NCBI GenBank assembly: GCA_021740995.1
Contig: JAIOYR010000029.1
Span: forward strand, 1-42,272
DNA length: 42,272 nucleotides
Origin: Taibaiella sp.
GTDB lineage: Bacteria > Bacteroidota > Bacteroidia > Chitinophagales > Chitinophagaceae
Direction: 5' to 3'
The translations under genes and the position numbers were made by a program. The notes below the pieces were generated by a model. It saw only the letters and a list, made by a program, of their open reading frames with translations. It made no database searches and had not been told where the DNA came from. The first letter of the stretch is position 1, and every line of letters begins with the position of its first letter. Shown piece by piece: positions 1-42,272 of this stretch.

Positions 1-420
1 CCATATGCTATCAGCATTCATGATTTCGAACCAATAACAGGGAGGGTACATCAGCCACCACCTGTTCATCAGACATTCGATGCACATAACTTTGTTATCT
101 GCTCTTTTGTGCCGCGCCTGTTCGACTACCACCCACAGGCTATACCTGCACCTTACAATCACAGCAATATAGATAGTGATGAGGTGCTGTATTATGTAGA
201 TGGCGACTTTATGAGCCGTAAGCATGTAGAGCGGGGTATGATAACCCTGCACCCTGCCGGCATACCACACGGACCACACCCCGGAACGGTAGAAAAAAGC
301 ATTGGCGCCAAAGAAACTAAAGAACTGGCAGTAATGGTAGATACCTTTCATCCGCTTATACTGACACAAGATGCACTTAATATCGAAGACGATGCCTATG
401 TGTATAGCTGGGTAGAGTAA
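1..420 (+). CDS. hmgA: Homogentisate 1,2-dioxygenase, C-terminal part (5' end outside window)
   Basis: The reading frame is open from base 1, so the gene begins before the window; about 139 C-terminal residues are present. The enzyme opens the ring of homogentisate to maleylacetoacetate in tyrosine/phenylalanine catabolism, using Fe(II) in the cytoplasm. The fragment shows the family's metal-site segments: PYNHSNIDSDEVLYY (one His and one Glu ligand in characterised homologues) and HPAGIPHGPHPG (second His ligand). The conserved VPRLFDYHPQAIPAPY stretch precedes them. The next gene downstream on the same strand makes its substrate (4-hydroxyphenylpyruvate dioxygenase), which supports the call. 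An ATG-like start inside the fragment (about base 109) is internal and should not be used. Identification is secure; only the N-terminal part is unseen. Confidence 0.97.
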   Translation, partial: PYAISIHDFEPITGRVHQPPPVHQTFDAHNFVICSFVPRLFDYHPQAIPAPYNHSNIDSDEVLYYVDGDFMSRKHVERGMITLHPAGIPHGPHPGTVEKSIGAKETKELAVMVDTFHPLILTQDALNIEDDAYVYSWVE

Positions 421-479
421 TAGGTAGAAGAAGTGGAACGCCGTTTTTTGCCCGCTATTATGTAGCAAATCGCTGTTTT

Positions 480-549
480 GTACTTTATTCTTTCGACTTT
501 TGACTTTCGACTTTTTACTTTATACCTTCGACTTTCGACTTTATACTAA
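480..549. repeat. Degenerate TTCGACTTT short-repeat tract
   Basis: The gap before hppD is built from repeated TTCGACTTT / TTTGACTTT / TTTACTTTATAC blocks, at least six imperfect units in about 70 bases. A related tract in the opposite orientation lies at 21391-21430 (GAAGGTCGAAGGTAGAAAG). It looks like an interspersed simple repeat rather than a regulatory site; function unknown. Confidence 0.6.
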
Positions 550-555
550 AAAAAT

Positions 556-1686
556 ATGGAACAACTCACAGTATCCCAAAAAATGAAGCAGGCTAAAGAC
601 TTCCTGCCCATTAATGGTACAGACCATGTAGAATTTTATGTGGGCAATGCCAAGCAAGCAGCTCATTATTATAAAACCGCCTTTGGCTATCAGTCGCTGG
701 CCTATGCTGGTCCCGAAACCGGAGTGCGCGACCGTGCATCCTATGTGCTGCAGCAGGGCAAAATTAGACTGGTACTTACATCTGCACTCAACTCTAATCA
801 CCCCATATCCGAGCATGTAAAAAAACATGGCGATGGGGTGAAGATTCTGGCACTGTGGGTAGATGATGCCTATATGTCTTATGAAGAAACTATGAGCCGT
901 GGTGGTGTATCCTACATGGAGCCAACAACCATTACCGATGAGCATGGCGAGGTGCGCATGAGCGGCATCTATACCTATGGCGAAACAGTTCACCTGTTTG
1001 TAGAGCGCAAGAACTACAACGGCATCTTTATGCCAGGCTATAAGGAGTGGAAAAGCAATTATAATCCACCCCCTGCCGGCCTGTTGCATGTAGACCATTG
1101 CGTAGGCAATGTGGGCTGGAACCGCATGAACCCTACCATCAAGTGGTACGAGGATGTAATGGGCTTTGTAAACATCCTCTCCTTCGATGATAAGCAGATA
1201 AACACGGAGTACTCTGCCCTGATGAGTAAGGTTATGAGCAATGGCAACGGCTTTGTGAAGTTCCCGATAAACGAGCCGGCTGAAGGCAAAAAGAAGTCAC
1301 AGATTGAGGAATACCTCGATTTTTATGAAGGCGAAGGGGTGCAGCACGTGGCTATAGCAACTGCTGATATAGTAAAAACCGTTCGTGAACTCAAAGCCCG
1401 TGGCGTAGAATTTCTGGATGCACCACCAAATGCCTACTACGAAGACCTGCCAAACCGTGTAGGAAAGATAGATGAAGATATCGCCCCCCTGCAGGAACTG
1501 GGCATCTTGGTAGACTGCGATGAAGAAGGATATTTGTTGCAGCTATTCACAAAGGCGGTAGAAGACCGCCCTACCCTTTTCTTCGAAATCATACAGCGCA
1601 AAGGAGCCCAGAGCTTTGGCGCAGGCAACTTTAAAGCACTGTTTGAGTCTATAGAAAGAGAACAAGCAAAGCGGGGGAATCTTTAA
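556..1686 (+). CDS. hppD: 4-hydroxyphenylpyruvate dioxygenase
   Basis: Converts 4-hydroxyphenylpyruvate to homogentisate, the step before the upstream dioxygenase, in the cytoplasm. At 376 residues it is of normal family length and has two vicinal-oxygen-chelate domains (about 22-150 and 175-345). The three expected Fe(II) ligands are visible: His181 in LLHVDHCVGN, His264 in GVQHVAIAT and Glu344 in TLFFEIIQRKG. The C-terminal GAGNFKALFESIEREQ tail, which closes the active site in this family, is present. The ATG at 556 follows an A-rich leader with no clear Shine-Dalgarno sequence. It probably shares a transcription unit with hmgA and is closed by a strong terminator at 1709-1749. No unusual features. 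Confidence 0.97.
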   Translation: MEQLTVSQKMKQAKDFLPINGTDHVEFYVGNAKQAAHYYKTAFGYQSLAYAGPETGVRDRASYVLQQGKIRLVLTSALNSNHPISEHVKKHGDGVKILALWVDDAYMSYEETMSRGGVSYMEPTTITDEHGEVRMSGIYTYGETVHLFVERKNYNGIFMPGYKEWKSNYNPPPAGLLHVDHCVGNVGWNRMNPTIKWYEDVMGFVNILSFDDKQINTEYSALMSKVMSNGNGFVKFPINEPAEGKKKSQIEEYLDFYEGEGVQHVAIATADIVKTVRELKARGVEFLDAPPNAYYEDLPNRVGKIDEDIAPLQELGILVDCDEEGYLLQLFTKAVEDRPTLFFEIIQRKGAQSFGAGNFKALFESIEREQAKRGNL

Positions 1687-1708
1687 TTTTTCATATCAAC
1701 ATATTCAT

Positions 1709-1749
1709 AGCAGAAATTTTGCATGGCAAAGTTTCTGCTATTTTTGTTT
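1709..1749 (+). terminator. Rho-independent terminator after hppD
   Basis: Arm AGCAGAAATTTTGC (1709-1722), loop ATG, arm GCAAAGTTTCTGCT (1726-1739), pairing over 14 bp with one G-U wobble, followed by ATTTTTGTTT. It lies 22 bases past the hppD stop. Confidence 0.9.
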
Positions 1750-1814
1750 AGTGTCTGTCTTTGTATATATGAGCTAATCATTACTTTTACTTCAATACTA
1801 CTTCTATAATTTTT

Positions 1815-2309
1815 ATGACAATCCGCAGTAATTCCGTCACAAAACACCTTTTACTCTACGGACTTTCCCTTGCCGTCTTGTTATTCCTCCTCAGGTGGCT
1901 GGAGGTGCGCTATCTGCTTTTGACACACGCTGTAGATGTATACATAGGTGCTATCGCTTTAATATTTACCAGTCTCGGCATATGGCTGGCACTCAAACTC
2001 GTAACACCCAAAAAGGAAACAATAGTTGTAGAGAAACAAGTGTTTGTAGAAGTTCCGGCCGCACCACTGCAAGCAGGTGGCACATTTTCCTTAAACAACA
2101 AAGCATTAGACAAATACGATTTAAGCACACGCGAACTGGAGGTACTGCAATTGATTTCAAAAGGGCTCAGTAACCAGGAAATTGCCGATCAAATGTTTGT
2201 TTCACTGAATACGATAAAGACGCACTCTTCTAACCTGTTCATGAAACTGGATGTGAAACGCAGGACACAAGCTGTGGACAAGGCACGAAACATAGGGTTG
2301 ATTCCATAA
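1815..2309 (+). CDS. Membrane-anchored LuxR-type (GerE) helix-turn-helix regulator
   Basis: A 164-residue protein with two hydrophobic segments near the N-terminus (about 10-28 and 40-62), a charged linker (about 64-95) and a C-terminal LuxR/GerE domain (about 100-162). The latter reads LSTRELEVLQLISKGLSNQE, then NTIKTHSSNLFMKLDVKRRT, with the conserved Glu, Gly and KTH residues. It should therefore bind DNA from the membrane. There is no receiver domain, so it is not a classical response regulator. The following DUF4199 gene on the same strand, about 120 bases away, is a frequent partner of this kind of protein in Bacteroidota (general knowledge), suggesting that the pair responds to a membrane state. 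Signal and targets are unknown. The ATG at 1815 gives an intact first membrane segment. Confidence 0.85.
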   Translation: MTIRSNSVTKHLLLYGLSLAVLLFLLRWLEVRYLLLTHAVDVYIGAIALIFTSLGIWLALKLVTPKKETIVVEKQVFVEVPAAPLQAGGTFSLNNKALDKYDLSTRELEVLQLISKGLSNQEIADQMFVSLNTIKTHSSNLFMKLDVKRRTQAVDKARNIGLIP

Positions 2310-2427
2310 TTTACTAGCCCAAAAGCATGAAAAACAGGTCGTTTTTCCTAAAATCACCCTTTAGTATGAACGGACAAACCGCGAGCCTCCCCACTTTTGT
2401 GCCATCAAACCAAAAACTAAAAAAGAT

Positions 2428-2970
2428 ATGAAAAAAATTGTCCTTGTATTCGGACTCATTTCCGGAGTCATCAGTTCTGTGCTCATGAGCATAAGTATGT
2501 CCTCGCTCAATCACGATTGCGACAGCACCAGCGGTATGGTAATAGGCTTTGCCTCTATGATATTGGCATTCTCGCTCATCTTTGTTGCCGTGAAGGTCTA
2601 TCGCGATAAGCACAACGGAGGTATCGTGAGCTTTAAGAATGCCTTCCTGATGGGGCTCTACATTTCACTCATTACATCTACTATGTATGTGGCATCATGG
2701 GCAGTAGTGTATAATTATAGTATGCCCGACTTTATGGACAAATACTCAGCAGCTATGATCCGTAAGTTGGAAACCTCCGGAGAGAAACCCGCGGAAATCA
2801 AAGAAGAAATCGCCAAGATTGAAAAAGGCCGTGAGGACTATAAAAATCCGGTATACTTCACATTAATAACCTATACAGAAATATTGCCGGTCGGCATCAT
2901 CATTTCGCTTATATGTGCAGGAATACTAAAAAGAAAGAAACCAGAAAACGCTGCACCCGCAGGTATATAA
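2428..2970 (+). CDS. DUF4199-family membrane protein
   Basis: A 180-residue integral membrane protein with four predicted transmembrane segments (about 3-22, 36-57, 72-92 and 145-168). A soluble charged stretch (about 95-140, DFMDKYSAAMIRKLETSGEK) lies between the third and fourth. This layout and the PDFMDKY..KLE..G region match the DUF4199 family of Bacteroidota, whose function is unknown. It follows the membrane-tethered LuxR regulator, so a regulator/sensor pair is plausible but inferred. It converges on purC, with a palindromic terminator between them. Confidence 0.75.
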   Translation: MKKIVLVFGLISGVISSVLMSISMSSLNHDCDSTSGMVIGFASMILAFSLIFVAVKVYRDKHNGGIVSFKNAFLMGLYISLITSTMYVASWAVVYNYSMPDFMDKYSAAMIRKLETSGEKPAEIKEEIAKIEKGREDYKNPVYFTLITYTEILPVGIIISLICAGILKRKKPENAAPAGI

Positions 2971-2995
2971 TTTACATAAGAACACCTAAAGCAAA

Positions 2996-3023
2996 CAAAG
3001 AGTTGTGATATCACAACTCTTTG
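2996..3023. terminator. Perfect-palindrome bidirectional terminator
   Basis: A perfect 28-bp palindrome with half-site CAAAGAGTTGTGAT sits between the convergent DUF4199 gene and purC. T-rich sequence follows on the plus side (TTTGTCTTTC) and on the minus side (CTTTGTTTGC), so it can serve both genes. Confidence 0.85.
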
Positions 3024-3049
3024 TCTTTCAATAGTTAATATGCTGCTAG

Positions 3050-3967
3050 TTACTTCAATTGCTTCAATGCTTCCTCCAGCTTGTTTTGCTGATCGGCATA
3101 ATTTACATCATGCTTCATAAAGGTCTTGCCGGTTACTACTTCGTATAACTCTATGTAGCGCTCAGATATGCCACCTACTACTTCTTCTGTCATCTCCGGT
3201 ATCTGCTGACCCTCCAATCCCTGAAAGCCGTTTTCCATCAGCCACTCCCGCACAAACTCTTTCGACAGTTGTTTTTGCTGCTCGCCCTTCCTCTGGCGTT
3301 CCTCAAATCCTTCCATATAAAAATAGCGCGATGAGTCTGGTGTATGTATCTCATCTATCAGATAGATGGTGTCACCTATTTTACCAAACTCATACTTGGT
3401 ATCTACCAGTATCAGCCCCCTGCTTTTTGCTATTTCCTTACCCCGCTCAAAAAGGGCGAGTGTGTATTTCTCCAGTTGCTCATACTCCTCCTTCGACACC
3501 AGACCACTGCTTATTATCTGCTCACGGGTTATATCTTCGTCATGTCCCTCATGTGCCTTGGTGGTAGGGGTAATGATAGGCTTTTCAAAAAAGTCGTTTT
3601 CCTTCATACCATCAGGCATAGGCATGCCGCACAGTTCGCGCTTGCCGCTTTTGTACGTGCGCCATGCGTGCCCGGTCAGGTTGCCACGTACCACCATCTC
3701 TACAGGGTAGGTTTCGCACTTATAACCAATAGTAGCATTCGGCAACGGCACACTAATCATCCAGTTAGGTACTATGTCCCTCGTAGCCTCCAGAAACTGT
3801 GCTGCTATCTGATTGAGCACCTGCCCCTTGTAAGGTATAGGGCGCGGCAGCACCACATCAAATGCTGAAATACGGTCGCTGACCATCATCACCATATACT
3901 TATCGTCGATAGTATATACATCACGAACCTTTCCTTTGTAAAAATTTGTCTGACCGGGTAATTGCAT
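3050..3967 (-). CDS. purC: Phosphoribosylaminoimidazole-succinocarboxamide synthase (SAICAR synthetase)
   Basis: Joins CAIR and aspartate with ATP to give SAICAR in de novo purine synthesis. The 305-residue protein is the longer bacterial/fungal-type form. It starts with the ATP-site glycine-rich segment [20 protein letters not shown], followed by [20 protein letters not shown]. Other conserved stretches are [27 protein letters not shown] and [13 protein letters not shown]. The ATG at 3967 begins directly before the ATP-binding strand as in homologues. It stands alone, not in a purine operon. A -7 promoter element (TATCTTTG on the minus strand, 4013-4020) lies about 45 bases upstream. Confidence 0.97.
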
Positions 3968-4012
3968 ATGGATAGTGAATTGTTTTTAGTTGTTTATCAA
4001 AAAAATGGATTG

Positions 4013-4020
4013 CAAAGATA
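4013..4020 (-). promoter_or_regulatory. Candidate -7 promoter box for purC
   Basis: Minus-strand TATCTTTG matches the Bacteroidota TAnnTTTG -7 element and lies 46 bases before the purC start. No clear TTTG -33 box is seen at the ideal distance, so this is a half-supported promoter. Confidence 0.5.
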
Positions 4021-4153
4021 TGTAAAGAGGTAATTAGTTAGTCAGATAATTGTTGCAAAAATATTCAGCGTATTAATAAAGAAATGGTAAAAATGATACC
4101 CTAAAACTGGTCAAAACACTGGTTGCGGGCATTATTTCTTACCTTGCTCTGAT

Positions 4154-4828
4154 ATGCACATTACTGATGCAGTAGTAAAAGGTATACTGGTTGGGCTATT
4201 CATGGCTATCTCTGTGGGGCCTACCCTATTCGCTATTATCCGCTACAGTCTAAATTTTAGTTACAAAGCCGGTCTGGCTTTTGTGCTGGGCGTGTCTGTG
4301 AGCGATGCACTGTATATCACCGTAGCCAATCTTGCCGCATCGTGGCTCACCTATCTGGAACCTTACCAGAAACATATTGGTTTTGGCGGTGCTGTAGCGC
4401 TGATAAGTATAGGCCTTGCAGGGCTGCTGCGCAAGCTGAAACCCAAAAGACCATCGGCGGCACAAATAGTTATATCCGGTGGCGACTTCTTCAAAATATG
4501 GCTGAGCGGCTTTCTGGTAAACACCCTGAATCCCGGTGTGCTTATTACCTGGCTGGGGGCTGTAACCATCACTGCAAACACATCTGGCGCATACCGTTTT
4601 ATACTGTTTGGAACTGCTCTGGTGATAATACTGGGCATAGACTTTGCCAAGGTATTTCTCGCAGACCGTATACGCCGCCTGCTCACAGTCCGAAAAATAA
4701 TCTACGTTCAGCGTTTCTCTGCTGCCTGTATACTACTGATAGGTATAGCGCTATTTGTAGGTACTATGCTCAATGTCACGGGTAGCAGCAATAATGATTC
4801 TGAAATAAACAAAATGCTGTCGAAGTAG
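4154..4828 (+). CDS. LysE/RhtB-family amino-acid exporter
   Basis: A 224-residue membrane protein with about six transmembrane segments. The N-terminal signature GLFMAISVGPTLFAIIRYSLNFSYKAGLAFVLGVSVSDALYI is diagnostic of LysE-type translocators (GP near the end of TM1, G..SD in TM2). The segment LVNTLNPGVLITWLGAV matches the conserved NP motif in the second half. Members export amino acids or related small molecules from the cytoplasm; the substrate cannot be told from sequence. It is divergent from purC and has no operon partner. The start at 4154 precedes the first membrane segment by about eight residues. Confidence 0.88.
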   Translation: MHITDAVVKGILVGLFMAISVGPTLFAIIRYSLNFSYKAGLAFVLGVSVSDALYITVANLAASWLTYLEPYQKHIGFGGAVALISIGLAGLLRKLKPKRPSAAQIVISGGDFFKIWLSGFLVNTLNPGVLITWLGAVTITANTSGAYRFILFGTALVIILGIDFAKVFLADRIRRLLTVRKIIYVQRFSAACILLIGIALFVGTMLNVTGSSNNDSEINKMLSK

Positions 4829-5139
4829 AACAGTGTTTAGATGTGTCAAGTCCCTAAATAGGTTTACCCATTTTTAGATAGTATCTTCAGTTCGGCGTTG
4901 TAAAATAAAAAAATAATTTGGCGTAATGTCCGACTCACGCGGCAGTCAATCTCCAGATTGACGAAAAGGATTTATCTTGCTTCAATGAGTACAGGTGACC
5001 AGATTGATGACCAAAACGGAATGGGTAGCTCTCCCACACTTTTGGAACAGTGAAACGCCTGAGATGTTTTTATTAACCAGCAGAGAGGTGCGGCACACTT
5101 TGGAAGTGTGCCACACCTGCGTTGCTGATAAATATGTAA
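4829..5139. other. Gene-poor gap with hairpins; possible repeat or insertion remnant
   Basis: There is no convincing gene in these 311 bases. A perfect 8-bp inverted repeat, GTCAATCT-CC-AGATTGAC, is at 4945-4962. A large hairpin lies at 5072-5131 (separate entry). Short open frames read through the hairpin (for example from 5008, with CHTC-like residues) but have no start context and are probably fortuitous. The mix of hairpins and AT-rich spacer could be a decayed mobile sequence; this is inference. Confidence 0.4.
5072..5131. repeat. Long imperfect inverted repeat between convergent genes
   Basis: The inner stem is AGGTGCGGCACACTT (5086-5100), loop TGG, AAGTGTGCCACACCT (5104-5118), 14 of 15 pairs. 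The pairing extends outward imperfectly through CCAGCAG (5' side) and GTTGCTGAT (3' side). It sits between the convergent LysE-type gene and the outer-membrane protein gene, so it may act as a terminator. It lacks a clean T-run, and its size suggests a REP- or MITE-like element instead. Confidence 0.6.
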
Positions 5140-5955
5140 TTACGAGTTGAAAAACAAATACTCCAGCCTTACTACAAAACCATTGGGAGCCGTGCGCTGC
5201 ATATTGCTGAACAGCTGGTAGCGATAACCAACATCGAGCCGGGCCTGACTGAAAAAGATGAATTGAAGGGATGGTGCAATGTCGAGCGAATTTTTGCTGC
5301 TCTCAGGCAATGCCTGCCCTATCAGCTCTATCATAAAATTCATGTTAGTCTGGTTGTAGCTCGTGTAAGCCTTTGGCAGCAGCAGTCGCCCTGCAGACAG
5401 AGTATAGTTGGCCGCTATGGGCGATAAGGTGGAGGGAAACTCGTTGCCCCCCATGTTATCGAGCGCCTGCTCATAAAACACTGTAGCAGACAATGCAGTC
5501 TTGTGCAATAGCTGTGTGCCCACCAGCCCCAACTGATACCCGGTATTGTGCCCGTTGGTCTGTATAGTTTCCTGATGGATGTCGGCATTGTTGGTAGAAG
5601 CGCGCATGAATGCAGCCATCCTGAAGTGGCGGTACACATCGTCCCGGCTATAAAAGCGGTACTTAGCATACAAGCCTACCCCTTCTGCGGCAAGGCTGGT
5701 GCCACGGTTGCTTACAAAGCCTTCGAGATGCACCATCAACTGCTTGTTGACACCCCACATGAGCTCCGGTATCAGGTGGTAGTTTATTCGCTGGGCTACT
5801 GTTTCGTTCATCACCCAGTTTGAAAGTCTCACCCCTACCGACTTAGCGGGCATATTGCTGGCAGGCTCAGAATACACAAACAACTCCTGAGCCGATGCTG
5901 TATAGGATGTGCACCCCAGCAGGCATATCATCATTATTCGTTTATAGTGTGACAT
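5140..5955 (-). CDS. Outer-membrane beta-barrel-like protein of a metal-handling cluster
   Basis: A 271-residue protein with an N-terminal signal peptide (MICLLGCTSYTASAQ, cleavage likely after about residue 22). The rest is rich in alternating aromatic and hydrophobic strands and ends ...NGFVVRLEYLFFNS, a terminal strand with aromatic residues typical of outer-membrane barrels. I do not recognise a named family. The gene starts 14 bases inside the 3' end of the upstream HMA-domain gene, so the two are probably translationally coupled. The cluster context (two HMA proteins, HYC_CC_PP protein, HMA-AraC regulator) suggests a role in metal, perhaps copper, handling at the outer membrane. That role is inferred from neighbours only. 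Confidence 0.65.
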   Translation of the reverse strand: MSHYKRIMMICLLGCTSYTASAQELFVYSEPASNMPAKSVGVRLSNWVMNETVAQRINYHLIPELMWGVNKQLMVHLEGFVSNRGTSLAAEGVGLYAKYRFYSRDDVYRHFRMAAFMRASTNNADIHQETIQTNGHNTGYQLGLVGTQLLHKTALSATVFYEQALDNMGGNEFPSTLSPIAANYTLSAGRLLLPKAYTSYNQTNMNFMIELIGQALPESSKNSLDIAPSLQFIFFSQARLDVGYRYQLFSNMQRTAPNGFVVRLEYLFFNS

Positions 5956-6481
5956 GGTATATACGGTCTGAGGTTACTTTATCTTTTGGACAACAATCGG
6001 CCACCCTGCCGGTTTCATAGCATTTCATTTTGGTGTACTTGCTGTACTTTTTATGGGCTTTGGCGGGCAGGTAGTTTTTATCTACCACCTTTATTGTTTT
6101 ATCACCGTTGAGCACCTGTTTAGATACATTCAGAAAATGATAGGTGCTGCCACCCATCACCACATGGGCATCATTGGCTATAGCTACACCCTGAAAAGCT
6201 GCGATAAGCTGCAGCTCTGCCACAAAAAAACCGGCATCTTCTACCGCTTTTTTTATATCATCGGGCTCCACAGCGGCACCTTCTTTAAAGGTCATAGCAT
6301 AGGTTGACTTCTCGATGTCTACCGTGAGTTTGTCTACAAATGGCACCTTCTCGAGCGCCTTGAAAATAGCCTTGCTGCACATGCTGCAGGTAAGGCCGCT
6401 GGCTGTGAGTGTAGCAGATTTTATCTGCGAAAAAACAGGTAAGCTCCACATAAGAAGCCCTATTAGAATTATCTTTTTCAT
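5942..6481 (-). CDS. Exported heavy-metal-associated (HMA) domain protein with Cys-rich tail
   Basis: A 179-residue protein with a signal peptide (about 1-19, MWSLPVFSQ) and an HMA ferredoxin-like domain (about 22-95). The metal site is GLTCSMCSKAI (Cys32, Cys35). A second half (about 100-179) ends KCYETGRVADCCPKDK, giving three more cysteines. HMA proteins bind soft metals such as Cu(I) through the CxxC pair; export places this one in the periplasm. It overlaps the outer-membrane protein gene by 14 bases and probably belongs to one unit with it. The C-terminal half resembles no domain I can name. Whether it delivers or sequesters metal is unknown. Confidence 0.82.
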   Translation of the reverse strand: MKKIILIGLLMWSLPVFSQIKSATLTASGLTCSMCSKAIFKALEKVPFVDKLTVDIEKSTYAMTFKEGAAVEPDDIKKAVEDAGFFVAELQLIAAFQGVAIANDAHVVMGGSTYHFLNVSKQVLNGDKTIKVVDKNYLPAKAHKKYSKYTKMKCYETGRVADCCPKDKVTSDRIYHVTL

Positions 6482-6526
6482 TGTTAATTTTATTAAAGTG
6501 AATAAATGGAATTACTGCACGAAGAA

Positions 6527-6562
6527 AACCCCGACCCTAAAGGGAGGTCTTACGTATTTCGC
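6527..6562. repeat. Interspersed repeat AACCCCGACCCTAAAGGG, copy 1
   Basis: The segment AACCCCGACCCTAAAGGGA followed by GGTCTTACGTATTTCG closely matches 19992-20025 (AACCCCTGACCCCTAAAGGGG then AACCACGTATTTGG). Both are intergenic. The core CCC(C)TAAAGGG(G) is palindromic. It looks like a dispersed palindromic repeat of the genome. Confidence 0.65.
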
Positions 6563-6643
6563 GATAATGTACCATGATATAATACAGAGAACTTTCTATT
6601 GAAATAAGCGTTACAGGTAAGGCGTACTGATGTTTAGTAAAAT

Positions 6644-6994
6644 TCATTTTACGTCGCCGGATGGGCGTTTGTTGTCATACTGGCAGCAGCTGTGTAGCGC
6701 CTTGTATACTGCCTCATCGGCAGTGTACTTCTCGGTATCGTAGCCCACCTCTGCTATCTTCTTTTGTATAGCATCGTTGCTTGTCTTAGAGGCTTTGTAG
6801 GACACTGTGAGTATTTTGGTTTCTTCGTCCCATTTGGCCTTGGTGGCTCCAGCATCTTTGGCGGCAGCCTCTATTTTTTTGGCACACATGCCGCAGTTGC
6901 CTGATACTTTAATGGTTTCTTTCTGTGTTTGGGCATATGAAGTAATACCTGCAAACATCAATATAATAGCTGCTATATTTTTTATGATTTTCAT
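6644..6994 (-). CDS. Exported small HMA-domain metal-binding protein
   Basis: A 116-residue protein: signal peptide (about 1-21, ending TSYAQ) followed by one HMA domain (about 26-92). The binding motif is SGNCGMCAKKIE (Cys34, Cys37). A short tail contains HSCCQYDN, a second possible metal-binding spot. Such proteins carry Cu(I) or a similar soft metal in the periplasm. It lies between the other HMA gene and the HYC_CC_PP gene, all on the minus strand, in a metal-handling cluster. The ATG at 6994 gives the complete signal peptide. Confidence 0.85.
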   Translation of the reverse strand: MKIIKNIAAIILMFAGITSYAQTQKETIKVSGNCGMCAKKIEAAAKDAGATKAKWDEETKILTVSYKASKTSNDAIQKKIAEVGYDTEKYTADEAVYKALHSCCQYDNKRPSGDVK

Positions 6995-7171
6995 TTTATT
7001 AATTTTTAAATTTTTATGAAAAAAAGGATAATCTAAAATTGTATAAACGCATATATACTAACCAAGTGCCGCCCAATAAGGACACGGAGGTCTTTTACTG
7101 AGGTTGCTAAGTCTATTAATTGTTTAACCACAGCGACCGATTGGTGCAGCGCACAAAAATGCGTTGGGATT

Positions 7172-7196
7172 ATGTCCCGATAGATTATAGGGACAT
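7172..7196. promoter_or_regulatory. Inverted repeat ATGTCCC-N11-GGGACAT
   Basis: Perfect 7-bp arms (7172-7178 and 7190-7196) lie in the 227-base gap between the HYC_CC_PP gene and the small HMA gene. There is no T-run on the minus-strand side, so it is less likely a terminator. It could be a regulator-binding site or an RNA hairpin upstream of the HMA genes. Confidence 0.4.
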
Positions 7197-7221
7197 GTTC
7201 AACTGGAGTTGAAATGCAGTA

Positions 7222-7623
7222 TTAAATACGGAAATTTCGCACAGAAAGGTATATGGGATTGACTCGCCACAAGGAAGGTGGGGCGTGTGCAGTAAGTGCT
7301 ACCTTTCTCTCAGGCAGATAAGTAAGATGATGGAAATAGTATTGATGAGTTTTGGGCAGAGCAGGTATAGTAACCAGTAAAATATGGTCGAATGTTGCTT
7401 TTGTCTGCTGATGCTCACTGGTTTTGATAGTTTTATGCTCGTCCTTGCAGCAACCATTGTCATCCGATGTTTTGGTCATACCGCATTTAGCACATTCGTG
7501 CTCGTCCTCATGTATGAGCGATGCACCCACATACTCGCCCATGCAGTAGTGCAGGTGCACGGTAGCACCCATGGCACTTGACATGTAGAGTATGGATAAT
7601 ATGGTGACTAAAAAACGCTTCAT
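7222..7623 (-). CDS. HYC_CC_PP-type small protein
   Basis: A 133-residue protein with an N-terminal hydrophobic export segment (about 1-19, ending SSAMGA). It carries the three short marks that name this Bacteroidota family: HYC (VHLHYCMGEY, about 25-27), CC (NGCCKDEH, about 58-59) and PP (HAPPSLWR, near residue 115). A further CAKC pair is at about 45-48. The His/Cys content suggests metal binding; the family's function is unknown. It sits among HMA genes and an HMA-AraC regulator, which fits a metal-responsive role. Apart from the motifs the sequence is poorly conserved, so identity rests on them and on context. Confidence 0.72.
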   Translation of the reverse strand: MKRFLVTILSILYMSSAMGATVHLHYCMGEYVGASLIHEDEHECAKCGMTKTSDDNGCCKDEHKTIKTSEHQQTKATFDHILLVTIPALPKTHQYYFHHLTYLPERKVALTAHAPPSLWRVNPIYLSVRNFRI

Positions 7624-7783
7624 TACTGAATGTAAAGATATATTATACTAATGAACTGAAGAATAAACTGAATGTTATAGTAAACAAAAAACATACTACC
7701 CTGTAAAACTTACTTAGGCATCCACTGAAAGTAATTCCGATAATAGTGTAGTTGTGTTTCTTGTCTGTGGATTAGTCACGACA

Positions 7784-7791
7784 CAAAGGTA
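7784..7791 (-). promoter_or_regulatory. Possible -7 box upstream of the HYC_CC_PP gene
   Basis: Minus-strand TACCTTTG fits the TAnnTTTG consensus in the gap between the AraC regulator and the HYC_CC_PP gene. It implies a leader of roughly 150 bases, and no -33 TTTG is found at the right distance, so support is weak. Confidence 0.3.
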
Positions 7792-7853
7792 AACAGTGTG
7801 TAGCTGCGGCCTGTTATAGAATTTTGTGCAAGGTTTATAGTATTTTGTGATTC

Positions 7854-8423
7854 TCATTTTCCTACCATGTCCAGCGGTTTGCGGATGTTGGTGCCTATAC
7901 GCTTAAAATGGCTGGGCGATAATCCGGTAACTTTCTTGAACTGGGAAGACAAATGAGCTACACTGCTATACCCCATCCTATCTGCTATATCGCTCAGGGT
8001 CATTTCTTTATATATAATATATTCTTTTATTTTTTCTGTTTTCTGGTTAATGATGTATTGCTCTATTGTTATACCCTCGACCTCTGAAAACAGCTTGCTA
8101 AGGTGGGAGTAGTCAAAATGAAGCTGCTGCGCTATGAGCTCACTGTGCTTTTGCCGTGGCTTATTGTCTGTGTAATGCAGCAGTGTTACCACTACATTCT
8201 TTATCTTTTCTATCATTCTTCCCTTCCTGTAGTCCATAAGTTCGAACCCCAATTGCTGCAATACGGTGTTTAGTGCAGTTAAGCCATCAGCAGGTATAGT
8301 AGTTTCATCCACAGTTACTTCGCCCAGTTCTATTTTGAGCGGGCGTATACCAAACTGAGCCAGCACACCTTCTACTGCTGATATGCAGCGACCACAGACC
8401 ATATTCTTAATGTATAGTGTCAT
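7854..8423 (-). CDS. AraC-family regulator with N-terminal HMA-like metal-binding domain
   Basis: A 189-residue protein in two parts. Residues about 1-70 look like an HMA fold with a metal motif at the very start, MVCGRCISAVEGVL (Cys10, Cys13), and the usual LGFELMDY ending. Residues about 85-180 form an AraC-type double helix-turn-helix: DYSHLSKLFSEVEGITIEQY, then LSDIADRMGYSSVAHLSSQF and FKKVTGLSPSHFK. The plausible reading is a one-component metal sensor: Cu(I) or a similar ion binds the CxxC pair and changes DNA binding by the AraC half. It is upstream of, and on the same strand as, the exported HMA cluster that it likely controls. The metal and the direction of control are inferred. Confidence 0.85.
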   Translation of the reverse strand: MTLYIKNMVCGRCISAVEGVLAQFGIRPLKIELGEVTVDETTIPADGLTALNTVLQQLGFELMDYRKGRMIEKIKNVVVTLLHYTDNKPRQKHSELIAQQLHFDYSHLSKLFSEVEGITIEQYIINQKTEKIKEYIIYKEMTLSDIADRMGYSSVAHLSSQFKKVTGLSPSHFKRIGTNIRKPLDMVGK

Positions 8424-8452
8424 TGATAAAAAATTAGTTGAAATAATATTAA

Positions 8453-9205
8453 CTATTTTCTACTATAATTTCTGATGCGTGAATACTTGAGATAGGCACT
8501 ATAAGCTGACAACCTGCAAATGACAAACCCATAATACCCGTCCAGAAAGCCGAGCCTGAAAAAATACTCACTTATAAAATGCCATACCGGAGAGAAAATA
8601 ACCTTTAGTATCCCGGCACTTTTGCCCTTTTCAATAGCTGCAAGCGCAGCCAACTCTGTATACTTCTCTATCTTCTTTTTGTGGGTGCCTATGCTGTCAA
8701 AACTGTAATGCAGCAAATCCCCTTTCAGAGTACCCTTTACATCATTTTCATCATTCGGCTTCCAGTATTCGTGCACTTTCAGGTCTTGCCATATACCACA
8801 GGTACGATTATATAAGCGGGTCTGATAGTCGGGGTACCAGCCGCAGTGTTTTATCCATCTGCCACAATAATTGGTAAGGCGCGGTATCCTGTACACATTA
8901 TGTGCAGGATTGTTCTTTACAGCCAGTATGCTGTTCTTTAAGGTATCGGTAAGTACCTCATCAGCATCGAGCGATAAAATCCAGTCGTGGGAAGCCAGTG
9001 CCGTAGCGTAGTTCTTTTGGCGGGCATAACCCTCAAAAAGATGCGAAATGACCCGTGCACCGAAAGATACTGCTATAGCCTGTGTATTATCTGCAGAAAA
9101 GCTGTCTACTACCACTATCTCATCGGCTAGACCGGCAACAGAGCCCAGGCACCGTGCAAGATTCTTTTCTTCATTAAATGTAATAACCACAACGCTGATG
9201 CGCAT
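8453..9205 (-). CDS. Family 2 glycosyltransferase (LPS core WaaE/KdtX-like)
   Basis: A 250-residue GT-A enzyme. The N-terminus MRISVVVITFNEEKNLARCL is the nucleotide-sugar-binding strand of family 2, followed by ADEIVVVDSFSADNT and the DxD-type metal motif in WILSLDADEVLT (about residue 78). Downstream YNRTCGIWQDLKVHEYW resembles the H(E)-containing segment of WaaE/KdtX-type enzymes, which add glucose to the LPS inner core. There is no signal peptide and no clear membrane helix apart from a hydrophobic patch near 210-225, so it acts at the cytoplasmic face. The acceptor cannot be deduced. It is divergent from rplS and appears monocistronic. Confidence 0.85.
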   Translation of the reverse strand: MRISVVVITFNEEKNLARCLGSVAGLADEIVVVDSFSADNTQAIAVSFGARVISHLFEGYARQKNYATALASHDWILSLDADEVLTDTLKNSILAVKNNPAHNVYRIPRLTNYCGRWIKHCGWYPDYQTRLYNRTCGIWQDLKVHEYWKPNDENDVKGTLKGDLLHYSFDSIGTHKKKIEKYTELAALAAIEKGKSAGILKVIFSPVWHFISEYFFRLGFLDGYYGFVICRLSAYSAYLKYSRIRNYSRK

Positions 9206-9370
9206 CCTAAATAATTATCCTTGCTGAAAGTGTCTTGTAAAACCGTAAAATTAGAAATACATTGTCATTTTTGGGGAATTTTAAATGAATATCTTTGGCT
9301 GGAATAGCTTTCATGTGATAAAAAAATTAAAAAAGAAGTAATTTTGATTTTTTATTTCCTACTTTATCCA

Positions 9371-9378
9371 TACCTTTG
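9371..9378 (+). promoter_or_regulatory. -7 promoter box for rplS
   Basis: TACCTTTG matches TAnnTTTG 31 bases before the rplS start. Upstream, TTTG at 9343-9346 is about 24 bases away, longer than the usual spacing of about 19, so the -33 element is uncertain. Confidence 0.55.
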
Positions 9379-9409
9379 CAGTCCGAAAAATTCATAAATT
9401 ATATACAAA

Positions 9410-9790
9410 ATGGAAGCAGTAGCTTTTGTACACGAACAACTAACGGCAAAGAAAGAATTTCCAAAATTCAAGGCAGGTGATAATATCACTGTTAATTATA
9501 AAATCGTTGAGGGCAACAAAGAACGTATACAGTCGTTCAAAGGAGATGTGCTGAAACGCCAGGGTACCGGTCATACACAGACATTCACAGTTCGCAAAAT
9601 GTCGGACGGTGTAGGTGTAGAACGCCTTTTCCCATTGTTTTCACCAAACATCGAATCAATTGTACTGCACAAAGTAGGTCGTGTACGTCGTGCTAAGTTG
9701 TTCTATCTTCGTGAGCGTTCAGGTAAGTCTGCACGTATCAAGGAAAAGAAACAAATACATGCATCTGCAAAGTCGAAAGCGAAAGCTTAA
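9410..9790 (+). CDS. rplS: 50S ribosomal protein L19
   Basis: A 126-residue basic protein of the large ribosomal subunit at the 30S-50S interface. It shows the L19 signature FKAGDNITVNYKIVEG, IQSFKGDVLKRQGTG, then TFTVRKMSDGVGVERLFPLFSP and VGRVRRAKLFYLRERSGKSARIKEK. The lysine-rich tail is a little longer than in E. coli (115 residues), as often seen in Bacteroidota. It has its own -7 box and a strong terminator, so it is probably monocistronic here; trmD and rimM, its usual neighbours in other phyla, are absent. Confidence 0.97.
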   Translation: MEAVAFVHEQLTAKKEFPKFKAGDNITVNYKIVEGNKERIQSFKGDVLKRQGTGHTQTFTVRKMSDGVGVERLFPLFSPNIESIVLHKVGRVRRAKLFYLRERSGKSARIKEKKQIHASAKSKAKA

Positions 9791-9815
9791 GACTTATCAA
9801 TACAACATCTTTTGG

Positions 9816-9846
9816 AAGGATACACCAAGTGTATCCTTCTTTTTGT
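9816..9846 (+). terminator. Rho-independent terminator after rplS
   Basis: Perfect 10-bp stem AAGGATACAC (9816-9825), loop CAA, GTGTATCCTT (9829-9838), followed by CTTTTTGT. It begins 25 bases after the rplS stop. Confidence 0.92.
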
Positions 9847-10208
9847 GTGCCTACATTGCCTAAAGTTGCATTGCCTTGGAAATTTATAATACAGTCCGGA
9901 AGCGCCGGAAAACCCTATTTAAAACTATTTGTACCGGGGAAATGCTGGCCGTAATATTTCCTGTTTCGGTCAGGACAATTAATTCTTACCCAACTTGTAC
10001 CGCATATGCGCTGCTGCGGGCGTTTCTACAACTTCCACAAGCTCAAGTGATAATTAGCTATAGTTCATGTTATCAAACAGTCGCAAACAGCTGCCCGGCA
10101 TCACGGATACTATCTGTAGGGTAAACTCATCTGCCGGCCCGGTATTCAGAGATTGATTTGCCACACTAATCTCCGTTTGCAATGAGGACTATAGGCAGCT
10201 GCATTTGT
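9847..10208. other. Non-coding gap
   Basis: No supported gene. A short open frame at about 9876-10124 has no family resemblance and skewed composition, and I reject it. A small GC-rich inverted repeat, TCCGG-AAGCG-CCGGA, lies near 9895-9909. Nothing else is recognisable. Confidence 0.5.
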
Positions 10209-10310
10209 ACCCTATACAAACAGCTGAGAAAACCGCTCTCGCTCTGTTTCTCCGCTCTCATTTTTGTGCCCCGAACAGACAAAACTTCAAACCAAATAAG
10301 AGATTTATTT
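10209..10310 (-). repeat. tRNA-3'-end/terminator repeat, copy A (after the cyclase gene)
   Basis: The segment CAGCTGAGAAAACCGC, then TCTCGCTCTGTTTCTCCGCT and CTCATTTTTGTGCCCC, matches copy B (12382-12478) over about 100 bases and copy C (14529-14580, 3' flank of tRNA-Leu) over about 50. Read on the minus strand it gives ...GTCTGTTCGGGGCACAAAAATGAG then the hairpin. GGGGCA equals the 3' acceptor end of the tRNA-Leu, and the sequence before it (GGTTTGAAG) resembles a decayed T-arm. The stem is imperfect here. It lies just downstream of the cyclase stop and could still terminate transcription. Confidence 0.7.
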
Positions 10311-10348
10311 TATGAGATATGCTTTTTAAAATCTCTGAAATAACGAAA

Positions 10349-12238
10349 TCATCCCACAAAATACATCTTCATCACCCCCTTACCCTTCGCCTCCACTTCC
10401 CCCCTGTACTCACAACTGAATTTATCTTTTACCAGTTCGTAGGTGGTTTCAGAGATGTTTATTTTGCCGGCTACACTGTTCTGTTCCATGCGCGCCGCAG
10501 TGTTTACTGTATCGCCCCAAATATCGTAAGCAAATTTCTTTACGCCTACTATGCCTGCTACCACGCTTCCGGTGTGTATCCCAATGCGAACCCGAAAGGT
10601 ATTGTTACCCATTATTGATACCCTTTTCTGCATAAAGGCATTAATTTCTAATGCTGCCATAACCACGTTTTCGGAATGTTGTGTGTTTGGCAGAGGTAAG
10701 CCGCATACTGCAAGGTAAGCATCACCGATTGTTTTAATCTTCTCTATATTGAATTTACTTGTTATCTCATCAAAAGCTTTGAAGCAGGTATCAAGTTCTC
10801 TTACGAGGTCACGAGGCGAGAGCTTTTCCGACACTTCGGTAAAACTTACAAAATCGGTAAATATAACCGTTACTTCTTCGAATAATCTGGCGTCAGCACT
10901 TCCTTTTTCTTTTAATTCTTCAGCTACTTCCGAAGGGAGGATGTTGAGCAGCAGATCGTCGCTACGTTTCTTTTCCATACTAATCTGCGAGTTCGCCTTA
11001 GTTAAAAGCTTATTATTCCTTTGTTGTGTTTTATAGCTTTTATAAACAACAACAATAACGCATCCCAGTAATCCCAAACCTGCCATAAAATATCCACGTT
11101 CATTACGTTTTTTAGCTACTGCCAAGCGATCAAGCGCTATCTGTTTGTCTTTAATTTCTATGTCCTTTTCCTTAAGGTCAATGCTGCGTTTAGTTTCAAG
11201 ATCTGTAATCTTGGTATGGTTCTCAATATTAAAGATGGAGTCGTAAACAGCCCTGCCCTTATTAGTAAATTCAAAAGCTTTCTTATAATCTCCTTCAAGC
11301 ACATAAATTCTGCTAAGAAAGCTGTAACTATCTTCCATCAGTCTAGGTGCACCTATTTCTTTCGCCACTTCAAGGCTTCTGATGCCGTAGTAAATTGCTT
11401 TTTGCCGTAGTTCTGAAGCCCCTTTGACTGACTGTGTTCCTGCTGGGGTATCCAGACTCATTGCGTAATAGCTTTCGCCAAGTCCAATTAGGATTACCTG
11501 TAGCAAACCTAAATACTCCTTTATTTCGTTTATCTTATTTAGTGCTTTCAGTCTGTATTCCAAAGCAAGTCGATGTTTTTTCTGTTGATCGTAAACCCCT
11601 CCTATTGCCACATAGATCGTAGCAAAGATATTTGGATCATTGGATCCTTCAATCAGTTTTAGTGCTCTGAAAAAGTACTTTAACGCGTTTTCGCAATCAT
11701 CGTTGTTACCATAGGCATTACCTATATTAATTACATTGAATAACACCATCCGCTTATCGCCTATTCGTTCTGACATTTCCAGCGACTTAAAGGAATATTC
11801 CAGTGCCTTTGCAAAATTATGTTGCATGTAATACACATTGGCTATGTTGCCTGTAACTGCTGCGATACCTTTTTTGTTATCGAGTTCCTCATAAAGGGTT
11901 ATTGCTTGATAATAGCAATTTAGCGCCTTGGGACCATCCGGCTTATTATCGTAATTGCATCCTATACGATTATATGCGTCAGCCATTCCTTTTTTCCAGC
12001 CCAGTTTTTTGGCAAGAGCCAATCCACTTAATCCAAATTTAATGCCTGTATCTTGATTGAAATCGCAATAGCTATAGGAAAGGTTTACCAGTAAATTCAC
12101 TTTATTGGTATCTTCTTTTTGTTTAGGTAACTCTAAGAGCATAGAGTCTAGACTAAATCCCCCATGCGATTGGGCATAACTATAAATCGAGTGTAGCATA
12201 GCCACTAGTAGCAGTATGCCTCTTACAGATATCCTCAT
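10349..12238 (-). CDS. Class III adenylate cyclase with TPR sensor region
   Basis: About 629 residues from the ATG at 12238: signal peptide (MRISVRGILLLVAMLHSIYSYAQ), six or so tetratricopeptide repeats (about 30-330), a coiled stretch, one transmembrane helix (about 390-410), a linker (DLLLNILPSEVAEELKEKG) and a C-terminal cyclase domain (about 455-629). Metal-binding aspartates lie in VIFTDFVSFTEVS and IKTIGDAYLAVCG. The base-selecting positions read Lys (EKIKTIGD) and Asp (YDIWGDTVNTAARM), the adenylate-type pair, so cAMP is the likely product. The TPR part would be periplasmic. An in-frame start at 12385 exists, but the promoter at 12255-12284 and the signal peptide favour 12238. The TPR-TM-cyclase layout is common in Bacteroidota; the ligand is unknown. 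Confidence 0.9.
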   Translation of the reverse strand: MRISVRGILLLVAMLHSIYSYAQSHGGFSLDSMLLELPKQKEDTNKVNLLVNLSYSYCDFNQDTGIKFGLSGLALAKKLGWKKGMADAYNRIGCNYDNKPDGPKALNCYYQAITLYEELDNKKGIAAVTGNIANVYYMQHNFAKALEYSFKSLEMSERIGDKRMVLFNVINIGNAYGNNDDCENALKYFFRALKLIEGSNDPNIFATIYVAIGGVYDQQKKHRLALEYRLKALNKINEIKEYLGLLQVILIGLGESYYAMSLDTPAGTQSVKGASELRQKAIYYGIRSLEVAKEIGAPRLMEDSYSFLSRIYVLEGDYKKAFEFTNKGRAVYDSIFNIENHTKITDLETKRSIDLKEKDIEIKDKQIALDRLAVAKKRNERGYFMAGLGLLGCVIVVVYKSYKTQQRNNKLLTKANSQISMEKKRSDDLLLNILPSEVAEELKEKGSADARLFEEVTVIFTDFVSFTEVSEKLSPRDLVRELDTCFKAFDEITSKFNIEKIKTIGDAYLAVCGLPLPNTQHSENVVMAALEINAFMQKRVSIMGNNTFRVRIGIHTGSVVAGIVGVKKFAYDIWGDTVNTAARMEQNSVAGKINISETTYELVKDKFSCEYRGEVEAKGKGVMKMYFVG

Positions 12239-12254
12239 AGGTGCAATTTGTATA

Positions 12255-12284
12255 CAAAGTACAGAGTTATTTTGTACCACCAAA
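12255..12284 (-). promoter_or_regulatory. Promoter of the TPR-cyclase gene
   Basis: On the minus strand TTTG (12281-12284) is followed after 19 bases by TACTTTG (12255-12261), close to the TTTG / TAnnTTTG pattern. It lies 17 bases before the ATG at 12238, giving a very short leader and supporting that start. Confidence 0.55.
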
Positions 12285-12381
12285 CTCCGCAGTTCAAACT
12301 GTTCCGAAAGAATCATCAAACGGTGAATAAAACTCCCTGCGGGCATGCTGCTTATCGCTAAAATAAAGTGGTCTTCCAAAT

Positions 12382-12478
12382 GCAAACAGCGGAGAAACCG
12401 CTCTCGCTCTGTTTCTCCGCTCTCATTTTTGTGTCACTAACAGACAAAAACTCGAGCCAAATGAGGGAATTCTTTTGC
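12382..12478 (-). repeat. tRNA-3'-end/terminator repeat, copy B (after the sigma-factor gene)
   Basis: AACAGCGGAGAAACCGC then TCTCGCTCTGTTTCTCCGCT and CTCATTTTTGTGTCACTAAC; nearly identical to copy A over the hairpin, with similarity continuing through CAGACAAAAACTCGAGCCAA. The stem GCGGAGAAAC / GTTTCTCCGC is perfect. It is the 3' flank of the minus-strand sigma-factor gene, about 110 bases after its stop, and can act as its terminator. The minus-strand reading GGCTCGAGTTTTTGTCTG resembles a decayed tRNA T-arm, which is an inference. Confidence 0.75.
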
Positions 12479-12592
12479 GAGTTATATCGAGTATCTTCGG
12501 CGTTAGTCCCCGGATTGTCGGTGGCGCCCCGAAAATGGAGACCCACCAAGGACGGAGGCTGCACTCATTTGTATAAATAAATTTAAAAACAC

Positions 12593-13867
12593 TTAATTCC
12601 TATTCTTCAGCAGTTCTTCCATCTTTGTTCTAATGAGTTTCTTTTCTGCTGCAGAAGGAGTAAGATCAAAAGCCTGTTGCAGGTATTCATTCGCTTTTAT
12701 CGTGTCGCTGAGTCTTTTATACAATTCTCCAAGCACAGAACTATAAATATGATCTGTTCGTAAAAGCTTTTCAACTCCGGTGATTGAAAGAATGGATTGA
12801 ATAGCAGCTTCTATTGCTCCCAATTGTGCAAGTACTATAGCCCGGTTCAACTGCACAGCAGGAGATGGATTTACTTCCAGCAACATATCATACAACTGTA
12901 GTAACATTTCCCAATTGGTATCAGCGAAGGTTTCTGCAAGACAATGCTGCGCAGCTATAGCAGATTCTATATGATAAACACTCAACTCATCACCATTGCT
13001 GCACTTATTTAAATAATGAACCCCGATATTGATCAGTTCCTTGTTCCATTTTTTTCTGTCCTGTTGCTGCAGCAGAATGATGTCATTATTATCATCAATC
13101 CTGCTGTCGAACCTGGAAGCCTGGAAACACATCAGGCTTAGCAACGCAAATGTTGATGGCTGATCACCGGCTTTATGTTCACCCAGCAGTTTACAGCAAC
13201 GCATGGCCTCAGCACAAAGATCTTTGCGTATAAGTTCATCGGCTTTTAGAGAATTATATCCTTCATTGAATAATAGATACAGAACGGTGTAAATCGTTTC
13301 CAGTCGTTTCTTCAACTCTTCTCCGGCGGGAATTTCTAACTGGATATGATTATTCTTTAAAAATTCTTTTGCCCTGTGTAATCGTTTTTGAATGGCAGCC
13401 TCATTAGTAAGTAGTGATCTTGCAATTTCTTGCATAGAGAATCCGGAAACTGTTTTTAAAGTAAGTGCTACCTGATCTTCCTGTTTCAAAGATGGATGGC
13501 AGCATGCAAACATCATTCTCAATTGGCTGTCTGCAATTTCCAGTTCATGAAAAAACTGGTCAAGCGTGTAGGCAGACTGGTCATTCAGTTCAGCAGCTAG
13601 TTCTTTAGAATAGAGATTGAAATTATTTTGTCTTCTTATAATATCAATTGCCCTGTTTTTTGCAACCTGCATCAGCCATGCAGCAGGATCGTCCGGAAGA
13701 TTATTGAACTTCCAGCTTTGCTGTGCTTTTATAAAAGCATCCTGCACCACATCTTCTGCCAGTTGCAGGTTATGCAATCCAAACAATCTTGATAAAACGG
13801 CAACCATCTTTCCCGCTTCATGGCGAAAAAGATGGTCAACCAGTTTCTCTGTTTCTGAAAATCGCAT
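12593..13867 (-). CDS. ECF sigma factor with C-terminal TPR-like extension (ECF42-like)
   Basis: A 424-residue sigma-70 family protein. Region 2 is near residues 10-80 (LAEDVVQDAFIKAQQSW, then PAAWLMQVAKNRAIDIIRRQ). Region 4 is near 110-165 (LTLKTVSGFSMQEIARSLLTNEAAIQKRLHRAKEFL). About 250 further residues form a helical extension (YNSLKADELIRKDLCAEAMR, later VNPSPAVQLNRAIVLAQLGA), typical of ECF groups that lack an anti-sigma factor. The gene starts three bases after the stop of a DGPF/YCII protein gene, the hallmark partner of ECF42, so the two are co-translated. The extension is thought to control sigma activity in this group. No anti-sigma gene is nearby. The target promoters are unknown, but self-control of the pair is likely. 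Confidence 0.9.
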   Translation of the reverse strand: MRFSETEKLVDHLFRHEAGKMVAVLSRLFGLHNLQLAEDVVQDAFIKAQQSWKFNNLPDDPAAWLMQVAKNRAIDIIRRQNNFNLYSKELAAELNDQSAYTLDQFFHELEIADSQLRMMFACCHPSLKQEDQVALTLKTVSGFSMQEIARSLLTNEAAIQKRLHRAKEFLKNNHIQLEIPAGEELKKRLETIYTVLYLLFNEGYNSLKADELIRKDLCAEAMRCCKLLGEHKAGDQPSTFALLSLMCFQASRFDSRIDDNNDIILLQQQDRKKWNKELINIGVHYLNKCSNGDELSVYHIESAIAAQHCLAETFADTNWEMLLQLYDMLLEVNPSPAVQLNRAIVLAQLGAIEAAIQSILSITGVEKLLRTDHIYSSVLGELYKRLSDTIKANEYLQQAFDLTPSAAEKKLIRTKMEELLKNRN

Positions 13868-13870
13868 GAA

Positions 13871-14215
13871 TCACATATTATCAAACACCGCTACATCCCG
13901 CACTTCAACAGTTCCGCCCTGAGGAAGGTCAGGACAACTCTTGGCAATCTCAGCAGCTTCTTCAATGCTGGCGGCTTTTACAATAAAGAATCCGCCCACC
14001 ATCTCTTTGCTTTCTGCATACGGGCCATCCGTAACCAAATTACCTTTTTTTACTGTTTTCCCGGTAGGCAGCAAGGCTTCGCCGGCTGTGTAAATACCCT
14101 TACTTTGCAATTCACCTATCCATGAGAACCATTTTTGCATGTTTTGCTGAGATTCTTCCGGAGACATTTTCATAGCATCGCTGCCACTGCGAAAAATAAG
14201 CATGAAATTTTTCAT
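13871..14215 (-). CDS. DGPF/YCII-domain protein partner of the ECF sigma factor
   Basis: A 114-residue single-domain protein (MKNFMLIFRSGSD at the start, then MQKWFSWIGELQSKG) with the characteristic VTDGPYAESKEMVGGFFIV segment that names the DGPF family, related to YCII dimeric alpha-beta barrels. It is three bases upstream of the ECF42-like sigma gene and is probably translationally coupled to it. In this arrangement the DGPF protein is usually a target or modulator of the sigma factor; its chemistry is unknown. The ATG at 14215 gives the canonical N-terminal beta strand. Confidence 0.9.
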   Translation of the reverse strand: MKNFMLIFRSGSDAMKMSPEESQQNMQKWFSWIGELQSKGIYTAGEALLPTGKTVKKGNLVTDGPYAESKEMVGGFFIVKAASIEEAAEIAKSCPDLPQGGTVEVRDVAVFDNM

Positions 14216-14528
14216 TGTTCTGTGTTTTGGTTTTATTAATTAGTTTACGGGTATATGACGAACAGCATTTTCCCCGGCAGACAAAAATTACAAACTTTTT
14301 TTGAGTTGCGTATGAATTTGTGTAAATGGCAGCAGGGAAACACCGCAAAATTGCCTCCACTGGCGGAAGTTTTCAGTCTAAGCAGGTGCGCGAGCGAACC
14401 CGTGCCTCACCCAATTTTGCCAGTTTGCAACTGGCATTTGCAAATTCCTACTATAAATATCCCCTGGTCAATGCATCTCGCTTGCGACTACGCCAAATAA
14501 AATCATTGATAAAACTTCTACTAACAAA
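14216..14528. other. Non-coding gap upstream of the DGPF-sigma operon
   Basis: No supported gene. Open frames across it on either strand run into the tRNA-Leu antisense or the DGPF gene and are rejected. At 14265-14290, CCCCGGCAGACAAAAATTACAAAC resembles the tails of repeat copies A and B (CCCCGAACAGACAAAACTTCAAAC), a possible fourth, partial copy. The operon promoter should lie here, but no clean TTTG / TAnnTTTG pair is seen. Confidence 0.45.
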
Positions 14529-14573
14529 AAAGCGGAGAAACCGCTCCACGCTCGTTTCTCCGCTCTCATTTTT
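14529..14573 (-). terminator. tRNA-Leu terminator; repeat copy C
   Basis: A perfect stem AAGCGGAGAAAC with GTTTCTCCGCT (arms near 14530-14541 and 14553-14563) directly follows the 3' end of tRNA-Leu on the minus strand and is succeeded by TTTTTTGTTAG. It shares hairpin and spacer (CACAAAAATGAGAGCGGAG) with copies A and B. Confidence 0.85.
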
Positions 14574-14574
14574 G

Positions 14575-14660
14575 TGCCCCAGACGGGAATCGAACCCGTA
14601 CTTGCCTTGCGGCAAACAGGATTTTAAGTCCTGCGCGTCTACCTATTCCGCCACCAGGGC
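14575..14660 (-). tRNA. tRNA-Leu (anticodon UAA)
   Basis: 86 bases. On the minus strand it begins GCCCTGGTGGCGGAATAGG, with anticodon stem-loop AGGA-CTTAAAA-TCCT (anticodon TAA), a long variable arm (TTTGCCGCAAGGCAAG) typical of leucine, the T-loop GGGTTCGATTCCC and acceptor end CTGGGGCA. The CCA end is not encoded (CACAA follows). Confidence 0.96.
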
Positions 14661-14705
14661 TGGTGGTACTTTTACTACTTCGACAGTAAAGTTAATTACT
14701 ACCGG

Positions 14706-14743
14706 GCAAAAAAAATTCCATCCGATATAAAAACGAATGGAAT
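14706..14743 (-). terminator. Hairpin and T-run after tRNA-Gly
   Basis: On the minus strand ATTCCATTCG, loop, CGGATGGAAT (14715-14743; one mismatch), followed by TTTTTTTGC. It lies between tRNA-Gly and tRNA-Leu, so the two tRNAs may be partly separated in expression. Confidence 0.75.
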
Positions 14744-14749
14744 CTTTTG

Positions 14750-14822
<73 letters not shown>

Positions 14823-14867
14823 ATAACTTTAAGAACTTTCCCGCCTGCTTCGCTGCTTTTGGGATTG

Positions 14868-14898
14868 CAAAGATAAGGGCAGAATCATAAAAAACAAA
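14868..14898 (-). promoter_or_regulatory. Promoter of the tRNA-Gly/tRNA-Leu unit
   Basis: On the minus strand TTTG (14895-14898), exactly 19 bases, then TATCTTTG (14868-14875). This is a textbook Bacteroidota sigma-70-type promoter, 45 bases before the tRNA-Gly 5' end, and is strong evidence for the phylum. Confidence 0.85.
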
Positions 14899-15209
14899 CT
14901 TCCTGACACAAAAATAAAATCGCTATACACTGGTGGCGCTACCAATCCATCAAGATAAGCCATGGGATGGGCTTTCAGCATTTCGATGTAGTAAAAAATC
15001 AGATGCATTGTCTGCCCTATAATGTGTGAGCTTGCTGGTAAAACTATAAGACTTACCAGGGTTAGCCTTTGAACAAATCAACACTACGCTCTATCGTCGG
15101 CAAAAGTGGACAACTGCCAATTGTAAACTGCTAGCTGCTAACTAAACAAATGTCGCCCACTACCCGCCATCAATCATTACTAACTATAACATTGTAGTAA
15201 CACAAATTC
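14899..15209. other. Non-coding gap
   Basis: No gene is supported. A small hairpin CTGGTAA-N11-TTACCAG lies near 15035-15059. The rest appears featureless. Confidence 0.4.
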
Positions 15210-15251
15210 AGTACTATATATTGCATAGTACTAAAATTATACTTAGCTTTG
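15210..15251 (+). promoter_or_regulatory. Promoter with overlapping palindromic operator of the PadR-PspC operon
   Basis: TTG (15221-15223) and TAGCTTTG (15244-15251) are spaced 20 bases, a good Bacteroidota promoter. A perfect inverted repeat, AGTACTAT (15210-15217) - 7 bases - ATAGTACT (15225-15232), surrounds the -33 element. Palindromes of this size are typical PadR operators, so the first gene probably represses its own operon. The promoter also places the true PadR start downstream, at 15290. Confidence 0.75.
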
Positions 15252-15289
15252 CATCATCATTGCTGATAACCCTTATAAAATCTCATACA

Positions 15290-15670
15290 ATGAATATAGA
15301 AAACACACAGAGCCAGATGCGCCGGGGAATACTGGAGTTTTGCATTTTGTCCGTCATTCGCCGGGGCGAGGCTTACCCCAGCGATATAGTAGAAGAAATG
15401 AGAACAGCTAAACTGCTGGTACTGGAGGGAACACTATACCCCTTGCTCACCCGGCTCAAAAACGCAGGTATGCTCACCTACAGGTGGGTAGAAAGCAACT
15501 CGGGTCCGCCACGCAAATACTTCTCGCTCACCGAAAAAGGAATAGACTTCTACAAAGAGCTGGAAGACACTTGGAGCGAACTGGCCTTTGCCGTAAACGC
15601 GCTTAAAAACAAAAAAGACTCATTGCCCCCCATAACTGATAGCACTAACCAGCCAACACAAACTAACTAA
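15290..15670 (+). CDS. PadR-family transcriptional repressor
   Basis: 126 residues from the ATG at 15290. A winged-helix PadR domain occupies about residues 8-90: MRRGILEFCILSVIRRGEAY, PSDIVEEMRTAKLLVLEGTL, YPLLTRLKNAGMLTYRW and SGPPRKYFSLTEKG. A C-terminal dimer helix (FYKELEDTWSELAFAVNAL) follows. PadR proteins act as dimers at palindromes, as seen on this gene's own promoter. The open frame extends upstream to 15221, but that lies inside the promoter, so 15290 is preferred. The stop is followed after one base by the ATG of the PspC-domain protein, a conserved PadR-PspC pairing in Bacteroidota, presumably an envelope-stress switch. Confidence 0.92.
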   Translation: MNIENTQSQMRRGILEFCILSVIRRGEAYPSDIVEEMRTAKLLVLEGTLYPLLTRLKNAGMLTYRWVESNSGPPRKYFSLTEKGIDFYKELEDTWSELAFAVNALKNKKDSLPPITDSTNQPTQTN

Positions 15671-15671
15671 A

Positions 15672-17516
15672 ATGGAAAAAATAATAAGCATTAACTTTCA
15701 CGGCAGGGTAATACCTATAGAAGAGGGTGCGTATATAGACCTCAAAAAATATATAGACAGTCTGCGGGGGCATTTTGCCGGCGAAGAAAGCAGTGATGAA
15801 ATAATACATGATATTGAAAACCGTATAGCGGAGCTTTTCAGCGAGCGGCTGAAGGGCGGTGCTGCCTGTATCAATCAGACTGACCTGACTGCGGTAATCA
15901 ACAGCATAGGCCGGCTGGAAGATATAGAAGCAGCCGATGGAGAACAACCAGGAGAACATGCGGCTAACAATACACCTCCGGCATATGCTCCGGCAAGGGG
16001 GCGCTACTTCCGCAATGCCGACGACAAGGTGATAGCAGGTGTGTGTAGTGGCATCGCCATTCGTAGTGGTATTGATCCGCTTATTATCAGGCTGCTGTTT
16101 GTATTATTATTTGGTGCGCTGTTCTGGATATACATACTGCTATGGATAATAGTACCCGCACAGAGCAGCAATACCGACATCACACGCAGGCTCTACCGCA
16201 ATCCCGATGACCGCTACATAGCGGGGGTGTGCAGCGGCCTCGCTGTTTACTTCCGCATAGATAGCTGGATTCCAAGGCTTGTGTTTGCGTTGCCGCTAAT
16301 AGCAGGTATAATTTCGGGTAGCAGCCATTCTATCTTTAGCGATTGGTCATTTATGTCGCCCGGCATTATTACCGGTTCCCTGGGCAGCACTATGTTCATA
16401 CTGTATATAATATTGTGGATAGCCCTACCCTACGCCAGCACTGCTACCGACAAACTGGCTATGCGTGGCGAGAAAATAGACATGAACACCATAAGGGCAG
16501 CAAATCAGTCACGCCCCACCGGCATGCCTGCACCTCCACGGCGTACCGGCAGCGGTTTTGGCAGGGTAATAGGTAGCTTGTTCAAAGCCTTTTTCATTTT
16601 TATTGCCATTATTATAGCCATTAGCCTCTTCGCAGCACTTACAGGGCTGGTATTTGCAGGCATGGTAGTAATGCCATTCACAGACTTTATTCTGGATGGC
16701 TGGGGGCAATATGCAATTGCCGCTACAAGCCTGGCATTGGTAATGGGTATACCGCTGCTGGCATTGGCCACATGGCTTATACGCCGTATAATGGGTGTGC
16801 GCTCTCACCGCCACTATCTGGGTTATGTGTTTGGTGGTCTGTGGGTAATAGGTCTGTTTAGCACCATTACGATGTGTGTGACATTCGCCAACAATTTTCG
16901 TACTATAGCTACGGTTGAAGAGTCTTACCAGATAGATCAGCCATCCGGAAACAGGCTATATATAAATGTGAGTGACGAAAGGCATAAAAGCGCAGGCAGC
17001 AAATGGTTTGCTGATATGGAAGATATAGATGAAATGCCCTTTTATCTGATAGACAACAATACACTGTGGCTTAATACAGTAAAAATAAAAGTAACGCAAA
17101 GCCCAGACTCACTATACCATGTGTACGAATCCAAATCGTGCAGGGGCAATACAACACAGGAGGCACGGAAAAAAGCAGCTAACATCATTTTTGGTATCAG
17201 CCAGGCCGATAGCAATCTTTATCTTCCTAATGGTTTTGCGATAAGTAAGAAAGACAAGTTCCGCAATCAGCAGGTGAAGATGATTATTGAAGTGCCATTG
17301 GGAAAATCAATCAGGTTTAATGAAGGAACAAACAGATATAACTGGTTCAATATCAGCTTCAATGGTCACGACAGGCTCAATATTGAAGAGCATAATGATG
17401 GCGATAACTATAGCAGCAATGGAGAATATATAATGACAACATCTGGTCTGATAAACCCGCTGGATACTGCCGATAAACAGGATGACGAAGATGAAGAAGA
17501 CGAAGATGATGAGTAA
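15672..17516 (+). CDS. Double PspC-domain membrane protein (envelope stress)
   Basis: 614 residues. The N-terminal soluble part (about 1-90) has IENRIAELFSERL and a helical ending (LTAVINSIGRLEDIEAADGE). Two PspC domains follow (about 111-163, RYFRNADDKVIAGVCSG, and about 173-255, YRNPDDRYIAGVCSGLAVYF), each with transmembrane helices. Further membrane segments (about 300-410) lead to a soluble C-terminal region (about 420-590, beta-rich) and an acidic tail (QDDEDEEDEDDE). In the phage-shock system PspC senses membrane stress; here the partner is the upstream PadR repressor, one base apart. The C-terminal region resembles the extracytoplasmic beta domains of similar Bacteroidota proteins. The role is inferred from domains. 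Confidence 0.88.
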   Translation: MEKIISINFHGRVIPIEEGAYIDLKKYIDSLRGHFAGEESSDEIIHDIENRIAELFSERLKGGAACINQTDLTAVINSIGRLEDIEAADGEQPGEHAANNTPPAYAPARGRYFRNADDKVIAGVCSGIAIRSGIDPLIIRLLFVLLFGALFWIYILLWIIVPAQSSNTDITRRLYRNPDDRYIAGVCSGLAVYFRIDSWIPRLVFALPLIAGIISGSSHSIFSDWSFMSPGIITGSLGSTMFILYIILWIALPYASTATDKLAMRGEKIDMNTIRAANQSRPTGMPAPPRRTGSGFGRVIGSLFKAFFIFIAIIIAISLFAALTGLVFAGMVVMPFTDFILDGWGQYAIAATSLALVMGIPLLALATWLIRRIMGVRSHRHYLGYVFGGLWVIGLFSTITMCVTFANNFRTIATVEESYQIDQPSGNRLYINVSDERHKSAGSKWFADMEDIDEMPFYLIDNNTLWLNTVKIKVTQSPDSLYHVYESKSCRGNTTQEARKKAANIIFGISQADSNLYLPNGFAISKKDKFRNQQVKMIIEVPLGKSIRFNEGTNRYNWFNISFNGHDRLNIEEHNDGDNYSSNGEYIMTTSGLINPLDTADKQDDEDEEDEDDE

Positions 17517-17769
17517 TAGTAAATATGTAGTTAACGACATAGGTATTAAAATAATTGATTGTAAAATCAGGGGAATAATTTTTGACATCTATCAATATTA
17601 TAGACTTTGTATAAATACCTAAAAAAAAATATTTTTATAACAAAACACTTGCATCTTCCACGCATTATAATTAACTTAACAGTCGTAAATTCGCAGTCCT
17701 AAAAAAAATCATTCCCCTACTTTTCCCGGATTGCTGAATGATTTAATAACTTTTAGTTAAAAATACTGT

Positions 17770-19992
17770 ATGGACGCTGTAAGTAGTCGTGAAAAATATA
17801 ATCTTAAAAAAGAATTACAACAATATTTTGGGTTCGACACCTTCAAGGGTGAACAAGAAAAAATAATTGCCAGCATACTTTCGGGCAGAGACACTTTTGT
17901 GATAATGCCTACAGGCGGCGGAAAATCATTATGCTATCAGTTGCCTGCATTGCTGAGCGATGGTGTAGCCATCATCGTATCTCCACTTATAGCCCTGATG
18001 AAAAATCAGGTGGATTTGATACGTGGCTACAGCTCTCGCGACAACATTGCCCACTTTCTAAACTCTACGCTAAGCAAGGCACAGCAAAAAAAGGTGAAAA
18101 CCGACCTCACAGAAGGCCGCACCAAAATGCTGTATGTAGCACCTGAAACACTGACCAAACAGGAAAACATATCTTTCTTTTCAGACCTGCAAATATCTTT
18201 TATAGCCGTAGATGAGGCACACTGTATTTCGGAATGGGGGCATGACTTTCGCCCCGAGTATCGTAAGCTGAGGGATATGATTGATATGATCAATCCTGAA
18301 CTGCCAATAATAGCGCTTACTGCCACAGCTACACCAAAGGTGCAGGACGATATTGTAAAGAACCTGACACTGCGCAATGCAAACATATTCATAGATTCAT
18401 TCAACCGCCCAAACCTTTTCTACGAAATTGTTCCAAAGTCGACCAAGGAGCAGACCATGAAAAGCATAGTGAAGTTTATAAACACTATGAAAGGTAAGAG
18501 TGGCATCATCTATACCCTCAACCGGAAGACAACTGAAGAACTGGCGGAAACACTACAGGCAAATGGCATAAGCGCCGTAGCCTATCATGCCGGACTGGAA
18601 TCTGCTATCAGATCGCAGCGGCAAGACCAGTTTCTGATGGAGAAAGTGGATGTAATTGTAGCTACTATAGCCTTTGGTATGGGTATAGACAAGCCTGACG
18701 TACGCTTTGTGATACATTACAACATCCCCAAGTCGCTGGAAAACTACTATCAGGAAACTGGTCGTGGAGGTCGCGATGGCATGGAAGGCAAGTGCCTGCT
18801 GTACTACTCACACAAGGATGTACAAAAACTGGAACACCTGATGCGCGACAAGCCCCTGAGCGAGCGCGAAATGGGTGCACAGCTGATATCTGAAACACTG
18901 GCGTATGTGGAAAGTGGCGTATGTCGCCGCAGACTGCTGCTACACTACTTTGGCGAGGAATATAAAAAAGACAATTGTGGCAACTGCGACAACTGTAAGA
19001 ACCCCAAGGAAAAACTGGAAGTAAAAGACAGTATAAAAATTACGCTGGATGCTATAAAGGAGCTGGATGAACACTTCGGTATAGACTATGTGGTGAATGT
19101 AATACTAGGCAGGGCAAACCCCCAGATTCATACCTTCCGCCACGAAAAACTGAAATCGTTTGGTGCAGGACTGATCATGGAAATGGACTCCAACTTCTGG
19201 AACTCCCTTATCAGGCAAATGATGCTGGAAGGTCTTATTCGTAAGGATATAGAAGAATATGGCCTGCTGAAAATAACTGAGAAGGGTCAGAAATTCCATA
19301 AGAAGCCTTACTCTATTATGGTAGCCCTCAACCACAAGTATGAGGATGCAACCTTCGACGATGATGAGGTAAGCGGTGGCAGCAATGGTCCGTCTACTAC
19401 AGACCCTGCGCTCTTTGAGATGCTGAAGGATATGCGTAAGCAGGTGGCTAAGGAAAAGAACCTGCCACCCTTTGTTATCTTCCTCGAAAACTCGCTGGAG
19501 GATATGGCAACCAACTACCCTACTACACTAGCTGAGCTGGAAAAAATACAGGGTGTAAGTAAGGGTAAGGCAATAAGATATGGCAAGAAATTCGTGGACC
19601 TGATAGCCAAGTATGTAGAGGAAAACGATATAGTGAAGCCCGATGACTTTGTTATGAAAAGTGTTGTGAACAAGAGCGGCATGAAGGTGTTTATTATTCA
19701 GAATATAGATAAGAAAATACCGCTGGAAACCATAGCCAGAAACAAGGGACTGACCATACCCGACCTGCTGCTGGAAATGGAAACCATAGTAGCCAGTGGT
19801 ACCCGCCTGAACCTGGACTACTGTCTGGAGCAGGAGCTGGATGAGAATGAACAAGAAGACATCTTCGACTACTTCAAGACCAGCCACGACGACAATATGG
19901 ACAGTGCCTTTGAGGAATTCAGAGACAGGGATGTGAGCATAGAGTTATTGAAAATGATGCGTATCAAGTTTATGAGTGAATACGCAAATTAA
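17770..19992 (+). CDS. recQ: ATP-dependent DNA helicase RecQ
   Basis: 740 residues; a 3'-5' superfamily 2 helicase for recombination and fork repair. Motif 0 starts at FGFDTFKGEQEKII; Walker A is MPTGGGKS (46-53); the box is DEAH (148-151, VDEAHCISEWGHDFR); TATATP lies near 184-189 and the motif VI region at ETGRGGRDG (about 329-337). A zinc site comprises Cys385, Cys403, Cys406 and Cys409 (GVCRRRLLLHYFG.. and CGNCDNC). A winged-helix RQC domain (about 415-520) follows, then HRDC (about 550-640, LPPFVIFLENSLEDMATNYP). An extra C-terminal stretch of about 100 residues (KVFIIQNIDKKIPLETIARN, ending DRDVSIELLKMMRIKFMSEY) is a further winged-helix-like region. It appears monocistronic. Confidence 0.96.
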   Translation: MDAVSSREKYNLKKELQQYFGFDTFKGEQEKIIASILSGRDTFVIMPTGGGKSLCYQLPALLSDGVAIIVSPLIALMKNQVDLIRGYSSRDNIAHFLNSTLSKAQQKKVKTDLTEGRTKMLYVAPETLTKQENISFFSDLQISFIAVDEAHCISEWGHDFRPEYRKLRDMIDMINPELPIIALTATATPKVQDDIVKNLTLRNANIFIDSFNRPNLFYEIVPKSTKEQTMKSIVKFINTMKGKSGIIYTLNRKTTEELAETLQANGISAVAYHAGLESAIRSQRQDQFLMEKVDVIVATIAFGMGIDKPDVRFVIHYNIPKSLENYYQETGRGGRDGMEGKCLLYYSHKDVQKLEHLMRDKPLSEREMGAQLISETLAYVESGVCRRRLLLHYFGEEYKKDNCGNCDNCKNPKEKLEVKDSIKITLDAIKELDEHFGIDYVVNVILGRANPQIHTFRHEKLKSFGAGLIMEMDSNFWNSLIRQMMLEGLIRKDIEEYGLLKITEKGQKFHKKPYSIMVALNHKYEDATFDDDEVSGGSNGPSTTDPALFEMLKDMRKQVAKEKNLPPFVIFLENSLEDMATNYPTTLAELEKIQGVSKGKAIRYGKKFVDLIAKYVEENDIVKPDDFVMKSVVNKSGMKVFIIQNIDKKIPLETIARNKGLTIPDLLLEMETIVASGTRLNLDYCLEQELDENEQEDIFDYFKTSHDDNMDSAFEEFRDRDVSIELLKMMRIKFMSEYAN

Positions 19993-20025
19993 ACCCCTGA
20001 CCCCTAAAGGGGAACCACGTATTTG
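19992..20025. repeat. Interspersed repeat AACCCCTGACCCCTAAAGG, copy 2
   Basis: Matches 6527-6562 over about 34 bases, with a few indels. It lies directly after the recQ stop and before the YggS-family gene. The palindromic CCCCTAAAGGGG core could form a small hairpin. Confidence 0.65.
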
Positions 20026-20108
20026 GCTTATAGCGAGGCTCAACAATGTATAAGCAATTTGCTAACATTTGTAGAACGAAATAATCTTGAAAAAACGAGA
20101 AAGAAAAT

Positions 20109-20780
20109 ATGACAAACAGGCCCGTTTGGGAAGCATTGACTAAAGAAATTACGGCTACAGGTGCCATACTTGTAGCCGTTTCTAAGACCAAGCCGGCAAC
20201 TGACATACAGGAACTGTACAATCTGGGTCAGCGTGACTTTGGTGAAAACTATGTGCAGGAACTGGTAGCAAAGCATGAGGTACTGCCAGCCGATATACGA
20301 TGGCACTACATAGGCCACCTGCAGAGCAATAAAGTAAAATACATAGCACCGTTTGTACACATGATACATGCGGTAGACAGCTTCAGGCTGCTGGCAGAAA
20401 TAAACAAACAAGCCGAAAAATATAACCGCTCGATAGATGTGCTGCTGCAGATGCACATAGCCGATGAGGATACTAAATTCGGGATGGATGAGAAAGAGAT
20501 ATTCGAATTGCTGGAATACTACGAGGCGCAAAAAGACACACTAAAGAATATTCGCATCTGTGGGCTGATGGGAATGGCATCTAATACGGATGATGAACAG
20601 AAAGTAAGAAATGAATTTGGCAGACTTCGCAACTTCTTTGTGCATCTTGCCGAAACGTCCTTCTTCAACAAGCCTTGGTTTTCGGTATGCTCTATAGGCA
20701 TGAGTGCCGACTATAAGATAGCCTTGGCCGAAGGTGGCAATATGGTGCGTATAGGCAGTATGCTGTTTGGCAGCAGATGA
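20109..20780 (+). CDS. YggS/PROSC-family pyridoxal phosphate homeostasis protein
   Basis: A 223-residue TIM-barrel protein that binds PLP and controls vitamin B6 levels in the cytoplasm, with no known catalysis. The PLP-binding lysine is Lys26 in GAILVAVSKTKP. Other family marks are YNLGQRDFGENYVQEL, WHYIGHLQSNKVKYI, VDVLLQMH-type (SIDVLLQMHIADEDTKFGM), LMGMAS and SVCSIGMSADYKIALAEGGNMVRIGS. The length is normal. The ATG at 20109 starts directly before the barrel. The neighbour (minus strand) is a PNPOx-family protein; the two are convergent, not co-transcribed. Confidence 0.95.
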   Translation: MTNRPVWEALTKEITATGAILVAVSKTKPATDIQELYNLGQRDFGENYVQELVAKHEVLPADIRWHYIGHLQSNKVKYIAPFVHMIHAVDSFRLLAEINKQAEKYNRSIDVLLQMHIADEDTKFGMDEKEIFELLEYYEAQKDTLKNIRICGLMGMASNTDDEQKVRNEFGRLRNFFVHLAETSFFNKPWFSVCSIGMSADYKIALAEGGNMVRIGSMLFGSR

Positions 20781-20836
20781 CTCTCTGGGAATTCGGAATT
20801 GGGGATTGGAAATTTGGTTTGATTCAATGCCCTATC
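20781..20836. repeat. Short GGAATT/GGATTGGAAATT direct repeats
   Basis: Between the stops of the two convergent genes the sequence reads GGGAATTCGGAATTGG, GGATTGGAAATTTGG: overlapping imperfect copies of GGAATT. It looks like a short simple repeat without a clear terminator. Confidence 0.35.
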
Positions 20837-21388
20837 CTACCCTTTAGCAAGTGCTGTAGGCAAGCCATCTATACTTTTCAGGTTCTTGTCTATTTTGTAT
20901 TTCTCCAGGCCTTCCTCGCCCTTGCTCTCTGCCCATTTGGTAGCATGATCGCGCTCGCCGGCATAGTCATACAGTGGCACACTGTATCCACAGGAAGTTT
21001 GCACCTTGAATACATCGGCAACTATTATCTGTCTTGTAGCCGGAATCGCCCCAAACAGAGATGATAATTCAGACCAGCGTTCATCTCCCGGCAAAACGGT
21101 ATAGCCCCTGCCATATAGCCTGAGAATATTTGGAGGACCATCGAAGGCGCAAAACATAATGGTAATACGCCCGTTCTCCAGTAGATGTGCAGAGGTTTCA
21201 TTTCCGCTCCCTATAACATCCAGATATGCAACACGATTGGGCGACAGCACCCGGAAACTATCCAGCCCCTTTGGCGACAGATTAATATGCCCATCGCCCG
21301 AAAGTGGTGCTGATGCCACAAAAAACATCTTTTGTTTAGCTATAAATTTGCTATGTGCAGGTAATATGCTGTCTGAAAATTTTCCCAT
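20837..21388 (-). CDS. Pyridoxamine 5'-phosphate oxidase-family (FMN-binding split barrel) protein
   Basis: 183 residues with an FMN-binding split-barrel fold. The stretch FFVASAPLSGDGHINLSPKG and YLDVIGSGNETSAHLLENGRITIMFCAF carry the conserved residues of the PPOX family, followed by LRLYGRGYTVLPGD. The C-terminal region (QTSCGYSVPLYDYAGERDHA..WAESKG) is typical of a subfamily of about 180 residues. True PdxH has a different C-terminus, so this is not the B6 biosynthetic enzyme; substrate unknown. Reduction of a quinone-like or F420-like cofactor has been described for related groups. Probably monocistronic. Confidence 0.85.
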   Translation of the reverse strand: MGKFSDSILPAHSKFIAKQKMFFVASAPLSGDGHINLSPKGLDSFRVLSPNRVAYLDVIGSGNETSAHLLENGRITIMFCAFDGPPNILRLYGRGYTVLPGDERWSELSSLFGAIPATRQIIVADVFKVQTSCGYSVPLYDYAGERDHATKWAESKGEEGLEKYKIDKNLKSIDGLPTALAKG

Positions 21389-21390
21389 GA

Positions 21391-21430
21391 TTGTAGTAGA
21401 AGGTCGAAGGTAGAAAGTAGAAAGTAATGT
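21391..21430. repeat. Inverted-orientation copy of the AAAGTCGAAAG-type repeat
   Basis: GTAGTAGAAGGTCGAAGGTAG then AAAGTAGAAAGTAATG, related to the reverse complement of the 480-549 tract (AAAGTCGAAAG units). It lies just upstream of the PPOX-family start. Confidence 0.45.
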
Positions 21431-21556
21431 AACAAAACTAAAAAGGTAGAAGCCTATAAGGTTTTGCTATTCTTATATCATCAAGTATTAATTATGGAAT
21501 AGTTAGCAGTTTTATTTGGCTGGCAGTTATTGTTGTCCTACATTTGCACCTCATAG

Positions 21557-23191
<1,635 letters not shown>

Positions 23192-23195
<4 letters not shown>

Positions 23196-23422
23196 GCTGC
23201 TTTAGTTTGTTGGTTATCAATGCGTAGTGCAATTTTCCTGCCAGATTTCTTCCTCTTATAAACCACATTATAAATAAATCGAGTATATTTCTTGATGGTG
23301 TCTATCAGTTCATTTACCTGTTCATCAGTGTAGTTTTTAAATCTCTCAAATTTCCTTATCTCTTCCGGGGTAATGTCATGTGTCCGGTCATACGAATTTA
23401 CGTGTCCTGTCTTATTATTCAT
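23192..23422 (-). CDS. Small hypothetical protein coupled to the recombinase
   Basis: 76 residues, charged and probably helical (DITPEEIRKFERFKNYTDEQ, then VNELIDTIKKYTRFIYN), with a basic C-terminal region (VYKRKKSGRKIALRI). No family recognised. Its stop overlaps the recombinase start as ATGA, so it is co-translated. A basic, small protein beside a serine integrase is the typical place of a recombination directionality factor or a transcriptional regulator; either is speculation. Confidence 0.65.
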
Positions 23423-23968
23423 AGAGCTGTGTTATTGATTTCAGTACAAAATTGAGGTTGCTCAGACACCTACTTTTACCAGGTTGTGCCGAGACGTGAT
23501 GAGTTGTGTCGAAAATTGCTGAGTTATGCCGCGTATAGTGATTATGTGTTGCGCACTTATAGAAGTTCAACCAGAATCAAAAAGCGATTGAAAAGTTTGC
23601 CAATGCGATGACCGTGTAAAGTGTAGAGATGTATTCATGCCAAAGTATTTAAGTATAGTACTACAATTGGCACACCAGAAAACAGGGTATTTTTGACAAA
23701 TCTTCCGGTTTAAATGAATTCTAATTATCGTCTAAATCCCCGCAAATCCCACGCAAAATGAAGTTAAACAGTGCAATGTATATTTATTTTCAGTTTGTCA
23801 AATAGGCGTTTAGAATGGCGTTGTGTGTCATGAAATGATGGCAGATAATTCACACAACAATCGTAAAATACTATCAAAGAAAATTATAGACACCGTATAT
23901 TTTCGAAGCATACGCATAGGCTTAGCACATAATTTGTACCTTGGGGCTGAATATACCCCATAGTCTTT
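23423..23968. other. Non-coding control region between recombinase and hsdR
   Basis: 546 bases between divergent genes. It contains the 20-base-period repeats at 23481-23560 (separate entry). A short frame near 23572-23628, FNQNQKAIEKFANAMTV then stop, looks like the tail of a lost gene but is only 18 codons. CGCAAATCCC-type words repeat at about 23738-23758. Near the hsdR start TGGGG-N9-CCCCA (23942-23960) could form a small hairpin in the leader. No clean TTTG / TAnnTTTG promoter was found, although one must exist for hsdR. Confidence 0.45.
23481..23560. repeat. Degenerate 20-bp tandem repeats (iteron-like)
   Basis: Three or four units spaced 20 bases apart: AGGTTGTGCCGAGACGTGAT, GAGTTGTGTCGAAAATTGCT, GAGTTATGCCGCGTATAGTG, then TTATGTGTTGCGCAC. 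The shared core is TGNTGAGTTRTGYCG. The exact helical-phase spacing (about two turns) suggests binding sites for one protein. It lies just upstream of the small gene and recombinase. Confidence 0.6.
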
Positions 23969-26353
23969 ATGCCTGAACAGATTAGTCATTTACAGAATGA
24001 GAGCGAAGCAGACACATGCAGAAAAGATGTATTGCCTAAAATCTACGACAGTGGCTGGAATGACGACCAAATTTCTGAGCAAAGAACATTTACAGATGGA
24101 AGAATTAATATCGTAGGACGCAAAGCAAAACGAAGGAAAGCAAAACGATATGATTATCTGCTGCGTTATTCTCAAAACCTACCTATCGCAATAATTGAAG
24201 CAAAAAACAAATACAAAATTGCTGCCGATGGAATCCAGCAAGCAAAGGATTATGCGGAAATCCTTAAACTGAAATTCGCTTTTGCAACGAATGGAACTGA
24301 GATTCTCGAATTTGACTTTATCACAGGACTTGAAAGATATATAGACAGATACCCCTCCCCTCAAGAATTGTGGGATCGATTAAATGGAGCAGACCCAGTA
24401 AAGCCTGAAATCCAAGAAACCTATCTAAAACCCTTCTACCCAATTGTAGGTAAACCTGAAAGATACTATCAAGTTATCGCCATAAACAGAACGGTAAAGG
24501 CGATATTAGAGGGTAAGAAAAGGGCTTTGCTTACTTTGGCTACGGGCACAGGAAAAACGACTGTTGCTTTTCAGATCATTTACAAGCTATGGAACAACCG
24601 CTGGAATACTAAGAATGAATATCGGCGACCAAAGGTTTTATTCCTTGCTGACCGAAGTGTTTTAGTGACAGATCCCCATTCCAAAGATTTCGCTGTTTTT
24701 GGCGATGCACGATGCCTGGTTCCCGAAGAAGGCTTGCCGAGCAGCCGGGAAATTTACTTTTCTACATATCAATCCCTCGCTGAGGACAAAAATAGACCAG
24801 GCATATTTCGCAATTTGCCTAGAGATTTCTTCGATTTAATTGTAATTGATGAGTGCCATAGGGGCAGTTCTTCAGAAGAAAGTAACTGGCGAATAATATT
24901 AGAGTACTTCAATACTTCAGTTCAGTTGGGTCTAACTGCTACTCCTTTACGGGAAGACAATAAAGACACCTACCAATATTTCAATAACCCTCTTTATACT
25001 TATAGTTTAAAGCAGGGCATTGAAGACGGGTTTCTTGCGCCATATATAGTTCATCGTATAGTTCCGCTTCCCGATGCAATTGGCTTCCGTCCACAGGAAG
25101 GACAATTAGACGATAGAGGTCAAACAATACCAGATGGCATTTATACAACTCCTGACTTTGAAACGTTAATTTCCCACTTACCTCGCACAAAGGCTGTTGC
25201 AAAACACCTGTATGACTTTATGTGTAGGAATGGAAGGTACGATAAGACCATAGTGTTTTGTGTCGATCAGGAACATGCCGATCAATTTAGGCGTGAGCTA
25301 AACAACTTAAATAATGACTTGGTTCAGCAATATCCAGACTATGTTGTGAGGATAGTATCTGAAGAAGGTGATGTTGGAAAAGGATTTCTTGGGAAGTTTA
25401 TGGACATTGACGAATCATTCCCGGTGATAGTTACAACCTCACGCTTAATGAGCACTGGTATTGACGTTCAGACTTGCAAAAACATCGTTATTTTCAGGAT
25501 GGTAAATTCCATGACTGAATTTAAGCAGATTATTGGTAGAGGAACACGGGTAAGGGAGGATAAAGAGAAATTGTTTTTCACAATTTTAGATTATACCGGA
25601 AGTGCAACACGAAATTTTGCCGATCCTGATTTTGATGGAGTACCACCACTAATAACAGAAGCTGAAATTGATGATGCAGGCAACGAAATTCCGGGCAGCG
25701 AAACTTCGTTTGAAACTCCACCCGAAACAGATGACGAGAATGATTCACCGCCGCCACCCAATTGGACTAGCAAAGGAAGGAGACAGAAGTTTTATATTAC
25801 TGAAGGAGAAGTAACCATTTCGGCTGAGAGCGTTCAGATAATTGGCGAAGATGGCAAATTGAGAACAGTACAATACACTCAGTATGCCAAAGAACAGATA
25901 ACTACGCTATTCCCATCCATGATCAACTTTAATGAAAAATGGAACAACCTCGACGAACGTAGACTTATTTTTGAAGAATTAGAAAACAGCGGGATCTCAA
26001 TTGACCAGTTGATCGAGATTACTAATCAACAATCTGCCGATCCATTTGACCTATTATGTTTTGTGGCTTATGACTTAAAGCCTCTGACTAGAAAACAGCG
26101 ATCTGATCTATTGAAGAAAAATAAGCCAGATTTTTTTAAGCAGTACAGTGACAAGGCGAAAGAAGTATTGAATATGATTTTGGAAAAGTATGTTGACTAT
26201 GGACTTAATCAAATTACGCCTGATATAATTTCTGTAGAGCCAATAGCGCAACATGGTAATCCGATTGAAATACTCAGTGAGTTTGGTGGAATAGACCAAT
26301 TCAGAAGTGCAATAGAAAAATTACAAATCCTGCTTTACGCAGATGCAGCATAA
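23969..26353 (+). CDS. hsdR: Type I restriction enzyme R subunit (nuclease/translocase)
   Basis: 794 residues. The N-terminal PD-(D/E)XK nuclease (about 55-100) shows Asp62 in KRYDYLLRYS and Glu77-Ala-Lys79 in LPIAIIEAKNKY, with QQAKDYAEIL after it. The superfamily 2 translocase has Walker A ATGTGKT (191-197), DECH (294-297), TATP (323-326), and QIIGRGTRVRED as motif VI (about residue 512). The C-terminal region (about 610-790, ITTLFPSMINFNEKWN, LCFVAYDLKPLTRKQRSDLL) resembles the EcoEI-type R C-terminal domain. The complex cuts DNA lacking the matching methyl mark after translocation. The ATG at 23969 is followed by the usual NESEADTCRKDVLPKI start. Eight bases separate it from hsdM. All key motifs are intact, so it should be active. 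Confidence 0.94.
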   Translation: MPEQISHLQNESEADTCRKDVLPKIYDSGWNDDQISEQRTFTDGRINIVGRKAKRRKAKRYDYLLRYSQNLPIAIIEAKNKYKIAADGIQQAKDYAEILKLKFAFATNGTEILEFDFITGLERYIDRYPSPQELWDRLNGADPVKPEIQETYLKPFYPIVGKPERYYQVIAINRTVKAILEGKKRALLTLATGTGKTTVAFQIIYKLWNNRWNTKNEYRRPKVLFLADRSVLVTDPHSKDFAVFGDARCLVPEEGLPSSREIYFSTYQSLAEDKNRPGIFRNLPRDFFDLIVIDECHRGSSSEESNWRIILEYFNTSVQLGLTATPLREDNKDTYQYFNNPLYTYSLKQGIEDGFLAPYIVHRIVPLPDAIGFRPQEGQLDDRGQTIPDGIYTTPDFETLISHLPRTKAVAKHLYDFMCRNGRYDKTIVFCVDQEHADQFRRELNNLNNDLVQQYPDYVVRIVSEEGDVGKGFLGKFMDIDESFPVIVTTSRLMSTGIDVQTCKNIVIFRMVNSMTEFKQIIGRGTRVREDKEKLFFTILDYTGSATRNFADPDFDGVPPLITEAEIDDAGNEIPGSETSFETPPETDDENDSPPPPNWTSKGRRQKFYITEGEVTISAESVQIIGEDGKLRTVQYTQYAKEQITTLFPSMINFNEKWNNLDERRLIFEELENSGISIDQLIEITNQQSADPFDLLCFVAYDLKPLTRKQRSDLLKKNKPDFFKQYSDKAKEVLNMILEKYVDYGLNQITPDIISVEPIAQHGNPIEILSEFGGIDQFRSAIEKLQILLYADAA

Positions 26354-26361
26354 ATAACAGA

Positions 26362-27939
26362 ATGGCAAAAGCTAAAAAAGAAAAGGAAGTAAAAAAAACA
26401 CCAAAGCCTGTAGTTGCAGAAACGCAGGCTCAACGCTTATCCGGCATAATAAAGACCTGCAGAAACCTTATGCGTAAGGACAAGGGTCTGAATGGCGATG
26501 CAGACCGCCTGCCCATGCTTACCTGGATAATGTTCCTGAAATTTCTGGACGATAATGAACAACTCCAAGATGTAAATGCACAACTGGAAGGTAAAAAATA
26601 CAAACCGGCTATTGAAAACCCTTATCGGTGGCGAGACTGGGCAAAAGATAAGAATATGACCGGAGATGATCTGCTGGCGTTTATTAACAACGAGAAAGTA
26701 AAACTACCTGATGGAACAGAAACTACTGGGCTATTCTACTATCTAAGAAGCCTTCAAAGTGAAAGCGGAGCGGGACGTAAAGATGTGATATCCGCTGTTT
26801 TTAAAGGTGTAACTAACCGCATGATAAGTGGCTTCATATTGCGTGATGTAATAAACAAAATAGACGAAATACATTTTACCAGTAATGAAGAGTTAAACTC
26901 TCTATCCCGTTTGTATGAAAGCATACTGAAAGAAATGCGTGATGCCAGTGGTGATGCCGGAGAATTTTATACTCCTAAGCCAGTGGTGAAATTCATGGTC
27001 GAAATGATCGATCCTCAGATTGGTGAATCAGTGCTTGATCCTGCTTGTGGCACTGGTGGCTTTTTGGTTGAGGCATTTGACCATCTAAATAAACAAGCAA
27101 AAACAGTACAGCTTAAAAAAACACTGCAAGAGAAATCGATATTTGGAGGCGAAGCAAAACCGCTTCCGTTTCTTCTTTCGCAAATGAATTTGTTGTTGCA
27201 TGGGATGAATTACCCAAACATAGATAGTGGTAACAGCTTAAGAATACCGCTAAGAGATATTGGAGATAAAGACAGAGTTGATATTATTCTGGCTAACCCG
27301 CCCTTTGGTGGAGAAGAAGAAAAAGGCATATTGAATAATTTCCCTGAAGACAAGCAAACGACCGAAACTGCATTGCTTTTTTTACAATTGATAATGCGTA
27401 AACTGAAACGCAAAAAGCCAACTGGAAGGGGCGGCAGAGCGGCAATCATTGTGCCTCACGGTACTTTATTTGCAGACGGAATAGCCGCCAAAGTAAAAAA
27501 GCAATTGGTAGATGATTTTAACCTCCACACCATTGTGCGTTTAGGCGAAGGTGTTTTTGCACCGTACACGGATATTGCTTGTAATTTATTATTTTTTGAG
27601 CATGGTGTACCAACAAAACAGATTTGGTATTATGAATTGCTCCCTCCGGCTGATAAGAAGAAGTATAGTAAAACGAAACCAATACAATTAGATGAGTTTA
27701 CTGGAATAAAGGACTGGTGGACTAATCGGGTGGAAAATGATAACGCCTGGAAGGTTGATATTAAAGACATTTTAATTTTCGATGAATCCGACAAACTGAT
27801 AAATGTTGACCTTGACAATAAAAATCCCAATAAAAAAAATGAGTTTGAATACAAGGATCCAAGTATTTTGATTGGTTCTATTCTCGATCGAGAGAAAAAA
27901 GTGTTGAAATTATTAGAGGGAATTAAGAATATTATATGA
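26362..27939 (+). CDS. hsdM: Type I restriction-modification methyltransferase M subunit
   Basis: 525 residues; N6-adenine methyltransferase using SAM. An N-terminal helical domain (about 20-180) includes RNLMRKDKGLNGDADRLPML and SGFILRDVINKIDEIHF. It is followed by AGEFYTPKPVVKFMVEM, SAM motif I DPACGTGG (226-233) and catalytic NPPF (312-315). The C-terminal domain interacts with the S subunit. M2S acts as the methylase alone and with two R subunits as the nuclease. It is the second gene of the operon, eight bases after hsdR and 24 before hsdS. Basic N-terminal Lys-rich tail (AKAKKEKEVKKTPK). Motifs intact. Confidence 0.95.
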   Translation: MAKAKKEKEVKKTPKPVVAETQAQRLSGIIKTCRNLMRKDKGLNGDADRLPMLTWIMFLKFLDDNEQLQDVNAQLEGKKYKPAIENPYRWRDWAKDKNMTGDDLLAFINNEKVKLPDGTETTGLFYYLRSLQSESGAGRKDVISAVFKGVTNRMISGFILRDVINKIDEIHFTSNEELNSLSRLYESILKEMRDASGDAGEFYTPKPVVKFMVEMIDPQIGESVLDPACGTGGFLVEAFDHLNKQAKTVQLKKTLQEKSIFGGEAKPLPFLLSQMNLLLHGMNYPNIDSGNSLRIPLRDIGDKDRVDIILANPPFGGEEEKGILNNFPEDKQTTETALLFLQLIMRKLKRKKPTGRGGRAAIIVPHGTLFADGIAAKVKKQLVDDFNLHTIVRLGEGVFAPYTDIACNLLFFEHGVPTKQIWYYELLPPADKKKYSKTKPIQLDEFTGIKDWWTNRVENDNAWKVDIKDILIFDESDKLINVDLDNKNPNKKNEFEYKDPSILIGSILDREKKVLKLLEGIKNII

Positions 27940-27963
27940 ATTGTTTATTGAAATAGCAATGAA

Positions 27964-29097
27964 ATGACAAAAACAAAACTTAGGGATGTAATTAGTCATC
28001 GTAAAGGATTTATTAGTATTAGCGATGACAGCAAGTATAAATTATGTAGAGTTCAAACAAAAACACTAGGAGTTGTCCTGCGTGAAGAAAAAGATGGAAT
28101 TGATATAAAGACCAAGCAGCAACAAGTTTGTAAAGCAGGAGATTTGGTTTTTGCTGAAATGGATGCGCGATTTGGAGCCTACGGAATCGTTCCATCTGAA
28201 TTACAGGGGGCAATCGTTAGCAGTCATTATTTTCTTTATGACGTTAATAATAGTAAAATAGAAAATAAATTTTTGGAATACTGCTTAAAGCAGCCGTGGT
28301 TCTTTTCTCAGGTTGAAGCCAAGGGTTCAACAAATTATGCGGGAATTAGACCCACTCAAGTATTAGAGTATGAAATACCTCTACCTTCAATACCTCAGCA
28401 AAGAAAAATAATACAGAAGATTGAATCTATAAACGAGAAACTCAGCAAAATAGATTTGCTAAAAAGGGAACAGCACTTAGAAATAAGAACTTTACTTTTT
28501 AGCAAATACACCGATCTTATTAAGGATACTGATTGGTTGCTAATGAAAGATGTTGCTCCTATTATTCGCAGGCCAGTAGTAATAAACGAGACTGCATCTT
28601 ACCCAGAGTTAGGAATAAGGTGTTTTGGAAAAGGTACATTCCATAAACCAGCCTTAACAGGTATGGAAGTAGCCACTAAAAAGATCTTTCAGATAAAAAA
28701 GGGAGACCTAGTTTTTAGTAATGTTTTTGCATGGGAAGGAGGAATTGCCATAGCAACAGATGAAGATAATGACCGTTATGGCTCACACCGTTTTATTTCT
28801 TGTGTAGCCGATATTAAAAAGGTGCTGACTGAATTCTTATGCTTTCATTTTCTATCGCCTAAAGGACTAGAGGATATTAACGCTTGTAGCCCCGGCGGAG
28901 CAGGTAGGAATAAAACTCTTGGATTAGATAAATTGATGAACATTAAGGTGCCAGTTCCTTCAATTGAATCTCAAAAAGAATTTGTATCTATACTTAAACT
29001 CACCGAAAAAATAAAGGAGCAACATACTCAAACAGAAAAAGAAATTAATGAGCTTATGCCAGCCTTATTAGACAAAGCGTTTAAGGGCGAGCTTTAA
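27964..29097 (+). CDS. hsdS: Type I restriction-modification specificity S subunit
   Basis: 377 residues with two target-recognition domains, each ending in the conserved helix: TRD1 (about 5-140, end IPLPSIPQQRKIIQKIESIN) and TRD2 (about 190-335, end VPVPSIESQKEFVSILKLTE). The two helices form the spacer that sets the distance between the halves of the recognition site. The two TRDs differ (GAYGIVPSE.. versus CFGKGTFHKP..), so the site should be bipartite and asymmetric. The target cannot be read from sequence. No second hsdS or inverted repeats nearby suggest phase variation. The final MPALLDKAFKGEL is the usual end of S subunits. Nine bases before the next gene. Confidence 0.92.
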   Translation: MTKTKLRDVISHRKGFISISDDSKYKLCRVQTKTLGVVLREEKDGIDIKTKQQQVCKAGDLVFAEMDARFGAYGIVPSELQGAIVSSHYFLYDVNNSKIENKFLEYCLKQPWFFSQVEAKGSTNYAGIRPTQVLEYEIPLPSIPQQRKIIQKIESINEKLSKIDLLKREQHLEIRTLLFSKYTDLIKDTDWLLMKDVAPIIRRPVVINETASYPELGIRCFGKGTFHKPALTGMEVATKKIFQIKKGDLVFSNVFAWEGGIAIATDEDNDRYGSHRFISCVADIKKVLTEFLCFHFLSPKGLEDINACSPGGAGRNKTLGLDKLMNIKVPVPSIESQKEFVSILKLTEKIKEQHTQTEKEINELMPALLDKAFKGEL

Positions 29098-29106
29098 TTT
29101 TTACCA

Positions 29107-30357
29107 ATGGATATATCGGTTAAATATTATAATGAAGCTGAGAGATTGCTGTTTCAAGCATATCCTAAGGTTGGTGTATTGAATACACTGACTGCAAATA
29201 CTGCGAGTATCGCAAAGGATGATTTGCTTGCATATATGATGTTTACTGAGCAAGGTAATTTTACCGGCAGAAGAACCTACGCCGATCTAAGTGCAAAGAT
29301 TCAACAAAGGTTAGGTGATTTCGACGACCATTTTACATTTAATAATGGCAGTATTCAAGCACGATACATAGGTAATGATATGGTAGGCGACTTTACTGAA
29401 AGGCTTGGTGTAGGGTTAGGTCTGTGTGTAGTAGATAAAATTGAAGGGTTAACACAAGCTGACTGGGAATTAATACCTATTGGAACAACGCCATCGTTTG
29501 ACTATAAAATTCAAGTTGCATCCACAGGTACAAATTTCATCCAGGCTGAAAATAAAGGGAGCATTATTGCAAACAATACAGAAAGGCCACCTACTGTCAG
29601 TCGGCATTATTCGAGTATAAAAACAAAGAAAGGGCATTTACGTGAAGAAGACAGAACTAACAACATTACCTTATTTAGTACCGTTTACTATGGTACGATT
29701 GGTGTTCTTGATAATCAAAATGGTAGCGTAGCCAGAGTTTGGCTGGTTGATCCTACCGCTATTGTGTTGAAGATGGATCCATATAAATTCAAGTTGGTCG
29801 CTCGATTAAAACATTACTTGGTGGAATTTGCTAATGTTGGGGTACATAATTTTATCATTAAGGCACTTGAGGAAAGAATTAGTGAGATTGTACAGTCCGA
29901 GGACTACCTTAAATATAACAACGTGCCAATAGGCATAAAGAATCCAAAGTATATACAGACTTATATGAAGAGGGAGATGTACGCAGCAGTAGATACAAAT
30001 GAAGCATTTGGTAAAATATTTATAGTCGAAAAAGAGAAAAGATTAGTGCCATTTCTAATCGCTTACCCAAAAGCACTGATTAAATTACTTATTAATCAGA
30101 ATTTTGAAGAAATAGTCAAATATCAGTATAGCCCTGATTTCATGAATGAAAGTGTTCAGGTACTTATGCTTGTTTGGCCAAAAGATTATGAAAGTAAAAA
30201 AATGCCCGATATTAAGTTAGTGTTTGACGAAACCCGCAAAAGATATTCGGCAACATACTTTGGAAAAATAAACCATGATAGTAGCGGACGAATATTCGGA
30301 TTGCTTGATAAAGAACAGGAATTAAAATACAAATCATTCGAGGAGGATTTAGATTAA
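29107..30357 (+). CDS. Uncharacterised protein with PD-(D/E)XK nuclease-like core, fourth gene of the RM operon
   Basis: 416 residues; no named family recognised. Residues about 92-155 show a restriction-endonuclease-like pattern: a helix with Glu98 (VGDFTERLGVGLGLCVVDKI), Asp132 in TTPSFDYKIQVAS, then Glu148-Asn-Lys150 in NFIQAENKGSII, matching E...D...ExK of the PD-(D/E)XK fold. N-terminal residues (1-90) and the long C-terminal part (about 185-416; YGTIGVLDNQNGSVARVWLV, PFLIAYPKALIKLLIN) are unassigned. It starts nine bases after hsdS, so it is very likely co-transcribed with the RM genes and may be an accessory nuclease or a separate defence effector. The nuclease reading is inference from motifs; the frame is intact. 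Confidence 0.75.
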   Translation: MDISVKYYNEAERLLFQAYPKVGVLNTLTANTASIAKDDLLAYMMFTEQGNFTGRRTYADLSAKIQQRLGDFDDHFTFNNGSIQARYIGNDMVGDFTERLGVGLGLCVVDKIEGLTQADWELIPIGTTPSFDYKIQVASTGTNFIQAENKGSIIANNTERPPTVSRHYSSIKTKKGHLREEDRTNNITLFSTVYYGTIGVLDNQNGSVARVWLVDPTAIVLKMDPYKFKLVARLKHYLVEFANVGVHNFIIKALEERISEIVQSEDYLKYNNVPIGIKNPKYIQTYMKREMYAAVDTNEAFGKIFIVEKEKRLVPFLIAYPKALIKLLINQNFEEIVKYQYSPDFMNESVQVLMLVWPKDYESKKMPDIKLVFDETRKRYSATYFGKINHDSSGRIFGLLDKEQELKYKSFEEDLD

Positions 30358-30419
30358 CCTGAGAATTCAAGCCCCAAAACCGGCGATTTATTTAGATTAT
30401 CCATAGATTTGGTTTGAAA

Positions 30420-30920
30420 ATGTTCGCGGGCATTCAAAAACCCTTTACCATCATGGAGAAAAATAGTCAAAATCCACCGTCATTTCTGGAAATCAAGCTC
30501 GAAAGGCTAAAAAAGAAGCTTGCAGAGACGCAAAAGGAGCTTAGTGAAACAAGAGATCAATTGCACAGGCAGGAAAACGAGAACACAAAACTGCGGTTGT
30601 TGCTAGATAACTATGTAAACCCGAAAGATGAATACAACAAAAGCAGAACATGGGTCAGTAAAATCGCATTCATTGTAGCCAAAGCGAATAAACCACTTCG
30701 TTCAGCCGAGATTATTGCACTGCTGCTGAGAAGAGAACCCGTGCTTCATGAAAAGGAAAGTAAAGAAAAGTTTATTTCACCATCGCTCAATTCAGCAATA
30801 AAATCGAAACGGCTAGTCCCTTACAAATTGCCGGGTGTGCGGGGCAATTTTTATTGCCTGCCGGAATGGGTGAGTGAGGAGGGTGAGTTATTGCCGGAGA
30901 TGCGAAAGAAGATCTATTAA
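30420..30920 (+). CDS. Coiled-coil plus winged-helix-like small protein
   Basis: About 167 residues from the ATG at 30420, or 156 from the ATG at 30453, which fits better the start of the conserved-looking part (MEKNSQNPP). An N-terminal heptad-rich coiled coil (LERLKKKLAETQKELSETRD, about 25-65) is followed by a C-terminal domain (about 80-165: SKIAFIVAKANKPLRSAEII, ALLLRREPVLHE, SPSLNSAIKSKRLVPYKLPG, VRGNFYCLPEWV). It resembles winged-helix folds such as HARE-HTH: helix, ...SxxIxxxL, then a wing with KLPGVRGNFYCLP. A dimeric DNA-binding role is plausible. It follows the nuclease-like gene by about 60-95 bases on the same strand and may regulate or assist the island's operon. No named family. 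Confidence 0.65.
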   Translation: MFAGIQKPFTIMEKNSQNPPSFLEIKLERLKKKLAETQKELSETRDQLHRQENENTKLRLLLDNYVNPKDEYNKSRTWVSKIAFIVAKANKPLRSAEIIALLLRREPVLHEKESKEKFISPSLNSAIKSKRLVPYKLPGVRGNFYCLPEWVSEEGELLPEMRKKIY

Positions 30921-31057
30921 ACCGAAGAATCTTATCCATTAGCTTTGGCGCTTCACCGGACATAGTTGATATTCCGATTATTGTTTGAACTTTGCTTTAG
31001 CGGTAGCAGTCCCTACAATTGCTCAGATAACAACGAAATTATCAAAACGGGTAACCA

Positions 31058-32398
31058 ATGAAACAGACAAAATTAGGCCTGAAGGAAAACTGGAGGCAGT
31101 TCACCCTGCTCGTTATTATCAATGCGTTTGTTGGAGGTATGATAGGGCTCGAAAGGAGCATCTTGCCGCAAATAGCCGAAGTAGAATTTCATATTGCTGC
31201 AAAAACTGCTATTCTTTCCTTTATCATTGTTTTTGGCATAGTTAAGGCATTCACCAATTACCTGACGGGAAAGTGGGCGAACAAAATAGGTAGAAAAAAT
31301 TTGCTGACTATAGGATGGTTGATAGGAATACCTGTTCCATTTGTGTTGATGTATGCAGATACCTGGAACTGGATAGTTGCTGCAAACATACTGTTAGGCA
31401 TTAATCAAGGACTAGCGTGGAGCAGCACCGTGATGATGAAAATAGATTTGGTGGGAGAAAAGCAACGAGGCTTTGCAATGGGCTTGAACGAATTTGCTGG
31501 CTATATTGCAGTAGCGGTTGTTGCTTTCCTTACCGGATGGATAGCTTCGCACTATGGTTTGCGGCCTTACCCGTTCTATATTGGCATTGTGTTGGCATTT
31601 CTGGGCTTCTTTGGTAGCTGGTTATTTGTAAAAGACACAAAGCATCATGTAGCGCAGGAAACGACAACAAGCACAGTTCCCAAATTGAATAAAGTATTTT
31701 GGGAGACAACGTGGAAGAATAAAAATCTTGGATCTTTGACACAAGCTGGATTGATCAATAACCTGAACGATGGGATGGCTTGGGGGATATTCCCAATACT
31801 GCTGCTATCAAAGGGATTTAGCATAGCAGAAATAGGAATTGTCACAGCCATTTACCCTGCTGTATGGGGTATTGGACAGCTTTTTACCGGACGCTTAGCC
31901 GACTATTTTTGCAAAAAGGATTTGCTTTTTCTTGGAATGCTATTGCAGGGCATTGCTTTAATTGTTTTAGTATTTGCCCAATCAATGCCACACTTTATAT
32001 TTCTTTCTGCCATTCTTGGCTTTGGTACTGCAATGGTTTACCCTACATTTCTGGCTACAGTAGCCGAGAATACTCATCCCACAGATCGGGCAAACAGCTT
32101 AGGCATTTTCAGGTTCTGGCGTGATCTAGGGTATGCTATTGGTGCCATTATTACGGGAGTTATTGCAGATGCATTTGGCGTAAACGCTTCGATAATGTTC
32201 ATAGGACTACTAACTATTGGCTCTGCTATGGTTATTGTCTATCGGATGAGATGCATTGATAACCACTCAGTAAAAATATGGCACTGGCTCACCCACAGAC
32301 AGAAAAAAAGCGAAACATCCTGCAAGCATAAAGCAAACTATTCGGTGCGTACGGAACGAACTGGTATGCCCTTGCCAATCGCTGGAATATTGGGATAG
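31058..32398 (+). CDS. Major facilitator superfamily transporter
   Basis: 446 residues with about 12 transmembrane helices. A loop 2-3 motif, YLTGKWANKIGRKNLLTIGW, matches the MFS A motif (G...D/N.. GRK). A second, degenerate copy is FTGRLADYFCKKDLLFLGML in the second half. A soluble charged loop lies in the middle (VKDTKHHVAQETTTSTVPKL). The long C-terminal tail (DNHSVKIWHWLTHRQKKSET...) is hydrophilic. The substrate is unknown; drug or metabolite export is typical for the group. A -7-like TAGCTTTG sits at 30940-30947. It is separated from the TetR operon by about 260 bases. The ATG at 31058 precedes a short soluble N-terminus. Confidence 0.88.
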   Translation: MKQTKLGLKENWRQFTLLVIINAFVGGMIGLERSILPQIAEVEFHIAAKTAILSFIIVFGIVKAFTNYLTGKWANKIGRKNLLTIGWLIGIPVPFVLMYADTWNWIVAANILLGINQGLAWSSTVMMKIDLVGEKQRGFAMGLNEFAGYIAVAVVAFLTGWIASHYGLRPYPFYIGIVLAFLGFFGSWLFVKDTKHHVAQETTTSTVPKLNKVFWETTWKNKNLGSLTQAGLINNLNDGMAWGIFPILLLSKGFSIAEIGIVTAIYPAVWGIGQLFTGRLADYFCKKDLLFLGMLLQGIALIVLVFAQSMPHFIFLSAILGFGTAMVYPTFLATVAENTHPTDRANSLGIFRFWRDLGYAIGAIITGVIADAFGVNASIMFIGLLTIGSAMVIVYRMRCIDNHSVKIWHWLTHRQKKSETSCKHKANYSVRTERTGMPLPIAGILG

Positions 32399-32611
32399 TT
32401 TTGGCGAGCGATATTCTTTTGTGCAAAAAGTACTTTTACTCCCGTACAGTGGTTATTATTGAAGATTTTTTGGAATGTCTTCATATTGCCCTATTGCATT
32501 TTTAGCACAACTAACAGTTAAAGTCCTTTCATTTATTGAAATTTCAACCCTTTCCTAACAATAATCACCTCGGGCTATGATATCTGTCATGTTCCTTACC
32601 TTAAGTTGCAC

Positions 32612-32637
32612 TACATTTGCAGAGTGAATGTTCACTC
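32612..32637 (+). promoter_or_regulatory. Promoter -7 box and TetR-type operator
   Basis: TACATTTG (32612-32619) fits the -7 consensus. Immediately after it a perfect palindrome GAGTGAA-TG-TTCACTC (32622-32637) covers the expected transcription start, where a bound repressor would block initiation. The best candidate ligand is the TetR protein encoded second in the operon. The -33 element is weak. Confidence 0.75.
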
Positions 32638-32656
32638 ACATAAAAATAAGCACAAA

Positions 32657-33067
32657 ATGGAAGGGAAAAACAATATTGCAATAGGATTCTTGACAATGGG
32701 ATTTTTCATGGCGTATGGATTTCTGCTCATATACCTTCGGGATTTTGCGCCGGGCAAAGAGGAATGGGCAAATTCATATAGTATTGGCAAACATTTTGAA
32801 ACAAGACTAGCGCATGTACATGGGAACCTTTTCGCGTTTCTGAATATACTAGTAGGATACTTACTCATGCATTTTAAAGCGCATCTCCGAAATGTAAAGA
32901 TAATCTCCTGGTTGTCTTTGACGGGTATACTTATGCCAATTGGGATATTGACTGAAGTGTATTTAGGATTACCTCCGGCCTTGGTACTTATAGGGGCAAT
33001 AGCAATGACTACATCCGTAATATGGTTAGGGGTGTCCTTCTTAAAAATGAAACAAATAACTGCTTAA
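32657..33067 (+). CDS. Uncharacterised four-helix membrane protein
   Basis: 136 residues from the ATG at 32657; the upstream in-frame start would fall inside or next to the operator, so 32657 is preferred. Four hydrophobic segments (about 5-22, 50-68, 78-97 and 105-125). A polar motif ETRLAHVHGNLFAFLNILVG between the first and second contains two histidines and may bind a cofactor or metal. No family recognised with confidence; some Bacteroidota 'HGN' membrane proteins look similar. First gene of the TetR-RND operon, 12 bases before the regulator gene. Confidence 0.7.
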   Translation: MEGKNNIAIGFLTMGFFMAYGFLLIYLRDFAPGKEEWANSYSIGKHFETRLAHVHGNLFAFLNILVGYLLMHFKAHLRNVKIISWLSLTGILMPIGILTEVYLGLPPALVLIGAIAMTTSVIWLGVSFLKMKQITA

Positions 33068-33079
33068 AATAAATAAAAA

Positions 33080-33673
33080 ATGACAACAACAATTTCAGAC
33101 CGGCAACTTGAAATTATAGGAGCAGCGGGTATGATACTAACCGTTTCGGGTATTAGTGGTTTGACAATAAAGAACCTAGCTAAAGAAATGAAATTCTCTG
33201 AAAGTGCTATATACAGGCATTTTACGGGCAAGGAAGAAATCATCATTGCATTGCTTAAATATCTTGCCAGGAATATGGACGAGCGATACACTAAGGCAAT
33301 TTCAGCTGAACAAACACCAGAAGAAAAGTTTGTAACCCTTTTTCAGAGCCAATTTTCTTTTTTCGAAAAGAATCCTCACTACGTAGTTGCAGTATTTTCT
33401 GACGGGCTAATGGAAGAAAGTCAGCGGATCAATGAAACAATATTGGAAATTATGGGTGTAAAGATGAAGCACCTGATGCCGATAATAATGGAAGGGCAAG
33501 AAAAGAAAACATTTACTAATGAAATAACCACAGATGAGCTGATGCATATTGTAATGGGGACATTTCGCCTTCAAATGTTCAAATGGCGAGTAGCAAATTT
33601 TCAATTTGACATAAAGATAAATGGGGACAAAATGATACAATCAGTATTGACATTGATAAGAAACAAGCAATAG
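33080..33673 (+). CDS. TetR/AcrR-family transcriptional regulator
   Basis: 197 residues. The N-terminal helix-turn-helix (about 8-52) reads QLEIIGAAGMILTVSGISGL then TIKNLAKEMKFSESAIYRHF TGKEEI, the classic TetR pattern (Y-H-F near residue 46). The C-terminal ligand domain (about 60-197) is all-helical and not conserved. It is 12 bases downstream of the first gene and upstream of an RND efflux operon. The palindrome GAGTGAA-TG-TTCACTC on the operon promoter is its probable binding site, so it should auto-repress and release when an efflux substrate is bound. Confidence 0.93.
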   Translation: MTTTISDRQLEIIGAAGMILTVSGISGLTIKNLAKEMKFSESAIYRHFTGKEEIIIALLKYLARNMDERYTKAISAEQTPEEKFVTLFQSQFSFFEKNPHYVVAVFSDGLMEESQRINETILEIMGVKMKHLMPIIMEGQEKKTFTNEITTDELMHIVMGTFRLQMFKWRVANFQFDIKINGDKMIQSVLTLIRNKQ

Positions 33674-33764
33674 AATGAACTGCCAAAAGAATGCAGCGGT
33701 TATTTTTTAGGACCGGTAATTCTATACAATGCATTAAGCTGTAGAAATAGTAAAACCATAGAAA

Positions 33765-34154
33765 GTGAAAAAATACATTCCATACATATTAGCAGTACTC
33801 TTGGCAGGGTTTGGATTGCTTACCTTTTTCCTTAGCACATCAGTAATATTTGATTTGTTTGGTATTAGAGCCAAAGAAGGCAACTACGTTTTGTTTGTAG
33901 TTTGGTCAAATTTCATCAGTAGCATTATATATTTTTTCGCTGCGTATGGTTATGTCAAAGGCGAAAAATGGACAGCTGCACTCTTAGGAATCTCAACGCT
34001 TATTCTAGTATCGGCTTTTGTCGGGCTTCTATTTCACGCCAATTCTGGTGGTATATACGAAGCAAAAACAATAAAAGCGATGGTGTTTAGAATTTCTGTA
34101 ACCCTTGTATTTGCAATCATTGCACATTTCACAATAACAAAAAAGAGATCATGA
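33765..34154 (+). CDS. Small four-helix membrane protein
   Basis: 129 residues, starting with GTG at 33765 (no better ATG). Four hydrophobic segments (about 7-24, 43-62, 70-88 and 105-123). Between the second and third is the short KGEKW loop; no metal motif or known domain. It overlaps the next gene by four bases (ATGA), so it is coupled to the lipoprotein. Family not recognised; role in the efflux operon unknown. Confidence 0.72.
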   Translation: MKKYIPYILAVLLAGFGLLTFFLSTSVIFDLFGIRAKEGNYVLFVVWSNFISSIIYFFAAYGYVKGEKWTAALLGISTLILVSAFVGLLFHANSGGIYEAKTIKAMVFRISVTLVFAIIAHFTITKKRS

Positions 34155-34612
34155 AGAAGATAACAATTTTACTTGCTGCGCTCAGTTTTTTACTTTTCAG
34201 TTGTGGTAATACACCAAACGAAACATCAAACGAGCAAACCGAACCCGCTACTCACGAAGAACATGAGCATAAAGCTGAAATACAAACCATAGAACTTAAC
34301 AAGGGAGAAAAATGGAAGGTTGATGCAAATATGATAACTCATATCCGTAATATGGAAAATGATGTCATTTCTTTCTCTAAAGCTCAGCAAAAAGACTACA
34401 AATCACTAGCTGAAAAGCTGCAATCCAATATCGAATTACTTACTTCCAATTGTACAATGGAAGGCCAGGCCCACGATGAACTACACAAATGGCTGTTGCC
34501 CTACATTGATATGGTAAATGAACTTTCAGAAGCCAAAGACGACACCGAAGCATCAAAGCAATTTGACAACATCCAGATTTCATTCACAACATTTAATCAA
34601 TATTTCCAATGA
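34151..34612 (+). CDS. Histidine-rich lipoprotein
   Basis: 153 residues. A lipoprotein signal (MKKITILLAALSFLLFSC; lipobox LFSC, Cys18) precedes a polar stretch with THEEHEHKAE, a possible metal-binding His cluster (about 35-43). The body is helical (VDANMITHIRNMENDVISFS, YKSLAEKLQSNIELLTSNCT, HDELHKWLLPYIDMVNELSE). The fold could be a four-helix bundle. The gene overlaps both neighbours by four bases, so it is translated with them. Similar lipoproteins occur near metal-efflux operons in Bacteroidota. Its function is unknown; attachment to the outer membrane by the lipid is expected. Confidence 0.75.
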   Translation: MKKITILLAALSFLLFSCGNTPNETSNEQTEPATHEEHEHKAEIQTIELNKGEKWKVDANMITHIRNMENDVISFSKAQQKDYKSLAEKLQSNIELLTSNCTMEGQAHDELHKWLLPYIDMVNELSEAKDDTEASKQFDNIQISFTTFNQYFQ

Positions 34613-34896
34613 ACATAAAAGAACTACATACACAGGAAAAACCTGTTTCAGCAACTTCTCTATTTAAAAGTGATCTGGGCAATGCAACCGCCATACAAAT
34701 TTTGCGAGGCGGGATATTAAAAGAACACATAACAAAAACACCAGCGCTTCTGATATGTATGGAAGGAGAGGTGATTTTTGAAAATGAAAATGGCTTAAAA
34801 GTCACACTAATGCCGGGAGACTATGTAAACATTGCGCCAATGGTAAAACATTGGGTAGAAGGAACGATTGAAAGCCAATTATTGCTCATTAAGTAG
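34609..34896 (+). CDS. Small cupin-domain protein
   Basis: 95 residues forming one cupin barrel: ATAIQILRGGILKEHITKTP, LLICMEGEVIFENENG then LKVTLMPGDYVNIAPMVKHWVEG. The second cupin motif (PGDYVNIAPMVKHWVEG) is clear. The first motif keeps only one histidine instead of the usual HxH, so metal binding may be weak or lost. The start overlaps the lipoprotein stop (ATGA). Role in this operon unknown. Confidence 0.8.
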   Translation: MNIKELHTQEKPVSATSLFKSDLGNATAIQILRGGILKEHITKTPALLICMEGEVIFENENGLKVTLMPGDYVNIAPMVKHWVEGTIESQLLLIK

Positions 34897-34910
34897 AAAA
34901 AATTTGACTA

Positions 34911-36245
34911 ATGAAGTTAGTAAACATTCACAAACAGGCATTGCTACTGCTGTTGCTTTTAATAGGAGTTTATAGAGGGCAAGCCCAGGTATGGACATTG
35001 CAGCAGTGTATTGATACGGCACAGGTTCGAAATAAAAGCCTGCAAATGAGTAGAAATAGCATTGCCATTGGTGAGCAAAAAGAGAAAGAAGCAAAAGCAA
35101 ATTTAGTTCCGAAGGTAACTGTGAATGCCGACTACAAGTATTTCACAAACCTTCCCTATCAGCTAATGCCTCTGTCAACATTTAGCCCGACGGCACCTGA
35201 TGGACAGTTTAAAGAAGCGCAATTTGGTGTTCCGCACAACATCAACGCCAATTTACAGTTGTCAATGCCTGTTTACAATCCGCAAGTTTACGGAGCCATT
35301 CAAACCACAAAAATCGTATCGGAAATAATAGAATTGCAATACCAAAAGACGGAAGAACAAATCTATTTTGAAATTTCTAACCTGTACTACAATGCTCAAA
35401 TTTTGCAACATCAGATGGTTTTTATTGACAGTAACCTTATAAATGCTGAAAGGCTATTAAAAAACATTCAACTACTCCATGAACAATTGCTTGCTAAAGG
35501 GACAGATGTAAGCAAGGTAAAATTGCAAGTATCACAACTAGCCACGCAAAAGGAGAAGATAGAAAGTAAATATGAGCAAGTTCTAAATGCTTTGAAATTT
35601 GCAATGGGTATTTCCATTGAGCAAAAACTACAAATTGAAGCGGACATTCAATATCAAAGCTCAAATGAATATACACCTTCGTCCATTTTGGACATTCGAA
35701 TACTAAAGGCGCAAAACCGACTACTATCTAGTGAACTAAGCACACTAAACAAATCAAGGTATTTGCCTTCACTTAATCTAATCGGCACATATGGCACTAC
35801 CGGATTTGGGTATAACGGACTCCCAAACTCCTTTTTGAATTTCTATCCCATTGGCTTTGCAGGAATTCTTTTGTCCTATCCATTGTTCAACGGAACTGTT
35901 ACACAGCGGAAAATCAGTCAGAAAAAACTTGAGGTTCAAAACAGTGAACTTCAATCTGGCCTACTTACCGAACAAAATCATATGCAGGTTGAAAACGCAA
36001 AACTGCAAACCTTGGTTGCCCAAAAATCAGTTACAACTACTTTAGAACAAATCAAACTGGCTCAGACAATTTATGAGCAAACGGGACTTCAACAAAAAGA
36101 AGGAGTGGCAAGCTTAACAGACATTGTACTTGCAGATAATGCATTGAGAGAAGCTCAACAAACCTACTTATCAGCAGTAATCGATTATCTAAAGGCAGAT
36201 CTAGAGCTTAAAAAACTAACTGGCAATATTTCAACATCTAAATAA
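34911..36245 (+). CDS. TolC-family outer-membrane efflux channel
   Basis: 444 residues with a signal peptide (about 1-25, LLLIGVYRGQAQ). It contains the repeated long-helix and beta-strand layout of TolC proteins: WTLQQCIDTAQVRNKSLQMS at the start, AKANLVPKVTVNADY, then the second repeat with AQNRLLSSELSTLNKSRYLP and SLNLIGTYGTTGFGY. It ends VIDYLKADLELKKLTGN. As the outer-membrane duct it should pair with the following adaptor and RND pump, which lie on the same strand with nine- and fourteen-base gaps. Substrate cannot be told. Confidence 0.93.
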   Translation: MKLVNIHKQALLLLLLLIGVYRGQAQVWTLQQCIDTAQVRNKSLQMSRNSIAIGEQKEKEAKANLVPKVTVNADYKYFTNLPYQLMPLSTFSPTAPDGQFKEAQFGVPHNINANLQLSMPVYNPQVYGAIQTTKIVSEIIELQYQKTEEQIYFEISNLYYNAQILQHQMVFIDSNLINAERLLKNIQLLHEQLLAKGTDVSKVKLQVSQLATQKEKIESKYEQVLNALKFAMGISIEQKLQIEADIQYQSSNEYTPSSILDIRILKAQNRLLSSELSTLNKSRYLPSLNLIGTYGTTGFGYNGLPNSFLNFYPIGFAGILLSYPLFNGTVTQRKISQKKLEVQNSELQSGLLTEQNHMQVENAKLQTLVAQKSVTTTLEQIKLAQTIYEQTGLQQKEGVASLTDIVLADNALREAQQTYLSAVIDYLKADLELKKLTGNISTSK

Positions 36246-36253
36246 ATATTACA

Positions 36254-37324
36254 ATGAATACGAAATCATCGATACTCAAGAAATCACTATACTTTATAAT
36301 ACCACTGGCATTTATTGCCTTGATAGTAATCAAATTAAAAAACAACAAAGAAACTACGCAAAGCAAAGTTTACCATTACGATAAAGCACAAGCTATCAAT
36401 GTTCAGGCGGACACGCTGCAAATAGAAAATGTGAATGTTGAATCTGCTTATTCAGGAACATTTGAACCTAACAAGGAAACGAAAATAAGTGCAGAGTTAC
36501 AGGGAAAAATAAAAGAGGTATTAGTAGATGTAGGAAGTGTCGTAAACAAAGGACAATCATTAGTGCGGTTAGATAATTCACTATTGAAACTGCAACTACA
36601 AACTATTGAAGTGCAAATTGAAGGCTTGGAGGCTGATTTAAATCGATATACGATTTTGGCTAAAGCCGATGCCATACAAGGTGTTCAGTTAGAGAAAACA
36701 GAATTAGGGTTAAGATCTGCAAAAGTGCAAAGAGCCACACTGCTTGAACAAATAAACAAAACCACTGTTAAAGCGCCTTTTGACGGTGTAGTTACTGCAA
36801 AATTAAGTGAAGAGGGAGCATTCGCTGCTCCCGGGGTCCCATTACTCCAAATCACGGACATCAAAATTTTAAAATTCACAGTAAACGTTCCCGAAAATGA
36901 GTTGAGCAAATTCAAAATAAACCAAAGCTATTCTCTAATAGTAGACGCTTATTCTGATATCCTGTTAACCGGAAAGGCAACCATGATAGGCAGTAAAGCA
37001 AATATGGGTAATAGCTTCCAAATTCAGTTTACGGTAAATAATACACCAGATTTGAAAATAAAATCAGGGATGTTTGGTAAAGTGAATTTGAAAAATGCCA
37101 CCCAGGAAAAGGGCATAATTATCCCTGCATCAGCAATAGTAGGATCGGCAGATCAACCACAAATCTATTTGATTAAAAACGGCAAGTCTATATTGTATAG
37201 TATCACTATTTCGAAAAGGATAAAGAATAAAGTAGTTGTATTAAGCGGACTAAATGAAGGTGATGTAATTGTCACAGATGGATTTATAAATCTTTTTGAC
37301 GGTGCAAGTGTATCAGTTAAATAA
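36254..37324 (+). CDS. RND-type efflux periplasmic adaptor (membrane fusion protein)
   Basis: 356 residues. The N-terminal membrane anchor (about 8-27, LYFIIPLAFIALIVIKL) is not a lipobox. Next comes the split lipoyl/barrel-sandwich domain (GTFEPNKETKISAELQGKIK, about 71-90, and APFDGVVTAKLSEEGAFAAP), with a helical hairpin between (LLKLQLQTIEVQIEGLEADL...). The beta-barrel domain is VNVPENELSKFKINQSYSLI and the membrane-proximal end is PASAIVGSADQPQIYLIKNG. Links the TolC channel to the inner-membrane pump. It sits between both genes. Confidence 0.93.
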   Translation: MNTKSSILKKSLYFIIPLAFIALIVIKLKNNKETTQSKVYHYDKAQAINVQADTLQIENVNVESAYSGTFEPNKETKISAELQGKIKEVLVDVGSVVNKGQSLVRLDNSLLKLQLQTIEVQIEGLEADLNRYTILAKADAIQGVQLEKTELGLRSAKVQRATLLEQINKTTVKAPFDGVVTAKLSEEGAFAAPGVPLLQITDIKILKFTVNVPENELSKFKINQSYSLIVDAYSDILLTGKATMIGSKANMGNSFQIQFTVNNTPDLKIKSGMFGKVNLKNATQEKGIIIPASAIVGSADQPQIYLIKNGKSILYSITISKRIKNKVVVLSGLNEGDVIVTDGFINLFDGASVSVK

Positions 37325-37338
37325 AATCAAAGCAAAAA

Positions 37339-40300
37339 ATGAATATTACAGAAATTTCAATTAAACGTCCGTCGCTGATAATAGTTCTGTTCAGCGTATT
37401 TACTTTGTTGGGTTTTATAGGGTATAAAAATCTGAGTTACGAATTAATGCCTGACTTTAATCAACCAGTTGTGGTAATTAAAACAGTATATCCAGGTGCC
37501 GAACCCAATGAAGTAGAAACATCAGTTTCACGAAAAATAGAAGATGCATTATCCAACTTAGAAGGGGTTGATTACCTGGTAACAAAATCACTACCTAATG
37601 CATCTATCATCATTGCAAATCTGAAATACGGCACGGATTTAGATAAAACAATGCAAGATGCCCAACGCTACATTGATAACATTCGCAAAGATCTACCACA
37701 GGACATTTTAAGCCCTGTGATGAGTAAAGTTTCCCCAAATGATTTGCCGATAATGTCTATAAGTGCAACAAGTAATTTGTCTGCCACAGAGTTTTATCAA
37801 AAATTAAAAGATGATTATCTGCCACAAATTCAACAAATAAAGGGCGTTGCGGAGATCACAATATTAGGAGGAGAAGAAAGAGAAGTTCAAGTGAAAATAA
37901 ATCAGGACAAACTGAAAATATACAAAATTTCAATGGTTCAGGTTGTTGAAGCCATTAATCGATCAGGCATAGATTTACCTGCCGGCAAAGTACAAACTGA
38001 AAATGAAAACAATTCGGTTCGTTTAACTGGAAAATTCAAATCATTAGACGACATTAAAAATGTTCAGGTGGGAATGCCTGTTTTAGGCAGTCCAGTTTAT
38101 GTGAAAGATGTAGCAGAGGTTATTGATGGCATAAAAGAAACAACTTCTATTAGTCGCTATAATGGTAAAAACGGCATTGGTTTAATGCTGAAAAAACAAG
38201 GTGATGCTAATGCCGTTGATGTTTCAAAATTAGTTAGAGAAAGATTTAAATACATCGAACAGCAAAATTCTATATCTGGTGTGAAATTTATAATAGCAGA
38301 CGATAGCACAGACAACACCATTGCTGCAGTAGATTCTGTCGTATTTGATTTGATATTAGCAGTTTTATTGGTTTCATTGGTAATGCTTTTATTTCTAAGA
38401 AGTTTCAGAAATTCTTTAATTGTAATTGTAGCTATCCCAACTTCCTTAGTTACAGCATTTGCAGTGATGTGGCTGCTGGGTTACACGCTCAACCTTATGA
38501 CCTTGCTTGCAATGTCATTAATTATAGGCATTTTGGTGGATGATGCAGTGGTAGTATTGGAGAACATTCAAAAGCACTTAGACAAAGGAAAAGACAAACG
38601 AGTTGCAGCCATGGATGGACGAACAGAAATAGGCTACGCTGCAATATCTATCACATTGGTTGATGTTGTCGTGTTTTTGCCAATTCTATTTTTGCAAGTG
38701 TTTGTTGCCGACATGCTCAAACAGTTTTCAGTAGTTGTAGTAACATCTACTCTTACCAGTTTATTGGTAGGTTTTACGCTTACACCTTGGCTGGCATCGC
38801 GTATTGGTAAGAAGGAAGATTTACAGCCAACTAACATTTTCAATCGTTTCTTGCTTGGGTTTGAGCATCAATTAGAAACTTTCACCAATTGGTACGGCAG
38901 GCAATTAGAATGGGTTCTGAGTCATAAACTCATTTTTACAGGAGTTGTTTTGTTGCTTTTTGTAATTACGCTAGGAATTATGAAGCAAGGAATTATTGGA
39001 AAAGAACTGATCTCAACAGGCGACCAGGGAAAATTCAAAATGGCATTGGAATTTGACAAATCAACTTCTATTCAGCGAAACAATAATATTGCTCAAAAAA
39101 TTGAAACATACATTATTCAACAACCCGAAGTAGCAACGGTATTCAGCAACATTGGTGGACCAAGCACAGGAATAGGAAGTTTGGGTGTAGGTTCTGCAAA
39201 TAAAACAGAATTTACCATTCAATTAAAGTCCAAAAAAGAACTCAAAAATGTGCCGACAGAAACATTTATGAAAAAACTAAGGGACGACTTAAAGTCGAAA
39301 TTTCCGAGTATAAATTATTCCATGGCCGCTTTAGGTTTAATTCCTCGATCAGCACCCATAGAAATTACATTAAGCGGAAGTAATTTGAACTTGGTGATGA
39401 AAACCGGTGAAGAACTAAAAACCATAGTTGAAAAAATACCAGGTGCTGATAATGTTCGTCTATCTGTAGAAGCTGGCAGTCCGGAATACAAAATAATTCC
39501 CGACAAGGATAAAATGCAACGATTGGGCTTAACAACTGCTTATGTAGGAACGAACCTAAGAACAGCTTTTACTGGTAATGACGATGCAACATTAACAGAA
39601 AACGGCATAGAATATCCCGTAAGAATTTGGTTAGATAAATTCTCTCGACAAAATTTTGACGATGTTCATCAACTTTCCATCATCAATCCTATGGGGCTGC
39701 CTGTGGAAGTTTCACAATTTGCAAATGTTGAGCAAGACAATTCTCCATCTCTTTTAGAAAGGAAAGACCGCCAACCAGCAGTTACACTAACTTCTGACGC
39801 ATTGGGAAGACCTTCAGGAACTGTAGCAGATGATGTAGTAGCCTATCTCAAGGAAAATCCACTACCTAATGGTATACAAATGACCTGGGGTAGCGACATC
39901 AAAAGACAGAATGATAGTTTTGGAGCTTTAGGTTCCGTGTTGGTGATTTCGTTTTTGCTGATTTACCTGATCATGGTGGCACTTTATGATAGTTTTGTTT
40001 ATCCATTTGTGGTTTTGTTTTCTATTCCAGTAGCGGCAATTGGTGCATTCCTTGCATTGAATTTGTCCTTAAGTAATTTGAGTTTGTTCGCCTTGCTTGG
40101 TTTAATAATGCTAATGGGATTAGTAGTAAAAAATGCTATTCTAATTGTGGATTTTACCAATCAATTGAAAGCAGAAGGTAAACACTTTAAGGAAGCGCTA
40201 ATAATTGCCGGAAAAGGTCGCATGAGACCCATTCTAATGACAACAATTTCAATGGTTGTCGGTATGCTCCCTATTGCAATGGCAACTGGAACTGCCGCAG

Positions 40301-40434
40301 AATGGAAAAACGGGCTTGCCTGGGTTATTATTGGTGGTCTACTTTCATCATTAATATTGACTGTGTTTTTAGTTCCTATGGTATATTATTTGGTAGACAG
40401 GTTGAAAGAGAAATTTACAACAAAAAATACGTGA
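37339..40434 (+). CDS. RND (AcrB/HAE1-like) inner-membrane efflux pump
   Basis: 1031 residues, of normal length for the HAE1/AcrB group. Twelve membrane helices in the RND arrangement, with large periplasmic domains after TM1 (about 35-335) and TM7 (about 560-870). TM4 contains the proton-relay aspartate pair in IIGILVDDAVVVLENI (Asp-Asp, about residue 399-400). Other family segments are ELMPDFNQPVVVIKTVYPGA near the N-terminus, TLVDVVVFLPILFLQ, LFALLGLIMLMGLVVKNAIL and GRMRPILMTTISMVVGMLPIA. Uses the proton gradient to expel substrates through the upstream adaptor and TolC-like channel. The TetR gene and its operator suggest induction by a toxic compound. No sign of frameshift. Confidence 0.95.
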   Translation: MNITEISIKRPSLIIVLFSVFTLLGFIGYKNLSYELMPDFNQPVVVIKTVYPGAEPNEVETSVSRKIEDALSNLEGVDYLVTKSLPNASIIIANLKYGTDLDKTMQDAQRYIDNIRKDLPQDILSPVMSKVSPNDLPIMSISATSNLSATEFYQKLKDDYLPQIQQIKGVAEITILGGEEREVQVKINQDKLKIYKISMVQVVEAINRSGIDLPAGKVQTENENNSVRLTGKFKSLDDIKNVQVGMPVLGSPVYVKDVAEVIDGIKETTSISRYNGKNGIGLMLKKQGDANAVDVSKLVRERFKYIEQQNSISGVKFIIADDSTDNTIAAVDSVVFDLILAVLLVSLVMLLFLRSFRNSLIVIVAIPTSLVTAFAVMWLLGYTLNLMTLLAMSLIIGILVDDAVVVLENIQKHLDKGKDKRVAAMDGRTEIGYAAISITLVDVVVFLPILFLQVFVADMLKQFSVVVVTSTLTSLLVGFTLTPWLASRIGKKEDLQPTNIFNRFLLGFEHQLETFTNWYGRQLEWVLSHKLIFTGVVLLLFVITLGIMKQGIIGKELISTGDQGKFKMALEFDKSTSIQRNNNIAQKIETYIIQQPEVATVFSNIGGPSTGIGSLGVGSANKTEFTIQLKSKKELKNVPTETFMKKLRDDLKSKFPSINYSMAALGLIPRSAPIEITLSGSNLNLVMKTGEELKTIVEKIPGADNVRLSVEAGSPEYKIIPDKDKMQRLGLTTAYVGTNLRTAFTGNDDATLTENGIEYPVRIWLDKFSRQNFDDVHQLSIINPMGLPVEVSQFANVEQDNSPSLLERKDRQPAVTLTSDALGRPSGTVADDVVAYLKENPLPNGIQMTWGSDIKRQNDSFGALGSVLVISFLLIYLIMVALYDSFVYPFVVLFSIPVAAIGAFLALNLSLSNLSLFALLGLIMLMGLVVKNAILIVDFTNQLKAEGKHFKEALIIAGKGRMRPILMTTISMVVGMLPIAMATGTAAEWKNGLAWVIIGGLLSSLILTVFLVPMVYYLVDRLKEKFTTKNT

Positions 40435-40552
40435 AGACTCTACTGATGCCTTAGCAGCTCTATAAAAGACCAATGTCGTTTATGCTTACAATTGGTGTGT
40501 CTTAGCTGGCCGAAGTGCCCGAAATGCTGAGTTTTAAAAGTCAGTCAATCTT

Positions 40553-42272
40553 CTAATTGCGAATAAACACTTTTGATGTTATTGGTAGCGTATTGAGTTG
40601 TTCCTGATAGTCGCTTAGCTGATGTATCATTCTGTCTATGTATTCTGCCGTTTCCTTTTTCAGCTCTGGTGCCAGTGTTTTGTAATAATTTATTCCATTG
40701 AGCAGATTGACCTTAAAAGTATATAAGAAGTTTTCTTGTTTCTGACTCAGTATTTGTGAGCATTTATCAATCTCATTCTTTAGATAGTCGACATATAGTT
40801 TTAGTTCATTAATAAACATATTGGGGCGTGGCAAAGGATTTAGTATGTTCTTCCTCCCATAAATATGACTTACCATATCAGACAATGTAAATGTGCCGGA
40901 AAAGTATGCCAGATTGGGACCCGGACAAATCGCAACAGCACTGAGATTGTGCGACAAATTAATATTGTCTTTAAGCAACACAGACACCGACAGCCCTTCG
41001 CAAAGGCAGTCCTTCTCTGTTACCTTCTTCAACTCAGCCTTATATATATTAGTTGGAAGGTTCTGTTCTTTTAATTGTTTAATCTTTAAATTCTGGTATT
41101 GCCTCGATGCAGTGCAAATAGGTGTAGTGGTGAATTCTGTATTTGATGACAGAAATTTTTTGTAACACGGGCTGCCTGGTCTACCCTTATTTATCCGAAC
41201 ATTTCGCTGTTGCTCTGAGGTGCTCTTTCTGAAATTATGAAACGGTACACCGAGTGGAGAAGCATGGCTTAAGTAGTAGTCTTCTTTCGATGCAGTTGCG
41301 AGTTGTTCCAAAGTGTTGTAGTCTACATTTGTGGCTTCTGGCACCAGTAAGAAGGGGCTTCCCCATCCAGTACCGTCAAGTTCATAATATTCCCTGATGA
41401 ATTCATCTTCGTTTGCCGTGCCTATACCTCCTTGCACAGTAATTTTTAAAGCGGGTTGTGTGGTAAACGTAGGATTTCCTTTTGCTTCATTTGCGTTATT
41501 GCATAATTGTAACAACTCGCCTGCCAGGTCTGTTCTTTTTTGTCTGAAATCTTCCAATATGGGCCCGAGCAGAAACCCATCAGTGGCAAAAGCATGCCCG
41601 CCGCAATTGAGACCCGACTCTATTCTGAATTCTGAAACCCATACCCCCTTCTTTGCTAGTATTTTCCCCTGTATCAGTGCAGAGCGATAATCGCTGACCT
41701 TCAAGGTGACTTTCTTTCTGATTTGCTCATCCTGATCGGGGAAAAAATCATTGAATTTCTCCAGGTAACTGTATAGACGTGGATTGTAACCCGCTGAGAG
41801 AACTACAGATGACTCTAGGTCACTGTTTGCAAAGCCACGCAGTGCCGATAGCGCGTCCGAATATTCGACAGGTAACGGTGTGCCATCTGGAAGGTAATTC
41901 AGATTGTCTACTTTAGCCATGATATTTACATCAATTGCTCCAGCCACAATTTGCTGCCGTAACTGCTGTTGTAACAATGCCTTTGGCACTCCCTCTGGCA
42001 ATTGTGTCATTTCATTGTACAATTTCTTTGCATTATCGGAATCCGGCAACAATTCAAAGTACCTAGCTAATTCGTTGCGTTGATCAAAAGGCATCTTCTT
42101 TAGTGAAAGAAGCTGGCGCTTTACCAGCTTATCGAGCAGGTTTAGGTATGCAGTGATGCGCTTTGCCCGGTAGTCTTTTTCCTTTGTGGTTATCGCAGTA
42201 TAAGGCTCTCCGCTCTTCAGGCTATGATATGCTCTCATTTTCTCCACTAACTCATCTTCAATGATGGATACA
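40553..42272 (-). CDS. Large uncharacterised protein, partial at the 5' end
   Basis: At least 572 residues; the frame stays open from 42247 (a GTG codon) to the window edge, so the true start is probably outside. The visible N-terminus starts VSIIEDELVEKMRAYHSLKS. No family recognised with certainty. Cysteine-containing stretches are notable: SGLNCGGHAFATDG, GSPCYKKFLSS, TPICTASRQYQNLK, EKDCLCEGLSVSVLL and AICPGPNLAYFS. The segment LKITVQGGIGTANEDEFIRE resembles a TIM-barrel phosphate/FMN-binding loop, and the cysteines could bind an iron-sulphur cluster or metal. It therefore could be a flavoprotein of the nitronate monooxygenase/dehydrogenase type, but this is speculative. No neighbouring gene on the same strand is seen. 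Confidence 0.7.
   Translation of the reverse strand, partial: VSIIEDELVEKMRAYHSLKSGEPYTAITTKEKDYRAKRITAYLNLLDKLVKRQLLSLKKMPFDQRNELARYFELLPDSDNAKKLYNEMTQLPEGVPKALLQQQLRQQIVAGAIDVNIMAKVDNLNYLPDGTPLPVEYSDALSALRGFANSDLESSVVLSAGYNPRLYSYLEKFNDFFPDQDEQIRKKVTLKVSDYRSALIQGKILAKKGVWVSEFRIESGLNCGGHAFATDGFLLGPILEDFRQKRTDLAGELLQLCNNANEAKGNPTFTTQPALKITVQGGIGTANEDEFIREYYELDGTGWGSPFLLVPEATNVDYNTLEQLATASKEDYYLSHASPLGVPFHNFRKSTSEQQRNVRINKGRPGSPCYKKFLSSNTEFTTTPICTASRQYQNLKIKQLKEQNLPTNIYKAELKKVTEKDCLCEGLSVSVLLKDNINLSHNLSAVAICPGPNLAYFSGTFTLSDMVSHIYGRKNILNPLPRPNMFINELKLYVDYLKNEIDKCSQILSQKQENFLYTFKVNLLNGINYYKTLAPELKKETAEYIDRMIHQLSDYQEQLNTLPITSKVFIRN

Follow-up and report, generated by a model that had tools for sequence, protein, structure and literature searches.

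The type I restriction-modification locus

The window analyzed here, a stretch of 42,272 nucleotides from Taibaiella sp., contains a type I restriction-modification (RM) operon in which hsdR, hsdM and hsdS are followed by a fourth gene encoding a protein of 416 amino acids. The features of this region are listed below.

21557..21629 (+): tRNA-Met (cat), a possible integration site (ARAGORN); overlaps the 3' end of the recombinase gene
21588..23195 (-): large serine recombinase, 535 aa (Pfam Resolvase 6.2e-27 and Recombinase 7.1e-12)
23969..26353 (+): hsdR, EcoAI-family type I restriction subunit, 794 aa, motifs intact (NF046051, 960.6 bits)
26362..27939 (+): hsdM, type I methyltransferase subunit, 525 aa (Pfam N6_Mtase 9e-62; PADLOC MTase_I 4.1e-178)
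27964..29097 (+): hsdS, specificity subunit, 377 aa (Pfam Methylase_S 9.9e-17, two stretches; PADLOC Specificity_I 2.4e-84)
29107..30357 (+): fourth operon gene, encoding a 416-aa probable PD-(D/E)XK nuclease whose family is unnamed
29356..29772 (+): residues 84-222 of that protein, the putative nuclease core, with E98, D132, E148-N-K150 and K174-K175

The RM system is complete, with R, M and S subunits all present; HsdR exceeds the 550-bit cut-off of NF046051 and contains the GTGKT, DECH and D62...E77-A-K motifs, and HsdM contains DPACGTGG and NPPF. The 416-aa gene is surplus to these three subunits. As the initial annotation had stated, it begins 9 nt past the hsdS stop codon and has an intact frame; its start codon is ATG, and a residue check placed E98, D132, E148 and K150 exactly where they had been reported. 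Its GC content equals that of hsdS (35.9% each), compared with 39.6% for hsdR, 39.0% for hsdM and 40.8% for the whole window. Because promoter-like and terminator-like sites around the operon showed no excess over the shuffle level, and the single 9-of-12 promoter-like site (29101-29130), a weak one, overlaps the start of the 416-aa gene, it is only the spacing of the genes that points to co-transcription of this gene with the RM genes. A frame encoding a 168-aa coiled-coil protein of no clear family lies 56 nt downstream (30414-30920), and its higher GC content (42.0%) hints that it is outside the operon. Upstream, the large serine recombinase gene ends within the tRNA-Met gene, which raises the possibility that the RM operon belongs to an element inserted there; a second copy of the tRNA-Met site, which would mark the other end of the element, was searched for within the window and was absent.

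A rare protein family with a conserved candidate active site

The protein had been described as belonging to no recognized family, and this held in every library searched. The window protein, the only member run against NCBIfam, had no match at E<=1 in Pfam, PADLOC or NCBIfam. When six family members were compared singly with Pfam, nothing convincing was returned (four families, one member each, best E of 0.031), and the seventh had no Pfam match at E<=0.01. There was no PHROGs match for any of the seven at E<=0.1 and no PADLOC match for the four members scanned (window, L001, L002 and L008), and searches of the PDB by sequence and by profile each gave one chance-level match (E of 1.8 and 0.78). 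Likewise, tblastn found no match among phages (window and L014 proteins) or plasmids (window, L014 and L008 proteins), and scans of viral contigs found no relative.

Relatives were found in bacterial genomes. A scan of genome contigs with six exact 8-residue patterns, which detects close relatives only, identified L001 in a Melioribacter MAG (52% identity) and L002 in a Bacteroidetes MAG (50%). Whole-genome searches found the gene in one of 99 near relatives, namely the window's own genome, and in four of 395 genomes of the phylum; further draws, which overlap and used differing queries, contained carriers in 2 of 98, 2 of 197, 2 of 395, 1 of 36, 1 of 13, 4 of 332 and 1 of 4 genomes. Altogether these represent seven distinct carriers: G000 (window), G270 (with a contig as long as that of L001), G781 (with the contig coordinates of L002), G319 (L008), G465 (L009), G497 (L014) and G113 (L021). 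The family is rare in the phylum of the window; for other phyla, coverage came solely from the pattern scans and from the collections of phages and plasmids. A literature search, with supplements outside its scope and no family name to serve as a search term, found no description of the family, and the 416-aa protein is therefore a member of a rare and apparently undescribed one.

Identity to the window protein in an alignment of all seven members is 51, 50, 28, 27, 23 and 21%, and 22 columns are invariant, 14 of them within residues 95-200. E98, D132, E148, K150, K174 and K175 are among the residues conserved in all seven. PD-(D/E)XK enzymes are defined by a conserved D and a [DE]xK motif, usually together with an E in an upstream helix, and all seven members have E98, D132, E148 and K150 as candidates for these residues. 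The window protein contains seven D-x7-25-[DE]xK triplets and 20 E/D/E/K quartets with an upstream E; only one of each is fully invariant, and in both cases it is the one that had been singled out previously. Since this pattern persists down to 21% identity, whereas every other triplet and quartet varies, E98/D132/E148/K150 is more than a chance pattern. In addition, the pattern includes the strand-like stretches FDYKIQVAS and FIQAENKGS, and the order and spacing of E98 - D132 - E148-x-K150 are consistent with the motif order of PD-(D/E)XK enzymes. Such conservation is good evidence that the protein has a PD-(D/E)XK-like site for catalysis or metal binding. A decaying gene can be dismissed, given the intact frame and the divergence of L008 and L009, which are identical at 317 of 380 residues with an overall dN/dS of 0.40 (dN 0.091, dS 0.229), dN exceeding dS (0.024 versus 0.014), on few changes, in the first 125 codons.

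For the fold the evidence was at most suggestive. AlphaFold2, run with only three alignment rows (window, L001 and L002), gave a mean pLDDT of 32.5 both with the full-length sequence and with its core. In HHalign comparisons the core scored 21.8 against NOV_C (DUF3883; PF13020), the best of three profile comparisons, with none of 200 column shuffles as high (shuffle maximum 16.95) and with the D and ExK residues in register, but the reported probability was only 5.6%, no member matched NOV_C in Pfam, and a reversed core scored nearly as well against HsdR (20.05). Comparisons with Mrr_cat and with the HsdR N-terminus gave no signal (14 and 67 of 200 shuffles as good, respectively). NOV_C was chosen once the motif was known, its alignment was built from six of nine loci, and that of Mrr from 19 loci among those returned. 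Known nuclease families also missed each other by this method (6, 56 and 28 of 100 shuffles as good), indicating that the profile comparison is a weak test and its outcome only suggestive. Of the earlier proposal that the gene encodes a PD-(D/E)XK nuclease, the conserved quartet stands in all seven members, and the fold does not draw support from structure prediction. Judging from the conserved residues, the protein may adopt the alpha-beta-beta-beta-alpha-beta PD-(D/E)XK fold.

Gene neighborhoods and the slot behind hsdS

The neighborhoods of the six relatives of the window gene are as follows.

L001: hsdR, an hsdM-hsdS fusion, then the family gene after 20 nt
L002: AbiEii gene, hsdR, hsdM, hsdS, kwaA, kwaB (Kiwa), the family gene after 5 nt, ietA, ietS and a short TmtA-like frame
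L014: an hsdS-like frame truncated at the contig edge, hsdR from a different type I family, a gene for a YgjP-like metallopeptidase, then the family gene after 12 nt
L008 and L009: a large helicase, a DpdE/DrmD-like helicase, a DrmMI-type methyltransferase of ~1300 aa, then the family gene 36 nt on (from its ATG)
L021: the family gene flanked by cas6 (type I-B CRISPR-Cas operon) and a metallophosphoesterase gene, each >200 nt away

Type I RM genes are thus found at four of the seven loci (window, L001, L002 and L014) and a DrmMI-type methyltransferase at two, and neither is present at L021. The cut hsdS of L014, whose contig ends before hsdM, and the methyltransferase of L009 were recognized by eye; of L008 and L009, which should be counted as one event because they are near relatives, the neighbor families were scanned at L008. 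The contig of L021 has no RM gene on inspection by eye, and an EcoAI-type hsdR is present on another contig of the same genome. A link of homologues to RM or other defense genes had been anticipated, and the alternative that they are scattered without such a link fails, since six of the seven adjoin type I RM or DrmMI-type methyltransferase genes. The placement by which we recognized defense cargo of type I RM operons, namely inside or directly behind the hsd genes, in several genomes and dispensable for RM, was found for four of the seven.

Several loci have further features. At L001 (5785-7971) HsdM is fused in-frame to one HsdS-like half, giving a protein of 728 aa directly behind which the family member lies, and L002 (211-14181) is a dense run of defense genes in which Kiwa directly follows hsdS. 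The row of genes at L008 (27-11373) comprises a DruE/MrfA-like helicase, the DpdE/DrmD-like helicase and the DrmMI-type methyltransferase, whose best models come from different PADLOC systems. A SIR2-like frame and a PDC-S34-like frame lie near the family member at L009 (1820-7137).

As a control we surveyed the position behind hsdS in other EcoAI-type operons. NF046051 matched at E<=1e-80 in 59 of 247 genomes of the phylum, 46 of which exceeded the cut-off, with 50 matches; 40 of the corresponding regions were taken, the ten left out including those of the carriers G000 and G270. The family gene was absent from all 40. Slot genes, defined as same-strand genes of at least 100 aa starting within 60 bp of the hsdS stop codon, were counted in the 21 regions with an HsdS labeled downstream of hsdR, the 19 without one being omitted; in L081 hsdR was masked by the greedy ORF caller, and in some other regions hsdM went unlabeled for the same reason. 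Another gene filled the slot in 11 of the 21 operons, and eight of the ten such genes scanned (L072 was left out) had a PADLOC match at 1e-4, namely three PtuA-like ATPases, AbiZ, PDC-S31, an Mrr type IV enzyme, a patatin effector and a PDC-M66A/HipA-like protein, the two others being an RNase II-like and a zinc-finger-like protein. These counts, which are not independent because some loci come from one genus, suggest that the position directly after hsdS frequently serves as a cargo slot in genomes of this phylum. Consequently, the modified RM mechanism offered earlier as one explanation of the extra gene is not needed, since other, mostly defense-like, genes occupy the same position. Extra same-strand genes were also present between hsdR and hsdS in L071, L072, L073, L074, L084 and L085.

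Proposed role and alternative explanations

We propose, with a probability of about 0.6, that the 416-aa protein represents a new family of probable PD-(D/E)XK defense nucleases that uses the cargo slot of RM operons and provides a second line of defense. The protein would be a DNA-cutting enzyme riding directly behind hsdS and expressed together with the complete type I RM system, and it would act independently as a backup nuclease when DNA, such as modified phage DNA, evades or blocks the RM enzyme. We infer DNA as the target, the co-transcription and the antiviral role, and our guess is that its mode of action is that of a type IV (modification-dependent) or backup nuclease and not that of an RM subunit. 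A separate defense nuclease carried and expressed with the operon is the simplest account of the data.

The best placed of the alternatives, which we still consider unlikely, is that the protein cooperates with the methyltransferase system beside it, reading that system's mark or the state of its enzyme or firing upon RM inhibition as PrrC does. In favor of such a partnership, six of the seven members lie in runs of closely spaced genes, 5-36 nt after the gene that precedes them, together with RM or methyltransferase genes of different types (EcoAI-family type I, another type I hsdR family and DrmMI-type). The unrelatedness of these neighbors, however, argues against a single dedicated protein contact. 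Moreover, L021 lies on a contig in which no RM gene was recognized by eye, even though its genome has an EcoAI-type hsdR elsewhere, the Kiwa genes intervene between hsdS and the family gene in L002, and none of the 40 other EcoAI-type regions carries the gene. Pairwise identities among the three EcoAI-type systems (window, L001 and L002) are 76, 76 and 88% for HsdR and 52, 51 and 66% for the family protein, which agree on the closest pair, a point in favor of the main proposal, but HsdM (75, 79 and 78%) ranks the systems differently, which counts against both that proposal and a partnership; with three systems only, the agreement between HsdR and the family protein is weak.

A non-nuclease function is also improbable and comes next. 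Here the protein would be a conserved binding or regulatory protein that uses the E/D/ExK residues otherwise, or a nuclease fold serving as a sensor, as inactive nuclease folds do in other systems (PMC12839542). The AlphaFold2 result leaves room for this reading by lending the fold no support, but inactive copies are not expected to keep all four candidate catalytic residues, as all seven members do.

Much less likely is that the protein is a simple type II-like restriction enzyme that recognizes one fixed site of its own and against which the neighboring methyltransferase protects. The size of the protein, its site beside a methyltransferase and the E/D/ExK motif would fit such an enzyme, but the first recognition domains of the three neighboring HsdS proteins are only 29-34% identical, compared with 51-66% for the family protein, making a shared fixed site unlikely. 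For the window and L002 the second recognition domains are 80% identical, leaving some scope for this reading in that pair, whereas pairs with the single half of L001 are 23-26% identical. The operon appears to have retained the family gene while its specificity changed, an argument against an enzyme bound to a single site.

Finally, a type I RM subunit was rejected, as the protein matched no HsdR, HsdM or HsdS model in Pfam, PADLOC or NCBIfam at E<=1 and all three subunits are already present. The window protein likewise had no PADLOC or Pfam match to the type IV enzymes Mrr, McrBC or GmrSD, or to Shedu (SduA/DUF4263), for which these libraries presumably hold models.

The kind of arrangement proposed here, defense genes nested in type I RM operons, is already known, and it is the family itself that is apparently new in the literature searched. 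Within our own survey, the EcoAI-type operon of L080 likewise has a gene for a predicted nuclease, Mrr, immediately after hsdS, but this enzyme belongs to the recognized Mrr_cat/Mrr_N family, to which the window protein has no match. The DarTG2 system acts by DNA ADP-ribosylation. Its copy embedded in the type I RM system of EPEC (PMC12255303) is a toxin-antitoxin system rather than a nuclease and sits between hsdS and hsdR, unlike the window gene. TgvAB is a GmrSD-family type IV restriction system embedded in the type I RM cluster of V. cholerae VPI-2 (PMC11411939) and an independent restriction nuclease that, like the window family, also occurs outside such operons; it differs in consisting of two GmrSD-family proteins encoded inside the RM genes, whereas the window protein is encoded behind them and matches no type IV model. 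PrrC (PMC12707154) is an anticodon nuclease in the EcoprrI type I RM locus and likewise an extra nuclease gene and backup effector, but it cuts tRNA and is switched on when the RM enzyme is inhibited, unlike what is proposed for the window protein. Auxiliary or backup PD-(D/E)XK nucleases in BREX and BREX-related loci (PMC12839542) are also standalone effectors added to methyltransferase-based defense loci, their host systems being BREX-like rather than type I RM operons.

With the 416-aa protein, the second-line effectors nested in restriction operons gain a further probable nuclease family, one that has no name in the libraries searched. From the slot survey, the position after hsdS in EcoAI-type operons of this phylum appears to be a productive one for finding new defense genes. 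More speculatively, and with little likelihood at present, the family may plug into unrelated methyltransferase systems (EcoAI-type, another type I and DrmMI-type) as a backup effector that reads its neighbor's mark, either keyed to methylation or triggered by inhibition. Should the family indeed respond to the marks that different methyltransferases leave, it would constitute an effector shared across types of defense.
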